64,000 bases of DNA, from the NCBI GenBank assembly GCA_023150615.1, contig JAKLKO010000001.1, positions 295,356 to 359,355 on the forward strand, in the 5' to 3' direction. Below are positions 1 to 64,000 of the stretch, piece by piece. Positions within the stretch are counted from its first letter, which is position 1, and each line of letters opens with the position of its first letter. Below the pieces are notes generated by a model, which saw only the letters and a list, made by a program, of their open reading frames with translations, was not told the origin of the DNA and made no database searches. This DNA is from Phycisphaerae bacterium (GTDB lineage Bacteria; Planctomycetota; Phycisphaerae; UBA1845; UTPLA1). The position numbers and the translations under genes are program-made.

Positions 1-188
1 GCCAGCTCCAGCTCGAGCTGCCAAAGCCGATGGCGGGCATCCTGGTATTCGCGGTGGATCTTCTGGACGCGATTGGACGCCCGGGCGGTCTGGCCGCGGA
101 GCAGGACCTCCGCGACGCCGACGCTGGTGAGCATCAGGAGCACCCAAAGCGCTCGCGGAACGGTCATCGTGCGGCCGGTATCCAGCAT
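1..188 (-). CDS. ftsL: FtsL-like cell division protein (partial, runs off the window)
   Basis: Sixty-two codons are visible; the 3' part lies outside the window. The product starts MLDTGRTMTVPRALWVLLML, a short basic N-terminus leading into one hydrophobic segment (about residues 12-28). A charged, Gln/Leu/Arg-rich stretch that looks like the start of a coiled coil follows, ending in QLELELA. This bitopic layout, and the place behind mraZ, rsmH and a LysM gene on the same strand, fit FtsL, which bridges FtsB/FtsQ and the septal synthase in other bacteria. I chose ATG at 188 because GGTGAG lies just upstream; the ATG at 167 has no ribosome site. FtsL proteins are poorly conserved, so the call rests mainly on topology and synteny. 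Confidence 0.6.
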   Translation of the reverse strand, partial: MLDTGRTMTVPRALWVLLMLTSVGVAEVLLRGQTARASNRVQKIHREYQDARHRLWQLELEL

Positions 189-285
189 CCTGCTCACCGC
201 CGTCTCAGCGTCCACAGCGACCGCGCTCGCACCGCGTGATCGGCACGAGCGACTGCGGAGTTCGAACTCCGTCGACTCCGGGTCG

Positions 286-1554
286 TCAGCGCGAGGCGAC
301 CTCCGTCGCGCCGCGCGGCGTCGCCGCCGAATCCCCGCTGCGGCGATCGTTCCCCCGCGGCCCGACCGGAACCCGGATCCTCATCCCCGGCTTGAGTCGG
401 TTAAGATCCGAGACGATGCCGCGGTTCAATTCGTAGAGTTCCCGATAGCGCCGCGCATCACCCATCTGCTGGCGGGCGATACGGCTCAGCGTGTCCTTCG
501 GCCTTACGACGTACCAACGGTACTTGCCCGCATCGGAGGCAACCGCCGCACGGGTGAGCTGTTCCGCAAGGTTGGCGGACGTCGTCGGCGAGGTTTTCGC
601 GGCGTCGGGCCGGCCGGTGTCGACCGCCGCGCGTTCAATGCTCGGCGTACCGCGCGACGCGCCGCGCGTCTGCCGCGCCGTGTCGGCCGAGGCGACGCGC
701 GTCTCCAGCCCCGATGCGTCCTGCAACAGATCAGTGATCGGCGGAAGCGTCAGCGTCTGGCCGACCTTCAGGACGTTGCGGTCCCGCAGCGTCGTGGTGT
801 TTTCGGCCATGATCCGGCGGATGAACGCTTCGCTCGATGAGCCATAGATCTTCGCGGCGATCTTCGAAATCGTGTCGCCGGGCTGAACGGTATAGGCGAT
901 CGATCCCGGGCGCGCGGTCTTTCGGGTCGATGTCGGCTCGCTGACGGAACGAAGCGGCGAATGGGTTGCGGCCTGGTCGTTCGGCGTGAGCCGGGATTCG
1001 CGTCGAGCGGTTGCCGCGTCCGCGATCGCGGTTTCGATCGTGCGATCGGTCGACTCGCGTGTCGATTCCGCCGGAAGCGCCGGGGGGATCACCCCGGACG
1101 AAGGCGGCGGCGGCTCCGGTTCGCCCGCGCCACGATCGGCGACCTGCTCGCTCGTCTTGACTGGCGGCCGATCACCGACCTGGTCGAGCAGGTTTGTATC
1201 CAGCGTCGGCAAGCCCGCAGCATCGTCCGACTCGGCCGGCGACGGCGGTCCCGCAGCCAACTCCGTCGGCTTCGGGTCATGCGACGGCGGCGTGGCATGT
1301 CGTGCGATGGTCTGGCCAGTGTCACCGGCGGGCGGCGTCGGCAGGACGTGCTCGACCGCGATCCGACCATCCTTCGAGAGCGGCGTCTCGCCCGGTCGCG
1401 CGCCCGACGTCAATCGATCGGTCGCGATCGGCGCCTGGGTGAACTGCGGCATCGCGGCGTTCTGCGGCGCGGCGCCCTTCTCCGAGAGGATGATGGCGAA
1501 GAGGATGATGAAGGCCAGGCCGACCAGCAGTCCGATTTTCGTTTCCTTGGTCAT
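286..1554 (-). CDS. Membrane-anchored protein with two LysM domains
   Basis: A 422-residue protein with one N-terminal membrane helix (about 7-24, uncleaved-looking, after MTKETK). A long Pro/Ala/Thr-rich linker (about 25-215) leads to two LysM modules at about 221-272 (YTVQPGDTISKIA at its start, VGQTLTLPP at its end) and 346-397 (YVVRPKDTLSRIA, KPGMRIRVPV). LysM modules bind N-acetylglucosamine polymers such as peptidoglycan. The protein is therefore probably a periplasmic wall-binding factor tethered to the inner membrane. It lies 57 bp downstream of rsmH and about 100 bp upstream of the ftsL-like gene, inside a division and cell-wall cluster, so a role in division or envelope maintenance is inferred. 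No catalytic domain is visible. Confidence 0.85.
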   Translation of the reverse strand: MTKETKIGLLVGLAFIILFAIILSEKGAAPQNAAMPQFTQAPIATDRLTSGARPGETPLSKDGRIAVEHVLPTPPAGDTGQTIARHATPPSHDPKPTELAAGPPSPAESDDAAGLPTLDTNLLDQVGDRPPVKTSEQVADRGAGEPEPPPPSSGVIPPALPAESTRESTDRTIETAIADAATARRESRLTPNDQAATHSPLRSVSEPTSTRKTARPGSIAYTVQPGDTISKIAAKIYGSSSEAFIRRIMAENTTTLRDRNVLKVGQTLTLPPITDLLQDASGLETRVASADTARQTRGASRGTPSIERAAVDTGRPDAAKTSPTTSANLAEQLTRAAVASDAGKYRWYVVRPKDTLSRIARQQMGDARRYRELYELNRGIVSDLNRLKPGMRIRVPVGPRGNDRRSGDSAATPRGATEVASR

Positions 1555-1611
1555 CCGCGTTTCTCCAGGCCGTTCGCTAGCTTACTGATAGTCCGCCGGC
1601 CGCGACAAGCG

Positions 1612-2511
1612 CTATCCGCACCGTTCCAGCACTCGGAGCCTCGCCGAGCGACTCCGCGGGTTCCGCTCGATCTCGTCCCGGTCCGGCACAAGTCCGCGGC
1701 GGTACAGAACTCGCCCGCGCCCTTCACGCACCAACCGGCGAAACGACTCCTTGATGAGCCGGTCCTCCGTGCTCTGGAAACTGATCAGAGCCGCGCGGCC
1801 GCCGGGACGCAGGACGTCCGGGATCTGACGAAGCAGGGCCGTGAGGCACTCGGTTTCGTGATTGACCGCGATCCGCAGCGCCAGAAACGTCCGCGTGGCG
1901 GGATGAATCCGCCCCCGCCGGTCCGCCGGACGCACCCCCACCGCATTTGCCACCAGCCGGGCCAGCAGCAAGGTGCTCTCGATCCGCGCGGATCGGCGTG
2001 CTTCACATATCGCTCTCGCAATTCTTCGGCTGTGCCGCTCCTGCGCCTGCAAGTAAAGTAGGTCCGCCAACTCCTTCTCCGACAGGTCGTTCACGAGGTC
2101 GGCCGCGGTCAGACCGCTCCGCCGGTCCAGGCGCATATCGAGCGGGCCGTCGGACTCGAAACTCAGCCCGCGGGACGGGTCGTCGAGCTGGTTGCTGCTC
2201 ACGCCGAGGTCGGCGATCAGCCCATCCGCGGTTCCCAAGCCGCGCTCCGCCAGTACTTTGCCGATCTCAGAGAAATTGGCCCGGACCAAATCGAACCGGC
2301 CGGAATAAGGCCGGAGGATCTCGGCGGCGCGGCCGAGATTGGCGTCATCGACGTCGAGACCGAGCAAACGGACCGACGGCGGCGTCCGCCGGAGCAGTTC
2401 CTGGGTGTGACCGGCGAGGCCGACTGTGCAATCGACGAGCAATCGCTCCGCTGCCGCAGCGAGCGCCACACAAACCTGCGAGACCAGCACGGGGACGTGG
2501 CTCGGGTCCAT
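1612..2511 (-). CDS. rsmH: 16S rRNA (cytosine(1402)-N4)-methyltransferase RsmH
   Basis: RsmH (MraW) transfers a methyl group from SAM to N4 of C1402 in the decoding centre of 16S rRNA. The 299-residue length is close to the family norm. Family motifs are in order: HVPVL (5-9), the SAM loop DCTVGLAGH (27-35), DLGVSSNQLD (101-110), HPATRTFLALRIAVN (203-217), SFQSTEDRLIK (244-254) and the basic RNPRSRSARLRVLE tail (283-296). Two motifs are off consensus: the SAM loop has LAGH where GGH is usual, and SFHSLEDR has become SFQSTEDR. It follows mraZ on the same strand, as in many dcw clusters, but 577 bp separate the two here and the gap holds terminator-like hairpins, so rsmH may have its own promoter. 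Confidence 0.93.
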   Translation of the reverse strand: MDPSHVPVLVSQVCVALAAAAERLLVDCTVGLAGHTQELLRRTPPSVRLLGLDVDDANLGRAAEILRPYSGRFDLVRANFSEIGKVLAERGLGTADGLIADLGVSSNQLDDPSRGLSFESDGPLDMRLDRRSGLTAADLVNDLSEKELADLLYLQAQERHSRRIARAICEARRSARIESTLLLARLVANAVGVRPADRRGRIHPATRTFLALRIAVNHETECLTALLRQIPDVLRPGGRAALISFQSTEDRLIKESFRRLVREGRGRVLYRRGLVPDRDEIERNPRSRSARLRVLERCG

Positions 2512-2637
2512 TGCAGCCGCAACGCTAGACCAACGGGCGCGAAGTCACGACTTCGTCGCCATCGAGAACCTACCGTGCGGACGCGGAGAAGACGAGGACC
2601 GCGCCGAGCGTCGAGCATGCCGGAGCGGCAATCCCCC

Positions 2638-2684
2638 AAAAGAAGTTGGCGGCTGGTTCATCGTCCTTGATGAACCGAGCCGCC
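2638..2684 (-). terminator. Rho-independent terminator-like hairpin before rsmH
   Basis: The arms 2648-2662 and 2669-2684 pair over 14 bp (GGCGGC with GCCGCC and GGTTCATC with GATGAACC, one small internal bulge) around a 6-nt loop. Read on the minus strand, the stem is followed by AACTTCTTTT. It would end transcripts coming from mraZ or from the gap about 130 bp before rsmH starts. Confidence 0.55.
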
Positions 2685-2700
2685 GAACACGGTTGACAGA

Positions 2701-2734
2701 CAAAAAGTGGGACAAGCCCGTCCCGAAGGCGGGA
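2701..2734 (-). terminator. Second terminator-like hairpin with an overlapping alternative stem
   Basis: On the minus strand GGGAC and GTCCC (2720-2724 and 2709-2713) enclose a 6-nt loop and are followed by ACTTTTTG. A competing hairpin, TCCCG-CCTT-CGGGA (2734-2721), shares the arm at 2721-2724, so only one can form at a time. Such an overlap is the usual geometry of an attenuator, but no ligand or leader peptide is evident. Confidence 0.4.
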
Positions 2735-3088
2735 GCGACCGCGTCTTCGCTCCCCAGCCCGCGAGCCGGGCTCGCCCGGACGATGGCGGTGTACGGGCAC
2801 CAGACCACCGCCCCTCACGCGGGACACGCGACCCTCGGATCCTCCGAAGTCCTGCGCGTCAGACCTCAACCAGAAGCAGTCGCTAACGACTTTGGGTTTC
2901 GCGTCACAGCGCGGTGGGGCCTTCGCCTGCACACGCGCCGACCTTGCCGCGCCGTTCGTTTCCTAGTTACCGTTCCGTGCTGTGTTCATGGCACTCTGGG
3001 CAGAGGCCGGCGAACCGACCTCCGCCCCGAGCACCGAACTCAAACCACCCGAGCCGGCGTGCGCCACGCATCGCCGCGCCGACTCGTA

Positions 3089-3574
3089 CTATTCCGGCAC
3101 CTCGCCGGATTGCCGCCGTTGTTGCTCCAGAGACCGACGGGCCCGAAGCTGCAATTCGGGAAACACGTGCCATTCGTGCTCGACCCGTCGATCATGCTCA
3201 TCGCGCCGCCGGATCTCGAGGTGGTCGCGCACGCCGCAGATAACCACGTCCCGCCCCAGCCCGGCGCGCCGGACCATCTTGTCCGGGAGCAGGACGCGTC
3301 CCTGGGGATCCGGTTCGAGCAGCACCGCGTTCGGGAAGAACTGCTGCTCGAACTGGAGGATCTCGTCGTTCGGAATAAGGTCCGTGCCGATCTGTTCCGC
3401 AAGGCGGTGAAAGTGCTTCTCGGTGTAAAGCCAGAGGGTGTTCCACGGGCGGCCCGGCACGAGGTAGAGCCGCCGGCCATCGCGATCGGGGTCGAGGGCT
3501 GCCCGCACCTGCGCCGGGATTGCGAGCCGGTTTTTCCCATCGATCGTGTGTTCATAGGTGCCTGTGAAGAGCAT
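3089..3574 (-). CDS. mraZ: Transcriptional regulator / division protein MraZ
   Basis: MraZ is a small DNA-binding protein at the head of dcw clusters; in other bacteria it represses its own operon and binds as a multimeric ring. The 161-residue product from ATG at 3574 begins MLFTGTYEHTIDGKNRLAIP, matching the family opening (FxGxYEHTxDxKxRLxIP). It continues with two AbrB-like swapped-hairpin units, the second around DPQGRVLLPDKMVRRAGL. I placed the start at 3574 because the family begins there; the frame is open further upstream to 3631 but that part has no family match. The C-terminus is Arg/Gln-rich. It is the first gene of the minus-strand division cluster. A candidate promoter with possible MraZ boxes lies 64-92 bp upstream. 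Confidence 0.93.
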   Translation of the reverse strand: MLFTGTYEHTIDGKNRLAIPAQVRAALDPDRDGRRLYLVPGRPWNTLWLYTEKHFHRLAEQIGTDLIPNDEILQFEQQFFPNAVLLEPDPQGRVLLPDKMVRRAGLGRDVVICGVRDHLEIRRRDEHDRRVEHEWHVFPELQLRARRSLEQQRRQSGEVPE

Positions 3575-3630
3575 TCTTGACCCGGAATCGATGCACGGCC
3601 CGGCAATCGCCGCCATCGACCACCATTTCA

Positions 3631-3666
3631 TGGGCGAAGACTACACTTTCACCCACCGCAATGCAA
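3631..3666 (-). promoter_or_regulatory. Candidate mraZ promoter with MraZ-box-like repeats
   Basis: On the minus strand TTGCAT (3666-3661) and TAGTCT (3643-3638) are 17 bp apart and could be -35 and -10 elements, though the -10 is a poor match. Inside and after the spacer, TGGGT (3655-3651), TGTAG (3645-3641) and GCCCA (3635-3631) recur every 10 bp. TGGGN repeats at this spacing are known MraZ operators, but only the first unit fits well. The stretch is also locally A/T-richer than its surroundings. Confidence 0.3.
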
Positions 3667-3762
3667 GAAAAAAATCGCGCGATTCTGACGCGTCCGGGTG
3701 AAAAACGTGTGGAAAACGCCGGAATCATCGGCGAATCCTAATGTTGGAGTCCGTCGGACCCG

Positions 3763-4875
3763 TCACGCCCGCACGCCCATCACGTCGGCCGCGACCGAGC
3801 GATAGAGTTCCGATAACTGCCCGACCACCATCCGCAGATCGTGCCGCTCGCGCACCACGCGTCGCGATTCACGAATCAACAGATCTCGTTGATCTGTTTT
3901 GTCCAATAGCGCCGCCGCCTTCTCCGCAAAGTCCTCGACGCGATCGGATCGCACGAGACAACCGGCGCGCGATGCCTGGAGCAGCTCGACGCACGCGGGG
4001 ATCGCATCGGCGATAACGCAGCAGCCGCACGCCAGCGCCTCGAGCACGATGTTGGGTGATCCTTCCGTTCGAGACGTGAGCGTAACCAGGTCCGCTGCCT
4101 TGAGCCACGGTATCAGGTCGTGCTGCCAACCGAGCAATCGAATCGACGACGCGGCCGGGCTGCGCGGAATCCGCGCGTGCAGCCAGTCGCGGAGTGACCC
4201 GTCGCCGATCAGCACCGCCGTAAAGTGCGCCCGCACTGCGAGCGCATCGAGCACGTCGAGCAAACGGTCCAGGCGCTTATCGGGATCGAAGCGGCCGGCC
4301 CAGACGATCAACGGCCGATCGAAAGGGATCTGGTGCGCTGCGCGATCGATGGGTTGCGCGCGATCGATTGCGTCGAGGTCAATCGGATTTCGGACAACCA
4401 CGATCCGCGAGCGAGGCAGGCCAAGGTCGTTCGCAACGTGGTCGGCGACGGCCCCGGAGTTGACCACGTGCACGTCGGACTGCCCGAGTGTCAGGGCCTC
4501 AAGAAGACGGTGCCAGCCGCGACGGACCTCGATCGTTGCGCTGCCGGTGATGACAGGGCGGATTCGATCCAGCCGGCCGACCAGCCGGGCGGCCAGATTT
4601 GCGTGAAACAGCGTGGAATGAAGCAAATCCGGGTCAAACCGGCGGATCTGACGGGCCAATTCGGCCAAGCACGCGATGTCCCGGCCATCGCGGGCATCGC
4701 ACGCGAACGTCTCGGTCCCCGTGTCCTCGAGCACGGCCGCGAGCGACCCGCGCGTCGCGAGGCAACCAACGATCGGCTGGACTCCGAATTCTGGCAGCGT
4801 GCGGGCAATTCGGACGATCCGCAGCGGTGTCCCGCCGGGCTGTAGATCCGTCACGAGCAGCATCACGCGCAGCAT
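3763..4875 (-). CDS. Family 4 glycosyltransferase (GT-B fold)
   Basis: A 370-residue glycosyltransferase, probably transferring a sugar from a nucleotide donor to a lipid-linked or polysaccharide acceptor at the cytoplasmic membrane. The N-terminal domain opens MLRVMLLVTDLQPGGTPLRI, with the Gly-rich loop typical of GT4. The C-terminal domain has VWAGRFDPDKRLDRLLD, LIGDGSLRDWL and the donor-binding E-x7-E motif EGSPNIVLE at about residues 270-278. I took ATG at 4875, where family similarity begins; the frame stays open upstream but overlaps the preceding gene. It lies 62 bp downstream of the giant FHA/chain-length-like protein on the same strand, so the two may act together in polysaccharide synthesis. 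Substrate is unknown. Confidence 0.85.
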   Translation of the reverse strand: MLRVMLLVTDLQPGGTPLRIVRIARTLPEFGVQPIVGCLATRGSLAAVLEDTGTETFACDARDGRDIACLAELARQIRRFDPDLLHSTLFHANLAARLVGRLDRIRPVITGSATIEVRRGWHRLLEALTLGQSDVHVVNSGAVADHVANDLGLPRSRIVVVRNPIDLDAIDRAQPIDRAAHQIPFDRPLIVWAGRFDPDKRLDRLLDVLDALAVRAHFTAVLIGDGSLRDWLHARIPRSPAASSIRLLGWQHDLIPWLKAADLVTLTSRTEGSPNIVLEALACGCCVIADAIPACVELLQASRAGCLVRSDRVEDFAEKAAALLDKTDQRDLLIRESRRVVRERHDLRMVVGQLSELYRSVAADVMGVRA

Positions 4876-4937
4876 CGGGCCGAATCTTGGGCGCAGCGGT
4901 CCGCGATTGCCAGCAAGCGCCGGCCGGTCCGGTGCGA

Positions 4938-7900
4938 TCAGGCGTCGGTTTGCGAGGTGGCCGTGCGCGAGCGACGGTTGGTCAGCAGCATGACCAGACC
5001 GGTGGCGATTGCGCCGATGGCGATGGACATCGGCCACGAGCGGGACAGGAATCGCTGCCGCAGGCCGATCGAAGCGGCGGCGAACTGCGGCTGGGGCGAC
5101 GCGGCGGGTGGCGGCGGCGTCATCTCGCTGAGACGCTGGTCGAGTGCGTCGCGTTCGGCCCGCAGGCGGCGGACCTCGACATCCTGCGCGGTCATCGCGA
5201 GTCGTGCCTGATCGAGTGCATCGGCGCGCGCCGTCCACTTCGAGACCGCCTCGTCGGCGACGAACATGGCCTGCAGTGCATCAGCACGGGTCTTTTCCGC
5301 GTCAGCCAGGACGCGCTTGAGCGTCGCCACCTGTTCGGCCCGCCGAGAGCCGGATTTCTCGACGACCTGCTGCTTGAGATAGTCCTCAATCCGCTGGCGC
5401 CGCTGCGCGAGCTTGCGGCCCAGGTCGCGGAGCTTCTTGCCGAGGGCATCCAGCTTGACGTTGTCCTTAGGATTCAGCGCCTTGGCAACGCCGACGAGAT
5501 CGCTTCGCGCGCGCCGGCACGGCATCACGTGCTTCTTCAGCGCGCCTTCGATCACGCGGCGTTTAGTCAACTCCGGTCCGGCGCGGCTGATTGGATCCAA
5601 GCGGCGCTCGATTTCCGCCAGTGCGCTTCGGGATTGAGCCGAAAAGGACCGCAGCGCCGCTTCCGCGTCGGACTGCACCTTGAGCAGTTCGGAAGGATCG
5701 GACGAGCCGTTCCACGCCGTGAGGTCCGACTGAGTCTTCGTCCACGCCGCAGCGAGCGCCTCGGCGCTCCGCGTGAGCTGGTTGATCGACTCGGCAAGCT
5801 GCTGCAGCGGCTCGGCCACGGCGGCGTCGGTCACGCTGCGCTGCTGCGCATCGACGGCCTCGGCGAAGGCGGCAAACTCCTTCTGTGCGTCGGCCAGCTT
5901 ACGCGACGCGACGGCGAAGACACGGCCGAGTTCGGATTGGTAGGTCAGGGCCTCGCTGCGGCGCTGTTCCCGGGCGCCGACGTATTCCTCGTCCGCGTCG
6001 AGCGTCTTCTGGAGCTCGTCGGCGGGCACGTCTGCCGACACGTCGGTCGAGGATTCCATCGTTCGAAGCGCCTCGGCGGCCCGCGCGACGGCCTGTTCGG
6101 CGGAAACAAGGGCCTCGCGACGACGTGCCTTCTCCTCCGTCACCGCCTTCAATTCCTCCGCCGAGCGGTCGTCCTTGATCGAGTTCGACAGCTCGCTGAG
6201 CTTCTGTTCAGCCGTTGCGAGCTTCCCGTCAACCGACTCGCGCTCTCGGCGGAGCGACTGAAGCTCGTCCTCGTCGGCCGGCGAGGCGGAGACCGGCTCG
6301 GCGCATGCCGATGCGTACGCGCGGGCGAGCGCCTCAACCGCGGCAGGAGTTGGCCCTTCGATCCGGATGGCTGCCCCGTCGAGATTCGGCTCCACGCGCA
6401 ACGCGCCGCTCGCGGCCGACGCCGCGAGATCGATTCCGGCAAGGCGCGACGCGGCGTGCAGGACGTCGGGGTTTGTGATGCGCGCGGCGTGCTCGCGAAG
6501 CGCGGCTTCGTCAAGCCCGTCGAATCGGAGGATGCCTGCCGACGGGGCCGCCGGCATCGCAATCCATGCAATCGCGCCGACAAGGACCCCGAATAGCAGC
6601 GTCAATCCCCATCGCGCCCATCGGCGACCGCTCGACGACCCCTCGGCCGAAACAGTGGCCGGCTCGGCGGGACCCTCGACCGCAACGTCCGCGTCGTCGA
6701 GCACCTCAAGCTCATCCTCGACGGTCGCCGTGTCGACCGTCGAACGCGCGTCGGCTCGATCGCTTCGGGTGGAAATCGCCACCGGTTCGGCGCTGCGTGC
6801 TCCCGCAGCAACCATCGGCGCAGCGGCGGACCGCGCCCGCCATTCCCGCTCCAGCGAGGCGAGGCGGGCCTGCTCGCGCTCGAGTGCGACGCGCTGCCGG
6901 TCCAGTTGCGCGCTCGTCTCCGACTGCAACGACTCGGCCTGCGACAGGGCCGCCTGCCGGCGCCCGAGGTCCTCGATCTGTGCATCGACGTCGGAGCGGA
7001 GCGCGGCAAGCTCGCGTTCCTGCGCCATGCGGCGCTCGGCCAGTTCGCGATCGAAGGCGGTCCGACGCTCCCGCAGCTCGGCTTCGAGCGACGACAGGCG
7101 CCCCGCGATTTCGCGCTCGACCTGCGCGAGCCGCGATTCGGCCTCGGCGCGACGCTGATCCAGTTCGGTCACGATCTTCGAATCGGTCGCGGCGCGATCG
7201 GCCTGCGCGCGCCCGCGGAGTTCCTTCTCAATCACGGCCTTGCGGCGCTCGAATTCCCGCTCCAACTCCGCCTCACGTGCCGCGAACGACTCGCGCCATC
7301 GCGCCTCGATCTCGACGCCCTTGAGTCTCGCGGCCCGCAGTTCGTCCTCCGCGCGGCGGCGCAGTGCTGCGACCGCCTCGCGATCCTGCTCCATCTGGTG
7401 CGTCCACTCGGCCATCTGGCACCGGAGTTCGTCGCGCTCGCGCGCGACGTCGAGCGTGGCCGCCTCAAGTTCACGGCAGCGCGCCTGCCACTGGGCTTCA
7501 TGCTGTGAAATCTGCTGCGTCCGCGCCTCCAGCGCGCGGTCGTGGGCGATCAGGGCCTCTTCCTGCCGGCGAAGCTCGTCCCGCTGCGCGGCGAGTTGAC
7601 CCGAGAGGAGCCGCAACTGATCGGCCTCCGCGGCCCCGCTCTGCTGCGCTTCGAGAAGCTGGCGTCGCTGGGCATCGATGGCGTCCAGTTCCTCCTCCAG
7701 GCGCGCCTGCAACACGCGGCAATGTGCGGATCGCGCATCGGCGTCACGCTCGCGCGCCGCCACCGCCCGTTCGCGGTCCTCGAGTTGTTGCAGGCCCGCC
7801 GAGTAGGTGCGCCGGTGCTGCTCGAGTTCATTCTGGGCGGCTTCGAAGCGATCCGTGGCCTCCGCGAGTTCGCGCTCCTCTTCGGCGAATCGCGCGCGAT

Positions 7901-10900
7901 CGGCCTGCAGCGCGGCCTCAGCATGCTCGAGTGCGCGGCGCCGCTCATCGAGGCGGGCGTCCTGCTCGATCAGCGCAGCCTCGCGACCTGCGAGGAAGGA
8001 CTCGCGGTCGGCCAAGCGCCGCCGCTCGGGCTCAAGGCGCTGTCGATCCTGTTCCAGCGTTGCTTCCGCGTCGGCCACGCGGGTCTCGCGGTCGGAGATG
8101 CGCGCGGCCTGCTGCTCAAGTTCGCGCTGCTGCGCGGCGACTCGACGTTCGCCGTCGGACAGCGCGGCTCGCTGTGCAGCCAGCCGGGCGGCCTCGTCGT
8201 TCAATTCACCGCGGCGTTGATCGAGCGTTGCGGCCTCCTCGGCCAGAGCAGTCGCGCGGGCGTCGAGCTCGTTCCGATCGCGCGCCAGCGCCGCCAGGTC
8301 CGAGGTCAGCGCGTCCTGAGCGAGCTTCAGTTCCGTGCGCTCTCGTTGCTGGCGTTCGATCTCCTCGTCCAGCGCGCGGCGGTCCGCGGCGATGGACCTG
8401 CGCGCTTCCGCCAGTTCGCTCGCCTGTCGTTCCAGCTCGACGCGCTGCTGGTCGATGGCGGCGGACCGGCGATCGGTCTCGCGCTGGAGTTCGCGGGCCT
8501 GCTCAAGCGCCTGCTCGGCGCGAACGCGGTCGCCCTCGAAATCCGCGCGGGCCTGGCGCAGCGACTCCTCGCGGCGATGCAGGTCGGCGGTCAACTCGCT
8601 TAACTCGGACTCGCGACGCTCGATGCGCGCCGCGCGCGTCTGGAGCTCGCGCTCGCGCGCATCCATCCGGGCCATGCGGCCCACGAGGTCGGCCTCGTGC
8701 GCCGCAACCGCCTGTTCCCGCCGGGCGGCTTCGTCAATTCGGGCCGTCAGGTCGTCGTACTGATGCTCCTTTTCCGCGAGATGCGCTGCGAGCGTCTCGA
8801 TCTCGCTCTGCCGCGCGGCGAACGACGCTTCGCGCTCGGCGAGCTGCAGCCGCTGCCGTTCCAGGTCCCGCTGCGCGCGGCGGACGCTCTCGGCAGTCTC
8901 TTCGAGTCGGGCGAACTCCGGACGCAACGACGCAATGCGCTCCTCCAGCTCCGCGCGCTGCCCGGCCAGGGCGTTCTGCTGCTCGGCGATCTCGGCCTGC
9001 GCCCGCGTGAGCTCCGCGCGCAGTTCATCGACTCGCGACTCGTCGTTCACGACGCGGCGCTGCCACTCGCGCAGCCGCTCATCGCGGCCGTTGAGCGCCC
9101 CTTCCAGCTCGGCGGCGGTCTGCCGGCGCTGGGTCAGTTCGGCCCCGAGCGTCGCGAGCCGTTCGCCTTCGGCGGCGAGCGACGCGCGCAGGCCGTCCAG
9201 TTCGGCGGACTGCGAGCGCAGCGCGGCGGCGCGCTGTTCGAGATTCCGCTCGCGCTCGTCGAGCTCCCGCGTCCGCGACTGGTGGGCCGTGTCTACTTCC
9301 CGGCGTAGAGCCTCTCGCTCCGTATCGAGCCGCCGCGCCATCTCGTCGAGTTCCACCTGGCGCTTGAGCTGATGCTCACGCTGCTGCTCCAGACCGGCGC
9401 GGATCCGCGCCCCGCGTTCCGCGAGCTTTTCCTGTTCGGTAAGCACGCGCTGCCGCAATTCGGCGGCCTTCGCCACGACGGCGGCCTCGCGCCGCTGGAT
9501 CGCCTCAGCCTGCTGTTGCATCGCGCGCGTCTTCTCGGCGAGCTCCGTGCGCGCCTGGGACAGTTGCGCCTGGACTTCCTCGAGGCGCTGCTGCGCTTCC
9601 GTCCCGCTACGGACCAGCGCTTCCTCGCGCTCGGCAAGCTGGGCCTGAAGCTGCTTGAGGTTTTTCGCATCGTCGAGCTGGCGGCGACGGAGCGCGGCGA
9701 TCTCGTCCGCGCGGGTCGAGGCCTCGCGGCGGAGTTGCTCCAGCTCGGCCTGCTGCGCCGACACGCTCGAGCGTTCACCACGCGCACGCGCTGCCGACGC
9801 GTCTCCGGAATCGGCGGGCGCCGTGCGGTCCTGCCGCGACAACTCCAGTTCGGCACGATCGCGCTGAAGACGCTGGTTCTGCTCGCGAAGCGCGTCGATC
9901 TCGCGCGCGATGGCCGCGCGTCGGCGATCAAGCTCCTCGCGCTCCTCCTCCAGGAGGCGGCGCGCGGCGGCGGCGTGCTCCCGGTCGTCGGCCAACTCAT
10001 CCTGCCGGCGCAGCAACTGTTGCTCAAGCGCGTGCAACTCGCGCCGTGCGGCGGCCAGCTCGCGTTGCTGCGCCTCCGTCTGCCCGCGATCGAAGTCGAG
10101 CCGCATCCGCTGATCGGACAGCGCCGCGCGCTCGCTGTCGATGAGCCGCCGGAGGGTTTCGAACTCGGCCGGGAGCGCAGACGGAGCGGCCGACGTACTC
10201 CCGCGCGCCCGCGACGCGGTCAACTCGCTGACGGTCTCGTCACTCAGTTCGGGCGCATCCGCTGCGCCGCGACGCTTGCGCTCCAGCGCTTCCTTGGCCT
10301 CACTGATGCGGCGCTGGGCCTCGCGCAAGTCGCGGACGTCGTTCGCCATGTCAAGGTCGAGCCGGATCGCCTCGGGCCCCTCGGCAGCCTCGTCCCAACT
10401 CGTGGGCGGCGCGGCATCGTCGACGACCTCGCTGATGGGCGACATTGAGAACCGGTCCGCGTGTGGCGCCGCGGACGGCACAAGCCGGGACGCATCTCCC
10501 GCAGATTCCGTCTCGACGTCACGTGCGAGGGGATGATCGCATTCGAAGATCAGTTCAACGCCGCCGATTTCGAGCCGCTGACCGTGGCGGATCGGGGCGA
10601 CATCCACGCGCTTTCCCTCGACGCGGACAGGACCGCGCTCCGTCGCGTTTCGCAGGAGGGGGCCGGCCGCGGTCCATGCGATGAGGCACTGGACCGGCGC
10701 AATTCCCGATTCCGCGATGACGACGTCCGCTGCGGAGTGCGAGCCGATCACGAGGATCGGGTCCTGCGACTCCACGCGTCCGACCCCGCGCGAGCCCGTA
10801 ACGGCAAGCCGCGGCGTCTCCGCCGAACCGGTGTCGGGCAAGCCGCCTTCAATGCGAAAGCGGAAGTTCCCCACGGACAGGACGTCCTGATCCTGGCAGC

Positions 10901-11162
10901 GGTGACAGCGGATGGGACGACCATTGATCAGGGCCGCGCGCGGCGAACCGAGGTCGCAGACGTAGTATGCATCCCCGACCCAGACGATGGCGGCGTGAAC
11001 GGGCGCGACGCTGTTCGAGCCGAGCACGATGTCGCACGAACGATCCTGGCCGACCGTTACGAGCGGACTGGCGATCTCCCGAACGGCGTGCCGGGCGTTC
11101 CGGTAGAGGGCGACGAGGCGGATCGGCCGCTGTCGTTGCAAGACGTCTGAGGGTGCCGACAT
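4938..11162 (-). CDS. Giant FHA-domain coiled-coil protein with chain-length-regulator-like membrane domain
   Basis: A 2074-residue protein. Residues about 13-108 and 130-215 are FHA-like phosphothreonine-binding domains (the first with VTVGQDRSCDIVLGSNSVAP, the second VIGSHSAADVVI). From about 270 to 1440 it is almost uninterrupted Glu/Arg/Ala/Gln-rich coiled coil. A membrane helix follows at about 1512-1535. A periplasmic part follows (NPDVLHAASRLAGIDL; PAAVEALARAYASAC) and then a second coiled coil. A final helix (about 2038-2059) and a short basic tail complete it. Two helices flanking a periplasmic helical hairpin is the layout of Wzz/GumC polysaccharide co-polymerases. ATG at 11162 is preceded by GGGAAGGA. 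The next gene is a glycosyltransferase, which supports a polysaccharide role. The family assignment of the membrane part is by pattern only. Confidence 0.75.
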   Translation of the reverse strand: MSAPSDVLQRQRPIRLVALYRNARHAVREIASPLVTVGQDRSCDIVLGSNSVAPVHAAIVWVGDAYYVCDLGSPRAALINGRPIRCHRCQDQDVLSVGNFRFRIEGGLPDTGSAETPRLAVTGSRGVGRVESQDPILVIGSHSAADVVIAESGIAPVQCLIAWTAAGPLLRNATERGPVRVEGKRVDVAPIRHGQRLEIGGVELIFECDHPLARDVETESAGDASRLVPSAAPHADRFSMSPISEVVDDAAPPTSWDEAAEGPEAIRLDLDMANDVRDLREAQRRISEAKEALERKRRGAADAPELSDETVSELTASRARGSTSAAPSALPAEFETLRRLIDSERAALSDQRMRLDFDRGQTEAQQRELAAARRELHALEQQLLRRQDELADDREHAAAARRLLEEEREELDRRRAAIAREIDALREQNQRLQRDRAELELSRQDRTAPADSGDASAARARGERSSVSAQQAELEQLRREASTRADEIAALRRRQLDDAKNLKQLQAQLAEREEALVRSGTEAQQRLEEVQAQLSQARTELAEKTRAMQQQAEAIQRREAAVVAKAAELRQRVLTEQEKLAERGARIRAGLEQQREHQLKRQVELDEMARRLDTEREALRREVDTAHQSRTRELDERERNLEQRAAALRSQSAELDGLRASLAAEGERLATLGAELTQRRQTAAELEGALNGRDERLREWQRRVVNDESRVDELRAELTRAQAEIAEQQNALAGQRAELEERIASLRPEFARLEETAESVRRAQRDLERQRLQLAEREASFAARQSEIETLAAHLAEKEHQYDDLTARIDEAARREQAVAAHEADLVGRMARMDARERELQTRAARIERRESELSELTADLHRREESLRQARADFEGDRVRAEQALEQARELQRETDRRSAAIDQQRVELERQASELAEARRSIAADRRALDEEIERQQRERTELKLAQDALTSDLAALARDRNELDARATALAEEAATLDQRRGELNDEAARLAAQRAALSDGERRVAAQQRELEQQAARISDRETRVADAEATLEQDRQRLEPERRRLADRESFLAGREAALIEQDARLDERRRALEHAEAALQADRARFAEEERELAEATDRFEAAQNELEQHRRTYSAGLQQLEDRERAVAARERDADARSAHCRVLQARLEEELDAIDAQRRQLLEAQQSGAAEADQLRLLSGQLAAQRDELRRQEEALIAHDRALEARTQQISQHEAQWQARCRELEAATLDVARERDELRCQMAEWTHQMEQDREAVAALRRRAEDELRAARLKGVEIEARWRESFAAREAELEREFERRKAVIEKELRGRAQADRAATDSKIVTELDQRRAEAESRLAQVEREIAGRLSSLEAELRERRTAFDRELAERRMAQERELAALRSDVDAQIEDLGRRQAALSQAESLQSETSAQLDRQRVALEREQARLASLEREWRARSAAAPMVAAGARSAEPVAISTRSDRADARSTVDTATVEDELEVLDDADVAVEGPAEPATVSAEGSSSGRRWARWGLTLLFGVLVGAIAWIAMPAAPSAGILRFDGLDEAALREHAARITNPDVLHAASRLAGIDLAASAASGALRVEPNLDGAAIRIEGPTPAAVEALARAYASACAEPVSASPADEDELQSLRRERESVDGKLATAEQKLSELSNSIKDDRSAEELKAVTEEKARRREALVSAEQAVARAAEALRTMESSTDVSADVPADELQKTLDADEEYVGAREQRRSEALTYQSELGRVFAVASRKLADAQKEFAAFAEAVDAQQRSVTDAAVAEPLQQLAESINQLTRSAEALAAAWTKTQSDLTAWNGSSDPSELLKVQSDAEAALRSFSAQSRSALAEIERRLDPISRAGPELTKRRVIEGALKKHVMPCRRARSDLVGVAKALNPKDNVKLDALGKKLRDLGRKLAQRRQRIEDYLKQQVVEKSGSRRAEQVATLKRVLADAEKTRADALQAMFVADEAVSKWTARADALDQARLAMTAQDVEVRRLRAERDALDQRLSEMTPPPPAASPQPQFAAASIGLRQRFLSRSWPMSIAIGAIATGLVMLLTNRRSRTATSQTDA

Positions 11163-11195
11163 GTGTCCGTGGTCCTTCCCGTTGCGGAACGCGGT

Positions 11196-12140
11196 CTATT
11201 GCTCCAACTGGCGGGCACGCGCGTCGAGAATCTGATCGACGCGAGCGAACTCGTCCGGCGTCAGCCGCACAAGCGCCGCAGCGACGACCTCGCGGACCTG
11301 CGTCGGTCGCGCCAGCTCGACCGCCAGCGCGGACAGCCCCGGACGATCAATGACGTACGATAATGCCAGTTGAATCAATGACTTATGGCGTTCCTCCGCA
11401 ACGGCCTTCAACTGCCTGACCGTGTCGATATTCAACCTTGCGCGGTACCCACGGAATTCGGGACCGCCGGCTCCGATTTCCTCAAGAGCCCGATAATCGT
11501 TGTATCGACCCGAAAGCAGTCCGCGACACAGCGGATCGTACCCCAAGACCCCGATTCGGTGCTCCAGGCAGTACGGCAGGACGTTCTCGATGGCCGACCG
11601 TTCCAACAGGCTCACCTCACACCGGACCGCGTGGACCGGCCCGTGACGGCGCGCCTCGGCCAGTCTCTGGCAGTCGATGTTGCTCAATCCGACGGCGGCA
11701 ACATCGCCGCGCTGATGGAGCGCGGCGAGCGCATCCATGAGCTCCGCGATTGGGGCATCGGTCTCGGGGAAATGGACGGTCAGCAGATCCACGCGGCTTC
11801 GACGCAGGCGTCGTTGGACCGCCGCGAGGGCGTCAAGCATGCGCGACCGGATCGCGGTTGTCGGCCGGTCGGCTCGCGGGACCTCGATCGACACGCTGAC
11901 GAGCATCTCGCGACCGACGCCGGGGAGCGCCTTGCCGACCAGCTCCAGCGCGGCCGGTGCGGCGGTCGTCGGAGGGATATCGATCAAGCTCACGCCCAAT
12001 TCGGCCGCGAGGTGAATCGCGGCGATCGTCTCGTTGGAGTCGGCCGGTCCGGCCCCGGGATCGTGGACCTTGATGCCCCCGCAGGACACGCCCACGGCGG
12101 AGACGGAGTCGATCGTCGGGCCCAATTGCCGATAGTCCAT
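11196..12140 (-). CDS. Aldo/keto-reductase-fold protein lacking catalytic Tyr and Lys
   Basis: A 314-residue (beta/alpha)8 barrel protein of the aldo/keto reductase superfamily, which normally reduces carbonyls with NADPH. Family landmarks include GVSLIDIPPTTAA (usual GVxxxDTAxxYG), VDLLTVHFP (the conserved His), VAAVGLSNIDCQRL and LIQLALSYVIDRPGLSA. The tetrad Asp and His are kept, but the catalytic Tyr position is Thr and the Lys position (usual ATK) is Ser, so normal reductase activity is doubtful. ATG at 12140 has GGGGTGGA upstream; a TTG 18 bp earlier is the alternative. It lies 33 bp upstream of the giant FHA gene on the same strand and may be co-transcribed with it. Confidence 0.8.
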   Translation of the reverse strand: MDYRQLGPTIDSVSAVGVSCGGIKVHDPGAGPADSNETIAAIHLAAELGVSLIDIPPTTAAPAALELVGKALPGVGREMLVSVSIEVPRADRPTTAIRSRMLDALAAVQRRLRRSRVDLLTVHFPETDAPIAELMDALAALHQRGDVAAVGLSNIDCQRLAEARRHGPVHAVRCEVSLLERSAIENVLPYCLEHRIGVLGYDPLCRGLLSGRYNDYRALEEIGAGGPEFRGYRARLNIDTVRQLKAVAEERHKSLIQLALSYVIDRPGLSALAVELARPTQVREVVAAALVRLTPDEFARVDQILDARARQLEQ

Positions 12141-12212
12141 CGGAATCCACCCCCCCAACGCCCTCGCTGTACGGAAGCGTCGACCATTGTAAGCCGACCC
12201 GCGCCGACCATC

Positions 12213-12235
12213 AACCGGCCGATAAGGAGCCGGTT
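12213..12235. repeat. Inverted repeat in the divergent region before hsp20
   Basis: AACCGGC and GCCGGTT form a perfect 7-bp stem around a 9-nt loop, followed by TTTTC on the plus strand. It lies between the divergent reductase-like gene and hsp20, upstream of the candidate hsp20 promoter. It may be an operator or a fortuitous hairpin. It is not a CIRCE element. Confidence 0.3.
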
Positions 12236-12262
12236 TTCGGGCCCGTGAGACCGACTGCTTGG

Positions 12263-12291
12263 TTGACGGCGTCGGGGGCGCGGACTACCTT
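12263..12291 (+). promoter_or_regulatory. Candidate hsp20-lon promoter
   Basis: TTGACG (12263-12268) and TACCTT (12286-12291) are separated by 17 bp, giving a reasonable sigma-70-type promoter. Transcription would start near 12298, about 30 nt before the hsp20 GTG. The -10 is weak, and no heat-shock-specific operator was recognised. Confidence 0.4.
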
Positions 12292-12329
12292 CGGCGCCGC
12301 GGGTGGCAATTTCCGACAAGGGGACGACC

Positions 12330-12746
12330 GTGCAAGCGCAGATTATCCGGGCCAGCGGCTTCGACCAGTTCTCGAGTCAGATCAACGCGTTCGTGGACGA
12401 GATTCTCGGGAGGCAATACGTCCGGTACTGCCCGACCGACGCGTGGCAGCCGCACGTCAACGTGTACGAGACGCCGGAGGCGTTCATCGTGTGCGTCGAC
12501 CTTGCAGGGACGAAAGCGGAGGAGGTCCGGGTCGAGACGCAGTCGGACGCGCTGGTGATTCGGGGTAAGCGCACGCCGCCCATTCCGGCGGAAGCGCAGA
12601 CGGCCGACATTCGCGTGCATCTGATGGAGATCGATCACGGGGAATTCTGCCGCTCGGTCGAGTTGCAGAACCGCGTCGACGCGGAGCGCATCGACGCGCG
12701 CTACGTGGACGGGTTGCTCTGGATCACGCTGCCGAAGCGCGCGTAG
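12330..12746 (+). CDS. Hsp20/alpha-crystallin small heat shock protein
   Basis: A 138-residue small heat shock protein, an ATP-independent holdase that keeps unfolding proteins soluble. The alpha-crystallin domain spans about residues 40-138: it opens PHVNVYETPEAFIVCVDLAG and closes ARYVDGLLWITLPKRA, the standard start and end strands of the fold. I chose GTG at 12330 because AAGGGG lies 6 nt upstream; a GTG at 12303 would add nine residues but has no ribosome site. The gene is 36 bp before lon, so holdase and protease are likely co-transcribed. The usual C-terminal I-x-I motif is not obvious. Confidence 0.88.
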   Translation: MQAQIIRASGFDQFSSQINAFVDEILGRQYVRYCPTDAWQPHVNVYETPEAFIVCVDLAGTKAEEVRVETQSDALVIRGKRTPPIPAEAQTADIRVHLMEIDHGEFCRSVELQNRVDAERIDARYVDGLLWITLPKRA

Positions 12747-12782
12747 CGCGCGGCGGGCGCGTTCCGGCACTCGCGGGGAACG

Positions 12783-15326
12783 ATGGCCGACACCACCGAC
12801 GGCATCGACGACGTGCTGAACGACGTGGCGGAGGCCCTCCGCCACGAGGGCTCCGCGACGACCACGCCGGCAGTTCCCGGGGAGGTTACCGAGCGGCGCT
12901 ACGTCGTGCCGGAGCTCCTTCCGGTCCTTCCGATTCGCGATACGGTCGCGTTTCCGGGAACGATCATCCCGCTGACGATCGGGCGAGAGAAATCCAAGCG
13001 ACTCGTCGATGCGGTGATCACGGGGAACAAGATCCTCGGTATCGTCGCGCAGCGCCGCGCGGAGGTGGAGGACCCGGGTCTGGACGACCTGTACCGGGTC
13101 GGGACGGCGGCGGCGATCCTGAAGCTGCTGCGGATGCCGGACGGCACGCAGAGCATCATCGTGCACGGGCTGGTGCGCTTTGGGATCGAGGACCTCACGC
13201 AGACCGAGCCGTACCTGATCGCCCGGGCGCACACGCGCGAAGACACGGCGGTCTCGTCGCCCGAACTGGATGCCCTGGTCCAGACCACGCGCCGCCAGGC
13301 GGCTCGCGTCATTGAGCTGACCCCCGGCATCTCCGATCAGGCGCTCGACGTCCTGAGCAGCATTGAGAAGCCCGGCGCGCTGGGCGATTTTCTGGCGGCC
13401 AACCTCCAGCTCGACCTCGTCCTGCGGCAGGAGCTGCTCGAGACATTCGACGTGTCCGACCGGCTGCGGAAGATCGCAGCGCACCTGGCGCGGCAGATCG
13501 AGGTGCTCGAGCTCAGCACGAAGATCCAGACGCAGGTCAAGAACCAGGTCGAGAAGCAGCAGCGCGAGTACTACCTGCAGGAACAGCTTCGCGCGATCCA
13601 GCGCGAACTGGGCGAGACCGATCCGCGCGACGCCGAGATCAAGGAGCTGCGCGAGCGTATCGCCGCGGCGAAGATGCCGGCGGAGGTCGAGGCAGAGGCG
13701 ACGCGCGAACTCGAACGTCTGGCGAAGATCCCGCAGGCGTCGCCCGAGTACAGCAACGCGCTGGACTACATCGAGTGGCTGTGCGACATGCCGTGGGCCA
13801 TCTCGACCGAGGACCATCTCGACATCCGCCGCGCCGAGAAGATCCTCAACGACGATCACTATGACCTCGACAAGGTCAAGCGACGCATCCTCGAGTTCCT
13901 TGCTGTACGGAAGCTCAAGCCAGAGGGCCGCGGACCGATCCTCTGCTTTGCCGGCCCGCCGGGCGTGGGGAAGACGTCGCTCGGCCAGTCGATCGCCCGG
14001 GCCCTCGGACGGAAGTTCATCCGCGTCTCGCTCGGCGGCGTGCGCGACGAGGCGGACATCCGCGGGCACCGACGGACGTACATCGGCGCACTGCCGGGTC
14101 GGATCCTCCAAGAGATCCGCAAGGCAGGCTCGAACAACCCGGTCTTCATGCTCGACGAGGTGGACAAGCTCGGGCAGGACTTCCGCGGCGATCCATCCAG
14201 CGCGCTGCTGGAGGTGCTGGACCCGGCGCAGAATTTCTCGTTTCAGGATCATTACCTCGACGTGCCGTTCGATCTCTCGAAGGTGATGTTCATCGCGACG
14301 GCGAACTACATGGACGCGGTGCCGCCGCCGCTCCGTGACCGAATGGAGGTGCTGGAGCTGCCTGGATACACGGTGCAGGAGAAGCTCTTCATTGCGAAGA
14401 AGTACCTCGTCAAGCGCCAGCGCGACGAGCACGGCCTAAAGACGTCCCAACTCAAGTTCGACGATTCCGCGCTGCTGGGCATCATCGAGAACTACACGGC
14501 CGAGGCGGGCGTGAGGAACCTGGAGCGCGAGATCGCGGCCATCTGCCGCGCGACGGCGGCGCGACTGGCGCGACGGTCGCGGTCGATCGTGCGCGTCGTC
14601 CGGCGCGCCGACTTGCCCGAATTCCTCGGCCCGCTCCGCGTCGAGCCGGAGGTCGCGATGCGCACCAGTACGCCGGGGGTCGTGACGGGACTGGCGTGGA
14701 CGCCGACCGGGGGCGACATCCTGTTCGTCGAGGCGACGAACATGCCGGGCAAGGGGAACTTGCAGCTCACCGGGCAGATCGGCGACGTGATGAAGGAATC
14801 GGCGCAGACGGCGTTCTCGCTCGTTCGCAGCCGCGCGAAGTCGCTGGGGATCGACCCGGCACGGATGAGTTCCAACGATTTCCACATTCACGTGCCGGCG
14901 GGCGCGATCCCGAAGGACGGCCCGAGCGCCGGTGTGGCGATGTTCACGGCGCTGGTGTCGCTGCTGCTCGGGCGAGTGTGCCGCACCGGCGTCGCGATGA
15001 CGGGCGAGATCACGCTGCGCGGATTGGTGCTGCCGATCGGCGGTCTGAAGTCGAAGGCGCTCGCGGCGCACCGCGCGGGCATCGAGACCGTGATCATTCC
15101 GAAGCAAAACATGAAAGACCTCGTGGACATCCCGGCCGACGTGCGCAAGCAGTTGAAGTTCCATCCCGTCGGAGAGGTCGACGAGGCCCTGCGAGCCGCA
15201 CTTGAAAAGCCGACGAAGAGGCCGCCGGCGAAGAAGGCCGCGCCGGCCGAACCGACGAGCGTGCTGCGGCGCGTGCGGCGGCGGCATTCCACCACTCGGC
15301 CGCGGGCCGCGCGTCCGGCGGGTTGA
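12783..15326 (+). CDS. lon: ATP-dependent Lon protease
   Basis: An 847-residue cytoplasmic AAA+ serine protease that degrades misfolded and regulatory proteins. Order of parts: N-terminal substrate-binding LON domain (about 39-235, opening PELLPVLPIRDTVAFPGTII), coiled coil (about 240-300), AAA+ module with Walker A GPPGVGKT at 391-398 and Walker B VFMLDEVDK, and C-terminal protease domain. The catalytic dyad is Ser715 (DGPSAGVA) and Lys758 (GGLKSKAL), 43 residues apart as in Escherichia coli Lon. The N-terminus has a 35-residue acidic extension and the C-terminus a basic tail (KKAAPAEP, RVRRRH) not seen in all homologues. GGGGA precedes the ATG. It follows hsp20 by 36 bp. Confidence 0.97.
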   Translation: MADTTDGIDDVLNDVAEALRHEGSATTTPAVPGEVTERRYVVPELLPVLPIRDTVAFPGTIIPLTIGREKSKRLVDAVITGNKILGIVAQRRAEVEDPGLDDLYRVGTAAAILKLLRMPDGTQSIIVHGLVRFGIEDLTQTEPYLIARAHTREDTAVSSPELDALVQTTRRQAARVIELTPGISDQALDVLSSIEKPGALGDFLAANLQLDLVLRQELLETFDVSDRLRKIAAHLARQIEVLELSTKIQTQVKNQVEKQQREYYLQEQLRAIQRELGETDPRDAEIKELRERIAAAKMPAEVEAEATRELERLAKIPQASPEYSNALDYIEWLCDMPWAISTEDHLDIRRAEKILNDDHYDLDKVKRRILEFLAVRKLKPEGRGPILCFAGPPGVGKTSLGQSIARALGRKFIRVSLGGVRDEADIRGHRRTYIGALPGRILQEIRKAGSNNPVFMLDEVDKLGQDFRGDPSSALLEVLDPAQNFSFQDHYLDVPFDLSKVMFIATANYMDAVPPPLRDRMEVLELPGYTVQEKLFIAKKYLVKRQRDEHGLKTSQLKFDDSALLGIIENYTAEAGVRNLEREIAAICRATAARLARRSRSIVRVVRRADLPEFLGPLRVEPEVAMRTSTPGVVTGLAWTPTGGDILFVEATNMPGKGNLQLTGQIGDVMKESAQTAFSLVRSRAKSLGIDPARMSSNDFHIHVPAGAIPKDGPSAGVAMFTALVSLLLGRVCRTGVAMTGEITLRGLVLPIGGLKSKALAAHRAGIETVIIPKQNMKDLVDIPADVRKQLKFHPVGEVDEALRAALEKPTKRPPAKKAAPAEPTSVLRRVRRRHSTTRPRAARPAG

Positions 15327-15339
15327 ACGGACTCCCCGA

Positions 15340-15357
15340 TCGCAGCGGGAGCTGCGA
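15340..15357. terminator. Bidirectional hairpin between convergent genes
   Basis: TCGCAGC and GCTGCGA form a perfect 7-bp stem with a GGGA tetraloop in the 90-bp space between the 3' ends of lon (plus) and the HEAT-repeat gene (minus). The position suggests a shared terminator. There is no T-tract on either side, so termination may need Rho or may not occur. Confidence 0.35.
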
Positions 15358-15416
15358 CCGGCGCGCACGCAGCGTCCGAGTTGCAAGCGATCACGGAACG
15401 GCCGGATGGAGGCGGC

Positions 15417-16676
15417 TCATCGCCCGGCGGGATGCTCCGTCCGCCACCAGGCGCGCCAGGCGTTCGCATCGAAGCCGAAGTTCGTCCCCGTGATCGCGAT
15501 CAGCGCTTCCTGTACCTCGGTGCGATAAACGGAAATCGTCTGAATCTCGGTCGTCCAATACGTACCGATGACGGAGCCGGGACCGAGGGCGCAGATCTCA
15601 TACGGGACGTGCACGACCTGCCGGCCATCGATGACGATGATCGTCGGGCGACGAAAATCGCGGAACACATCGTCGAAATAGACGTTTCGCGGAACGCTGA
15701 CCGGTCCGCGGGTCTTGTACTCAAGACGAGGGATGAGCGGCTCGACGGCCTGTTCGGCCTTGAGGACTCCCAGCGCGGTCGCCGCGTTCCGCAACACTTG
15801 TTCCTCGTCGCTCGCGAGGGCGTCGATCAGCCGCATGACCACGCGCTCGTCCTTGCGCGGGATCAACTCGACCGCAGCAGCGCGGCGAATCTGCGGCGAA
15901 GGATCGAAGAGCGCCACGACGAGGAGGTTCATCGTCGCTTCGTCCTGGGGAAACTTGGAGAGCGCTTCGACGAGCAGCGTCCGAGTTGATTCAGAACCGC
16001 CGGAGAGGATGCCCGCCAATGCCGGAAGTGCGAGCGGGTCCTTGATCGCGAGGATCTGCTTGCGGCCCTCGATGAAAAGCGGGTGAAGCTCGTCACGATC
16101 CGGTCCATCGAGTCGGCCCGTGCGGATGGCGCGGACCTTGATGAACCAGCTCGTGATGATCTGGCGCGCGAGCCGGTCTTCGTCATCGCCGACCGCGCCC
16201 GGACGGCCGGGACCGGCCGCGGTGCGCGACTTCACCCAGCGGTCGTTTTTTCGTACGAAGCCAAGCTCCCGGCGGGCGTCGGCGTGGTCGGGGTCCAGCT
16301 CGATCGTCCGTTTCAGCTCATCCTTCATCTGTTTCGTCATTCCGTGCTTGCGGCACCACATCGCAAGCTCGAAGTGGCCGTCGGCCGTGTCGGGGTGCTT
16401 TTTCTTTTCGTCTACGTATCGTTCCCACGGGGGCGGGAGCGCTTCGCGTCGCTCGATCTGCGAACGCTGCACCGTGACGACGCCCTGCGCCGTCTTGACC
16501 TTGACGATGTCACGGCCTTCGCCGACGACCTTCCCATCCACGACCGAGCCATCGCGCAGATGAAAGAGGTCCCCGCGCGCCGGCAACGCGCCGGCCAGCA
16601 CGAACGCCGCCATGATTTGAGCCCAGCGAAACAAGAATTCACAATCCACCGGATTGGCGTGTGGACGGGCGGCCAT
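15417..16676 (-). CDS. Exported TPR/HEAT-repeat protein
   Basis: A 419-residue protein of unknown function. A hydrophobic segment at about residues 14-35 (QIMAAFVLAGALPARG) looks like a signal peptide. Next comes a small beta-rich part (LFHLRDGSVVDGKVVGEGRD), resembling domains that begin several planctomycete exported proteins. A TPR-like pair follows (HFELAMWCRKHG; RTIELDPDHADARRELGF), then three or more HEAT repeats (about 215-335; VEALSKFPQDEATMNLLVVA, VVALFDPSPQIRRAAAVEL). The C-terminal 90 residues match nothing I recognise. HEAT and TPR repeats mediate protein contacts, so a scaffold role outside the cytoplasm is inferred. A perfect TATAAT lies just before the ATG, so the mRNA may be leaderless. 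The alternative start at 16613 would shorten the signal peptide. Confidence 0.7.
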   Translation of the reverse strand: MAARPHANPVDCEFLFRWAQIMAAFVLAGALPARGDLFHLRDGSVVDGKVVGEGRDIVKVKTAQGVVTVQRSQIERREALPPPWERYVDEKKKHPDTADGHFELAMWCRKHGMTKQMKDELKRTIELDPDHADARRELGFVRKNDRWVKSRTAAGPGRPGAVGDDEDRLARQIITSWFIKVRAIRTGRLDGPDRDELHPLFIEGRKQILAIKDPLALPALAGILSGGSESTRTLLVEALSKFPQDEATMNLLVVALFDPSPQIRRAAAVELIPRKDERVVMRLIDALASDEEQVLRNAATALGVLKAEQAVEPLIPRLEYKTRGPVSVPRNVYFDDVFRDFRRPTIIVIDGRQVVHVPYEICALGPGSVIGTYWTTEIQTISVYRTEVQEALIAITGTNFGFDANAWRAWWRTEHPAGR

Positions 16677-16684
16677 GTCGGGAG

Positions 16685-16690
16685 ATTATA
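16685..16690 (-). promoter_or_regulatory. Consensus -10 box next to the HEAT-gene start
   Basis: TATAAT reads perfectly on the minus strand 8 bp before the ATG at 16676. Transcription would begin about 2 nt before that ATG, giving a leaderless mRNA. No good -35 is seen at the proper distance. The box lies in the 92-bp divergent region shared with the Lon-like gene. Confidence 0.4.
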
Positions 16691-16768
16691 CTCCGGCCCG
16701 ACCGCGCCGCGCTACGATGTTGTGCCGCCTCGATGGCGGTCGGCTCGGACTGGCGGGAGAATGGCCGC

Positions 16769-19195
16769 ATGAGCGCCACGCACCGATCCTCCGGCAAGTC
16801 CGGCGACCACGCCGGCACGATCCGACCACTGGCCCCCGAGCAATTGCGCTGGATCTGTCCACCGGAGCACCTGCCGTTCCAATCGACCGCCGACGTGGCG
16901 CCGGTCGCCGGCGTCGTCGGACAGGATCCTGCGGTTGATGCGCTGCGCTTCGGGCTGGAGACGAACGCATACGGCCAGAACATCTTCGTGCGCGGCCTGG
17001 TCGGGACGGGTCGGCTCACGCTTGTCCGGAGCATGCTCGAGGAAGTCCGGCTGTCGTGTCCGCGGACTCGCGATCACTGCTATGTTTACAACTTCGCTCA
17101 GCCGGATCGACCGCGGGCCCTGACGCTGCCGCGCGGCCAGGCGCGCGACTTCCGGCGCCGCATGGACGGGTTCGCGGACTTCATCCGCGATGATCTCGGC
17201 TCGGCGCTGTCGTCCGAGGCGTTTCGCCATCGCCAGTCGGCGCTGGAACGTGAGACGCAGCGGCAGTTGGACGAGATCGTGCAGCCGTTCATGCAGGCGC
17301 TCTCGGCGGCCGGCCTCACGATGGTGAGCGTCGGGATCGGCGCGGCGGTGCAGCCGGCGATCGTCCCGGCCGTGGATGGCAAGCCGGTCTCGTTCGATGA
17401 GTTCGAGCGACTGCGCGCTGCGGGCAAGATTTCGCCGATGCAATACTCGACGGTGCGCGAGCGGCTGCCGATTCACGAGAAGCAGCTCGAGCAGATCGCG
17501 GCGCGGGTGAACGAGGTTCGCCGGCGGTTGGCCGACGCCTCGCGCGCGCTTCTGGACGAGTTCACGCGGCACACGGTCACGCAGCAGTTGTCCGAGATCC
17601 GGGCGGTCCACTCCAGTCCGGCCGTCGGGCGCTACCTCGACGAGGTCATCAACGACGTCGTCGACCACATCGTGCACGGACGTCCGTTCGCACCCGGCGA
17701 CGATCGCCGGTACCGCGTCAACGTCGTGTCGGACAACCCGGGCGCACCGGAATGCCCGATTATCATCGAGAACAGCCCGACGATCTCGAATCTGCTGGGA
17801 ACGATCGACTACGAAGTCGTCGGCGCGGGCGTGGTCCGATCGGATCACCTCTCTATTCGGCCGGGATCACTCCTGCGCGCGGACGGCGGGTACCTGATCC
17901 TCGAGGCCCGCGACGTGCTGAACGAGCTCGGCGCATGGAAGATCCTGGTTCGAACGCTCCGCGCCGGCCGGCTCGAGGTCACGCCCCCGGAGATGGCCTA
18001 CCCGTTCGCGCCCATCCTGCTCAAGCCCGAGCCGATTGAGTTGAACATCAAGGTGATCCTGCTCGGCGATGCGTCGACGTTTTACCTGCTCGACTCGTTT
18101 GACCCGGACTTCCCGCACCTGTTCAAGGTGCTGGCGGACTTCGACAGCGTGCTGGAGCGCAACGCCGACGGCATCCGGCAGTACGCGGGCGTGGTGGCGA
18201 AGATCTCGCGTGACGAGGGGCTGCCCCCATTCGATCGGACGGCCATCGCGGCGCTGACCGAGCATGGCGCGCGGATCGCGGCGCGCGAGGGAAAGTTGAC
18301 GACGCGGTTCGGCCGCCTGGCGGACATCGCCCGCGAGGCCGCGTTCATTGCGCGAAAGGCCGGGCGCGAGCGCGTCGAGGGCGGCGACGTGGTCGAGTCG
18401 GTGCGACGCACCCGAGCGCGAGCCGATCTGCCATCGCGGACGTTTCGCGAGATGGTCGCGAAGGGGCTGATCCGAATCCAGGTCGAAGGCAGCGCCGTGG
18501 GGCAGATCAACGGGCTGGCTGTGCTTCAGGCCGGAAACCTGACCTACGGCTTTCCGGCGCGAATTACAGCGACGATCGGCGCGGGAACGGCGGGCGTCAT
18601 CAACATCGAGGGCGCGGCCGAGCTGAGCGGGTCAATGCACACCAAGGGCTTCTACATCCTGGGCGGCTGTCTGCGCCACCTGCTGCGGACGGACCACCCG
18701 CTGGCCTTCGACGCATCGATCGCATTCGAGCAGAGCTACGGCGGGATCGACGGCGACTCCGCATCCGGTGCGGAGATATGCTGCCTGCTCAGCGCGCTGA
18801 CGGATGTGCCGCTGCGGCAGGACCTCGCAATGACCGGCGCGATCGACCAGCACGGCCACATCCTGGCGGTCGGCGGCGTGAACGAAAAGGTCGAGGGCTT
18901 CTTCGATAGTTGCCGAGACCTGAAGCCGTCGTGCGGCGGCGGCGTGATCATCCCCGCCGCTAACGCGGGCGATCTGATGCTGCGGCCCGACGTTGTCGAC
19001 GCGTGCCGGGCCGGTCAATTCCAAGTCTACGCGGTTGCGACGGTGCACGAGGCGCTGGCGCTGCTGACCGGCCGGCCGACGGGCGAGCGCGGTTCGGATG
19101 GCCAGTATCCGGAGGGCACGCTGCTTCACCTGGCCGTCGCGCGTGCGAGGGAATACTGGCGGAAGGCGGCGCAGACTCCGATCCGCGAGGGTTGA
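16769..19195 (+). CDS. Lon-family protease with AAA_32-type ATPase module
   Basis: An 808-residue protein of the Lon-related group typified by YcbZ, distinct from classical Lon. It lacks the N-terminal LON domain. A Walker-like loop GLVGTGRLT sits at 76-84, with Arg in place of the usual Lys, so ATP use is uncertain. A middle part (VSDNPGAPECPIIIENSPT, LRADGGYLILEARDVLNELG) resembles the AAA_32 domain. The C-terminal Lon protease domain has catalytic Ser664 in GDSASG and Lys707 in VNEKVEG, 43 residues apart. I chose ATG at 16769 because GGGAG lies 9 nt upstream and the frame before it overlaps the divergent gene. It probably degrades damaged proteins and lies 1.4 kb from lon. Confidence 0.88.
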   Translation: MSATHRSSGKSGDHAGTIRPLAPEQLRWICPPEHLPFQSTADVAPVAGVVGQDPAVDALRFGLETNAYGQNIFVRGLVGTGRLTLVRSMLEEVRLSCPRTRDHCYVYNFAQPDRPRALTLPRGQARDFRRRMDGFADFIRDDLGSALSSEAFRHRQSALERETQRQLDEIVQPFMQALSAAGLTMVSVGIGAAVQPAIVPAVDGKPVSFDEFERLRAAGKISPMQYSTVRERLPIHEKQLEQIAARVNEVRRRLADASRALLDEFTRHTVTQQLSEIRAVHSSPAVGRYLDEVINDVVDHIVHGRPFAPGDDRRYRVNVVSDNPGAPECPIIIENSPTISNLLGTIDYEVVGAGVVRSDHLSIRPGSLLRADGGYLILEARDVLNELGAWKILVRTLRAGRLEVTPPEMAYPFAPILLKPEPIELNIKVILLGDASTFYLLDSFDPDFPHLFKVLADFDSVLERNADGIRQYAGVVAKISRDEGLPPFDRTAIAALTEHGARIAAREGKLTTRFGRLADIAREAAFIARKAGRERVEGGDVVESVRRTRARADLPSRTFREMVAKGLIRIQVEGSAVGQINGLAVLQAGNLTYGFPARITATIGAGTAGVINIEGAAELSGSMHTKGFYILGGCLRHLLRTDHPLAFDASIAFEQSYGGIDGDSASGAEICCLLSALTDVPLRQDLAMTGAIDQHGHILAVGGVNEKVEGFFDSCRDLKPSCGGGVIIPAANAGDLMLRPDVVDACRAGQFQVYAVATVHEALALLTGRPTGERGSDGQYPEGTLLHLAVARAREYWRKAAQTPIREG

Positions 19196-19242
19196 GACGC
19201 CGCGGGACGACACCCCGACTGACGCCGGGTGCGGGCAACTGA

Positions 19243-19965
19243 CTACTGGTCCGACCAACGCAATTCGAACGTCGCGCCGCAACCCGGCTTGGGACAGGTC
19301 ACGATCCGCGGCGGATCGGCCGCGTGCTGGCCGGCGGACAGGATGGCCTCGAGGATCGCCGCCGCTGCCGGAAGACAGAGTCCGGCGGGAACGATGTCGG
19401 TGATCGCAAACACCGCACCGCGGCGGATGTTCGCGCGGCAGGCGGAGGCGTGCGGCGGCCTGGAGCATCGGACTGCGAACTTTCGATCCACGGTCGGCGC
19501 ATCCGCGGCTGTGGCCGCGGCATCGGCCGGTGGATCGGCGCGGCCGGCGGCAATCTCGATGACGTCGGTGGCGGCATCCATCGCGCGGTTGGCGAGTTCG
19601 TCGGCGCGTTGATTCGCCTCGCGGCGGACGTGCCGTACGGTCCAGCGTTCGAACCGATCGAGCCGTGAACGCACTTCGTTGAAGAGCTTCGCGAGACCGG
19701 CGTTCTTCACCCGATAGTCGCCGTTGATCTGCCGGACGAGCAGTTCGCTGTCGGAATGCACGACGATCTCCCGGCCGCCACGGGCGAGCGACTCATCGAG
19801 GCCGCGGATCAGCGCGGTGTACTCGGCCTGGTTGTTCGTCGTCGTGCCGAGGAAATAGCCGGCTTCCAGCAGCGGACGGCCTCGATCGTCATGAATCACA
19901 ACGCCGACGCCGGCCGGACCGGGGTTGCCGCGGGCCCCGCCGTCGATGTGGATCACCAGTTTCAT
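19243..19965 (-). CDS. Ribonuclease HI-like protein with extra C-terminal domain
   Basis: RNase HI cleaves the RNA strand of RNA-DNA hybrids, for example R-loops and Okazaki primers. Residues 1-135 form the nuclease domain with all four acidic metal ligands: Asp8 (HIDGGARGNPGPAG), Glu48 (NNQAEYTAL), Asp72 (HSDSELL) and Asp122 (RADELAN). The short form without the basic protrusion resembles archaeal and Bacillus YpdQ-type enzymes. After a low-complexity Ala/Asp linker, residues about 160-240 form a second small domain with spaced cysteines (CSRPPHASAC; PAGLCLPAAAAILEAIL; TCPKPGCGATFEL). It resembles small uncharacterised Cys-containing domains (TIGR04076-like by pattern). It follows the zinc-ribbon protein gene by 26 bp, so the two are probably one operon. 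Confidence 0.85.
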   Translation of the reverse strand: MKLVIHIDGGARGNPGPAGVGVVIHDDRGRPLLEAGYFLGTTTNNQAEYTALIRGLDESLARGGREIVVHSDSELLVRQINGDYRVKNAGLAKLFNEVRSRLDRFERWTVRHVRREANQRADELANRAMDAATDVIEIAAGRADPPADAAATAADAPTVDRKFAVRCSRPPHASACRANIRRGAVFAITDIVPAGLCLPAAAAILEAILSAGQHAADPPRIVTCPKPGCGATFELRWSDQ

Positions 19966-19991
19966 GCCGGATTAAGACCGCCGGACGCGGG

Positions 19992-20738
19992 CTACCGCGT
20001 CCGGGCGTTGAACGACTCGTCGAGATAAAGGATTCGCCCACAGATGCTGCAGCAGAGCGGGTCGTCGCGAGTCATGAGGGCGTTGACCCGTTCCACGTTG
20101 ACGCTCATGTTGCAGCCGCCGCACGCGAATTCCTCGCGCTTGGGATGCGTCCGGACGACGGCGGCCATGGCCTCGCCGTTGTTCTTTTCAGCGAGGCGTT
20201 CGAAGACCTCGAGCGCAGTCGCCGGCACGTTTTTCGCGGCGGCGTCGCGCTCGGCCTGGAGCTTGGCGATCGGGCCGGCGGCACGGGCCTCTTCCTCGGC
20301 ACAGGCGCGCTGCAAATCCTGGAGCTTTACGCGCTCCGCGGCGATCTTCTCCTCAAAGGCCGTCAGTTCCTTCTTCGCGGCGTCGATCTCGCCGAGTATG
20401 GCGATGAGTCGCTCCTCGATCTTGCTGTTGTCGGACTTGTCGGTGTTGAGCTGCGTGAGGATCGCGGAGTATTCCTTGTTGGTCTTGACGGAGTTGAGCG
20501 CGACGCGAAGCTTGGCAATTCGCTCGTCGCCGGCCTTGATGTCGAGTTCGAGCCGGTCGGCGTCCATCTGCCGGGTTCGAATGGCGGTTTTTTTCTCTTC
20601 CTGCTCGCTGAGGAGGGCCTGGAGGCGCTTTTCCTGTGCGGTGGCGCTGCGCTTCTTCGACGCGATTCGCTGGCGGAACTCGGCCAACTGAACTTCGATT
20701 TCCTGCAACCGCTGCAACGCGTCGAGAGTCGCGCCCAT
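19992..20738 (-). CDS. Coiled-coil protein with C4 zinc ribbon (DUF164/CT398-like)
   Basis: A 248-residue protein. Residues about 5-180 form a long antiparallel coiled coil (LDALQRLQEIEVQLAEFRQR onward, with VKTNKEYSAILTQL at the turn). Residues 205-240 form a zinc ribbon with two cysteine pairs (FACGGCN and CCSICGRILYL). The fold is that of chlamydial CT398 and Helicobacter HP0958, which bind RNA polymerase sigma-54, flagellar or secretion parts. Here only the fold can be claimed. ATG at 20738 has GGGAG 5 nt upstream; an earlier start in the same frame lacks one. The ribbon cysteines are intact. The likely role is a nucleic-acid or protein adaptor working beside the RNase HI encoded next. 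Confidence 0.85.
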   Translation of the reverse strand: MGATLDALQRLQEIEVQLAEFRQRIASKKRSATAQEKRLQALLSEQEEKKTAIRTRQMDADRLELDIKAGDERIAKLRVALNSVKTNKEYSAILTQLNTDKSDNSKIEERLIAILGEIDAAKKELTAFEEKIAAERVKLQDLQRACAEEEARAAGPIAKLQAERDAAAKNVPATALEVFERLAEKNNGEAMAAVVRTHPKREEFACGGCNMSVNVERVNALMTRDDPLCCSICGRILYLDESFNARTR

Positions 20739-20897
20739 CACCGCTCCCAGGGTCAGCCGGCCCACCCGGCAAGCGTGCGCGTTCCCGCCGGGGTGGTACG
20801 CTCTGCCGGGATTATGCCCGACAATCGTCGAATGAGCAAATTGCGCCCGCGGTGACTGCGGATTCCGCCGAAAACGGCGAACTCGGGCATTTTGACC

Positions 20898-22046
20898 CTA
20901 CACGACCGCCTCGACTTCGAGCGGCGCCGCCGGGCGCACCGCCGCACGAAGCGGCTCGCCGCGCACCTGGAGCGCGCCGGGGATGATGCAATGGGCCGGA
21001 ACGTCGCTCGATCGCCACTCGATCAGGACCCGCACCGCCGATGCGACGATGCGGCGCAGATCGAATTCGACCGCGGTGATCGACGTGCGCGCGGCGCGCT
21101 CGTCGCCCGGCGAGAGCACGGCGGCGACTGCGACAGGCGCGGTGGATGATCGCATCACGTCAAGAACGTGATCGACCGCCGCGCCGCCGAGACAGAGGAT
21201 GCCGATCGACGCTCCGCGGCGCGACGCGGCGATCTCCGCAGCGACGCCTCCGCGCACCGGATCGAAGGCGCAATGCGCGACCGGCGCCTTACGGCGCAAT
21301 CCGGCGGCGAGGCATCCCGCGCGGGCGGCATGGAGCTCGTCACTCGGCACGTCGCGCGACACGGCGATGACGCGTTCGCAGCCGAGCTTGAACAGATGGT
21401 CGGCGGCCTGGAACGCGGCGTCGGAATAGTCGGGAACGATCGCGTTCCGCTTCGTATGCCGGCTCGCGGAGCCGATGTAGAGGAGGTTCACCTGGCGGCG
21501 GATCAGCGCGTAGAGAAGATCCTCTCCCGGCTGGCCGGCGTCCGGATCGTCGAGCGGCGATGGACACGCGAAGACCCACGCATCGGCGTCGGCCCGCGCG
21601 CGGAAGAGCGCGTTCGACAGCGCCCACCGACCCTGCGCATCGGTGGCAAGCTCCGTGGGCACGATCCGGTGTCCCGCGGCCTCCAGCGCGGCGGCGAGCG
21701 CACGGCCGAGCGCGCCGTCGCCGTCCGTCTCCCCGGACCGCCGGCAGAACACATAGGAGCGACCTGCGCGCTGGCCGTTACCGTTTCCGTTGCGGCCGTG
21801 GGTGACGAAGGTGCCGCGGCCGATCTCGCGTGAGACCAGCCCTTCGAGCGCCAAGTCGCTCAGGGCCTTGTTGATCGTCTTGGCATTCGCCGCGAATCGT
21901 CGGCCGAGCTGGCGTTCACCGGGCAGCCGGCCATGAAGTTCGCCCGAGATGATTGCATGGCGCAGTTGTTCGCGCAATCGCTGGAACTTGTAGCTCAGTC
22001 GCTGCGAGGGCGCAGAGCCAGAGCCCGACCCGTTTGGGGACGACAT
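20898..22046 (-). CDS. GntR-type transcriptional regulator with LacI-like sensor domain
   Basis: A 382-residue regulator. The N-terminal winged helix (about 18-88) has the GntR signature: LREQLRHAIISGEL, LPGERQLGRRFAANAKTIN, LALEGLVSREIGRGTFV. The rest (about 105-365) looks like a type I periplasmic-binding/LacI sensor (DAAFQAADHLFKLGCERVIA, GILCLGGAAVDHVLDVM), as in the AraR-like GntR subgroup, which binds sugars. No target genes can be named; the neighbours upstream (dipeptide epimerase) and downstream are metabolic. I chose ATG at 22046 because GGAG lies 9 nt upstream, though the frame is open to 22124. The gene sits alone behind a 378-bp gap that holds inverted repeats which could be operators. 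Confidence 0.85.
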   Translation of the reverse strand: MSSPNGSGSGSAPSQRLSYKFQRLREQLRHAIISGELHGRLPGERQLGRRFAANAKTINKALSDLALEGLVSREIGRGTFVTHGRNGNGNGQRAGRSYVFCRRSGETDGDGALGRALAAALEAAGHRIVPTELATDAQGRWALSNALFRARADADAWVFACPSPLDDPDAGQPGEDLLYALIRRQVNLLYIGSASRHTKRNAIVPDYSDAAFQAADHLFKLGCERVIAVSRDVPSDELHAARAGCLAAGLRRKAPVAHCAFDPVRGGVAAEIAASRRGASIGILCLGGAAVDHVLDVMRSSTAPVAVAAVLSPGDERAARTSITAVEFDLRRIVASAVRVLIEWRSSDVPAHCIIPGALQVRGEPLRAAVRPAAPLEVEAVV

Positions 22047-22424
22047 TGATTCCACTCCGTCTGGATACCGGTCGCCGATCTGCGAGGAAAAACGGCCAGG
22101 CCAGGACGCCGGAAACGCGTTCACGCTCGCGGCGTCATTTCATCCCATCGCGGGTGAATCGGCGAATCCGATGCACCCGACAATCCTGCTTCTCGCTCCT
22201 CTCCCACGTGTCGATTTCGGCCGATAGGCTCGAGTGCTCGACGAAGGGTCGCGTTGCGGCTCGCACGAGAGAACTCGCTCTCTGGTTGGAGTAGCGTATT
22301 CCGGAACACCACCCGAGGTCAAGTACGCGCGCCGCGATGCGCGAAACCCGCGCATTTCGTACCACCAGAGTTTCTCTAATGAACGACCACGACGCAAACG
22401 GCCGTGGTGCGTTCGCGTCGGCGG
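22047..22424. other. 378-bp gap upstream of the GntR regulator
   Basis: No gene is seen. Two inverted repeats stand out: TGCGCG-aaacc-CGCGCA (22338-22354, perfect 6-bp arms) and AGAG-ttt-CTCT (22367-22377). They lie 290-330 bp before the regulator's start and just after the dipeptide epimerase's end, so they may be operators, a weak terminator or chance. The GntR protein is the obvious candidate ligand, but nothing proves it. Confidence 0.3.
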
Positions 22425-23456
22425 TCAGGTCAGCGGTCGATCGTCGTGGCGTCGCACACCCAGTCCGGGACCGGCCGCGAGCGTGAGCCGACCGGCCGCG
22501 CCGCCGATTCCGGTGAACGGGTCGTCGCGAAGCAGCAGGTGCCCGTCGAGATCGATCCAGTCCGCAAGTGGCGCGAGCTGCGCGGCGGCAGCGATGCCGA
22601 GCGAGCTTTCGATCATGCAACCGATCATGATGCGCAGTCCGCGTTCTCGTGCGCGGTGGATCATCCGCCGCGCTTCGACGATTCCGCCGCACTTCGCGAG
22701 CTTGATGTTGATCCCGTCGACATACGGCGCGACACGGTCAACGTCGGCGGGAACGACACAGCTCTCGTCGGCGATGATCGGACAGAGGTGCATGGACTTT
22801 AGTCGCCCGAGCGTTTCGAGGTCGTCGCGAGCGCTCGGTTGCTCGACCAGCTCGACGTTGAATGACGCGATCTGCTCCAGTCGCGTGCACGCGTCGGACT
22901 TCGGCCAGGCCGTGTTGGCATCCACGCGAATGAGGCGTTCGGGCGAGTGCCGTCGCACGAGGGCGAGCGTGGCCAGCTCGTCCGGGTGTCCGACCTTGAT
23001 CTTCCAGATCGGAAACGAAGCGGCCTCGGACATTCTCGCGAGGAGCTGCAACGGCTCATCGATGCCGAGTGTATATGACGTCACAGGGCATTTCCTCGCA
23101 TCGAGACCGAGCCAATCGACAACGGACCGACGGAGGCGCTTGCCATTCCAATCGTGCAACGCGGCGTCGATTGCGGCGACGGCGGCCCGCTGGTCGTCCA
23201 GCGCGTCGACGAGGCCGTCGACGATGGCCTCGATCGCGGTCGGGTCGTCTCCGAGCAGCCGACGTGCCGAATCGAGCGCCCTCTCCGCCGATTCGAGCGT
23301 CTGGCCGTACAGATCGGTTGGGACGGCTTCGCCGAAACCCTCGAGCCCGTCATGCTCGAACCGCACGACGATCGTCTGCTTTTCGGTGCGGTGCGCCGTG
23401 GCCGTCACGAAGGGCCGCGCGAGCCGCAGCGTCATTCGCATCCAGGTGAGATTCAT
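22425..23456 (-). CDS. Dipeptide (L-Ala-D/L-Glu) epimerase of the enolase superfamily
   Basis: A 343-residue muconate-lactonising-subgroup enolase. These enzymes abstract the alpha proton of the C-terminal residue of a dipeptide; L-Ala-D-Glu from murein peptides is the classic substrate. The catalytic set is intact: IWKIKVG (base Lys pair), RVDANTAW, LVEQP and IADESC (three metal ligands), NIKLAKCGG (second Lys pair). The DLDGHLLLRDDPF element near residue 315 is typical of dipeptide epimerases, where its first Asp contacts the substrate amine. The N-terminal capping domain opens LTWMRMTLRLARPFVTATA. It suggests reuse of peptidoglycan peptides. Substrate specificity within the group varies, so only the class is firm. 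It is divergent from the KASIII-like gene across 363 bp. Confidence 0.85.
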   Translation of the reverse strand: MNLTWMRMTLRLARPFVTATAHRTEKQTIVVRFEHDGLEGFGEAVPTDLYGQTLESAERALDSARRLLGDDPTAIEAIVDGLVDALDDQRAAVAAIDAALHDWNGKRLRRSVVDWLGLDARKCPVTSYTLGIDEPLQLLARMSEAASFPIWKIKVGHPDELATLALVRRHSPERLIRVDANTAWPKSDACTRLEQIASFNVELVEQPSARDDLETLGRLKSMHLCPIIADESCVVPADVDRVAPYVDGINIKLAKCGGIVEARRMIHRARERGLRIMIGCMIESSLGIAAAAQLAPLADWIDLDGHLLLRDDPFTGIGGAAGRLTLAAGPGLGVRRHDDRPLT

Positions 23457-23819
23457 GCCGCCACACGTCTTACCGCGGGTCTTCCGGTGTCACAATCGCC
23501 GGAGAGGATCGTGGATCGGGGCCGGCGCGCTTTTGGCCGGGAAACGGCGCAATTACCGTTGCGGAAACGAGTTGGAGCGATTGTTCGATGGGCCGGACAC
23601 GGACACTTGGCGCAGTCCGCCGGGGTGCGTTATGCTCCTTGCCCTTGGTGAGCGCCCTTGCGCGATCGCACCGCGAATGTGGCGCGCTCCGGACATAGAC
23701 CATTTGGCTCGGACCCGCGGTGCGACGCCGCAAGCCGTTCACGCTTGCAAAAAAGACGGACTTGCAACTCACCGGGATCGCCCGGGCGTTTCGCCGCGGT
23801 CAAAACTGGTAGGAGTTCT
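23457..23819. other. 363-bp divergent intergenic region
   Basis: No gene is seen. It must hold the promoters for the dipeptide epimerase (minus) and the KASIII-like operon (plus). A candidate plus-strand promoter is listed separately. Two direct copies of CTTGCAA (23744-23750 and 23761-23767) sit 53-76 bp before the KASIII-like start, separated by 17 bp in total from start to start. Confidence 0.35.
23607..23636 (+). promoter_or_regulatory. Candidate promoter for the KASIII-like operon
   Basis: TTGGCG (23607-23612) and TATGCT (23631-23636) are separated by 18 bp. Each matches the sigma-70 consensus at four of six positions. It would give a leader of about 175 nt before the ATG at 23820. Confidence 0.3.
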
Positions 23820-24935
23820 ATGTCACTTTACCCCGTGAGAATTGCCGGCACTGGGAGTTTTCTCCCGGGGCCACCGATCACCAATGATCGCCTCGAGGCG
23901 ATTCTTGGGCCGCTGGAGAAAGCGCCGACCAAAGTCCAGAGCTTCGTGGAGAACCTCGGACGCCGGATGCTCGACCGCAGCGGCGTTCAGACCCGGCACC
24001 TGGCCATCGACCCGGAAACCGGCGACATGACGCACACGTTCGCGAGTCTGGCCGAAGCCGCGGCCCGCAACGCCCTCGAAATGGCCGGCATCCAGCCGCA
24101 GCAGTTGGAACTGCTGATCATGTCGTGCCCCTCGTACGACCACAGCACGCCGCCGACGAGCACGCTGCTTCAGGAGCGCCTCGGGATCCAGGTCTGCGCG
24201 GAGATGGAGATTCACTCGAATTGCAGCGGCGTCGGCAAGAGCGTTCAGGTGGCGTACGACGCACTGCGAACGGGCCGCTATCAGACGGCCCTCGTCTGCT
24301 ACAGCCAGCTTTCGTCCGTTTATCTGCGGAGTTGTTATTTTAACCAGGCGAAGATGGACAAGGTCCATGCCGCGCTCCGCTGGATTCTTGCGGATGGCGC
24401 CGGCGCCCTCGTCCTTCAGGCCGGTACGAACGGCACGCCTGGTCACGAGGTAATCGGCACCTTCGTCGAGTCGGTCGGCGCCGGCCGACCGGCGGGCATG
24501 ACGGCGGGTGGCGCGGCGGCGGACCTCGTGCGGGCCGAGCGTCAGATTCCGCAGCTTTACATGGACGGCAACCACCATCTTTGGCAGGACTTTACGGCGG
24601 TCAACGACAACGCAGCGCCGCTGCTGCTCGAGGGCCTGCTCCGCTTCACGAAGAAGCTGAGTATCCCGACCGATTCGGTAGATCACTACGTCGTATCCAT
24701 CCCGACGTTGCAGCTTTATGACGACCACATCCCGGCATTCCTGGACCGGCTGAACGTCGGACGCGAGAAGATCAAGTTCCGAAGCGCCCGGGTCGGGTAT
24801 TGCGGCGGATCGGCGACGCTCCTGCATCTCGACGAGATGGTCCGAACCGGGGAACTGAAGCCGGGCCAGCTTGCCGTCGTTCACGCAGTCGAATCGAGCA
24901 AATGGATGACGGCGGGCTTCGCCGTACGATGGTAA
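23820..24935 (+). CDS. KASIII-fold (FabH-like) protein lacking the catalytic His and Asn
   Basis: A 371-residue thiolase-fold protein related to 3-oxoacyl-ACP synthase III and OleA. It opens MSLYPVRIAGTGSFLPGPPI, as FabH does, and keeps the nucleophilic Cys in EIHSNCSGVGKS (about residue 138). The region that should hold the His (usual PHQAN) reads VVSIPTLQLYDD, and the Asn position (usual HGNTSAAS) reads VGYCGGSATLL, so two of three catalytic residues are gone. The C-terminal LKPGQLAVVHAVESSKWMTA matches the family end. AGGAG lies 5 nt before the ATG at 23820, which makes this start firm. Its stop overlaps the next gene by 7 bp, implying coupled translation. It may use the Cys for acyl transfer rather than decarboxylating condensation. 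Confidence 0.8.
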   Translation: MSLYPVRIAGTGSFLPGPPITNDRLEAILGPLEKAPTKVQSFVENLGRRMLDRSGVQTRHLAIDPETGDMTHTFASLAEAAARNALEMAGIQPQQLELLIMSCPSYDHSTPPTSTLLQERLGIQVCAEMEIHSNCSGVGKSVQVAYDALRTGRYQTALVCYSQLSSVYLRSCYFNQAKMDKVHAALRWILADGAGALVLQAGTNGTPGHEVIGTFVESVGAGRPAGMTAGGAAADLVRAERQIPQLYMDGNHHLWQDFTAVNDNAAPLLLEGLLRFTKKLSIPTDSVDHYVVSIPTLQLYDDHIPAFLDRLNVGREKIKFRSARVGYCGGSATLLHLDEMVRTGELKPGQLAVVHAVESSKWMTAGFAVRW

Positions 24936-25507
24936 ACGTCTCGGAAAACGCCTTGGCCACGCCGCGATGGATCGCCCTGAGGATGGTCGCCTACGCGGCC
25001 GCGTTCCTCGCGTTCATCCTGTGGCTGGTCCCGTACGCGTTTCATCGCCTCGGGATCTTCGTCGGGGCGCAGGACGCCGTGCGAGCATGGATCGAGTCGA
25101 CGGCCGGACCGCGGACGATTCTCGGCGGACTGATCTTCGTCGCCGGGCTGAGCACGTACGTCGTCAGTTCGCTCTGGCTTGTGATCGTCGGCAAGGGACC
25201 GTTCGTGGAGTTTGACCCGCCGCGCGAGTTCGTGGCGAGCGGACCGTACCGTTGGATGCGCAACCCGGTGGCCGCGGCCTTGCTCATCACGGTGCTCGGC
25301 GAGGCGGTGTACGTCGGCTCGGTCGGAATCGCAGCGCTGGTGATACTGGGGCTGCCGATGGCGCACCTTCAGGTGACGCGGGTCGAGGAGCCTCGGTTGC
25401 GGCAGCGATTCGGCGAGTCGTACGAGCGGTATTGCCGTGACGTGCCGCGCTGGTGGCCCCGGCGGCCGCGTGCGGCGACGAATCTCGGCGGCGTTGGAAC
25501 GCGGTAG
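24929..25507 (+). CDS. Isoprenylcysteine carboxyl methyltransferase-like membrane protein
   Basis: A 192-residue integral membrane protein with about four to five helices (first around residues 14-38, second about 60-85, then paired helices 105-150). Between them is the cytoplasmic motif FVASGPYRWMRNPVAAALLI. It is followed by RVEEPRLRQRFGESYERYCR, which matches the ICMT/PEMT/NnrU methyltransferase family (usual GPYrxxRHPxYxG and EExxLxxxFGxxYxxY). Such enzymes methylate carboxyl or phospholipid head groups using SAM. The His of RHP is Asn here, which is unusual. The ATG at 24929 lies inside the end of the KASIII-like gene, so expression is coupled. Substrate is unknown; the neighbours suggest a lipid or acyl product. 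Confidence 0.78.
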   Translation: MVNVSENALATPRWIALRMVAYAAAFLAFILWLVPYAFHRLGIFVGAQDAVRAWIESTAGPRTILGGLIFVAGLSTYVVSSLWLVIVGKGPFVEFDPPREFVASGPYRWMRNPVAAALLITVLGEAVYVGSVGIAALVILGLPMAHLQVTRVEEPRLRQRFGESYERYCRDVPRWWPRRPRAATNLGGVGTR

Positions 25508-25544
25508 CCCGGCCGGGGCGCGAGTTCTGGATAGCGGACGTGCG

Positions 25545-26573
25545 ATGAAGGTCCTGGTCACCGGCGGTACTGGGTTCGTCGGAAGTCACCTGATCGAGGC
25601 GCTCCGCGCCGCGGGTGACACGGTCCGCGCGCTCGTCCGTCCCGACAGCAATCGCAACCTGATCGCGTCGCTCGGCGCGGAACCGGCGATCGGATCGCTC
25701 GAAGACGCCGAATCGCTCCGCCGCGCCTGCGAGGGATGCGACGTCGTCTATCACGCGGCCGCGCGAGTGGACATCGTCGGCGGCTATAAAGAATTCTACG
25801 AAACAACGGTCGCCGGCACCGAGCGGCTCATCGATGCCGCCAACACCGCACGCGTCCCGCGGTTCGTCTACGTCAGCTCCTGCGGCATCTATCATCCAAA
25901 ACTGCTCCGCACCGGCGTTATCAACGAAGATACGCCCACGCCCCCGCCGCCGAGCTGGTTCGTCTACGGCCGCACCAAGCTCGCGGCCGAGAATGCGGTC
26001 CGCCGCGGCATCCGGCCGGAGCCGCGTTGGACGATTGTCCGGCTCGGCTACGTGTACGGGCCGCGAAACCGCGTGATGCATCGGTACCTCCGCCCCCTGA
26101 TGACGCGCCAGCCGCTCATGCTCGTCGGCGACGGCAACAACGAGATGGCGATGGTGTACGTCACCGACGCGGTGCGCGCGATCGTCGCCGCAGGACATTC
26201 ATCCGAGGCGGCCGGCCGGGCGCTCATCGTCGTCGGTCAGGAGCGCGTGACGCAGCGGGAGTACCTCGGCGCGCTGGCGGACGGCTTCGGCGTCCCGCGA
26301 CCGACGCGGACGATCCCGTACCGTCTGGCGTTCGGCCTGGCCTGGCTGGGCGAGTTCCTGCCGCGGTTCAACTCGGAACTGGTCATTCTCAACCGTTCGG
26401 CCGTTGCGCTGACGGGCCTGCCGCAGCGGATCGACGGCGAGAAATCGCGCGAGCTGCTGAAATGGCGCCCGCAGGTCCGGTTCGCCGACGGCGTGCGCGA
26501 GGCGTTCGACTGGTACTATCGCGAGTATGCCGAGAGCGTGCTGTCGCCCGCGCCGTCCCCGTCACAATCGTAA
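25545..26573 (+). CDS. NAD-dependent epimerase/dehydratase (extended SDR, OleD/3-beta-HSD-like)
   Basis: A 342-residue extended short-chain dehydrogenase. The Rossmann fold opens MKVLVTGGTGFVGSHLIEAL with the GxxGxxG nucleotide loop, then VVYHAAARVDIVG. The catalytic Ser is in YVSSCGIY and the Tyr-x3-Lys is in VYGRTKLAAE. Downstream LGYVYGPRNRVMHRYL and MVYVTDAVRAI match the 3-beta-hydroxysteroid dehydrogenase/OleD and sugar epimerase groups. It follows the methyltransferase-like gene by 37 bp and is probably its operon partner. With a KASIII-fold protein two genes upstream the set recalls the OleA-OleD pairing for long-chain olefins, but OleB and OleC are absent and the KASIII protein lacks catalytic residues. 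ATG at 25545 is where similarity starts. Confidence 0.85.
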   Translation: MKVLVTGGTGFVGSHLIEALRAAGDTVRALVRPDSNRNLIASLGAEPAIGSLEDAESLRRACEGCDVVYHAAARVDIVGGYKEFYETTVAGTERLIDAANTARVPRFVYVSSCGIYHPKLLRTGVINEDTPTPPPPSWFVYGRTKLAAENAVRRGIRPEPRWTIVRLGYVYGPRNRVMHRYLRPLMTRQPLMLVGDGNNEMAMVYVTDAVRAIVAAGHSSEAAGRALIVVGQERVTQREYLGALADGFGVPRPTRTIPYRLAFGLAWLGEFLPRFNSELVILNRSAVALTGLPQRIDGEKSRELLKWRPQVRFADGVREAFDWYYREYAESVLSPAPSPSQS

Positions 26574-26600
26574 GGTCGAACCACTCCCGATCGTGAGCGT

Positions 26601-27809
26601 CTACCGCGCCGCCTGTCGCGCCTCGGCCTGATAGTGCGCCATCAGGATGTTGGCGACTTCGGGCCGGGCGAACTCCGGCGGCAGCGGCTGGCCGGCGGCA
26701 AGCAGTTCGCGGACGCGCGTACCGGACAGGTTGATGTAGTCGTCGGGGGTGTGGTCCGGGTAGTCCCGCATCATGACGACCTTGTTGACCTTCTTCGACC
26801 ACGCGGTGTGGTCGGCGCGGAAGATCCGGATCTGGAGCGCATCGCGCGGGATCGTGTCGAAAATCGCCTGCGCGTCGAAGGGTCCATAGTAGTTCCCGAC
26901 CCCGGCGTGATCGCGGCCCACGATCAGATGCGTGCACCCGCAATTCTGGCGGAAGATCGCGTGCAGCACCGCCTCGCGCGGTCCGGCATAGAGCATGTCG
27001 AATCCGTACCCGGCGACGATGACGGAGTTCGGCGGGAAGTAGAGTTCGACCATCTTGCGGATGGAGGCGTCGCGGACCGCGGCCGGGATATCGCCGGGCT
27101 TGAGCCGTCCGAGCAGCATATGGATGAGCACGCCGTCGGCCTTCACCGCGTCGCGCGCCATCTTGCACAGCTCCTCATGGGCGCGGTGCATCGGGTTCCG
27201 GGTCTGGAAGGCCACGACGGCGTTCCAGCCGCGGGAGCGGATGTCCTCGCGAATCTGCCCCGCGGTCCGAAACGTGTCGGGGAACTCGTCCGGGAAGTAC
27301 GAGAAGTTCAGCACGCGGATCGGACCGGACAGTGCGACGTCGCCGGCGGCCGTGAACGCCTCGACGCCGGGGTGCTTGGGATCGGTGGTGCGAAACGTGT
27401 TCTCGACGAGCACGCGGCGCTGATCGGCGCTGACCGGCTCGATGGCCTGCACGTCCATCACTGCGTAGACCGGGTTGCCGGCGATGTTGGGATCGCGGAG
27501 GGCGATGCGCTTCGCGCCGCGAATCGTCGCATCGACCTGATCGGCGCGGACGAAGTTCACGATCGGCACGGGCCAGAGCAACCCGCCCGACGTGTGCATC
27601 GACTCGGCAACGCGGAGCGCCTCGGCGACGTTCATATAGCCGGTCATCGGCGTGAAGTAGCCGCTGCCCAGCATGACGGCATTCGCGGCCGCGGCGGACG
27701 ACGTGACGATTCCCGGGAGGCGCTGTGCCTCCGCCGCGAGCGCGCGCCGCTCAGCGGCATCTTCAATCAACAACGGCTTCAACGTCGGCGATCCGTGCGG
27801 TGAAATCAT
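26601..27809 (-). CDS. sat: Sulfate adenylyltransferase (ATP sulfurylase)
   Basis: A 402-residue homo-oligomeric ATP sulfurylase that makes adenosine 5'-phosphosulfate from sulfate and ATP, the first step in sulfate use, or the reverse in sulfur oxidation. The PUA-like N-terminal domain (MLGSGYFTPMTGYM near residue 46) is followed by the catalytic domain with FQTRNPMHRAHE (the Q-x-R-N-P-x-H-x2-H active loop), LLGRLKPGDIP, VIVAGYGFDMLYAGPREA, LIVGRDHAGVG and LSGTRVRELL. All recognised active-site residues are present. No APS kinase domain or neighbouring APS/PAPS reductase gene is visible, so the pathway direction cannot be judged. The gene ends 27 bp after the convergent SDR gene. Confidence 0.95.
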   Translation of the reverse strand: MISPHGSPTLKPLLIEDAAERRALAAEAQRLPGIVTSSAAAANAVMLGSGYFTPMTGYMNVAEALRVAESMHTSGGLLWPVPIVNFVRADQVDATIRGAKRIALRDPNIAGNPVYAVMDVQAIEPVSADQRRVLVENTFRTTDPKHPGVEAFTAAGDVALSGPIRVLNFSYFPDEFPDTFRTAGQIREDIRSRGWNAVVAFQTRNPMHRAHEELCKMARDAVKADGVLIHMLLGRLKPGDIPAAVRDASIRKMVELYFPPNSVIVAGYGFDMLYAGPREAVLHAIFRQNCGCTHLIVGRDHAGVGNYYGPFDAQAIFDTIPRDALQIRIFRADHTAWSKKVNKVVMMRDYPDHTPDDYINLSGTRVRELLAAGQPLPPEFARPEVANILMAHYQAEARQAAR

Positions 27810-27915
27810 GAGAGACCCCTGCGTCAGCGGCCGGACGACCGGCGGATACGGTCCATCGGTGTCCGGGCGGTGAAAGCGGAGGGAGGAACTTAAGGCCGCG
27901 GCGCGATTCCGTCAA

Positions 27916-27955
27916 CCGCCCGCCGGATCGCCGTCCGCGCACGACTGGCGGGCGG
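27916..27955. repeat. Perfect 9-bp inverted repeat between divergent sat and isomerase genes
   Basis: CCGCCCGCC (27916-27924) and GGCGGGCGG (27947-27955) can form a 9-bp stem with a 22-nt loop; CTTTTGG follows on the plus strand at 27961. It looks like a terminator, but lies between two genes transcribed away from each other, so it may instead be a leader structure of the isomerase mRNA or a protein site. Confidence 0.35.
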
Positions 27956-28013
27956 GCGGGCTTTTGGTTCTACTACGCGGCCCGCCGCGAACCGCGGACC
28001 GACGGAGCGATGC

Positions 28014-28931
28014 ATGAAACTGGGATTCAGCACAATCGGCTGCCCGACCTGGGACCTGCCGAAGGTCGTCTCGCAGGCCACGACGCTGGGTTTCGCGGGC
28101 GTTGAGATCCGCGGGCTGATGGGCGAGTTGAACCTGCCGCTTTGTCCGGCGCTTTCGGCCGACCTGGCGGCGACGCGGGCGCTGTTCGCCGAAAGCGGCG
28201 TCGAGCTGGTGTGTCTTTCGAGTTCGGCGGCGTTTCACTACCGCGACGCATTCCAGGTTGAGGACAACAAGGCGCAGGTGCGGGAGTTCATCGAGCTGGC
28301 GGGTCGGCTCGGCTGTCCCTTCGTGCGAGTGTTCGGAGCAGAGATTCCCCGGGCGAGGCTGTTCGGCTACGAGCGGCGCGAGGCCGTACTGGAGCGGATC
28401 GCGAGCGCGCTGCGCGACCTCGCGCCGTACGCCGCAGAGCACCAGGTGACCCTCCTGATCGAAAACAGCGGCGACTTTGTCGACAGCCTGGCCATGTGGT
28501 ACCTCGTGGATGCCGCTTGCTCGCCGGCCGTAAAGTGCTGCTGGGCGCCGTTCGCAGCGATGACGCGGAACGAGCTGCCGACGACCTCGATTCCGCGTCT
28601 CGGGCGGAAGATCGCGATGGTGCACCTGTGCGATGGCAAGTTCGACGCGTCCGGCGGCGTCGAGGCAATCCTGCCGCCGGGTCAGGGCGACCTGGACCTG
28701 CCGCGGCTGGTGGAGTTGCTGCGCGGCATCGCGTTCGATGGCTACCTCATGCTGGACTGGCCGAAGCTCTGGAACCCCTCGCTTGCCGACGCCGAGCGCG
28801 TCTTCCCGCAGTACCGCGCAACGCTGACCGAGCTGCTCAACCAGAAGCCGGTCGTCCTGACGGCGTACAAGGGGGACAAGAACGCGCCGAAATTCGCGCG
28901 ACCCGCGACGACCGCGACGACCCCGACATAA
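28014..28931 (+). CDS. Sugar phosphate isomerase/epimerase-type TIM-barrel protein
   Basis: A 305-residue xylose-isomerase-like (AP endonuclease family 2) barrel. It opens MKLGFSTIGCPTWDLPKVV and GFAGVEIRG, the first two strands of the barrel. Metal-binding candidates follow in order: LIENSGDFVD (Glu), KCCWAPF (where DxxH is usual), and MVHLCDGKFD (His and Asp), and DGYLMLDWPKLW near the end. The second metal ligand region lacks the usual Asp and His (it reads CWAPFAA), which may point to altered chemistry. GGAG lies 6 nt before the ATG. Such proteins act on inositols, ketoses or tagatose-type sugars; the substrate cannot be named. It is followed by folD, 114 bp away. Confidence 0.8.
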   Translation: MKLGFSTIGCPTWDLPKVVSQATTLGFAGVEIRGLMGELNLPLCPALSADLAATRALFAESGVELVCLSSSAAFHYRDAFQVEDNKAQVREFIELAGRLGCPFVRVFGAEIPRARLFGYERREAVLERIASALRDLAPYAAEHQVTLLIENSGDFVDSLAMWYLVDAACSPAVKCCWAPFAAMTRNELPTTSIPRLGRKIAMVHLCDGKFDASGGVEAILPPGQGDLDLPRLVELLRGIAFDGYLMLDWPKLWNPSLADAERVFPQYRATLTELLNQKPVVLTAYKGDKNAPKFARPATTATTPT

Positions 28932-29045
28932 TTCTCACCGGTCCCGCGCGGACCGTTCCGTGTCAGCGAACCCGTTTTTCGACGGACGCCCCGCGTGCAT
29001 TTGCACCGGCAGGCGAGTAAAAGATGCGCGGAGGCCCGAGCCCAC

Positions 29046-29912
29046 ATGGCCGCGAAGTTCATCGACGGACGCCGCATCGCCGAGTCGATCCGCGACGGGG
29101 TCCGCCGGGAATTGGAAGAGTTGCAGCGGCTCGGCGCCCCGGTCTGTCTCGTGACCGTGCTCATCGGCGAGGACTCGGCGTCGCAATCCTACGCTCAGTC
29201 TCAGGCCCGCGCGGCCGAGTCGGTTGGGATTGCACACCGGCGGATTGAGCTACGCCCCGGCGTATCCACGGACGCCGCAATCGCGGACGTCCGCCGACTG
29301 AACCTAGACCCGGCCGTCAGCGGCATCGTCGTGCAGCTTCCGGTTCCGGCGACCATCGACGCCTTCGCGCTCCAGCAGGCCATCGCGCCCGAAAAAGACG
29401 TCGAAGGCGTCAGCGCCACGAGTCTGGGCCGGCTGCTGCTGGGCCGGGACTGCCTCTCCCCTTGCACGGCGGCTGCGGCGATGGAATGTGTGCGCTCCAC
29501 CGGCGTCGATCTTGCCGGCAAGCACGCGGTCGTGGTCGGCCGTAGCGGCATCGTCGGCAAGCCCGTCGCCGCGCTGCTGCTGGCGGCGAACGCGACCGTC
29601 ACGCAATGTCACTCGCGGACGATCTCGCTGCCGACGCAGACGCAGCGTGCGGACGTGCTCGTCGTGGCGGCCGGACGCGCGGGTTTCATCGGGCGGGAAC
29701 ACGTCTCGCCCGGCGCGATCGTCATCGACGTGGGCACCAACTCAGTAACGTCCGACGATGGGAAGCATCGGCTCGTCGGCGACGTTCGGACGGACGAGGT
29801 TTGCGAGATCGCATCGTGGATCACGCCCGTGCCGGGCGGCGTCGGACCCGTGACCGTGGCGATGCTGCTGGCGAATCTAGCGAGGGCGGCGAAGGCCGCG
29901 GCGGGTCGGTAG
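29046..29912 (+). CDS. folD: Methylenetetrahydrofolate dehydrogenase/cyclohydrolase FolD with Lys-to-Gln change
   Basis: FolD oxidises 5,10-methylene-THF to methenyl-THF with NADP and then hydrolyses it to 10-formyl-THF. The 288-residue product from ATG at 29046 starts MAAKFIDGRRIAES, aligning with the Escherichia coli start; an earlier GTG would add 17 unmatched residues. Family motifs: IVVQLPVP, VVVGRSGIVGKPVAALLL (NADP loop) and ITPVPGGVGPVTVAML. The substrate loop reads ASQSYAQSQ, so the lysine that catalyses the cyclohydrolase step (E. coli Lys54) is Gln53, and KDVDG is KDVEG. From what is known of that lysine, dehydrogenase activity could persist while cyclohydrolase is lost. It could be a dehydrogenase-only enzyme with another enzyme finishing the step. 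Confidence 0.9.
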   Translation: MAAKFIDGRRIAESIRDGVRRELEELQRLGAPVCLVTVLIGEDSASQSYAQSQARAAESVGIAHRRIELRPGVSTDAAIADVRRLNLDPAVSGIVVQLPVPATIDAFALQQAIAPEKDVEGVSATSLGRLLLGRDCLSPCTAAAAMECVRSTGVDLAGKHAVVVGRSGIVGKPVAALLLAANATVTQCHSRTISLPTQTQRADVLVVAAGRAGFIGREHVSPGAIVIDVGTNSVTSDDGKHRLVGDVRTDEVCEIASWITPVPGGVGPVTVAMLLANLARAAKAAAGR

Positions 29913-29937
29913 GTCCAATCGAAATCGAACTCCCGCA

Positions 29938-31014
29938 TTATCGTCCGGCGTCATTCGAAGCCGGTGGACGATTCTCCGACGTTCGCAATCGTTCCGCGGC
30001 CCGCGGGTCTTCCTCGACCTGACGCCAGAATTGGACGGCCTCGTCGCTGCGCCCGGCAAGGCGCAGCGCATCGCCCAGCGCAATCAGGCGCGGCGCGGTG
30101 CGCTCCAGTTCGACGGCGAGCCGCAGGTATCGGATTTGTCGATTAAGATCACCGCGTTCCGCGACGGCCTCGGCCACGCGCTCGTACGCCGCTGCGACCT
30201 CGGCGGCGGAAATCGACGGCGAGTGCTTCATCATCTCGCGCAGGCAGGCGAAGAACTCCTCGATTCGCCCGGAGGTGAGGCACAACTCGCCAAGGTAGCG
30301 CAAACAGCGTGGGCGCTTTTTGGGCGAGGCGGCTGAGAGCGCCTGCCGTAACGACTGCTCCGCGAGCGTGCCCTGCCGCGCGTGTTGCCACGCGGCAGCG
30401 GATACGAGCAGCGCATCGACATCCGATGGATTCGATTCGAGCACAAGGCTCGCATGATAGATCGCCGAATCGCTCCCCGCGGCGATGCCGCGGCCGGCGC
30501 GGTCCGACACGCGAATCACGATCCCGTCGGTGCAGCGCTGCCCGACTTCGAGCGGTGCGGCCGCGCGAACCTCGCGCAGCGTGCCGAGCAGCGCGCCGGT
30601 CCCCGCGCATCCGATCGCCCAAGCGCGGTGCAGCTCGGGAGTGTCCAGCCCGAGCCAGAGGGCACGCTCGCACTCCGCGATCGCCGCGGCGTGCAGATCG
30701 ATCGCGTTCGAGACCTCGGCCATACTCAGGCGGAGCGAGGCGTCGGTCGGGTCCAGCGCGATCGCCTCGGCCAGCGCACGGCGGGCATCGCGCCAGCGCT
30801 CCGCGAGCAGATAGGCTCGCGCGCTGAGGCGGTGCACATCCGACGGCGATAGTTCGGACTTCGCGGCGAGAATCGCATCGAGGGCCGCGTCGGCGTCGCC
30901 GGCGGCCAACGCCGCTTCGATCGACGCGCGAACGGAAGTGGCCGCGCCGTTATCGGCACCCGATTTGGGCAGCGCTGGGGTCACCAAGGCGATTGCGAGG
31001 AGCCAGGCGAGCAT
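29938..31014 (-). CDS. Exported TPR-repeat protein
   Basis: A 358-residue protein beginning MLAWLLAIALVTPALPKSGA, a signal peptide. The rest is all-helical, Ala/Arg/Leu-rich, with at least five TPR-like units (AALAAGDADAALDAILAAK; YLLAERWRDARRALAEAIAL; HAAAIAECERALWLG; LVSAAAWQHARQGTLAEQSL; ALGDALRLAGRSDEAVQFW). TPR arrays bind partner proteins. No enzyme domain is visible. I chose ATG at 31014; a TTG at 31071 would put 19 basic residues before the signal peptide. It ends 26 bp after the convergent folD gene and is divergent from the VWA-ExbBD operon, whose regulatory palindrome it may share. Confidence 0.75.
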   Translation of the reverse strand: MLAWLLAIALVTPALPKSGADNGAATSVRASIEAALAAGDADAALDAILAAKSELSPSDVHRLSARAYLLAERWRDARRALAEAIALDPTDASLRLSMAEVSNAIDLHAAAIAECERALWLGLDTPELHRAWAIGCAGTGALLGTLREVRAAAPLEVGQRCTDGIVIRVSDRAGRGIAAGSDSAIYHASLVLESNPSDVDALLVSAAAWQHARQGTLAEQSLRQALSAASPKKRPRCLRYLGELCLTSGRIEEFFACLREMMKHSPSISAAEVAAAYERVAEAVAERGDLNRQIRYLRLAVELERTAPRLIALGDALRLAGRSDEAVQFWRQVEEDPRAAERLRTSENRPPASNDAGR

Positions 31015-31175
31015 GGGACAACGATAACGCCGCGAAACGTCGCGGCGATTCCGCAACCTTACTCCGGTCAAGACGTTAGCCGCTGCTTCCTCCGCGCTGC
31101 GACGACCCCGCCATCATCCTATCGCGTCGCGACCCCACCGGTCAATTTCACAGTCCTGACGCGTGTGTTCCGGAT

Positions 31176-31199
31176 GGACGTAACGTCCCGATATATAGT
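31176..31199 (+). promoter_or_regulatory. Palindrome and AT-rich -10-like box upstream of the VWA-ExbBD operon
   Basis: GGACGT-A-ACGTCC (31176-31188) is a 6-bp perfect inverted repeat around one base. Three bases on lies TATATAGT (31192-31199), one of the few AT-rich spots in the window and a plausible -10. No -35 is visible at the right distance, and the palindrome occupies that place, as an operator or activator site would. It is 35 bp before the VWA gene's ATG. Confidence 0.4.
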
Positions 31200-31233
31200 C
31201 TGATAACGGCCATCGGTCGAATCCGCTGAAGCC

Positions 31234-32364
31234 ATGCCGAGAAACATGATCGAAGCGAGAACCGTGATTCCGGGGGGCGAGTCTTCGCCGCGGACGGGGC
31301 TTCGCGCGTGGTCACTGCCGTCGCGCATCGGCCGTGCGATCCCGGCCGGCGTACGACGGATGCTGCCGATCCGAGCGCATGGGCGCGTCAGCGCGCTGGC
31401 GATCAGTCTCACGCTTCACGCGTCGGCCATCGCCCTGTTCGGGTTCGTGACATGGAGCCGACCCACCGACCAGCCGCGCGGCCCGGAGTACGCGGTTCAG
31501 ATCGTGTCAGAGCGACGCGAACGGTCCTCGGCAGGAGGCGCGCTCCCGTCGGAGAAGAGCCTCGCGGACCTGGCGCGACTCGCAGTTTCCGCGATGAACT
31601 CGCCCGCGAAGGAGGCAACGCGCCGCGTGGCCGAGCCCTCGCTGGCCCAGATCTCCAACACGTCGCTCGAACCGGCACAATCGGGAATACCGCGCGACGC
31701 CGCCGCAGACATCGGCCGACGGGGAACGCGCGGCTCGGGCGCGGGCGCGGGCCTGACAGGACGCGGCGACACCGGCTCGGGCGTCGGCAACGGCGATGGA
31801 CTCGGCGATCGGGAGCGTGCCGGCGGCAGCGCCGTCGGCGGGCTGTGGGGCGTGGGCGGCGGTCGCGAGGCATCATCGTTCGTGTATGTGCTCGATCGAT
31901 CGGGGTCGATGCAGGACACGTTCTACCTGCTGCAGGACGAGCTGGTCCGCGCGATCGGTTCGCTTGAGCCCTGGCAGAGGTTCAACGTCATCTGGTTCTC
32001 CGAAGGCCCGGTGGAGCAGCTCTCACCGACGCTGCTCGTCGCGACCGAAGCGAACAAGCGGCTGGCGTTCGACGCGGTCCGCCGCATCGTTCCCGGCGGC
32101 CGGACCGAGCCGCTCGACGCGATTCAACGCGGCTTCCGCCTTCAGGCGGACGTGATGTTCCTGCTTTCCGACGGCGACTTTGAAGCACAGAACCGACGCG
32201 TGCTTCAACTCGTCCGCCAAGCCCGGTCGCGGCGCGCGGTGACGATCAACACCATTCTTTTCGTCTACGACACCGGAGGACAGGGCGAGATGATCCTGCG
32301 TTCCATTGCGGAGGCCACGGGCGGCCAATATAAACACGTCACGGAGGACGACCTCGGCGGTTGA
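31234..32364 (+). CDS. VWA-domain protein with a TonB-like membrane segment
   Basis: A 376-residue protein with three parts. Residues about 52-74 form one membrane helix containing AISLTLHASAIAL, where Ser58-x3-His62 matches the Ser16-x3-His20 of TonB that contacts ExbB/ExbD. A Gly/Arg-rich linker (about 160-210) follows. The C-terminal von Willebrand factor A domain (213-376) has the metal site DRSGSM (221-226), the Thr of GGRTEPLDA and FLLSDGDFE. The protein would hang in the periplasm. Together with the ExbB and two ExbD genes just downstream it looks like a Ton-type transmitter that carries a VWA domain instead of the TonB C-terminal domain. The N-terminus before the helix is long (51 residues) and basic; ATG at 31246 is an alternative start. 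Confidence 0.8.
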   Translation: MPRNMIEARTVIPGGESSPRTGLRAWSLPSRIGRAIPAGVRRMLPIRAHGRVSALAISLTLHASAIALFGFVTWSRPTDQPRGPEYAVQIVSERRERSSAGGALPSEKSLADLARLAVSAMNSPAKEATRRVAEPSLAQISNTSLEPAQSGIPRDAAADIGRRGTRGSGAGAGLTGRGDTGSGVGNGDGLGDRERAGGSAVGGLWGVGGGREASSFVYVLDRSGSMQDTFYLLQDELVRAIGSLEPWQRFNVIWFSEGPVEQLSPTLLVATEANKRLAFDAVRRIVPGGRTEPLDAIQRGFRLQADVMFLLSDGDFEAQNRRVLQLVRQARSRRAVTINTILFVYDTGGQGEMILRSIAEATGGQYKHVTEDDLGG

Positions 32365-32376
32365 CATCGACCGAAC

Positions 32377-33210
32377 GTGATTCCCATCGAGATGAGCTGC
32401 AATCGAGTCTTGATCATCGCCTTGTTCAGCATCGTCACCGCGACGCCGGTCGCCGCGCAGACGCCGCCGGCCACATCGGGCGGCTCAGAATCCGCATCGT
32501 TCCTGCGCATCCTCCTCGACGGAGCCGAGGCGCCCGGGGCGATCATCTTTCTGATGTCGATCGCCGCGGTGACGATCAGCATCGAGCAGTTCCGCTCCGT
32601 GCGGCGAAAGGCCCTGATGCCGCCCGTCCTGCTTCAGGAAGCGCAAGAGCTGATCGACAACCGGCGGTACAAAGAGTGCGTCGCGCGACTCCAGGCCCAG
32701 CCGTGCATGTTCTCCGACGTTTTGCTCGCCGGGCTGCGGCAGGGGCGGTTCGGCTTCGACGTGATGCACCGCGCCGCCGAGGAGGCCGCGGCGGTCTGGT
32801 CCAGTCGCCTGTTCCGCCGTGCCGAATACCTGCACGTGCTCGGCAACCTCGGGCCGTTGATGGGCCTGCTCGGGACTGTCCTGGGGATGATCCGCGCGTT
32901 CAGCCAGATGCAGGAGGCGCACGGGGCATACAAGCCGGAGGAACTGGCGGGCGGGATCGCGCTGGCGCTCGTGAACACGTTTCTCGGTCTGATGCTGGCG
33001 ATCATCGCGCTGGGCGCATTCGGCGTGTGTCGCAACCGCGTGGATTCGTTGACGATCGCAACGGCGACGGCGGCGCTGGCGCTGCTGGAGCAGTTCCGAC
33101 CGGCGCCGGCCGGCGCGACGATGGTCTCGCGATCGCCCAAGGTCGAGCCGGACGCGATGCCGCGCTCGGGCGTCACGAACGTGGCGCAACCCGCGAGCGC
33201 GAGCGGCTGA
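32377..33210 (+). CDS. ExbB/TolQ/MotA-family proton channel protein
   Basis: A 277-residue inner-membrane protein that, with ExbD, turns proton flow into mechanical work on a partner. A signal-peptide-like N-terminus (VLIIALFSIVTATPVAAQ) precedes the first core helix (about 50-70, PGAIIFLMSIAAVTISIEQF). A cytoplasmic part follows, then the conserved pair of helices with HVLGNLGPLMGLLGTVLGMI and LALVNTFLGLMLAIIALGAF. These match the TolQ/ExbB signature around helices 2 and 3. GTG at 32377 is 12 bp after the VWA gene's stop; ATG at 32392 is possible. It precedes two ExbD genes. Partner: the VWA/TonB-like protein just upstream. Confidence 0.92.
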   Translation: MIPIEMSCNRVLIIALFSIVTATPVAAQTPPATSGGSESASFLRILLDGAEAPGAIIFLMSIAAVTISIEQFRSVRRKALMPPVLLQEAQELIDNRRYKECVARLQAQPCMFSDVLLAGLRQGRFGFDVMHRAAEEAAAVWSSRLFRRAEYLHVLGNLGPLMGLLGTVLGMIRAFSQMQEAHGAYKPEELAGGIALALVNTFLGLMLAIIALGAFGVCRNRVDSLTIATATAALALLEQFRPAPAGATMVSRSPKVEPDAMPRSGVTNVAQPASASG

Positions 33211-33246
33211 TTCCGCACCGGGCGTCGGCGCACACGCTGAGGCGAC

Positions 33247-33702
33247 GTGACTGACGGATTCCAAATCACCATGACTCGCCGTAGTCCGCCTGCCGTCACC
33301 GTCATGGAACTCAATCTCGCGCCGCTCGTCGACGTGATGATGTGCCTGCTGATCTTCTTCCTGCTGGCGACAAAGATGGTCGAGCGCGAGAGCGTTCACA
33401 TCGACCTGCCGACCGCGGCCGCGGCCCGCGACCTGGAACGCAAGGCGCTCGGCACACGCGTGGTCGTCAACGTCGTCGAGACGAACGGCCAGGCGGAATA
33501 CATCGTGGACGGGCAGGCGCTGGGCCTTCCGGCGCTGGCGGAGCGGCTGGCGATCGAATCCTCGCGAAACCCGGACGTCACGTGCTACCTCCGCGCTGAC
33601 CGCGACGTGGCGTACGAGCGCGTCGAGGCGGTCCTGGTTGAGTGCGCACGGCGGAAGATCACGAACGTGACCTTCGCGGCTGCGCCGTCCACCGGAGGCT
33701 GA
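33247..33702 (+). CDS. ExbD/TolR-family protein (first copy)
   Basis: A 151-residue single-pass inner-membrane protein. The membrane helix (about 20-43) contains NLAPLVDVMMCLLIFFLL, with the Asp that carries protons in ExbD and TolR. The periplasmic part (about 50-145) ends VLVECARRKITNVTFAA, matching the ExbD fold (usual ...ArkaGi.kvgl.t). GAGG lies 5 nt before the GTG at 33247. It is followed after 3 bp by a second ExbD gene, and it follows ExbB by 36 bp. Two ExbD copies could form a heteromeric channel or serve alternative partners. Confidence 0.93.
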   Translation: MTDGFQITMTRRSPPAVTVMELNLAPLVDVMMCLLIFFLLATKMVERESVHIDLPTAAAARDLERKALGTRVVVNVVETNGQAEYIVDGQALGLPALAERLAIESSRNPDVTCYLRADRDVAYERVEAVLVECARRKITNVTFAAAPSTGG

Positions 33703-33705
33703 GCC

Positions 33706-34164
33706 GTGCGCGCCGACGACCGCCGTATGCTCCGAGACATCGTCCCGAACCTCGCCCCGCTCGTGGACGTGGTCATGGTGATTCTGATCTTCTTCATGCT
33801 GGGCACGAGCTTCGCAACGAGCGAGGCGGCGCTCCCGACGCGACTGCCGGCGGATGTCGGTCCGGGAGGCGAGGCGCGCGTCACGATCGTACCCATCGTG
33901 CAGATCGCGCTGCTCGCCGGAACGGACGCAAACGCGTGCCGCATCATCGCCGTCGATCAGGAACTACCGACCGGCGACTTCGAATCGCTCCGTCGATGGC
34001 TGTCGGCCAAGCTCGCGGCCGGGGCCGATGCGAACGGCCGCGTGGCGCTGCTCGCGGACCCGACGGTTCGATACCGGCACGTGATTTCGGCGCTGGACGC
34101 GTGCATTCGCGCCGGATTCAGGAACGTGCAGTTCTCGGTAGACCCGGGACGGTCGGCGGGATAA
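33706..34164 (+). CDS. ExbD/TolR-family protein (second copy)
   Basis: A 152-residue single-pass protein from GTG at 33706. The helix has PNLAPLVDVVMVILIFFMLG with the conserved proton-carrying Asp. The periplasmic domain is richer in Ala and less similar to the first copy (ALPTRLPADVGPGGEARVTI; VISALDACIRAGFRNVQFSV). It is clearly a separate paralogue, not a recent duplicate, since only the membrane segment is close between the two. Three bases separate it from the first copy, so they are translated together. It is followed after 45 bp by the 886-residue TPR protein. Confidence 0.93.
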   Translation: MRADDRRMLRDIVPNLAPLVDVVMVILIFFMLGTSFATSEAALPTRLPADVGPGGEARVTIVPIVQIALLAGTDANACRIIAVDQELPTGDFESLRRWLSAKLAAGADANGRVALLADPTVRYRHVISALDACIRAGFRNVQFSVDPGRSAG

Positions 34165-34209
34165 CGTTCCGTCAGCGCATGCCCGGATGGGCGTGCGAAG
34201 GAGTCTCGG

Positions 34210-36870
34210 ATGGCACGGATGCTGCTGGGGACGATCCTCTTTCTTACGACCGCCGCAAAGGCCGCACCCGACGCGCGCAACACGTCGTCGACGACCGACG
34301 CCCTTCCGCGCGACGTGGCGGTGCTGGCGGAGGGCCTGATCGAACACGGCATGCCCGAGGTGCTCGAATCGCTGCTGTCGAACCGCGCACGGACACATCA
34401 GGTGCTGACGGCGCGGGCGTTCGTGCGTGCGGCGGCGATGCGGACGAGCCCTTCGCAGAAAGACGAGGATCTGGCGAAGGCGGAGGCCGGATATCGCGCG
34501 GCGCTCCAGGCGACCGATTCGGCGACGTGGAATTCGGATCTGAAGCGTCGCTTCGTCGCGGCCCGCTGGCGCGTCGAACTGGCCGACCTGATCCTGCGGC
34601 AACGGTGTGCGGCGGACCTCGACCAACTGGAAGCCACAAGCGGGCTCGCCAAGGCGAGTCCGGCGCTGGTCCAGCGACTCGGCGACGCGCTGTTCGAATA
34701 TCGATCGGCCGATGAGGCGCTGACGGGCCTGCTGGGGACGGCCGAGCGCGAGCCGGACGCGCTGCTCGCGACCGGGATCGGCGAGGCGCTTCCGGCGCTC
34801 GCGCACGCCTGCGCGCTCAATCTCGCGTGGACGCTGACATTTCAAGCCATCGCCGCCGACACCTCGGCCAGCGAGCGCGCGCGGCACATTCAGGACGCGC
34901 TGCGGCGGTTCGACGAGGTGGCGCACCGCACCAACGACCCGGAGCGGAAAATCAACTCACTGATAGGCGCGGCGGTGGCTTTTCGCGTGGCCGGCAAGCC
35001 GGACGACTCGGCCACAATCCTCGAAAGCCTGCTCGGATCGTGCAAGGACGCGGTGACGCGAACACGCGTTCACTTCGAGCTGGGCCGGACGTATCTGGCA
35101 CGACGGGAATTTGCGCGCGCGGTGACGGCCTTCTCGGCGCTGACGCCGTCGACGACCGCACCATTCACCAAGTCGTCCGCCGAGAGTTTTTACGTGCAGC
35201 TCGCTCCGGTGCTTCGGGCCTATGCGCGATTGATGGATGCGCAGCGGTCGCATCCGCCGAACGAGGTCGCGCGGCTTGAGGCGCGCGAGGAACTGCTGGC
35301 GATCCGTCGTCGGGGCGGAGCTTGGCCCGCGATCTGCGATCTCTACCTTGCAGACGCAACGCCGGCGTATCGCCGTGCGTCCGAGTTGGGCCCGGGCGAG
35401 CGGCGCCTGGCGGCACGAAAGCTGATGGCGCAAGAGCGCTACGCGGATGCACTGGTCATCTTGCGGGAATTGCTCGCGGCGGCGACGGAGCGTCCCGGAT
35501 CGAACGAGCACGAGCTTCAACTCGACGTGGCGACGTGCCTGATGCACACGCAGCGGCCGGAAGAGGCGCTCGACAATGCCGAGACGGTAGCGCGGAACGC
35601 CACCGACGCGGACATCGCGGATCGGGCGACGCTGATCGCCCTGGACGCGGCGCGACAGCTGTGCCAGCGAACGGGTTTGGCGAAGGACTACGGACGATTT
35701 GTCGAAGTCGCGGGCCGGGCGCTGGATCGGACGCGAGACCCCACGCGCCGCGATGCGCTGGCAATCGAGGCGGCCCAGGCCGCACGGCGGGCCGGACGCG
35801 ATGCGGACGCCGGCGCGCTCCTTGCGACGGTGTCGAGTTCATCCGGGCTGTCGCTCCACGCGAAAGCAGAGTCGATCCGGTTGAGGCACGAGAAGCTCGT
35901 CCCGACGCTGACCGGCATGAAGCCCGACGACGCCGCGCGCGCGGCGCGCGAACTCGCCGACGAGTGGGAGCGCGTGCTGAACGAGTTGGAACGAAGCGGC
36001 ACGACCGACGCCGCAACCCGCAACGACTACTCGACGGCGACGCTGTGTGCGGCGGAACTGCTCGCGAGCGCCGCGATCCAGCGTCCCGACGCGGCGCTGG
36101 CCCGCCTGTCAAAGGTCGCGGACGGCGACTGGCCGTCGGAGACCCGCGCGAAGGCGACTTGTCTGCGCCTGCGGTGCATGATCGCCCGGAGGGATTTCGT
36201 CGGCGTTCAGCAATGGCTGAGCGCGATCGCGTCGCAAGCGGCAAGCGACGTCGGACTCCTCCTCGCGCTGGGGACGGAACTTGAGAGTCAGTGCCGCGCC
36301 GCGAGTGACGCCGGCCATGAGGAGCTCGCGCGGCAGATTGCCGAATCTTCGCTGTCGGTGATGCGACAGGTTTGCAGCGCGATGGCGCGCGATCCGCAGC
36401 GCTCCGGCGACATCCCCATCGTCGAATTCGGCCTGGCGCGGATGCTGCTCCAATCCGATCACGCCGCTGACGCGCTCGAAATCCTCGACCGCCTGGTCGG
36501 TTTGCATCCGGAAGACCTGAACTTCCGGTGGTACCATGCCCGCGCCAGCGAGCGCGTGGCCCGCGCGACTCATTCGACCCCGGACGCGCCCGTGCGGGCC
36601 GAGCGCGCATGGCGGTCGTTGCTGGAGGACGCGACGCTGCGCGATCGCGATCCGGCGTGCTACTGGGATGCACGCTATCACTGGTTGCAGTGGCAACTGG
36701 AGCGCGGCCGCGCAGAGGAAGTCGCTCGCGGAATCGACGCGGAGCGCGTCTGGTATCCGGAGCTGGGTGGTTCGCCGTGGAAGGATCGACTGCTGAAACT
36801 GGCCGAGCAAGCGCGGGCGCAATCGGCCCGCGACGCATCTCCGGCGGCGTCTGGCTTGCCGCAGCGCTGA
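34210..36870 (+). CDS. Large exported TPR-repeat protein in the ExbBD operon
   Basis: An 886-residue protein with a short signal peptide (MARMLLGTILFLTTAAKAAP). The rest is all-helical and Ala/Arg/Glu-rich with many TPR-like units, for example HIQDALRRFDEVAHRTND, VHFELGRTYLARREFARAV, MAQERYADALVILRELL, CLMHTQRPEEALDNAETVA and MLLQSDHAADALEILDRLV. A C-terminal part reads YWDARYHWLQWQLERG. It is predicted periplasmic and would serve as a scaffold; no enzyme domain is visible. Large TPR proteins often follow ExbB/ExbD genes in planctomycetes. Its 3' end overlaps the next gene by 94 bp. It could be the substrate or brace of the energised VWA complex. Confidence 0.8.
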   Translation: MARMLLGTILFLTTAAKAAPDARNTSSTTDALPRDVAVLAEGLIEHGMPEVLESLLSNRARTHQVLTARAFVRAAAMRTSPSQKDEDLAKAEAGYRAALQATDSATWNSDLKRRFVAARWRVELADLILRQRCAADLDQLEATSGLAKASPALVQRLGDALFEYRSADEALTGLLGTAEREPDALLATGIGEALPALAHACALNLAWTLTFQAIAADTSASERARHIQDALRRFDEVAHRTNDPERKINSLIGAAVAFRVAGKPDDSATILESLLGSCKDAVTRTRVHFELGRTYLARREFARAVTAFSALTPSTTAPFTKSSAESFYVQLAPVLRAYARLMDAQRSHPPNEVARLEAREELLAIRRRGGAWPAICDLYLADATPAYRRASELGPGERRLAARKLMAQERYADALVILRELLAAATERPGSNEHELQLDVATCLMHTQRPEEALDNAETVARNATDADIADRATLIALDAARQLCQRTGLAKDYGRFVEVAGRALDRTRDPTRRDALAIEAAQAARRAGRDADAGALLATVSSSSGLSLHAKAESIRLRHEKLVPTLTGMKPDDAARAARELADEWERVLNELERSGTTDAATRNDYSTATLCAAELLASAAIQRPDAALARLSKVADGDWPSETRAKATCLRLRCMIARRDFVGVQQWLSAIASQAASDVGLLLALGTELESQCRAASDAGHEELARQIAESSLSVMRQVCSAMARDPQRSGDIPIVEFGLARMLLQSDHAADALEILDRLVGLHPEDLNFRWYHARASERVARATHSTPDAPVRAERAWRSLLEDATLRDRDPACYWDARYHWLQWQLERGRAEEVARGIDAERVWYPELGGSPWKDRLLKLAEQARAQSARDASPAASGLPQR

Positions 36871-37640
36871 TTTGCATCGGCCCGCGCGCCGCCGTCGCGG
36901 CGATGCTGAACGTCGCGGCGACCCACGAGACCGCGCCGTCGACCCCGTTCGATCCCGCCGGCGGCGAGTCGCCTCTGGCCCGCGTGCAGGACCAGGTCTT
37001 CACCTTCGACGACGAAGCGTTCTACTGGCTCTGCCGCCGCATCCGGCACTTCGATCCGCCCGCGGTGTTCCAGATCGGGGCGTCCGAATCCTGCCTGCCG
37101 TGGAAGTTCCTGCTGGAACGCCCGAGCGACTACCGCGGCGACCTCGTGACGGTGGAGGGCATCCTCCGCAGTCGACATTCGTTCCGCATCGATTCCCCCG
37201 CCCGCGGTGACCTCGGCACGCTGCATCAGGCCGAGCTGTCGGACGTCGAAACCAACTCGTTCTGCACCGTCATCGTGACGGAATCGCCCGAGTCGATCCC
37301 GATTCGCGCCCGCGTGCGGGCGAAGGGCTACTTCCTCAAGGTCCGCGCCTTCCGGGATTCGGAGGATCGGACCGGCTTCGCGCCGTTGCTGATCGCACGG
37401 TCGCTGATCAGCGTCGCGCCGCCCGTCTCGCTGCGGGAGGCGATGTCACGCGATCGATGGAACTGGTGGGACCCGCGACGGCCGACGTCGCTGGCCGGAT
37501 GGATCGCCGTCCTTCTCGCCGTGCTCGTGCTCGCGCGAGGGCTGCGCCGCACGCAGCGCCGATTCCCGGACCGGCGCGAGGCCGCAGCCGATTCCGCCGA
37601 CGACTTCGAGTGGATGGAGCGCCCCCCGCCGGCCGCCTGA
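36777..37640 (+). CDS. Membrane protein of unknown function at the end of the ExbBD operon
   Basis: A 287-residue protein with a hydrophobic segment near the N-terminus (GGVWLAAALICIG, ending in AVAA, signal-like), a soluble part of about 200 residues, and a C-terminal helix (SLAGWIAVLLAVLVLARGL) with a basic/acidic tail. The soluble part contains YRGDLVTVEGILRSRHSF and PESIPIRARVRAKGYFLKV, beta-rich and reminiscent of an OB fold, but I do not recognise the family. GTG at 36777 has GGTGG 6 nt upstream and keeps the signal segment; this makes a 94-bp overlap with the TPR gene. An ATG at 36903 would drop the signal. It is probably co-translated with the upstream gene. Confidence 0.6.
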   Translation: MEGSTAETGRASAGAIGPRRISGGVWLAAALICIGPRAAVAAMLNVAATHETAPSTPFDPAGGESPLARVQDQVFTFDDEAFYWLCRRIRHFDPPAVFQIGASESCLPWKFLLERPSDYRGDLVTVEGILRSRHSFRIDSPARGDLGTLHQAELSDVETNSFCTVIVTESPESIPIRARVRAKGYFLKVRAFRDSEDRTGFAPLLIARSLISVAPPVSLREAMSRDRWNWWDPRRPTSLAGWIAVLLAVLVLARGLRRTQRRFPDRREAAADSADDFEWMERPPPAA

Positions 37641-37664
37641 CGCGCGCTCCGATCGGCCGGCCGT

Positions 37665-39215
37665 TCATCGCGTGCGGCGAAGTCGTCCGAAGGTCTGCGT
37701 CTCGCTGCGGAGTCGGGCGGCCGCGTCGCGCGTCAGTTGCGTCGCTGTCAATCGCCAGCGCCAGTTGTTACCCACGGTGCCCGGCCGGTTCATTCGAGCC
37801 TCACTCCCCAATCCGAGCACATCCTGGACCGGAACGATTGCGGTGTTCGCGACCGAGGAAAACGCAAGACGGATCATGTTCCAGTGGATGTCGCGGCCGT
37901 CGCATCCGAGATACGCGCGGGCGAATGCGCGCTCTCGTCGGGCCTGTTCCGGCGTTGTGGTGGAATTCCGGCCCTGCCGATCGCGAATCCAGCCGACGGT
38001 CGTATCGTTGTCATGCGTGCCGGTATAGACGACGCAGTTTCGGACGTGGTGGTGCGGCAGGTCGCGGCTTTGGCCCGAGGGATCGAAGGCGAATTGCAGG
38101 ACGCGCATGCCGGGGAAACCGAGTCGGTCGCGGAGCGCTTCAACCGCGGGAGTGATCGCGCCGAGGTCTTCGGCGATCATCCGCGGATCGTGCAGCGCGC
38201 GGCGCACGGCGTGAAACAGCGCATCGCGCGGTCCCGGAAGCCACCGGCCGCGGCGTGCGTTGCGGGCCGATCCGGGCACCGACCAGTAGCGCTGAAAGCC
38301 GATGAAGTGATCGAGGCGGACGGTGTCGAAGAACTCCAGCGTCGCGCGGAAGCGCTCGATCCACCAATGGAAGCCGTGCCGGGCATGCAGGTTCCACCGA
38401 TACAGCGGGTTGCCCCAGAGTTGTCCGTCACGAGAGAAGTAGTCGGGCGGCACGCCCGCCACGGCGGTCGGTCGTCCGTCGGAATCAAGCTGGAACAGCT
38501 CCTGGTGCGCCCAGACATCGGCGCTGTCGAGTGAGACATAGATCGGCACGTCGCCGATCAGCCCGATGCCGCGCGCGTGGCAGTGGTTGCGCAGCGCCGA
38601 TGCCTGACGGCGGAATTCGAACTGGACGAAGCGATGAAAGTCGATCTCGCTCCTCAAGGCCCGACGCGCCTCCCGCAACGCCTCCGGACGACGCTGCTTC
38701 AGCCCGATCGGCCAGCGGACCCAGCTCGCGCCGTGATGCGCGCGACATAACGCCGAAAAAAGAGCGTAGTCCTCCAACCATGCACGATGCGTCGAGACGA
38801 AGCGATCGAATTCGGCCGACCGGCGATGCCGCGTCCGCTCGATGAAGCGTTCGTACGCCCGCCGCAGGCGCTGCTCGCGGAAGCGAATCGTCGCCGGGTA
38901 GTCCACGCGGCCGGCACCGAGCCGCGCCGGCGCGGACAAATCCTCCCGCATCAGCAGGCCGTCTTCGTAGAGCCTCCCCAGGCTGACGAGCAACGGGTTG
39001 CCCGCAAGCGCCGACGGACCCTGGTACGGCGAGTGACCCGCGCCGATCGGGGTGATCGGCAGCATCTGCCACCACGTCTGGCCGGCGGCGACGAGAAAAT
39101 CGATGAACTCATACGCGGCGGGTCCGAAGTCTCCGCAACCGTGCGGGCCGGGCAGCGAGGTGGGGTGCAGCAACAGGCCGGCGGCACGTTGCGAGAGGTC
39201 GTGGCGCTCGATCAT
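37665..39215 (-). CDS. malQ: 4-alpha-glucanotransferase (amylomaltase)
   Basis: A 516-residue GH77 enzyme that moves alpha-1,4-glucan segments between chains in maltodextrin and glycogen metabolism. It starts with GLLLHPTSLPGPHGCGDFG, the family N-terminal motif, then YQGPSALAGNPLLVSL. The nucleophile Asp is in VRLDHFIGF, the acid-base Glu in IAEDLGAIT, and the third acid in VYTGTHDNDTTVGW; GMRVLQFAF is also conserved. Length is the bacterial short form without the extra N-terminal domains of Escherichia coli MalQ. No glycogen genes lie next to it, so it appears to be a single-gene unit, convergent with the ExbBD operon 24 bp away. Confidence 0.95.
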   Translation of the reverse strand: MIERHDLSQRAAGLLLHPTSLPGPHGCGDFGPAAYEFIDFLVAAGQTWWQMLPITPIGAGHSPYQGPSALAGNPLLVSLGRLYEDGLLMREDLSAPARLGAGRVDYPATIRFREQRLRRAYERFIERTRHRRSAEFDRFVSTHRAWLEDYALFSALCRAHHGASWVRWPIGLKQRRPEALREARRALRSEIDFHRFVQFEFRRQASALRNHCHARGIGLIGDVPIYVSLDSADVWAHQELFQLDSDGRPTAVAGVPPDYFSRDGQLWGNPLYRWNLHARHGFHWWIERFRATLEFFDTVRLDHFIGFQRYWSVPGSARNARRGRWLPGPRDALFHAVRRALHDPRMIAEDLGAITPAVEALRDRLGFPGMRVLQFAFDPSGQSRDLPHHHVRNCVVYTGTHDNDTTVGWIRDRQGRNSTTTPEQARRERAFARAYLGCDGRDIHWNMIRLAFSSVANTAIVPVQDVLGLGSEARMNRPGTVGNNWRWRLTATQLTRDAAARLRSETQTFGRLRRTR

Positions 39216-39312
39216 GCGGTCAGACTCCGATTGGTTGAATCGTCAGCGGATACCGGATGGGCGCGGATTCCGCAAGGGTGCGGCGCTTTTCTCGTCGTCA
39301 CTCGCCGCGGCC

Positions 39313-41760
39313 CTATCGCTCGAGCCGCGCGTGAGGCGGAGCAAGGCTGAAGCGCGCATCGGGCGGGACCGCGGCCTCGTCGGGATGCAACAGTTCCCAG
39401 ACGCGCTGCGGCGTGCACGGCGTCGTGTGCGTGTGCACGCCGATCGCGTCGGCGATCGCGCTGAGCACGGCCGGCGTCGCGGCGATGAGCGGCGGTTCGC
39501 CGATCCCGCGAGCGCCGAACGGCCCGCCCGGATCGTCGTTCTCGAGGATGACGCACTCGACCGGCGGGATGTCCCGAAACGTCGGCAGGATGTAATCGGT
39601 GAAGTTCGGGTTGGCGATGCGGCCGTCGCGGTTCACGACCTCCTCCATCAGCGCCATGCCGATGCCCTGCGTCGCGCCGCCGGCCATCTGACCGGCCACC
39701 GACTGCGGATTGATCGCGCGGCCGACGTCATGACAGGCGATGTAGCGGTCGACGCGGACTTCGCCGGTCTCAATGTCAACGAGCACCTCGGCGATGTGGC
39801 TCCCGAAAAGGTAGGTAATGAAAGCGCGCGGCGACTGCCCCGTGTCGAAGTCTTCGCAGACCGTGCGCGGCTTGAACAGCGCCGTCGCCTCCAGCGAATA
39901 GCCGCGGGCGCGGCCCTGTGCGACGACCTCCGCCAGCGGAACCGAGCGGGCCGGATCGAATCGACCCACCACGCAGCCGTCCCGAAGTTCCAGCTCATGC
40001 GGATGGACGCCCAGGAGCTTCGACGCGATGTCGAGCAATTGCTCCTTCAGCTCGCTCGCCGCCAGGCGAATCGCGTTGCCAGTGAAGTAGGTCTGGCGCG
40101 TCGCGGACGAGGAGCCGGATTCGAACGTCTGTTCCGTGTCCGCCCAGACGACGTCCGTCTCGCGGACGCTCACGCCGAGTTCCTCGGCCGCGACCTGCGC
40201 CGCCATGGTGATCAGGCCCTGGCCATACTCGACGCCGCCGGTGAAGACCTGGATGCGACCCTGGTCCGAAACGCCGACGCGCGCCCTCGACGCATCGGGG
40301 AAACCGTCGCCGTATCCGAGCCCGAAGCAGATGACCGAGTAGCCCACGCCACGGCGCAGGTGCGGCGGCAGGGCCGGCGGCCTGGTCCGCGACTTGTGCG
40401 GATCCGTCGGTCGCGGCGGCGGACACTGGCGCAGCCTGCGGACCGCGGCGTCGAGGCATTCGACGGCGGTGGCGATCGGAATCCGCTGGCCCGTCGTGAC
40501 GGCGTCCCCGGAGCGAATCAGGTTGCGCCGGCGGACTTCGAGGCGGTCAATACCAAGCCGCGCGGCGAGCCGGTCCATCATGCCCTCGTACGCGATGGCC
40601 ATCTGGCACGCGCCGAAGCCGCGCATCGCGCCGGTTGGATTGTTGTTCGTGAAGACGCCGTACACATCGACGGAGACGTTCGGAATACGGTACGGTCCGG
40701 TCGCGTGACTGGCCGCCTTTCGGCAAACGGCCGGTCCGGTCGAACGGTAGGCGCCCTCGTCGGAGAACACGGTGATCTTTGCGGCGGTCAAGAGGCCGTC
40801 GCGCGTTGCGCCAACGGTGTAGTAGATGCGCATGGCGTGGCGCTTGTGGCGGGCGCGCATTGACTCCTCGCGGGAATACCGAAGCGCCACGGTCTTGCCG
40901 GGATGCTGGATCGCGGCGATCCCGAGGTAAATCTGGATGCTGATGTCCTCGCGCCCGCCGAACGCGCCGCCGGTCGCCGGACAGATGATCCGCACCGATT
41001 CGAGCGGCAGGCCGAGGGCCAGCGCGATCAGGCGCCGCTCCTCGTGCACCCATTGGCCCGACACGTGGATCGTCAGCGTTCGCCCGTCGTAGTGCGCGAT
41101 GCCGGCCTCGAGGTCGAGGAAGGCGTGATCGACCGTCTGCGTGCAGAAGGACTCGGAGACGATCACGTCGGCCGCGGCGAGGGCCGCGTCGGCATCGCCC
41201 TTCCGAATGCGCTTTCCGCCCATGATGTTGCCATCGGGGTGAAGTCGAGGCGCGTCCGGCGCCAGCGCCGCGTCCATGTCGGCGACGACGGGAAGCGGGC
41301 GGTAATCAACCCGCACGGCGCGGCGCGCGTCCTCCGCGGTCCGCTCCGACGTCGCGACCACGACGGCGATCGCATCGCCTCGAAAGAGCACGCGCGACTC
41401 GGCCAGCACGGGATGATCGCGGACGATGAGGCCCTGGCGATTCGTACCGCGAACGTCGCGATGCGTGTAGACGCCGAGAACGCCGGGCATCTTCAACGCG
41501 GCCGATGGATCGACCGCGACGATCTCCGCGTGCGCCGGCTCGGACCGCACGACCGAGACGAAGCAGTCCGCCCGGCCGTAGAACAGGTCCGCGCCGTAGA
41601 GCGCCGTTCCCAGCACCTTCTCGGGACCGTCGATCCGATCCTCAGATCGGCCGACCGGGCCGTGCGGCCGCTCCACGTAGGGCGTCTGCGACGGCGGCAC
41701 GAGCGGTTCGGCGAATGGCTCGGCGATGGGAACGTCGATCGTCTGAATATTCTGCGTCAT
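39313..41760 (-). CDS. Molybdopterin-binding large subunit of a xanthine-dehydrogenase-family hydroxylase
   Basis: An 815-residue catalytic subunit that inserts water-derived oxygen into an aromatic or N-heterocyclic substrate at a Mo-pterin centre. It has the aldehyde oxidase/xanthine dehydrogenase a/b hammerhead start (GTALYGADLFYG; VLGVYTHRDVRG) and the Mo-binding motifs ATGGAFGGREDI, GAMRGFGACQM and GGVEYGQGLIT. The base-catalyst Glu is in ARGIGEPPLIA near the C-terminus. It lacks the AYRCSFR loop of CO dehydrogenase, so CO is not the substrate. ATG at 41760 overlaps the stop of the 2Fe-2S gene (ATGA). Substrate could be a purine, nicotinate or another ring; none is provable. No Mo-cofactor genes lie nearby. 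Confidence 0.88.
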   Translation of the reverse strand: MTQNIQTIDVPIAEPFAEPLVPPSQTPYVERPHGPVGRSEDRIDGPEKVLGTALYGADLFYGRADCFVSVVRSEPAHAEIVAVDPSAALKMPGVLGVYTHRDVRGTNRQGLIVRDHPVLAESRVLFRGDAIAVVVATSERTAEDARRAVRVDYRPLPVVADMDAALAPDAPRLHPDGNIMGGKRIRKGDADAALAAADVIVSESFCTQTVDHAFLDLEAGIAHYDGRTLTIHVSGQWVHEERRLIALALGLPLESVRIICPATGGAFGGREDISIQIYLGIAAIQHPGKTVALRYSREESMRARHKRHAMRIYYTVGATRDGLLTAAKITVFSDEGAYRSTGPAVCRKAASHATGPYRIPNVSVDVYGVFTNNNPTGAMRGFGACQMAIAYEGMMDRLAARLGIDRLEVRRRNLIRSGDAVTTGQRIPIATAVECLDAAVRRLRQCPPPRPTDPHKSRTRPPALPPHLRRGVGYSVICFGLGYGDGFPDASRARVGVSDQGRIQVFTGGVEYGQGLITMAAQVAAEELGVSVRETDVVWADTEQTFESGSSSATRQTYFTGNAIRLAASELKEQLLDIASKLLGVHPHELELRDGCVVGRFDPARSVPLAEVVAQGRARGYSLEATALFKPRTVCEDFDTGQSPRAFITYLFGSHIAEVLVDIETGEVRVDRYIACHDVGRAINPQSVAGQMAGGATQGIGMALMEEVVNRDGRIANPNFTDYILPTFRDIPPVECVILENDDPGGPFGARGIGEPPLIAATPAVLSAIADAIGVHTHTTPCTPQRVWELLHPDEAAVPPDARFSLAPPHARLER

Positions 41761-42245
41761 CGCGACCACTCGCGCGCTGCACCCCGGATGGCTTCGCAAA
41801 TGGACGTGTAGCCGGTGCAGCGGCAGATGTTGCCTTCCATTCCGCGGAAGAACGTCTCCTCGTCCGGATTGGGCGTCTCATCGAGCAGCGCCTTGGCGGC
41901 CATGATGAGACCGGGCGTGCAATAGCCGCACTGGGCCGCACCGGACTCAATGAACTTGCGCTGGAGGACGTGCAGCTTGTCGCCGTGCGCCAGGCCCTCG
42001 ATGGTCTCGACGCGCCCGCCGTGCACCTGCGCGGCGAGCACGAGGCAACTGTTGACCGGCGCGCCGTTGAGCAGCAGGGTGCACGAGCCGCACTCGCCCT
42101 CGAGGCAGGCGCCCTTGGTGCCGGTCAGGCCGATCGAATCGCGCAGCACGAACAGCAGCGTCTCGTCCGGACGCACGACGAGGTGCGTCGGCTTGCCATT
42201 GATCGCCAGCTCGACGGCGACCATTTCGTCCGCTTCGGGCGTCAT
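41757..42245 (-). CDS. 2Fe-2S subunit of the molybdenum hydroxylase
   Basis: A 162-residue electron-transfer subunit. The plant-type ferredoxin domain has CLEGECGSCTLLLNG and a fourth Cys in VNSCLVLA. The C-terminal helical domain binds the second cluster with QCGYCTPGLIM and GNICRCTGY. These are the standard eight cysteines of xanthine dehydrogenase and CO dehydrogenase small subunits. It carries electrons from the Mo centre to FAD. Start and stop each overlap the neighbours by ATGA, so the three subunits are made in fixed order: FAD, 2Fe-2S, Mo. Confidence 0.93.
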   Translation of the reverse strand: MTPEADEMVAVELAINGKPTHLVVRPDETLLFVLRDSIGLTGTKGACLEGECGSCTLLLNGAPVNSCLVLAAQVHGGRVETIEGLAHGDKLHVLQRKFIESGAAQCGYCTPGLIMAAKALLDETPNPDEETFFRGMEGNICRCTGYTSICEAIRGAAREWSR

Positions 42246-43075
42246 CGGGCCGGCTCCTTCACGCGATCGCGGATCCGCCGCAACAGCCGCGCGACGAGCG
42301 TGACGCTCATCGCGGCGCGGTACTTCGCGCTGGCGCGATGATCATCGATCGGCGAGATGTCGCGGCGGACGGCGTCGGCCGCTTCGGCGATCGCGCCGTC
42401 CGTCAGGCCGTCGCGATTGACAATCTCCTCCGCATGCGGCGCGCGGATCGGCGTCGCCGCGACGCTGCCGAGCGCAATGTGAAACAGACCCGTTGGACTG
42501 CGACCGATCGCACAGCAGACGACGCTGATATTCACGGAGCCGCGCTTGCCGATCTTGTACCACGCGGTGATCCAATCCTTCGGAAACCGGACGCGCGTGA
42601 TCAGTTCATCGGCGAGCAGCGCCGTCTTCCGATAGCCGAGGAAGTACTCGCGCAGCGGCACGACGCGACGTCCGCGCGAGGCGTGCGCGAGTTCCACATC
42701 CGCGTCCAGCGCGAGCAGCGCGACGCACCCGTCGCCGGCGGGAGACGCGGTCACGAGGTTCCCGCCGATGGTGCCGCGATTGCGGATGGCCGGACCGCCG
42801 ACGCTGAGCGCTGCCTCCGCGAGTGCTTCGACCGGCAGACGGCTGAGCGTGGCGTGCGTCGCCGCGCCGCCGCATTCGTAGCGTCCGTTCTCGTGTCGAA
42901 CGGCGTCCAGACCGCGGACGTGAGTCAGGTCCAGGAAACCGGCGGGGCGGAGTTGCCCGCGGTTCATCGCGACCACGATGTCGGTCCCGCCCGCAATGGG
43001 AAGCAGGTCCGGACCGCAGCGGGCACGGACGTCCAGCGCTTCCTCAAGCGTCGTGGGCTGGCTGAACACGGACAA
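42242..43075 (-). CDS. FAD-binding subunit of the molybdenum hydroxylase
   Basis: A 277-residue flavoprotein subunit of the CoxM/XdhB type. FAD-binding motifs are DLLPIAGGTDIVVAMNRGQ (usual AGGTdl) and RNRGTIGGNLVTASPAGDGC (usual IRNxATxGGNL); an insert-free C-terminal CO_deh_flav_C domain follows (GKRGSVNISVVCCAI; ASAKYRAAMSVTLVARLLRR). It passes electrons from the 2Fe-2S subunit to an acceptor, often NAD or a quinone. It is the first gene of the three-gene operon, divergent from ribH across 141 bp. Confidence 0.9.
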   Translation of the reverse strand: MSVFSQPTTLEEALDVRARCGPDLLPIAGGTDIVVAMNRGQLRPAGFLDLTHVRGLDAVRHENGRYECGGAATHATLSRLPVEALAEAALSVGGPAIRNRGTIGGNLVTASPAGDGCVALLALDADVELAHASRGRRVVPLREYFLGYRKTALLADELITRVRFPKDWITAWYKIGKRGSVNISVVCCAIGRSPTGLFHIALGSVAATPIRAPHAEEIVNRDGLTDGAIAEAADAVRRDISPIDDHRASAKYRAAMSVTLVARLLRRIRDRVKEPAR

Positions 43076-43216
43076 CCTCGCGCGCGATCGTTCGGCCGAC
43101 CGGCCGGACGCTGGAGTTTAGCGATTCCGCGGCAGACTCTCAAGACGACGATCGTCGTCCGGTTCGCCGGCGCGCGAAATTGCGGCCCCGCGCGCGGCCG
43201 ATTACACTCACGCACG

Positions 43217-43705
43217 ATGGAGAAGAGAATCTGCGGCGATCTGGCGGCCGGCACGTCGCGCTTTGCGATCGTCGTCAGCCGGTTCAACGAATTCGTGACG
43301 CGCCATCTGCTCTCCGGCGCACGGGATGCGCTGCGCCGCCACGGGGCGTCGGAGGCGCAGATCACGGAAGTCTGGGTCCCGGGGTCGTGGGAGCTGGCGA
43401 CGGCCGCGCGGGCGCTGATTGAGACGAAGCAGTTTGACGCCGTCATCTGCCTCGGGTGCGTGATCCGCGGCCAAACGTCCCATCACGAGCATGTCGCCGG
43501 TCAGGCGGCCCGCAGCCTGTCGCAACTGGCCGTCGAGTCGCGCGTGCCGGTGGCCTTCGGCGTCCTGACGACGGACACGCTGGAGCAGGCCATCGAGCGG
43601 GCGGGCTCCAAGGCCGGCAACAAGGGCGCCGACGCAGCGCTGACCGCGATCGAGATGACGAACGTGCTGGCGCAAATCCGCGCCTTGGCGAAGTCGACAA
43701 CGTGA
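43217..43705 (+). CDS. ribH: 6,7-dimethyl-8-ribityllumazine synthase
   Basis: A 162-residue enzyme of the riboflavin pathway that condenses 5-amino-6-ribitylamino-uracil with dihydroxybutanone phosphate. Motifs: IVVSRFNEFVTRHLLSGA, VPGSWELATAARAL, ICLGCVIRGQTSHHEHVA (catalytic His within HHEHV) and VPVAFGVLTTDTLEQAIERA, with GNKGADAALTAIEM at the end. All are close to consensus. The enzyme forms pentamers or 60-mer shells. It is followed 15 bp later by nusB and then ftsY, a common ribH-nusB pairing. The ATG at 43217 aligns with family starts. Confidence 0.95.
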   Translation: MEKRICGDLAAGTSRFAIVVSRFNEFVTRHLLSGARDALRRHGASEAQITEVWVPGSWELATAARALIETKQFDAVICLGCVIRGQTSHHEHVAGQAARSLSQLAVESRVPVAFGVLTTDTLEQAIERAGSKAGNKGADAALTAIEMTNVLAQIRALAKSTT

Positions 43706-43720
43706 TGCGCTGACGCGACC

Positions 43721-44224
43721 GTGGGCGTGAACGGGGCTTCCGACACAACTCGACCGACGAAAGCTCGCAGCGCCGAGCGCCATCGCGCGCGGGGGCTGGC
43801 GCTTCAGGCGTTGTGCCAGCTCGATGCGCAGGGCGACGAGTTCGCGACCCAGTTGGACGACTTTTTCGAGGACGAGTCCCCGCCCGCCGACGTCCGCGCC
43901 TTCGCGTCGCAACTCGCTCGCCAGACGTGGCAGCACCGTGCGGCAATCGACGAGCGGATCGCGCAAACGTCGGAACACTGGGACCTGTCGCGGATGGCCG
44001 TCGTCGACCGAAACGTGCTGCGAATGGCTGTCTATGAACTTACCGCGCACGCCGAGACTCCGGCCGCCGTGGTCATCAACGAGGCGGTCAAGTTGGCGCA
44101 CGAGTTCAGCACGGCCGACGCCGGCGGATTCGTCAACGGCGTCCTCGACGCGGTTCGGAAGTCGATCGCCGCGAACGCCCGGCCGGGCAATACCGAGGGC
44201 GATGGATCAAGCGTGCCGGATTAA
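43721..44224 (+). CDS. nusB: Transcription antitermination factor NusB
   Basis: A 167-residue RNA-binding protein that joins NusE (S10) on boxA of rRNA transcripts to prevent early termination. The all-helical fold begins RARGLALQALCQLDAQGDEF and contains DLSRMAVVDRNVLRMAVYEL and TPAAVVINEAVKLAHEFSTA with GGFVNGVLDAVRKS, the strongest family motifs. A 20-residue basic/Ser-rich N-terminal extension precedes it, from GTG at 43721; GTG at 43727 is an alternative. It lies between ribH and ftsY and starts 15 bp after ribH. Confidence 0.93.
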   Translation: MGVNGASDTTRPTKARSAERHRARGLALQALCQLDAQGDEFATQLDDFFEDESPPADVRAFASQLARQTWQHRAAIDERIAQTSEHWDLSRMAVVDRNVLRMAVYELTAHAETPAAVVINEAVKLAHEFSTADAGGFVNGVLDAVRKSIAANARPGNTEGDGSSVPD

Positions 44225-44227
44225 GCC

Positions 44228-45148
44228 ATGGGACTGTTCGACCGACTGCGATCGGCCCTGACGAAGACGCGCGAGACCGTCGTCCGCGGCTTCCAGTCGA
44301 TCCTGCCGTTCGGCAAGCCGATCGATGATCAGGTGTTGTCGGACCTCGCCGACACGCTCTTGCAGGACGACATCGGCCCCGCGACGACAACGCGACTCAT
44401 CGACGCCCTTCGGACGGCATGGAAGGAGGGCAAGATCCGGGAGACGCAGGAGATCGTCCCGTACCTGAAGGAGGCCATGGCGAGCCTCTGGCCGCAAGAA
44501 GCGCGGAACCTGCAACTCGCCTCCGACGGTCCGACCGTGATACTCGTGGCCGGGATCAACGGCTCGGGCAAGACGACGAGTGTCGCGAAGCTGGCGCGAT
44601 GGCTGACGAAGCAGGGGCGAAAGGTCATCCTGGGGGCCTGCGACACGTTTCGGGCCGCGGCGGTCGAGCAACTGACGGTTTGGGCGGAACGTTGTGGCGT
44701 CGAGATCGTCAAACATGCGCACGGCGCCGATCCGGCCGCCGTGGCGTATAACGCCTGCGATGCGGCCCTGGCGCGAAGCGCCGACATCGTGCTCATCGAC
44801 ACCGCCGGCCGGCTGCATACGCAGGACCACCTGATGCGCGAGCTGAACAAGATCGAGCGCGTGGTGGCGAAGCGGATTCCGGGAGCGCCTCACGAGGTGC
44901 TGCTGGTGCTGGATGCGACGATAGGCCAAAACGCGGTGATGCAGGCTCGGCAGTTCTCCGAGCACGTCCGCGTGACCGGGATCATCCTGGCGAAGCTGGA
45001 TGGCTCGGCGAAGGGCGGCGTGGTCGTCGGCATTCGCGATCAGATGGGCGTTCCGGTGAAGTTCGTCGGCCTGGGCGAGTCGATCGAGGACCTCGAACCG
45101 TTCGAGCCGGCCGTGTTCGTTGAGGCGTTGTTTGCAGCACAGGAGTGA
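44228..45148 (+). CDS. ftsY: Signal recognition particle receptor FtsY
   Basis: A 306-residue SRP GTPase at the inner membrane that docks ribosome-SRP complexes for co-translational insertion. The N-terminal helical domain opens MGLFDRLRSALTKTRETVV. The G domain has G1 GINGSGKTT (about 109-117), DTFRAAAVEQL, IDTAGRLHTQ and KLDGSAKGG. C-terminal VKFVGLGESIEDLEPFEP matches the family end. It lacks the long acidic A domain of Escherichia coli FtsY, as in many short forms, and may bind membranes through its amphipathic N-terminal helix. It starts 3 bp after nusB. Confidence 0.96.
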   Translation: MGLFDRLRSALTKTRETVVRGFQSILPFGKPIDDQVLSDLADTLLQDDIGPATTTRLIDALRTAWKEGKIRETQEIVPYLKEAMASLWPQEARNLQLASDGPTVILVAGINGSGKTTSVAKLARWLTKQGRKVILGACDTFRAAAVEQLTVWAERCGVEIVKHAHGADPAAVAYNACDAALARSADIVLIDTAGRLHTQDHLMRELNKIERVVAKRIPGAPHEVLLVLDATIGQNAVMQARQFSEHVRVTGIILAKLDGSAKGGVVVGIRDQMGVPVKFVGLGESIEDLEPFEPAVFVEALFAAQE

Positions 45149-45155
45149 TTCGAAC

Positions 45156-45848
45156 ATGCGAAGCGCAGTGGCAGCGATCGTCGTCGCGGGCGCGTTGGTG
45201 GGCCGCGCCGCGGACGCCAACCCGACCGCGACCCAGCCCGTTCCATCCGCATCGAACGGCATTCCGATGAACCTCGTCGCGCCGCCGGACGCGATTGGCC
45301 CGGCGCGCGAGCCCGCGATCCACCCCCATCGGGTGCTGATCGTTGCCACGAACGGCACGTCTGATTTCGATCTCCTCTACCTGTGGTATCGAATGGCCGA
45401 GGAGGGTTTCCCGGTGACGCTCGCCGGTCCGACGGCGGGTACGATCCAGTGCGAGAACGGCACGACGGTCGACCTGCGGTTCTCGCTGACGCAGATTGAA
45501 CCGGAGTGGTTTGACGTGCTCATCATCCCCGGCGGACCGGGGGCGTTGACGCTGGCCGGCGACGACGACATGAAGCGATACGTTCGGCACTTCATCGAGC
45601 AGCGGAAGCTGATCGCGGCGCCGGAGCACGGCGTCCGCGCCGTCATCGAGGCGGACGTGATTACGGGCCGGATCGTCGCCGGCCCGACCGAGGTTCAGGC
45701 CGACGTCGCGAAGCGCGGCGGCACTTACGTGGCGCAGGAAATCCGCGTGGATCGGCGACTGATCACATCCTCGAAGCGGAACGTCATCGGACGCGTGACG
45801 CGCGAGATCGTTCGGCTGGCCCTGCGGGAGAACGACCCACGAAAGTAA
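45156..45848 (+). CDS. Exported DJ-1/PfpI-fold protein without the nucleophile cysteine
   Basis: A 230-residue protein. It opens with a signal peptide (MRSAVAAIVVAGALVGRAAD), so it acts outside the cytoplasm. The rest has the DJ-1/PfpI fold: VLIVATNGTSDFDLLYLWYR, VLIIPGGPGALTL, and the nucleophile elbow, which should read A-x-C-H-G but is IAAPEHGVRAV, with Glu for Cys. It therefore cannot act as a classical PfpI protease or glyoxalase; a carboxylate there may support binding or a different reaction. ATG at 45156 has AGGAG upstream. It follows ftsY by 7 bp and may be its operon neighbour. Confidence 0.78.
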   Translation: MRSAVAAIVVAGALVGRAADANPTATQPVPSASNGIPMNLVAPPDAIGPAREPAIHPHRVLIVATNGTSDFDLLYLWYRMAEEGFPVTLAGPTAGTIQCENGTTVDLRFSLTQIEPEWFDVLIIPGGPGALTLAGDDDMKRYVRHFIEQRKLIAAPEHGVRAVIEADVITGRIVAGPTEVQADVAKRGGTYVAQEIRVDRRLITSSKRNVIGRVTREIVRLALRENDPRK

Positions 45849-45877
45849 TCACCCCCGGAGACCGGGAACGGAAGCGG

Positions 45878-46849
45878 ATGCAGGCGGGCCGAGCAGCCTT
45901 TTCGATCCATGGGAGCTGTCGCACCCATCTCGGCTGCGCGCTGGCCCGGCTGGGATTCGTGGCGCTGCTCGCGCTGACATGCGGCGCGTGCGGCGAACAG
46001 GTCGATTATCGCATCCGAATCAGCGAACCCTGGCCCGACGATTACGCGATCGCCCGGCCACGCGTGCAGGACCTGGACGCGGTGCTGTCGCCTCCCATCG
46101 TTCAATGGCACGCGTCGCTGGATCCACACCAGTTGTTCGACGAGGTGCTGGCACGATCGTCCGGGCGGCGGAACGTCTACGTCACCGCGCGACGCGCCTT
46201 GGCGAAACGAACCGGCGGTGGCGAGGGTCCCGCTCGGATCTGGGTCGTCGAGGCGCGGATCGGTCGGCGCTACGTGACGCGATCCACGCCCCGGCCGGTC
46301 GACCTGTCGTTTGACGGGACCCTCCGCGAGGCAATCGCGAGATTCTCAGAACACCTACGAACGCCGATCACGGTGGGCCGCCAGGTCAACGCCGACGTGT
46401 CGGTGCGCATCCGCGCATCGAGATCGGATCTGCGGCAGGAACTGGCCATGCTGCTCGCGCGAAACGATCTGTTCATCCGCGAATGGGTCTTTCTGCCCGT
46501 CACCCTCCGGTCGTACGAGTACCCCGATCGCGAGTCGTTTCTCCAGGCGGCCGCGAGCGTTGCCGACGCCATCGATGCCCTTCCGACCGCGTCGCGCCTG
46601 ACCGTCATCCCGTTCTCCGAGTGGCAACAGCGCTGTACGGCGGCACAGGCGACGTTGCTCTCGAAACTCGCCGAGCAATCCAAAGCGCGTCGCCGACTCG
46701 GCCGGTTCGTCGCGGCCAAGGCCCTGCCGACGCCCACACCGCTCGCGACCGATCGCGAAATTGCGCAGCGGCAGGCGGCGTTCGCGGTCGCGGCGCAGGT
46801 CGCAATCGCGCGAAAGGCGGCGCATGACGAGCGATGGCGCACGCCCTGA
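45878..46849 (+). CDS. Probable exported protein or lipoprotein with a DUF4974/STN-like domain
   Basis: A 323-residue protein. A hydrophobic segment ending FVALLALTCGACGE (about residues 26-39) looks like a lipoprotein signal, but neither Cys has a good lipobox. The middle (about 145-200, VDLSFDGTLREAIARFSEHL, then RASRSDLRQELAMLLARN) resembles the STN/secretin N-terminal domain that begins Ton-dependent receptors and secretins. An Ala/Arg-rich helical tail follows. The family is not recognised with confidence. It overlaps the next gene by 26 bp. Confidence 0.55.
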   Translation: MQAGRAAFSIHGSCRTHLGCALARLGFVALLALTCGACGEQVDYRIRISEPWPDDYAIARPRVQDLDAVLSPPIVQWHASLDPHQLFDEVLARSSGRRNVYVTARRALAKRTGGGEGPARIWVVEARIGRRYVTRSTPRPVDLSFDGTLREAIARFSEHLRTPITVGRQVNADVSVRIRASRSDLRQELAMLLARNDLFIREWVFLPVTLRSYEYPDRESFLQAAASVADAIDALPTASRLTVIPFSEWQQRCTAAQATLLSKLAEQSKARRRLGRFVAAKALPTPTPLATDREIAQRQAAFAVAAQVAIARKAAHDERWRTP

Positions 46850-47111
46850 GGTGCGCGGCGAAGTCGTTTGTTCCGCGTGCGGCGCGCCGATAGCCGACGA
46901 GTCGGCCACCTGCCCGTCGTGCGGCGCGGACCTCACCGCTCCGAATTCCGCGATGTACAGGCCACCCATCGGACCGGGAACGCGGGTGATCGCGTGGACC
47001 CTGCTCCTGTTCCTCGTCGCCACGTTCGCGCTCGCCGGATATTTCGCGTTCCGGCCGGCGCCGTTTCCGCAGTCGGAACCCCCGACTCACGCGACTTCGC
47101 GGTCGCGATAA
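46824..47111 (+). CDS. Small zinc-ribbon membrane protein
   Basis: A 95-residue protein with two CxxC pairs at the N-terminus (VCSACGAPIADESATCPSCG), typical of a zinc ribbon. One membrane helix follows (about 54-77, VIAWTLLLFLVATFALAGYF) with a Pro-rich tail. Zinc-ribbon plus single helix proteins are common in bacteria; the ribbon would face the cytoplasm. Function is unknown. It starts inside the upstream gene, and AAAGG lies 5 nt before the ATG, so expression is coupled. Confidence 0.7.
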   Translation: MTSDGARPEVRGEVVCSACGAPIADESATCPSCGADLTAPNSAMYRPPIGPGTRVIAWTLLLFLVATFALAGYFAFRPAPFPQSEPPTHATSRSR

Positions 47112-47150
47112 CGTCGATGATCGGCCCGAAGTCGACTCGATTTACGCGAG

Positions 47151-49379
47151 TCAATGACTCAGCGCGTAGAGCACGATGTTCGTCGCCAGCTTCTTCGCCG
47201 ATTCCTCGGCAAGACCTCGGCACGCATAGCACCTGTGCCCTTCGAGGCCGCAGCCAATCCCGAACGGCGAATACACGATGAGCGTTCGACCCGCCCGCGT
47301 GATTCCGAGGAGCTCCGGCGCACCGGCGTTTCCACGCTCGGCCTCAAGCGCCGGTCGATACTCGACACGATCGATGGCGTATCCGGGTTTCCCAGCGAAG
47401 ATCGGATGATCCGAGGGCAGCGGCGTGAGCGGCTGATCGGCGAACAGCGTCCCGCATAACCGTCGAAAGCTCTGATCGAATGCCGACCGGCCGCAGCACG
47501 CGTCGGCCAGCAGCAGCCCGCCGCGTTCAAGGTACGTACGCAGCGCGCCGATCTCATCCGATCGCAGTTCGAAGCTGAAGTGCCCCGTCATGTAGACGAT
47601 CGGGTGCTCGAACAGCGCCGAATCGCTCGCACGCAGGGCGACCGAGCGCGCAGAGACATCCAGCCCGGCACGAACCCGGAGCAGCTCGGCCAGGTGGATC
47701 AGGCTGTTTCGGTCCGGGTTCCAGTCGCCGTCGTGAACGAGCTGCGCGAGTTGCAGCGCGGCCCCGACCGGCTCGGCCGGCGCATCGCGCCGCCCGAGAC
47801 TCGGCAGCTCCACGACGTCCAGCCGGCGACGGAGCGCCTCGCGACCCGTGGCATAGACCGCGATATTCGCGCCGAGCCGCAGCGCGACGCCCGATAGATT
47901 CCGCACGTCCATCTGCTCCCACAGGCAGGACAGGTCGCGCGGCGAGAAGATCACGCTCGTGCGGCACGCCGTGTCGATCCCGAGGAGCGGAAACGCCGCC
48001 GGATCGACCGTATACCGCGCCGTCCAGACCGGATGCTCCGGGCCAAGCGGCCGCGCGTCGTATCCCTTGAAGACGTCGGCCGCGAACTCCTCAAACCCGC
48101 GCCGCACGGCCTCGCGCGAGCAGCAGGCCTCGATCAGCAGCGTGCCGCCGCCGTCGACGTACTGCCGGAGTTTTGCCCGTTCGCGAGACGACAACCGCGG
48201 AAACGTATGGCCGGTGATGTAGAGGATCGGTGCTTCGAGCCACTCGGACAGCGGGGCATTCAGCGCGACAGCCTGCCACGCGACGGCTTCGCCGAGGTCC
48301 GCGCCGATGAACCCCACCAGGTGCTCGACGTCGTGCCGGTCCGGCTGCCAGCGGTCATCGCGCGACCACGCGAGCTTGTTGAACAGCAACGGCCGCTGCC
48401 CCTTCGCGAGGAAGAGCACGGCGAACGCGGTGTCGATCGTGTTGCCGTTCCACGATCCATCGCGCGACTGCGTCTCGACGAGATGCGCCGCGCCGGCGCG
48501 ATACCAGTCGTGCGATCCGAAGTACTTCAGTCCGCTGAGGATTCCGACGCGCTCCGCCCCGTACAGCCAATAGAGCGCCCACTGCGGACTTCGCGGATTG
48601 CCCGTCGCGGAGAAGTTCTGCGCCAGCCAGCGCAATCCGGCCGCGAGCGACTTGTTCTGCGCGTACTTGCCGCATCCCGGCGCAACGCCCCGGTCGGTGT
48701 AACCGCGCTCGAGCGTCCGATTCACCTCGTGGCCGACGATCAGCAGGCTCGCGACGCCCGCGGCCGTCATGCTCCCCGTGCTGGTCGATTGCCCGCGGAC
48801 GTATCCCCAGCCGCCGTCGCGGTTCTGCGATGAAACCCAGTGTTGCTCGGCCCGGGTCCACAGCTCGCGGGGAACATGCGTGCCGACCCGGGCCGCCTCG
48901 TGCAGTCCCAGCAGCGCGAATTGCGTATTGGAATTGTCGCCGCGAAGGGTGCTGCCGAAGTCGCCCGCCGTGTACGTCCACTGTCCGTTCCGCAGTTGAC
49001 CGCGGATCAGGAACCGCGCCGAACGGCTGATCTCGTCCGAGTAGCGGGCCGGGTCGGTGGCCGCGAGCACCGCAATTCTCAGCGATGCGACGTACGTCCA
49101 GCGATCTTCGAGCCGGACGACCCGTTCAAGTGCGCGCTTGAGAACGGGGTCGTCGACCGGAACGCCGGCGGACAGCAGGGCCAGAGCCGAGATGGTCGTC
49201 GCACCGCCCGTGAATTGCGGTGCGCCGGACCAGGTCCCGTCGGTGGATATCCACTTCAAATAGCCGACCGCGGCGGTTACGGCCTGACGAACCTCCGCCG
49301 AGCTGACGTCCTGTGCCCGGACCGGAACGCACGCCGACAGGGCTGCCGCGAGCGTGAACAGCGATCGTAACCACCGCAT
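47151..49379 (-). CDS. Alpha/alpha-toroid protein with two DUF4159-like domains
   Basis: A 742-residue exported protein (signal MRWLRSLFTLAAALSACVPV). Residues about 25-370 look like the squalene-cyclase/prenyltransferase alpha/alpha toroid repeats (NRDGGWGYVRGQST; SRDGSWNGNTIDTAFAVLFL; WALYWLYGAERVG). They lack an obvious catalytic DxDD motif. Two DUF4159-like domains follow, each with an ITGH/MTGH element (APILYITGHTFPRLSSRERA and HPIVYMTGHFSFELRSDEIG) and the next block (DGGGTLLIEACCSREAVRRG; ERGGLLLADACCGRSAFDQS). DUF4159 is found with MoxR ATPases, VWA and toroid genes in planctomycetes. The tandem domain is unusual. It is convergent with the zinc-ribbon gene. Confidence 0.8.
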   Translation of the reverse strand: MRWLRSLFTLAAALSACVPVRAQDVSSAEVRQAVTAAVGYLKWISTDGTWSGAPQFTGGATTISALALLSAGVPVDDPVLKRALERVVRLEDRWTYVASLRIAVLAATDPARYSDEISRSARFLIRGQLRNGQWTYTAGDFGSTLRGDNSNTQFALLGLHEAARVGTHVPRELWTRAEQHWVSSQNRDGGWGYVRGQSTSTGSMTAAGVASLLIVGHEVNRTLERGYTDRGVAPGCGKYAQNKSLAAGLRWLAQNFSATGNPRSPQWALYWLYGAERVGILSGLKYFGSHDWYRAGAAHLVETQSRDGSWNGNTIDTAFAVLFLAKGQRPLLFNKLAWSRDDRWQPDRHDVEHLVGFIGADLGEAVAWQAVALNAPLSEWLEAPILYITGHTFPRLSSRERAKLRQYVDGGGTLLIEACCSREAVRRGFEEFAADVFKGYDARPLGPEHPVWTARYTVDPAAFPLLGIDTACRTSVIFSPRDLSCLWEQMDVRNLSGVALRLGANIAVYATGREALRRRLDVVELPSLGRRDAPAEPVGAALQLAQLVHDGDWNPDRNSLIHLAELLRVRAGLDVSARSVALRASDSALFEHPIVYMTGHFSFELRSDEIGALRTYLERGGLLLADACCGRSAFDQSFRRLCGTLFADQPLTPLPSDHPIFAGKPGYAIDRVEYRPALEAERGNAGAPELLGITRAGRTLIVYSPFGIGCGLEGHRCYACRGLAEESAKKLATNIVLYALSH

Positions 49380-49467
49380 GGTTCATATCTTAACCCCTCC
49401 AATTGCCCGTATCACAATTCCGCCCGGCGCATACAATGGCCGGTTCGCCCTGCGGCGAGTGGAAGGC

Positions 49468-51741
49468 ATGCGGGTACGCGGCACAAACATCGACAAGGAC
49501 CAGAAACGGCAAAAACCGTCGCGCGCGGTCACGATCTACTTCCGGCGCCTCATGCGCCACGTCTGGCGGCAGCGGCGATTCCTGTTTCCGGCCATCGTCT
49601 GCATCGTAATCCTGGCCGCAAGCTACTCGGCGGGCTTGGGGGCGTTGATCCCGGTCATGAAGGTCATGATCGAGGAACGCAGTCTCCCCGCGTGGGTGTA
49701 CCAGCGGATCTGCGAGACGCGGTTGGAGGTGCGGCTCGAGCCGTTCTCGCGGCTTGATCGGCCGGAGGCTGGCGTTCCCCCGGAGTTTGATTACTCGGCT
49801 CGTGCGGCCGACAAGCCGGCCCGCAACACGCTCCTGCGGGATCGACTCTACGAGAGCGACCTGATCGTCGCGCTCGACGGAGCGCGCATGACCGCGACGG
49901 AGTTTTTCCGCCGCCTGTCCGACTTGCCGAACGATGCGCCGGTCGTGCTGACGATCCGGCGATCGGACGGGGCGTTCGAGAACGTGACCTGCACTCCGAA
50001 AAGCGTCAATACGGCGTGGCGAGCGGCGCGCCGGGCGGTGACGTGGCTTCCGCAAGGCGACTCACGCGACGATCGGCTCAAAACGCTCGTCTACATCCTT
50101 GCCGTGCTGGTGCTGTTTTCGTTGGTCCAGAACGCGGCCCGGTTCGGCGGCGAGTACCTCGTTGCCGTCGCGGTGGCGCGCACGCTGGTCAGCCTGCGGC
50201 GACAGATGTACCGCAAGGTCCTGCGCCTGCCGATCTCGTTTTTCGCAACGCGCGGCACCAGCGACGTCATGAGCCGGTTCGTCCAGGATAGCCAGGACAT
50301 CTACCGTGGGCTCACCTTTCTGTTCGTGCAGACGATTCGCGAGCCGCTCAAGGCCGCGGGCGTTTTTGCCATGGCCATCGTGATCGCGCCACGCGTCACG
50401 CTGTTCGCACTGATCGTCACGCCCGGCGCGGCCTGGCTGATCCGGTATTTCGGGAAGCTCGTGCGTCGCGCGAATCGCCGTCTGCTCCAGGGCTACGCGC
50501 GGATGCTGGCGGGACTTGAGGGCGCGCTGATCGGAATCCGCGTCGTCAAGGGATTCACGATGGAACGCTATGAGCGGCGTCACCTGTTCGCGGTCGACTG
50601 GGCCATGCTGCGCCAGCAATTGCGGATCGAGCTGATCGAGGCCGCGTCCAGCCCCCTCTTCGAGCTGCTCGGCATCGCCGCCGGCGCGGGCGCCACGGTG
50701 TGGTTCTACAACGAAATGCTCGATCAGCGCATGACGCCGACCGTCATGATCACCATGGTCGTCATGCTCGTCGCGATCTTCGATCCCATGCGAAAGATGT
50801 CCAACCTCTACACGCGGTTGCAACGCTGCAACGCCGCAGCCGAACGCGTCTTCGAAATCGTGGACTTGAAGACCGAAGAAGAACTGGAACCGGGCGGTCT
50901 GCCGCGACTGCCCGCCGGGCCGTCGGAGATCGAGTTCGATCACGTGACGTTTCAGTACCCCGGCGCAGATCGGCCGGCCGTCGCCGACTTCACGCTTCAT
51001 GTCAGGAAAGGCGAGCGGATCGCACTCGTCGGACCGAACGGTTCCGGAAAAACGACGCTGCTCTCGCTGCTGATGCGCTTCTTCGAACCGCATTCCGGCC
51101 GAATCCGCTTCGATGGCCGGCCGATCAACGAGTACTCGCTGAAGTCGCTGCGAAGCCAGATCAGCCTCGTGACGCAGGACACGGTGATCTTCGCCGACAC
51201 CGTGCGGCACAACATCGCGTACGGCGACGAGCGACTGCTGCGCGGCATGATCATGCGCGAGCGCCACCCACAGCGGCGATTCCCCCCGCTGGCGGGCGCA
51301 GAACGGATCGAGCAGGCCGCGCGGGCCGCGTACGCCGACGAGTTCATCTCCGCCTTGCCGCAGGGCTACGACACGCCGATCGGCGAGCACGGCGCGACGC
51401 TGTCCGGCGGACAGAAACAGCGCATTGCGATCGCCCGCGCCATCCTGCGGAACGCGCCGATCCTCATTTTCGACGAGGCCACGAGCCAGATCGACTCGGA
51501 CAGCGAGCGGAAGATCCACCGCGCCGTTGAGGAATTCCTAAAGGACCGCACCGGCTTCATCATTGCCCACCGGTTCAGCACGATCCTCCAGGCCGACCGG
51601 ATCGTCGTCATGGACGCCGGACGGATCGTCGATTCGGGCTCGCACACGGAGCTAATGAGCCGCTGCGCGCTGTACCGCAAGCTGTTCGAGACGCAGTTGT
51701 CCCACGACGACGCGGGCGCCGACGGGACCTCGGTCGGATGA
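49468..51741 (+). CDS. MsbA-like ABC exporter with a PDZ-like periplasmic insert
   Basis: A 757-residue half-transporter: six membrane helices fused to an ATPase domain, like lipid A and multidrug exporters. TM1 is about 39-62. An insert of about 140 residues follows where a short loop is usual; residues 127-177 (DLIVALDGARMTATEFF, VVLTIRRSDGAFENVTC) have the strand pattern of a PDZ domain. TM2 begins about 205. ATPase motifs: Walker A GPNGSGKTT (about 522), LSGGQKQR signature, Walker B APILIFDEATS, and the switch His in IIAHRFSTI. GGAAGG precedes the ATG at 49468. The periplasmic insert could sense or bind a partner. Substrate is unknown; lipid is a guess. Confidence 0.9.
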   Translation: MRVRGTNIDKDQKRQKPSRAVTIYFRRLMRHVWRQRRFLFPAIVCIVILAASYSAGLGALIPVMKVMIEERSLPAWVYQRICETRLEVRLEPFSRLDRPEAGVPPEFDYSARAADKPARNTLLRDRLYESDLIVALDGARMTATEFFRRLSDLPNDAPVVLTIRRSDGAFENVTCTPKSVNTAWRAARRAVTWLPQGDSRDDRLKTLVYILAVLVLFSLVQNAARFGGEYLVAVAVARTLVSLRRQMYRKVLRLPISFFATRGTSDVMSRFVQDSQDIYRGLTFLFVQTIREPLKAAGVFAMAIVIAPRVTLFALIVTPGAAWLIRYFGKLVRRANRRLLQGYARMLAGLEGALIGIRVVKGFTMERYERRHLFAVDWAMLRQQLRIELIEAASSPLFELLGIAAGAGATVWFYNEMLDQRMTPTVMITMVVMLVAIFDPMRKMSNLYTRLQRCNAAAERVFEIVDLKTEEELEPGGLPRLPAGPSEIEFDHVTFQYPGADRPAVADFTLHVRKGERIALVGPNGSGKTTLLSLLMRFFEPHSGRIRFDGRPINEYSLKSLRSQISLVTQDTVIFADTVRHNIAYGDERLLRGMIMRERHPQRRFPPLAGAERIEQAARAAYADEFISALPQGYDTPIGEHGATLSGGQKQRIAIARAILRNAPILIFDEATSQIDSDSERKIHRAVEEFLKDRTGFIIAHRFSTILQADRIVVMDAGRIVDSGSHTELMSRCALYRKLFETQLSHDDAGADGTSVG

Positions 51742-51742
51742 A

Positions 51743-52531
51743 CTAGGCCGACGCGCCGCTGTAGCGCCGCACCCCCGTCCGCCAGAACAGCGTCGCCGCC
51801 GCCAGCATCAGCGGCGCAAAGACCATGCCGAGCAGCAGCGGCGTCCACGACAACCGTCCGAACATCGCCTCGGCCGGAAACGTCGTCACAAAGGCCATCG
51901 GCAGGACGAACGTCAGCAACCAGCGCAGCCAGGGCGGATAGATCGAGACCGGGTATCGGCCGACCTCGAAGACGTTCCAGAAGATCATCTCGATGTTCGC
52001 GACGCGCGTGAACCAGAACGCCGAGGTCGCGACGATCAGCCAGATCGAATAGACGATGATTACGCCGAGACCGAGCATGAGGATGAACGTCGCAACGGTT
52101 GCGATCGGCAGCCGGCCGAGGACTTTCCACGTCGCGACGATCGCAAGCGCAAGCCCGAGCAGGATGTCGATCATCCGCCACAGCACGATCTTCCGCATGC
52201 TCGCGTGGAACTGGCTGTTCAGCGGGCGAAGCAGCACGTAGTCGAAGCCCCCCTGCCGAATATCGTCCATCGTCGCGCGCATGTTGGGCGCGATGACGAG
52301 TCCGATCGTGCCGACCATGACGCGATAGACGCCCAGCAGCGTCAGCGTTTGCCACACGTCCCAGCCGTTCAGGCTCTTGGTGTTTGAGAAGATGACCCAG
52401 ATCGCCATCAGCTCGGCGGTCAGGTGCATCACCGAAACGACGATGCGAAGCAGAAAGTCCAGACGATAGGCCGCATCGTTCTGAATGCTCAGCCGGATGA
52501 ACAAGCCCATCAGCCGCAGGTATCGCCGCAT
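51743..52531 (-). CDS. ABC-2 type transporter permease (DUF990-like)
   Basis: A 262-residue permease of the ABC-2 superfamily with about six hydrophobic segments. It opens MRRYLRLMGLFIRLSIQNDA, and the loop DIRQGGFDYVLLRPLNSQFH between helices 3 and 4 (the DIRxGxxDxxLLRPL motif) is typical of DUF990 permeases that pair with a partner permease and an ATPase. Neither partner lies adjacent, so the set is incomplete or dispersed. It is convergent with the ABC exporter, one base between stop codons. The product may export a small molecule or lipid. ATG at 52531 has GAGG right before it. Confidence 0.85.
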   Translation of the reverse strand: MRRYLRLMGLFIRLSIQNDAAYRLDFLLRIVVSVMHLTAELMAIWVIFSNTKSLNGWDVWQTLTLLGVYRVMVGTIGLVIAPNMRATMDDIRQGGFDYVLLRPLNSQFHASMRKIVLWRMIDILLGLALAIVATWKVLGRLPIATVATFILMLGLGVIIVYSIWLIVATSAFWFTRVANIEMIFWNVFEVGRYPVSIYPPWLRWLLTFVLPMAFVTTFPAEAMFGRLSWTPLLLGMVFAPLMLAAATLFWRTGVRRYSGASA

Positions 52532-52598
52532 CCTCAGGTTCCCGGGCCGCAGCCCGCCACGGTCGCGAGATGGGTCGCACGGCGAGCCGCCGAATCTG

Positions 52599-53957
52599 CT
52601 ACAGCTCCTCGAACCGCGCCGTAAAGTGCCGCAACACAGGCGGCTCCTCGATGATCCGCAGGCCGCGAAGCGAGCGCCGTTCCGAATGCAGCTCGAGGCA
52701 CGCCTCGACGACGTAGTCGATGTGGCTCTGCGTATAGACCCGTCGCGGAATCGCCAGCCGGACCAGCTCCATCTTCGGCGGTGGCCGGCCCGGTCCGCCG
52801 AACATCACGCTGCCGATCTCGACCGCGCGGATGCCCCCGACGCGATACAGCCCGCACACGACCGCCTGGCCGGGGTACTGCTCCGCCGGGATGTGCGGGC
52901 AGAATGCCCGCGCATCGACGTAGATCGCGTGTCCGCCGGGCGGCTCGACGATCTGGATCCCCGCCGCAAGCAACTTCTCCCCGAGGTACGCCGTGCTGCG
53001 GATACGATACGCGAGGTAGTCCTCGTGCAGCACCTCTTCGAAGCCCTGAGCCATCGCCTCGAGGTCACGGCCCGCCAGCCCGCCGTACGTCACGTAGCCC
53101 TCGGTCAGGATCAAGAGGTTCGACGCGCGGTGGAACAGCTCCTCGTCGCGAAGCAGCAGCACTCCGCCGATATTGACGATTCCGTCCTTCTTCGCCGAGA
53201 TCGTGGCACCGTCGGCCAGATCAAACATCTCGCGGACGATCGCACGGACGTCGCGGTCGCGCTGGCCCAGCTCGCGCATCTTGATGAACCATGCGTTCTC
53301 GGCGAAGCGGCACGCATCGAGAAACATCGGCCGCCGGTACCGATCACACACGCGACGCACGGCGCGGAGATTCTCCAGGCTGACCGGCTGTCCGCCGCCC
53401 GAGTTGTTCGTGACCGTCACGAACACGGCCGGGACGCTCTCCGGACCGACCTCGCGAATCAGCCGTTCGAGCGCATCGATGTCCATGTTGCCCTTGAACG
53501 GATGCCGGTTGCGCGGATCGCCCGCCTCGGCGATGGGCAGATCGACGGCCCGCGCGCCGCTGTGCTCGACGTTCGCGCGGGTGGTGTCGAAGTGCGCGTT
53601 GTTGGGCACGACCTTGTCCCGTCCGCCGATCAGTTCGAACAGGAGCCGTTCGCTCGCGCGGCCCTGGTGCGTCGGCAAGACGTGCTTGAAGCCGGTGATC
53701 TGCGTCAGGCGGTCCTTGAAGCGGTAGAACGACTCCGCGCCGGCGTAGGACTCGTCGGCCCGCATGACGCCCGACCACTGCTCGCTGCTCATCGCGCCGG
53801 TGCCTGAGTCGGTCAGCAGATCGATCAGCACGTCGCGAGCGTGAATGAGGAAGACGTTGTACGCCGCCTCGCGGAGGATCGCGTCGCGCTCGGAGCGCGT
53901 CGTCATGCGGATCGGCTCGACGACCTTGATCTTGAACGGCTCGATAATGGTCTTCAT
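52599..53957 (-). CDS. tnaA: Tryptophanase
   Basis: A 452-residue PLP enzyme that splits tryptophan into indole, pyruvate and ammonia. It opens EPFKIKVVEPIRMTTRSERD. Family motifs: IDLLTDSGTGAMS, LPTHQGRASERLL, NNSGGGQPVSLENLRA, ISAKKDGIVNIGG (PLP lysine), YVTYGGLAGRDLEAMA and VLRHFTARFEEL. The choice against tyrosine phenol-lyase rests on AVEIGSVMF, where the lyase has an Arg (ERG) for its substrate phenol, and on the His of LRHFTA, as in tryptophanase. ATG at 53957 is where similarity starts. A regulated-looking promoter lies just upstream. It gives the organism a source of indole, a signal in many bacteria. Confidence 0.88.
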   Translation of the reverse strand: MKTIIEPFKIKVVEPIRMTTRSERDAILREAAYNVFLIHARDVLIDLLTDSGTGAMSSEQWSGVMRADESYAGAESFYRFKDRLTQITGFKHVLPTHQGRASERLLFELIGGRDKVVPNNAHFDTTRANVEHSGARAVDLPIAEAGDPRNRHPFKGNMDIDALERLIREVGPESVPAVFVTVTNNSGGGQPVSLENLRAVRRVCDRYRRPMFLDACRFAENAWFIKMRELGQRDRDVRAIVREMFDLADGATISAKKDGIVNIGGVLLLRDEELFHRASNLLILTEGYVTYGGLAGRDLEAMAQGFEEVLHEDYLAYRIRSTAYLGEKLLAAGIQIVEPPGGHAIYVDARAFCPHIPAEQYPGQAVVCGLYRVGGIRAVEIGSVMFGGPGRPPPKMELVRLAIPRRVYTQSHIDYVVEACLELHSERRSLRGLRIIEEPPVLRHFTARFEEL

Positions 53958-53993
53958 GCAGGGCACCCCCGGCGACGGGGCATCGTCCTTCGC

Positions 53994-54034
53994 AATATAA
54001 CCGGCTTGCGATGAACGAGCGCGTCGTAACGCGC
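53994..54034 (-). promoter_or_regulatory. Candidate tnaA promoter with operator-like palindrome
   Basis: On the minus strand TATATT (53999-53994) is a good -10 lying 37 bp before the tnaA ATG. The -35 place is taken by a perfect 6-bp inverted repeat GCGCGT-tacg-ACGCGC (54034-54019), as for a regulator site. The leader would be about 30 nt, too short for a TnaC-type Trp-sensing peptide. Confidence 0.4.
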
Positions 54035-54196
54035 GGAAACGGTTCGACCGGCTGCCCCTCAGCGGTCGCGGAATCGGATGCGCAGGATTGGCCGGTTGGC
54101 GCGGCCTCGACGGAATGACGACGGCCCATGGCCGGACACGGGCGACACAAGCCCGAGCCGGCGCGTGGCAGTGGGTGTTGGGCGAATCTAAACGTA

Positions 54197-55771
54197 CTAC
54201 GGACAAGCGTCGCCGATCAGCAGGCAATCGACGAGCGTCTGAGCGTCAAGGCCGTCCGAGGAGCCGTCGCGGTTCAGATCGCAGCAACTCCCGAGGTTGA
54301 CCGTCACGAAGGTCTCATTGACGTGCGGGTCGTCGCAGTTGACGACCGCCTGGTCGACCACGCTCAACCGCAGCGTGTACGCGCACCGGGCCAGTCCGGT
54401 CGTATCCCAGTTCCAGAGCAGCCCGTTCACGACCGGTGCAACGCCCCCGGCCAACGGCACCCAGCCGTTCGCATTCCCGCCAGTGTACGAGAGACTCCAG
54501 CTCCCCAGGTGCGCATCGTTGACGGTCCCGGTCACGCTGACGATGCCATCGACAAAATCGCAATTGGCCGGACTGCTGATCACGGCCGTCGGCGGCGTGT
54601 TGTCAATCACGATCGGGATCGTCACGGACGACGCTGAGTTTCCGCAGTCATCGGAGGCGGACACGCGAATCTCGTAATTGCCATCGGGTTTTGCACTGGC
54701 GTTCCACGAGCCGAGCGGATCGTTCACGACCCAGGGCGGCTGTACATCCGGGAAGCCGACGAACGCGCCGGTCGGCAACGCGCGATACTCGAGGTTCAGC
54801 GTTCCGCCGCAGAAATCCCAAACCGTGCCATCCACGCACACGGTCCCGCCCACGACGGCGCCCGGCGTCGGGCTGCGCACGTCGATCGAGTCGAAGCTCT
54901 TGTCCAGCCAGACCACGGTTGTCACGGTCGTGGTCAGCCCGCAGGCGTTGGTCACGGTCAACCGCAGAATGTACCAGCCCGTCGCAGCCGCAGTCGTCCA
55001 CGTGGCCAGGTCTCCGTCAATGACGGGCGTGCTGGTCTGCCGGATCAGCGTCCACGTCCCGGCGCTGGGCGCCTTGCGTTCGAGTTTCCAGAGCGAGATC
55101 GCGCCGTCGGCGTCGTATGCGGAGCCTTGGATCACCGACGAGTTGCACACGCACGCCAGCGCCGCCGGAGTCGTGATCGCCGCCGTCGGATACGTTGAGT
55201 CGATGCAGTCGAACGTGAGGTCGTCGATGTATTCAAACAGGCCCACGGTTTCGCGGATTTCAATCCGCCGGATGTCCATGTCGACCGGGCGCTGCACCCG
55301 AACGAAACGGTGCACGCCGACCGCGCCCGCGCCATTCAGCACGATCGTCTGAAAAACCGTCGCCGCGCCGCCGACCGGAAGGCTGTACGCTTTCACTTCG
55401 TACGTGCCGGGATACGCGCCGAGGTTGAACGACACCTCGGCATGCGACTCGTCAAACGTCATCACCAGCCGATCCGGGCTGAAATCCGGACAACCCGTTT
55501 GCAGGCTGAGCGCCCTGGTTCCCGACGACGTCCCGCCGGCCGGCGTCACGATGATCGCCTGGACGACGGGATCCCCGCCGCAACTGTTGCCGGCGGTGGA
55601 AAACGCCACGCCGTCGTACTGTGTCGTCACGACGGTCCCGTTGGCGAGGTTGTCAAAGTCGATCGTGGTCGTGTCAGCAAAGCTCGTCGTGGCGTGCACC
55701 GACAGCAGTGCGGTCGCCGCAGGCAGGGTCATCCAGGCCGAGCGTCGAATCCTCGCGCATCGCCGACGCAT
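54197..55771 (-). CDS. Secreted protein with Ig-like repeats and a C-terminal dockerin-like motif
   Basis: A 524-residue protein. ATG at 55771 has AAGGAG 8 nt upstream and opens a signal peptide (SAWMTLPAATALLSVHATTS). The next region (about 35-190) is a beta-rich domain (DFDNLANGTVVTTQYDGVAF) recalling carbohydrate-binding or NPCBM-like folds. Three Ig-like/Big-type repeats follow (VTNACGLTTTVTTVVWLDKS; SASDDCGNSASSVTIPIVID). The last residues, DLNRDGSSDGLDAQTLVDCL, match the calcium-binding half of a dockerin repeat (DxNxDGxxxxxD). Only one repeat is seen where cellulosomal dockerins have two. It is probably cell-surface-attached or secreted; no enzyme domain is visible. Confidence 0.8.
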   Translation of the reverse strand: MRRRCARIRRSAWMTLPAATALLSVHATTSFADTTTIDFDNLANGTVVTTQYDGVAFSTAGNSCGGDPVVQAIIVTPAGGTSSGTRALSLQTGCPDFSPDRLVMTFDESHAEVSFNLGAYPGTYEVKAYSLPVGGAATVFQTIVLNGAGAVGVHRFVRVQRPVDMDIRRIEIRETVGLFEYIDDLTFDCIDSTYPTAAITTPAALACVCNSSVIQGSAYDADGAISLWKLERKAPSAGTWTLIRQTSTPVIDGDLATWTTAAATGWYILRLTVTNACGLTTTVTTVVWLDKSFDSIDVRSPTPGAVVGGTVCVDGTVWDFCGGTLNLEYRALPTGAFVGFPDVQPPWVVNDPLGSWNASAKPDGNYEIRVSASDDCGNSASSVTIPIVIDNTPPTAVISSPANCDFVDGIVSVTGTVNDAHLGSWSLSYTGGNANGWVPLAGGVAPVVNGLLWNWDTTGLARCAYTLRLSVVDQAVVNCDDPHVNETFVTVNLGSCCDLNRDGSSDGLDAQTLVDCLLIGDACP

Positions 55772-55985
55772 GGGACGGCTCCTTGCTCCCCCAGAACTAC
55801 CGTGCTCAATCGCCGCGAGTCCCTCGCCTTGCGACAACTGCAAGTCGCGCGACGAATCCGAGAAGGAAATACCGTCCACCCGTCGAGAACTGGACACAAT
55901 AGAAACCGCCCAAGGAACGACGCGGATGGGGCCGGGTTGTTCCCTTCGCAGAACTTCTGTAAGCTCATGAGGTTAAACGGGGCCG

Positions 55986-56645
55986 ATGCACACTGGGTCG
56001 AGCGGATTCATGGATGCTCGCCAAACGCGTCCGTCTCTCATGCTTCGATTGCGAAACCGCTCGGACAGCGCGGCTTGGAGCGAGTTTGACGCGCAGTATG
56101 GCGAGTTGATCGTGCGCTACCTTCGCGCACGCGGCGTCCAGCTTTGCGACGCCCAGGACATTCGCCAGATCGTCCTGGCCAAGCTCTTTCAGCGCCTCCC
56201 GGAGTTCGACTACCAGCCGGCGCGCGGCCGATTCCGGGATTACCTTGGCCAGACCGTAAAAAACGCACTTCGCGACTGGTTTGCGCGTCCCGGGATCGCC
56301 GAGCGAACCGTAGACCCTGAAGTCATTGCGGATTGGAGCTCGACGCGGCCCGTTCGCGAGGATCCCGTCTGGGAGCGCGAATGGGTCGATCACCACTTCC
56401 GCCGCGCATTCGCCAGCCTCGCGATGGCGGTCGAGACCCGGAGCATGGAGGTGTTCGAGCACCTCTTGGCGGGCCGGACGGTCGCGGACGTCGCGGCGGC
56501 CGAGGGAATGTCGGTTGAGGCGGTACGCAAAATCCGTCAGCGGGTGCGCACCCGCTTGAGCGAACTCATCCGCGCGCAGATTGAGGACGAGGACGGCGGA
56601 CGTGAAGGACTTCGGCCGGCCGATGACGACGACCGACGCGCCTGA
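55986..56645 (+). CDS. ECF-type RNA polymerase sigma factor
   Basis: A 219-residue sigma factor with the planctomycete ECF layout. Region 2 is in SLMLRLRNRSDSAAWSEFDA and RARGVQLCDAQDIRQIVLAK, region 4 in FEHLLAGRTVADVAAAEGMS and VEAVRKIRQRVRTRLSELI with a helix-turn-helix. It recruits core polymerase to promoters. The C-terminus is acidic (DEDGGREGLRPADDDD). The end overlaps the kinase gene by 23 bp, so the two are translated together; such sigma-kinase pairs are a planctomycete pattern, where the kinase probably activates the sigma factor. ATG at 55986 is one option, ATG at 56010 another. Confidence 0.88.
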   Translation: MHTGSSGFMDARQTRPSLMLRLRNRSDSAAWSEFDAQYGELIVRYLRARGVQLCDAQDIRQIVLAKLFQRLPEFDYQPARGRFRDYLGQTVKNALRDWFARPGIAERTVDPEVIADWSSTRPVREDPVWEREWVDHHFRRAFASLAMAVETRSMEVFEHLLAGRTVADVAAAEGMSVEAVRKIRQRVRTRLSELIRAQIEDEDGGREGLRPADDDDRRA

Positions 56646-58818
56646 CAGCGACGCCCACCTCCTCGGCGAGTCGCTGCCGGACGATTCGTGGCTCGAACGG
56701 CTGCGCCGTGCCGTGCGGCCAGTCCCGCTGGGGCGACTGGGGCGCTACGAACTGCTGGAACAAGTAGCGCAGGGCGCGCAGGGCATCGTCTACCGCGCCG
56801 TCGACTCGCGCACCGGCCGGATTGTCGCCCTGAAACGGCTTCGCGCCGGCCAGTTCGCGACGCCGCTCCAGCAACGCCGGTTTGAGCGCGAACTGGAAGC
56901 GACCATCGACTTGCAGCATTCGGGCATCGTCGCGATCCGCGAATACGACGTCATCGACGGCCAACCGATCCTGGCGATGGAGTGGGTCACGGGCCAGCCC
57001 ATCGATCGCTGGGCATGGCGCGGGGACCGCATCTCGCGCCAGCCGCTTCCGGAAATCCTGCGCGTGTTCCATGACGTGTGCGCCGCTGTTCAGCACGCGC
57101 ACCAGCGCGGCGTCATTCATCGCGACCTCAAGCCGGGGAACATCCTCGTCGATTTCGACGGCCGGCCGCACGTGCTCGACTTCGGACTTGCCCTGCGGAC
57201 GCTCGATTCGCAGGCGGCGAGCCGATTCACCGCCACGAGCGAGTTCGTGGGCACGCCGGCATATGCCGCGCCGGAGCAAGTCCGCGGCGACCGCGAATCA
57301 ATCGACGTGCGAACCGACGTCTATGCGCTGGGAATCCTGCTCTACGAGATGCTCTCCGGCCGCGCGCCCTTCGCGGAGGAGCAGAATCTCGCCGCCCTTT
57401 TTGACGCCATTCGCGAGGACGACCCCGCGCCGCCGTCTCACCGGAACGGCGACGTGCATCCCGACCTGGACGCGATCGTGCTGAAGGCAATTTCGAAAGA
57501 CCGCGCGCGACGATACCAGTCGGTCGATGCGCTGTCCGCAGACCTGAAACGGCACCAATCGGGCGAACCGATCGAAGCGCGACGCAGCCAGCCGGGATAC
57601 GCGCTGCGGGTGATGCTCCGCCGGCACCGGGGGCTGCTGGCCATAGCAGGCGTGACCATCGTGGTCCTCGCCGCGTGGGTCCTCACTCTCAGTCGCATGT
57701 ACGCGCGCCAGACTCAGATGCTCGCGCAGGTCAGTGACGCGAGGCAGGAGTCTGAACGCGCACAGGCAACGCTGGAACGACTCCTCTTGAGCGTGGCGGA
57801 GTTCGGTCGAGGCGCAGACCTGGAACTCCGTCGGTACGTCCTCGCGGAGGCGCAGCGCTCAGCCGACGAGGAACTCCGCGACAATCCGGCCGCGTGGGCC
57901 ACGGCGCAGGACGCGATCGGCCGGACCTACCAACGACTGGCGCTCTACGACGACGCCGAGCGCTGCGTGCGGGCCGCACTGGAGCAGCGCATCGCGCTGC
58001 ACGGACGCGAGCACGCGGACGTCGCCACGGGCCTGACGCACCTCGGAGAGATACTCCGCGACCGAGCGCGAGGCGCCGAAGCCGAACCGCTGTTCCGCGA
58101 AGCCCTGGCGATCCGACAGCGGCTCCTAGGCCCGGACCATCCCGAAGTCGCCGAGAGCCTCTACCACATCGGGATCGTGCTCCAGTCGCGGGGCGAGCAT
58201 CAAGCCGCGGCTCAGACCCACCGCACGTCGCTCGACATGCAAATGCGACTCCTCGGGCCGTCGCACCCGAGCATCGCCCAGTCGTACACCGGGCTGGGCT
58301 ACGCGCACTTCAACCTTCGGGAGTTCGCCATTGCGGAGGACTGCTTCCGCCGGGCGCTGGCGATGCGGATCCAACTACACGACGAGGATCATCGCGACGT
58401 GGCCGGCGCGCGAATCGATCTGGGCAAGACCTGCTTCGAGCGAGGCCGGCTGGACGAGGCCGAAACGCTCATTCGCGCGGCGTTGGCGACGTTCCGCCGC
58501 CTGTTCGGCTCCCGACACGATAACACCGCGTGGGCGGCGCACCGACTCGGCGTCGTAATGACGGCGACAGGCCGCTTCGACGAAGCTGATACGCTGCTGC
58601 ACGAATCGCTGGAGACCTACCGCGTCACGCTCGGCAGCGAGAACATCTACACCGCGTTCGTGGAAGAGAGCCTCGCGGAGCTTGCGCTGAGGCAGGGGCG
58701 AACCGACGAGGCGGTTGCACACCTGCGGGAATCGGAGCGAATCCTCCGCACGCTGCCGCATCAGGACGACGTCCTGCGCCGCGTTCGCGCTCGCCTGGCC
58801 GAGTTGGGCGGTTCATGA
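56623..58818 (+). CDS. Ser/Thr protein kinase with membrane helix and TPR tail
   Basis: A 731-residue Hanks-type kinase. The kinase domain (about 41-300) has the Gly loop VAQGAQGIVYRA (the first Gly is Ala), the catalytic Lys in VALKRL, HRDLKPGN (about 165), DFGLA and a conserved APEQ. A membrane helix (about 337-360) precedes a C-terminal part of kinesin-light-chain-like TPR units (YDDAERCVRAALEQRIALHG, EAEPLFREALAIRQRLL, TLIRAALATFRRLFG). The kinase faces the cytoplasm and the TPR part lies outside. It overlaps the upstream sigma gene by 23 bp and could phosphorylate it. GTG at 56602 is an alternative start. Confidence 0.92.
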   Translation: MTTTDAPDSDAHLLGESLPDDSWLERLRRAVRPVPLGRLGRYELLEQVAQGAQGIVYRAVDSRTGRIVALKRLRAGQFATPLQQRRFERELEATIDLQHSGIVAIREYDVIDGQPILAMEWVTGQPIDRWAWRGDRISRQPLPEILRVFHDVCAAVQHAHQRGVIHRDLKPGNILVDFDGRPHVLDFGLALRTLDSQAASRFTATSEFVGTPAYAAPEQVRGDRESIDVRTDVYALGILLYEMLSGRAPFAEEQNLAALFDAIREDDPAPPSHRNGDVHPDLDAIVLKAISKDRARRYQSVDALSADLKRHQSGEPIEARRSQPGYALRVMLRRHRGLLAIAGVTIVVLAAWVLTLSRMYARQTQMLAQVSDARQESERAQATLERLLLSVAEFGRGADLELRRYVLAEAQRSADEELRDNPAAWATAQDAIGRTYQRLALYDDAERCVRAALEQRIALHGREHADVATGLTHLGEILRDRARGAEAEPLFREALAIRQRLLGPDHPEVAESLYHIGIVLQSRGEHQAAAQTHRTSLDMQMRLLGPSHPSIAQSYTGLGYAHFNLREFAIAEDCFRRALAMRIQLHDEDHRDVAGARIDLGKTCFERGRLDEAETLIRAALATFRRLFGSRHDNTAWAAHRLGVVMTATGRFDEADTLLHESLETYRVTLGSENIYTAFVEESLAELALRQGRTDEAVAHLRESERILRTLPHQDDVLRRVRARLAELGGS

Positions 58819-58976
58819 CGGCGCGACGCGCGATACAACGACATCGCGGCGACGGGGATGGCGCAACACGGCCGATCGCGCTGACTCCGCGGCCGGGCGC
58901 GTGGCGGTGGGTGGCGCGGGCGACTTGCCTCTTCGACGCCATGCGGGCCGATTCAAGGCTGATCAGAAAGTACCAG

Positions 58977-59059
58977 TGGGCGCGGCTGGATTCGAACCAG
59001 CGTAGGCATAAGCCAACGGGTTTACAGCCCGTCTCCTTTGGCCACTCGGACACACGCCC
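58977..59059 (-). tRNA. tRNA-Tyr (GTA)
   Basis: An 83-nt class II tRNA on the minus strand. The acceptor stem GGGCGTG pairs with CGCGCCC (one G-T). The anticodon arm is ACGGG-CTGTAAA-CCCGT with anticodon GTA, which reads Tyr codons. A long variable arm of about 14 nt follows, as expected for Tyr, and then the T arm GCTGG-TTCGAAT-CCAGC. The discriminator is A; CCA is not encoded. Confidence 0.95.
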
Positions 59060-59486
59060 GGGGCCCCGAACCGCGTTCCGCCCGCGTCCGGAACCGAGCG
59101 CCGAATCCTAAGACGGCCGCACCGCCCTTTCAAGCCCGCCGATCGCCGCATGCGTCCGCCGCGGTGCACAGGATTCATCGCAGTCGAGCGGCCAGGGCAA
59201 TCGCATTCGCCGACGCAATGATCCCGTCGGCTTCGCCGATCCGTCGGCGCGCTGGTCCGATCCGAATCCCGGTCCGGCTTGATCGGCCGATTTGGACTGG
59301 AGCAACGCGGGCCATCGCACAATCGCCTCGCGTGCGTGGGCGGCGAACACCGCAACGATCTTCGCTTCCGGATGGGGCGCACCGGCGCATCGACTCGTCG
59401 CGGCCCCACGCTGGACGCCGACCAAGCGCGCCGATATCCTGATTCCCATCGCGGGCCTCGGCGAACACCTCCCGGGAGGGCATGAC
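59060..59486. other. 427-bp region between tRNA-Tyr and the TPR-esterase gene
   Basis: No gene is seen. It holds the tRNA promoter (minus strand) and the promoter and leader of the esterase gene (plus strand), whose ribosome site GGGAGGG ends it. GCACCGC and GCGGTGC around 59118-59167 could pair across about 35 nt. Nothing else stands out. Confidence 0.3.
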
Positions 59487-61079
59487 ATGATCGAGCGACG
59501 TATTCGGGGTTGGATTCAGCGAGCGGTCATTCTGGGATTGGGGGTCGCGCTGGCCGCACCCGCGCCGCTGCGCGCGGACGACGATGACGAGGACCGGGAT
59601 GCGAAGATCGCGGAACTCGATGCCAAGATGGCGGAGTACTACGCGGCGAAGAAGTATGACGAGGCCATCGACTGCGCGAGAAAGATCCTCAAGCTCGATC
59701 CGAAGGATGCGCGGACGATGTACAACCTCGGCTGCCTGCACGCCCTCGACGGCGACAAGGACGCCGCCATCGGGAGCCTTGAAGACGCTGTCGAGAACGG
59801 ATTCCGCGATCGGGCGCAGTTCGAGTCGGACGATGATCTCCTGTCCCTGCGGGGCGATGCGCGCTTCACGAAGCTGATGGCGCGGCTCGGCGCGCCGCCG
59901 GCACGCGACGAAGCCGACGACGATGAGGACGATGATGACGGCGAGGAGCGAGATGAGCCGCCGGCCGCCGAACGCCGCAGTCACGACGACGATCGCGATC
60001 ACGATGATGATGACGATGCGGACGACGACGATGATGAGGACGAGGACGAGGACGACGAAGATGATGACAAGCGCGCCGAGCGGCGCGACGTCGAGCGACC
60101 GGCGCGGCCCCCGCGCCCCGCAGCCTCGCGCGGACCGTCCGACGAAATTCGGCGCGAGGTCAACCGCCTCACGGCGGAGATGATCCGCACCGCCGAGCAG
60201 GGCGACAATGCCAAGGCGCTGAAGCTCGCGAAGAAGGCGCACGAGCTTTGGCCGGACACGTGGCTAACGAACTACAACATGGCGTGCATGCACTCGCGGC
60301 TGGAGAACACCGACGAGGCCCTCGATTACTTCGAGAAGGCGGTCGAGCTGGGGATGCACGACGTGGCGAAGATCGAGGAGGACCCCGACCTCGACAACAT
60401 CCGCAAGTCGAAGCGCTTCAAGGCGATCGTCAAGTCCATCCGCTCCGGCGGTGCGGCGGCGAAGTCCACGACCGCCTGGCACGTCACGCTCCCGGCCGAT
60501 CACGACCGGGATTCGGCCGCGCCGCTTGTCGTGGCATTGCACGGTTTCGGCGGAAACCTGCGCCGCGGCACTGAGGAATGGCAGGATGCGGCGGACCAGG
60601 TCGGTGCGATTCTGCTGGCGGTGCAGGGCCCGATCCCCCGGGGCGACGACCGGTTCGAGTGGGGGCAGTCGATCGAACAGATCAACAGCGTCGTGCTGGG
60701 GGCGATCGACGAAGTGTCGAAGAAGTACAAGATCGATCGGCGTCGCATTGCCATCACCGGCTTCTCGCAGGGCGGCTGGGCGGCCTATCACCTCGCACTG
60801 CGGAATCCCGGCAAGTTCGTCGGCGTCATCCCGGTCGCCGGACGGTTCGATTCCGAGGCTCGAGCGCTCGTGGAGGAGGCGGACCTGGCCGGACTTCGCG
60901 CGTACATCATGATCGGCGAGGACGACCGCGACCTGTCGAGCAACAAGCAGGCGGCCAAGGCGCTCAAGAAGGCCGGCGCGAAGGTGAAGCTGAAGGAGTT
61001 CGACGACACCGGCCACGAGTACCCGAAGAAGCGCGTCAAGGAGCAGGTGTCGGCTCTGAAATACGTATTCGGGGAGTAG
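59487..61079 (+). CDS. Exported TPR-esterase fusion with an Asp-rich linker
   Basis: A 530-residue protein. The signal peptide ends APAPLRA. TPR-like units occupy about 40-105 (YYAAKKYDEAIDCARKILKL). Then comes a highly acidic stretch (about 148-196, mostly Asp/Glu, including runs of five or more Asp) followed by more TPRs (TAEQGDNAKALKLAKKAHEL). The C-terminal about 200 residues are an alpha/beta hydrolase of the carboxylesterase/LpqC type: nucleophile Ser426 in TGFSQGGWAAYH, Asp near 479 (GEDDRDLSS) and His near 509 (DDTGHEYP). GGGAGG precedes ATG at 59487. It probably hydrolyses an ester outside the cytoplasm; the acidic linker may bind calcium. Substrate is unknown. Confidence 0.85.
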   Translation: MIERRIRGWIQRAVILGLGVALAAPAPLRADDDDEDRDAKIAELDAKMAEYYAAKKYDEAIDCARKILKLDPKDARTMYNLGCLHALDGDKDAAIGSLEDAVENGFRDRAQFESDDDLLSLRGDARFTKLMARLGAPPARDEADDDEDDDDGEERDEPPAAERRSHDDDRDHDDDDDADDDDDEDEDEDDEDDDKRAERRDVERPARPPRPAASRGPSDEIRREVNRLTAEMIRTAEQGDNAKALKLAKKAHELWPDTWLTNYNMACMHSRLENTDEALDYFEKAVELGMHDVAKIEEDPDLDNIRKSKRFKAIVKSIRSGGAAAKSTTAWHVTLPADHDRDSAAPLVVALHGFGGNLRRGTEEWQDAADQVGAILLAVQGPIPRGDDRFEWGQSIEQINSVVLGAIDEVSKKYKIDRRRIAITGFSQGGWAAYHLALRNPGKFVGVIPVAGRFDSEARALVEEADLAGLRAYIMIGEDDRDLSSNKQAAKALKKAGAKVKLKEFDDTGHEYPKKRVKEQVSALKYVFGE

Positions 61080-61104
61080 GTCCTGCCCCGAAACGCCGGC
61101 GTGC

Positions 61105-61629
61105 TCAGCCCACGAGCGGTGCGCTCGCCCAGCCGGGAAGCCGAGATGCAATCGCCGCGCCGGCGAGCCGATGCAGCGCGAACAGGATCAGCCCCGCATA
61201 CAGACCTGAAAGCACATCGTCGATGACGATGCCCCATCCGCCCGGCAGCGCCTGTAGCCGTCGCGCCGGCGGCGGCTTGACGATGTCGAGTGCGCGGTTC
61301 AGCAGGAACGCGAGCACAAGCCAAACCGGCGACGGCGGCGCGAATACGGCCGTGATCGGCATCGCCACGACCTCGTCGATGACGACCGGATGCGGGTCTT
61401 TCTCGCCGAAAAACCGCTCACCCCACGTGGCGATCGGCACCGCCAGCAGCGCGACCATCGCCAGCAGCGCGGCCTTCCAGTACCAGGCCGAGAGCATGTG
61501 AACGACGGCAACCAGCACGAAACCGGGCAGCGTGCCGAATGTCCCCGGCGCGACCGGCGAAAGTCCCGTTCCAAGCCCGGTCGTCAGCAGCCACGCCGTC
61601 CACTGAAGGACACCCGTCGGACGACGCAT
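61105..61629 (-). CDS. pgpA: Phosphatidylglycerophosphatase A
   Basis: A 174-residue inner-membrane enzyme that removes phosphate from phosphatidylglycerophosphate to give phosphatidylglycerol. Motifs: GTGLSPVAPGTFGTLPG at the start and, at the active site, NRALDIVKPPPARRLQALPG with GGWGIVIDDVLSGLYAG, which give the conserved Asp, Lys and DD. Four hydrophobic segments are seen. ATG at 61629 has GGAGG 5 nt upstream; an ATG 12 bp earlier sits against the M28 gene's stop. It immediately follows the peptidase gene and is convergent with the esterase gene. Confidence 0.93.
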   Translation of the reverse strand: MRRPTGVLQWTAWLLTTGLGTGLSPVAPGTFGTLPGFVLVAVVHMLSAWYWKAALLAMVALLAVPIATWGERFFGEKDPHPVVIDEVVAMPITAVFAPPSPVWLVLAFLLNRALDIVKPPPARRLQALPGGWGIVIDDVLSGLYAGLILFALHRLAGAAIASRLPGWASAPLVG

Positions 61630-61640
61630 CGCACCTCCCA

Positions 61641-62990
61641 TCAGTCCAGCGCCGGTACGGGAGACGCGGCGGGACTGCGGTGCGCCAGTCCGTCGATCGC
61701 GCAGACGCCGAAGCAGTTGTTGTCCTTCGACATCGGCAGCGTCACCTCGGTCACGTTGCCGACGAAACGACGCTCTTGCCACACCGGCGACGTCGTTTCG
61801 CGCCACACGACTTCGTAGCCGAACATGTCCGCCTCGCGACCGGCCGTCCAGCGCAGCGTCGTGTCGTGCGAAAGCCGCGCCGTGATGATGCGAACGTCCC
61901 TCGGTACGGCCGGCGCGCGGGCCAGGTTGGCGAGCGCGACGAGATTTACCCGCGCGACATCGGCGATATAGCCGAAGTCGCAGAACTTCGGCAAGTCGCC
62001 GTACTCCCGTCCGGCCTCGACGCGCGGCGTCTGGTGCTGATGGTCGTAGTTCTCCTCGTACTCGGTGAATCGCACGGCCGGATAGCCCTGCTCCAAAAAC
62101 GCGCTGTGGTCGCCGCCCCGCAGGAAGCGATCCCGGCGAAAAATGTGAACGACGTTCATCCCGGGAAGATACTCTGCCGCCGTCTCTTGGATGTACCGGG
62201 CCAGGTTCCGCGACGCCGATTCGTTCTCGTTGCCCGTCGCCTGTCGGATTCGAGCCTGTTCCGGCGTTTCGTTGATGGGCACGCCCTCCGAGAAGACGCG
62301 AAGCCGGTGGCGATGGCCCGCGCCCGTCGGGCCGACGCTCGCGCCGACAATGTCGTTCGTGATCATTCCGGCGATGTCCATCTTCCGCTGCTTCGCCTGC
62401 TTCGCCCAATGCCGCGATCCGACCAGGCCCTGCTCCTCGCCCGCGACGGCCATAAACACGATCGTGGCGTCGAATTCGTAGCGGCTCATCACGCGGGCCA
62501 GCTCAAGCACGACCGCCACGCCCGAGGCGTCGTCGTCGGCGCCGGGCGCATCACAGTTCGGATCGGTCGGATCAGAGCACATCGAGTCGTAATGCGCGCT
62601 GAGGACGTACACACGATCCCGCGCAATCGCGCGCGTACCCGGCAGCGTTGCAACGACGTTGACGATCTGCGTCGGCCGCGTGATCCGTCGGTTGTCCGCC
62701 TCGGCCGTGAACTCGTCCAACTCCACGCGCAGCCGGCCGGCAGACTCGACGGCGATCTTGTCGAACTCCGATTTCAGCCAACGCCGCGCAGCACCGATGC
62801 CGCGCGTGGGATGATTCGTGTCCGATAGCGTGTTCCGCGTGCCGAAGCCGACGAGCACATGGACCGTCCGCGTCACCCGTGCGAGGTCGATCTCGGACGC
62901 CATCTGCACGATTTCAGGATCACGCTCGCTCGCGCAGCCGCCCCACAGGATCACCGCCAGCACCAGTGCCACCGATTGCGACTTGTACAT
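61641..62990 (-). CDS. M28-family zinc metallopeptidase, probable lipoprotein
   Basis: A 449-residue exported peptidase of the aminopeptidase Y/Q type that trims N-terminal residues from peptides. A lipoprotein-like start (VALVLAVILWGGCAS) anchors it. Zinc-binding residues are in order: LSAHYDSM (His133), GADDDASG (Asp), AGEEQGLVG (Glu pair 185-186), MITNDIVG (Asp) and a last His near DHQHQTP. The last 110 residues after NLAR look like a fibronectin-III-type beta domain. It ends 12 bp before pgpA, whose ribosome site lies right after its stop, so the two form an operon. Confidence 0.87.
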   Translation of the reverse strand: MYKSQSVALVLAVILWGGCASERDPEIVQMASEIDLARVTRTVHVLVGFGTRNTLSDTNHPTRGIGAARRWLKSEFDKIAVESAGRLRVELDEFTAEADNRRITRPTQIVNVVATLPGTRAIARDRVYVLSAHYDSMCSDPTDPNCDAPGADDDASGVAVVLELARVMSRYEFDATIVFMAVAGEEQGLVGSRHWAKQAKQRKMDIAGMITNDIVGASVGPTGAGHRHRLRVFSEGVPINETPEQARIRQATGNENESASRNLARYIQETAAEYLPGMNVVHIFRRDRFLRGGDHSAFLEQGYPAVRFTEYEENYDHQHQTPRVEAGREYGDLPKFCDFGYIADVARVNLVALANLARAPAVPRDVRIITARLSHDTTLRWTAGREADMFGYEVVWRETTSPVWQERRFVGNVTEVTLPMSKDNNCFGVCAIDGLAHRSPAASPVPALD

Positions 62991-63547
62991 GCTCGCTTTC
63001 TATCGCACGCACCCGCCGGTGGGAAGTGTTTCCCGGACGCTCCGGTTTTAGGGGCCGACGGCCGGTGGGGACTTTTTTCGCTGAATCCCCCGGCCAACGG
63101 AGCATCGCGGGGGGTTCGAAGGAACGCGACGCCGCACAAGTGAATCCGATCAACGCGTCGCCCGGATGCGCAAACCGCTGCGTGGAAGCGACACCGCGAT
63201 TCGCGGACCGATCCTGCTCCAATCGGCACGGCGAACGGACGTTATGGCCCAGCGGCCATCCCGCTCGAAAACCCCAGCGCGGCTCGTCAACACGTCGTCA
63301 CAGCCCGCCCGATCCGCCCAGCCGGACCTCGCCCGACGCTCGCAACGTAACCGCACCATCCCGCAGCGTTTGCGCGCGAACGACCGCGTCGGCACGGCCG
63401 GACTCGGTCCAGGCACGCCAATGGCCCGTCTGCGGCGGCACAACGGGCCACACGTCACGGCGTGCGGACGTTGAGTCGCGACGCGAGTGCGAGGGGTTGG
63501 GGTAACGGGGCGTCGCTCGATTCCGGGTATTCGGAAAGGAGCGGACC
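62991..63547. other. 557-bp region between M28 and thioester-domain genes
   Basis: No convincing gene is present. Two hairpins lie near 63021-63034 (GGGAA-GTGT-TTCCC) and 63060-63095 (GGCCG with CGGCC and GGGGA with TCCCC, 10 bp in all, with a T-run in the loop). They lie 30-105 bp upstream of the M28 start codon, as leader structures might. The plus side ends with AAAGGAG before the thioester gene. Confidence 0.3.
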
Positions 63548-64000
63548 ATGCGGAACAGTTGCCGGACCCTCGTCGTTGTCACCACTCTCTCCCTGCTCGC
63601 CAACGCGGCATCGGCCGCAACGGTCGAGTTCGTCGGACTCGGCTTCGCCGATGTCGTCCACCTGAATTACAACGGCAATGACATGACGGTGTACGCGGGC
63701 CAGATCCGCATCCGGATCGATTCCGGTCCGATTGAGTCCGCCTACTGCGTCGATCTCAATACGACCATCACCAACAACTGGATCGCGACGCTCGGTTCTC
63801 CGGCTGCGTTGAACGGCGGCAGGCAGATCGCCTACCTCTTTGACACGTACGCCGCGACGGTCGATACCAACGCCGAGGCCGCGGGACTCCAGATCGCGAT
63901 CTGGGAGGTCCTCACCGACTTCGCGGCGGTCAATCTCGGCGGCGGCAATTTCCGCGTCGCCTCGAACCAGCCGGGGTACAACGAGGCGCTGACGTTTCTG
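63548..64000 (+). CDS. Secreted protein with a candidate internal-thioester domain (partial)
   Basis: The first 151 codons of a gene that runs off the window. ATG at 63548 has AAAGGAG 7 nt upstream. A signal peptide (TLVVVTTLSLLANAASAA) precedes a beta-rich domain. AYCVDL (Cys67) and GLQIAIWEVLTD (Gln115) match the two blocks of bacterial thioester domains (TED), in which Cys and Gln form a bond that traps host or partner amines. In many bacteria such domains sit at the tip of adhesins. Planctomycete TED proteins often end in a PEP-CTERM sorting signal, but that end is outside the window. The match is by pattern only. Confidence 0.6.
   Translation, partial: MRNSCRTLVVVTTLSLLANAASAATVEFVGLGFADVVHLNYNGNDMTVYAGQIRIRIDSGPIESAYCVDLNTTITNNWIATLGSPAALNGGRQIAYLFDTYAATVDTNAEAAGLQIAIWEVLTDFAAVNLGGGNFRVASNQPGYNEALTFL

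Follow-up and report, generated by a model that had tools for sequence, protein, structure and literature searches.

A VWA protein as the putative transducer of a Ton/Tol-type motor operon in a Phycisphaerae bacterium

Six genes at positions 31234-37640 of the window, i.e. the whole stretch of 64,000 nucleotides analyzed here, probably encode a proton-driven motor of the Ton/Tol type in which a VWA protein serves as the transducer, most plausibly for a task in the envelope or at the outer membrane; we estimate the probability of this reading at about 75%. The open reading frames, read directly, all lie on the + strand in the order VWA, ExbB, ExbD1, ExbD2, TPR and a sixth gene, reproducing the order, strand and position claimed in the initial annotation, with intergenic gaps of 12 bases (VWA-ExbB), 36 bases (ExbB-ExbD1), 3 bases (ExbD1-ExbD2) and 45 bases (ExbD2-TPR). 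Promoter and terminator scans gave no signal above that of shuffled sequence. An ORF of 297 aa at 32361 was rejected as a wrong-frame overlap of ExbB without a Pfam match. The host genome has a size of 4.1 Mb and is 99.6% complete. Given the conserved linkage of the genes, the Ser-x3-His motif, the metal site and the proton aspartates, together with the finding of no other Ton/Tol parts, the operon most likely specifies a Ton-like motor whose effector is the VWA protein and which substitutes for Ton/Tol.

To compare the operon across genomes, 61 homologues from relatives and 80 loci from 84,980 scanned species genomes were combined into a set of 114 distinct VWA loci; nearly all relatives compared are MAGs of Phycisphaerae/Planctomycetota. 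ExbB is encoded on the same strand in 93 of the 114 loci, the contig ends within 3 kb downstream in 7 more, and 14 are without ExbB, so the anticipated linkage of the VWA gene to the motor genes in related genomes is borne out. Exactly two ExbDs accompany 89 of the 93 ExbB-linked VWA genes, a TPR match was found in 89 loci of the distinct set, and almost every motor-linked locus has the TPR gene downstream. Plasmids yielded no VWA homologue.

The first gene (31234-32364, +) encodes a protein of 376 aa resembling a force transducer, as judged from Pfam, homologue alignment, profile and an AlphaFold2 model. Its layout comprises a cytoplasmic N-terminus, a single TM helix at aa 47-75 (31372-31458, +; alignment and model), a disordered Gly-rich linker and a VWA domain at aa 200-374 (31831-32355, +). 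The Pfam VWA match is marginal, with E = 5e-5 at the cut-off; a profile from 26 homologues matches the VWA domain of inter-alpha-inhibitor H4 with E = 2.8e-12, and the predicted structure combines the helix at 47-75 and a disordered linker with a VWA fold at about 200-374, the closest structures being the VWA domains of inter-alpha-inhibitor heavy chains, calcium-channel alpha-2/delta and CMG2. The MIDAS residues are D221 (conserved in 114/114 loci), S223 (113/114), S225 (114/114), T291 (103/114, with a residue other than Thr in the remaining 11) and D313 (114/114), and Pfam gave no match to PF03544, the TonB C-terminal domain. Both early proposals for this protein, that it has one membrane helix and that a VWA domain with an intact metal site takes the place of the TonB tip at its periplasmic end, are consistent with these data. 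The metal site is kept equally in motor-linked and unlinked proteins, and thus characterizes the VWA domain as such without proving that a ligand is pulled. A motor-box-like stretch, YAVQIV (aa 86-91; 31489-31506, +), recognized by its pattern only, lies 24 residues past His62, compared with 25 for ISVTMV of TonB and 28 for IDAVMV of TolA past their respective histidines; many VWA homologues show a hydrophobic pattern at this distance, and the single-chain AlphaFold2 model has no strand there.

The strongest tie between the VWA protein and the motor is the pair Ser58 (codon 31405-31407, +) and His62 (codon 31417-31419, +) in the TM helix. In the first homologue set, for proteins covering the region and with an alignment not anchored on the motif, both residues are present in 59 of 59 sequences, compared with conservation of at most ~56% at the remaining positions of the helix. 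The conservation of the motif in homologues, on which the initial annotation had relied, extends to all 91 VWA proteins that are linked to the motor and have an intact N-terminus, whereas only 7 of the 13 VWA relatives that are not motor-linked carry it (Fisher p = 1.1e-6, a value that serves as a guide only because the sequences are related). Presence of the motif therefore tracks the motor rather than the VWA domain itself. Among 655 unrelated hydrophobic windows taken from these loci, 4 contained the motif, a background frequency of 0.6%. The Leu and the second Ser of the SHLS sequence are conserved less strictly than Ser and His.

The motor is encoded by one ExbB/TolQ homologue (32377-33210, +; 277 aa, with an N-terminal signal-like segment, a GTG start and an in-frame ATG at 32392) and two ExbD/TolR homologues (33247-33702, +, with proton Asp29; and 33706-34164, +, with proton Asp21), with Pfam E-values of 2.8e-25 for MotA_ExbB and 3.4e-25 and 1.6e-16 for ExbD. 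The two ExbDs form separate clades across families, with 6 of 178 sequences misplaced and a support of 0.996, and the proton Asp is kept in 89 of 89 ExbD1 and 89 of 89 ExbD2 sequences, in agreement with the proposed set of one ExbB and two ExbDs retaining their proton Asp. Because each clade is distinct and has kept its own Asp, the sequences favour a fixed heterodimer of the two ExbDs. Among the family ExbBs, the equivalents of the pore residues Thr145 and Thr178 are kept in 93/93 and that of the docking residue Ser28 in 90/93. In the E. coli cryo-EM structures, Ser16/His20 of TonB contact Ser34/Trp38 of ExbB, and Ser18/His22 of TolA contact Ser28/Trp32 of TolQ (PMC12215075). The docking Trp of ExbB/TolQ is replaced by Ile, Val or Leu in most of the family, the window protein having Val, and the equivalent of Pro187 is Ile in the window ExbB; with both residues replaced, docking cannot match that of Ton/Tol exactly.

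Searches of the host genome point to a motor without a counterpart in the cell. PF01618 matched the operon ExbB and a MotA protein only, and the ExbD matches were confined to the two operon genes. The second PF01618 match was dismissed as a second Ton motor, being a flagellar MotA beside MotB; the two genes, at L091:6781-8694 of the same genome, suggest a flagellar motor. TonB_C, Plug and TolB_N gave no match in this genome by Pfam search, an absence that holds at Pfam sensitivity, whereas control genomes gave matches. Judged from these searches, the VWA operon appears to be the cell's only Ton/Tol-type motor. An ordinary Ton system, in which the VWA protein would energize TonB-dependent receptors, could draw on the presence of the Ser-x3-His helix and the ExbB/ExbD motor, but TonB_C was not found in 29 of 31 genomes nor Plug in 22 of 31, the host genome included in both counts, and we regard this explanation as highly improbable. 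An earlier survey found TonB and receptors in only four planctomycetes (PMC3422733).

Transducers of this kind have been described before. A study that appeared in June 2025 (PMC12204202; Mol Biol Evol 2025, msaf138) reports vWA force transducers of the PVC group identified by sequence and structure prediction, with an SHLS helix, a disordered linker and a vWA end, encoded adjacent to tolQ, two heterologous tolR genes and the gene of a TPR protein; AF3 models therein dock the transducer helix through the conserved His. As the same gene set and His-docked models are presented there, the suggestion of a new transmission mode in the initial annotation was pre-empted. The operon analyzed here is, by its sequence features, a member of the first family of vWA force transducers as that study defines it: the protein shares the S/H helix, a disordered linker of ~100 residues and the C-terminal vWA fold, and the neighbours are likewise a tolQ-like gene, two different tolR-like genes and a TPR gene; Planctomycetes are among the groups in which that family is described. 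There the vWA gene often follows the TPR and motor genes, whereas here it comes first, and the OB-fold sixth gene and a divergent TPR gene are not among the features covered by the accessible text. The second family of that study, TPH-vWA with TolQ only, also has a membrane-tethered vWA beside a TolQ homologue, but is described with an Asp in the helix, without SHLS residues and without TolR, in contrast to the helix found here, which has S/H and no Asp, and to the two ExbDs beside it. The E. coli TonB-ExbBD and TolA-TolQR systems share with the operon the motor proteins, the S-x3-H helix, the proton Asp, the pore Thr pair and the ExbB docking Ser; they differ in having the TonB/TolA C-terminal domain, in lacking a pair of different ExbDs and in retaining the docking Trp, and neither a TonB receptor nor TolB was found in the host genome. 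What is added beyond the 2025 paper is the contrast between linked and unlinked proteins, the status as sole motor, the replacement of the ExbB Trp and the family-restricted OB-fold protein; with the gene set already reported, what is gained is this evidence, together with a system that is single-copy and well defined.

In the mechanism that we propose, ExbB would assemble as the pentameric channel, with the two different ExbDs pairing into a heterodimeric axle; these stoichiometries are taken from their homologues. Through Ser58/His62, the helix of the VWA protein would dock against the exterior of ExbB, the long flexible linker that follows would span the periplasm, and the VWA domain with its intact metal site would constitute the gripping end that replaces the TonB C-terminal domain, such that proton flow via ExbB/ExbD could put the linker under tension. 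The VWA end most likely has the co-encoded TPR protein as its direct partner, or an item of the outer membrane or wall that the TPR protein holds, a pairing that may be likened to CpoB and TolB-Pal working with TolA; the OB-fold membrane protein would be a lineage-specific accessory. Alternatively, the motor could act on the TPR protein, with the VWA protein regulating or chaperoning the complex instead of serving as a pulling arm. TPR proteins also accompany paralogous ExbB operons without VWA and may thus be the motor's own partner, but those operons bear another Ser-x3-His transducer-like protein in the place of VWA, which points to the Ser-x3-His protein as the exchangeable effector, and the long disordered linker predicted for the VWA protein would suit a tether; a regulatory role is accordingly rated quite unlikely.

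As the sole Ton/Tol-type motor found in the genome, and given that almost all genomes of the order (93 of 101) have a VWA homologue, the VWA-bearing motor probably performs outer-membrane or envelope upkeep that is elsewhere done by Ton or Tol. A motor for gliding or surface adhesion, in which the VWA domain would act like an adhesin and the TPR protein would provide the scaffold, has a precedent in AglRQS of Myxococcus xanthus, which has the same composition of one ExbB-like and two ExbD-like subunits and is proposed to pull through the TonB-like GltG/GltJ (PMC9389320), the likeness here concerning the composition of motor subunits; a gliding role is also suggested for vWA transducers by the authors of PMC12204202. 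The near-universal occurrence looks like housekeeping rather than motility, however, and the genome already has a MotA/MotB pair, which leaves a gliding function unlikely. If the transducer model is right, a common bacterial group without detectable Ton/Tol still drives force across the envelope, the gripping domain is unrelated to TonB, and motor plus linker form a general module that takes different heads. A further-reaching version, in which the VWA motor has replaced Ton and Tol throughout the order as the sole trans-envelope puller and grips via the VWA metal site, is tentative and in our estimate rather doubtful; if true, the metal site would catch and release its target, a way of working that no ExbB/ExbD motor is known to use.

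The exported protein of 886 aa and the membrane protein annotated behind the ExbDs are both present, the latter combining an OB fold with a TM helix. The TPR protein (34210-36870, +; Pfam TPR_19, 7.8e-7) ends in a conserved motif resembling ERxWxPDLGGPPW in the family consensus. An N-terminal hydrophobic core and few further membrane segments, seen in 79 of 86 scored TPR proteins, suggest that it is probably periplasmic or associated with the outer membrane. Its NCBIfam match to PorW/SprE (E = 3e-4), far below the cut-off, was taken as generic TPR similarity. The sixth gene as listed starts at 36528, which puts its first 343 bases inside the TPR gene; although the start codon is uncertain, a start at GTG 36777 (36777-37640, +) appears likelier, which still overlaps the TPR gene and would provide a signal peptide, followed by a periplasmic OB fold, a C-terminal TM helix and a short cytoplasmic tail. 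In the structural model, the OB fold is nearest to SSB and the anticodon-binding domains of AspRS, and the tail after the TM helix carries an invariant DFxW. Within the window's family, 12 operons contain the gene, compared with 0 of 46 loci first fetched from other families.

Upstream of the operon, a divergent gene (29938-31071, −) encodes an exported TPR protein whose homologues adjoin the operon in six relatives within the window's family, and is a possible accessory part. Divergent genes for exported helical or TPR-like proteins were seen upstream of the VWA gene more widely, one type in these six relatives and another in 40 loci (e.g. L144:5981-7489). In families other than that of the window, an extra exported TPR gene is often present, usually between VWA and ExbB (L046:6554-8194, −, and many more); common ancestry of this gene with the one at 29938-31071 was considered and found unsupported. 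Conserved opposite-strand ORFs that formed a large cluster were discarded as antisense shadows, because the example of this cluster sits opposite ExbD and TPR genes. Two records stand out among the loci: L123 is a single contig with two VWA genes, three ExbDs and one ExbB side by side, and L137, titled Alphaproteobacteria, bears a Phycisphaerae-type operon and is probably a mislabelled MAG.

Some relatives contain a second operon, absent from the host genome, with the order TPR, ExbB, one ExbD and a giant PD40-propeller protein (L097:7967-11221, +; L092, L095, L098, L105 and L107). In the giant protein, the propeller is followed by a Ser-x3-His helix (6/6) and then by a motor-box-like strand, an arrangement that looks like a second type of non-TonB transducer. 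Some of the giant proteins also have a carboxypeptidase-regulatory-like or cyclase-like domain, and in L097 an M56 peptidase gene lies upstream of the operon.
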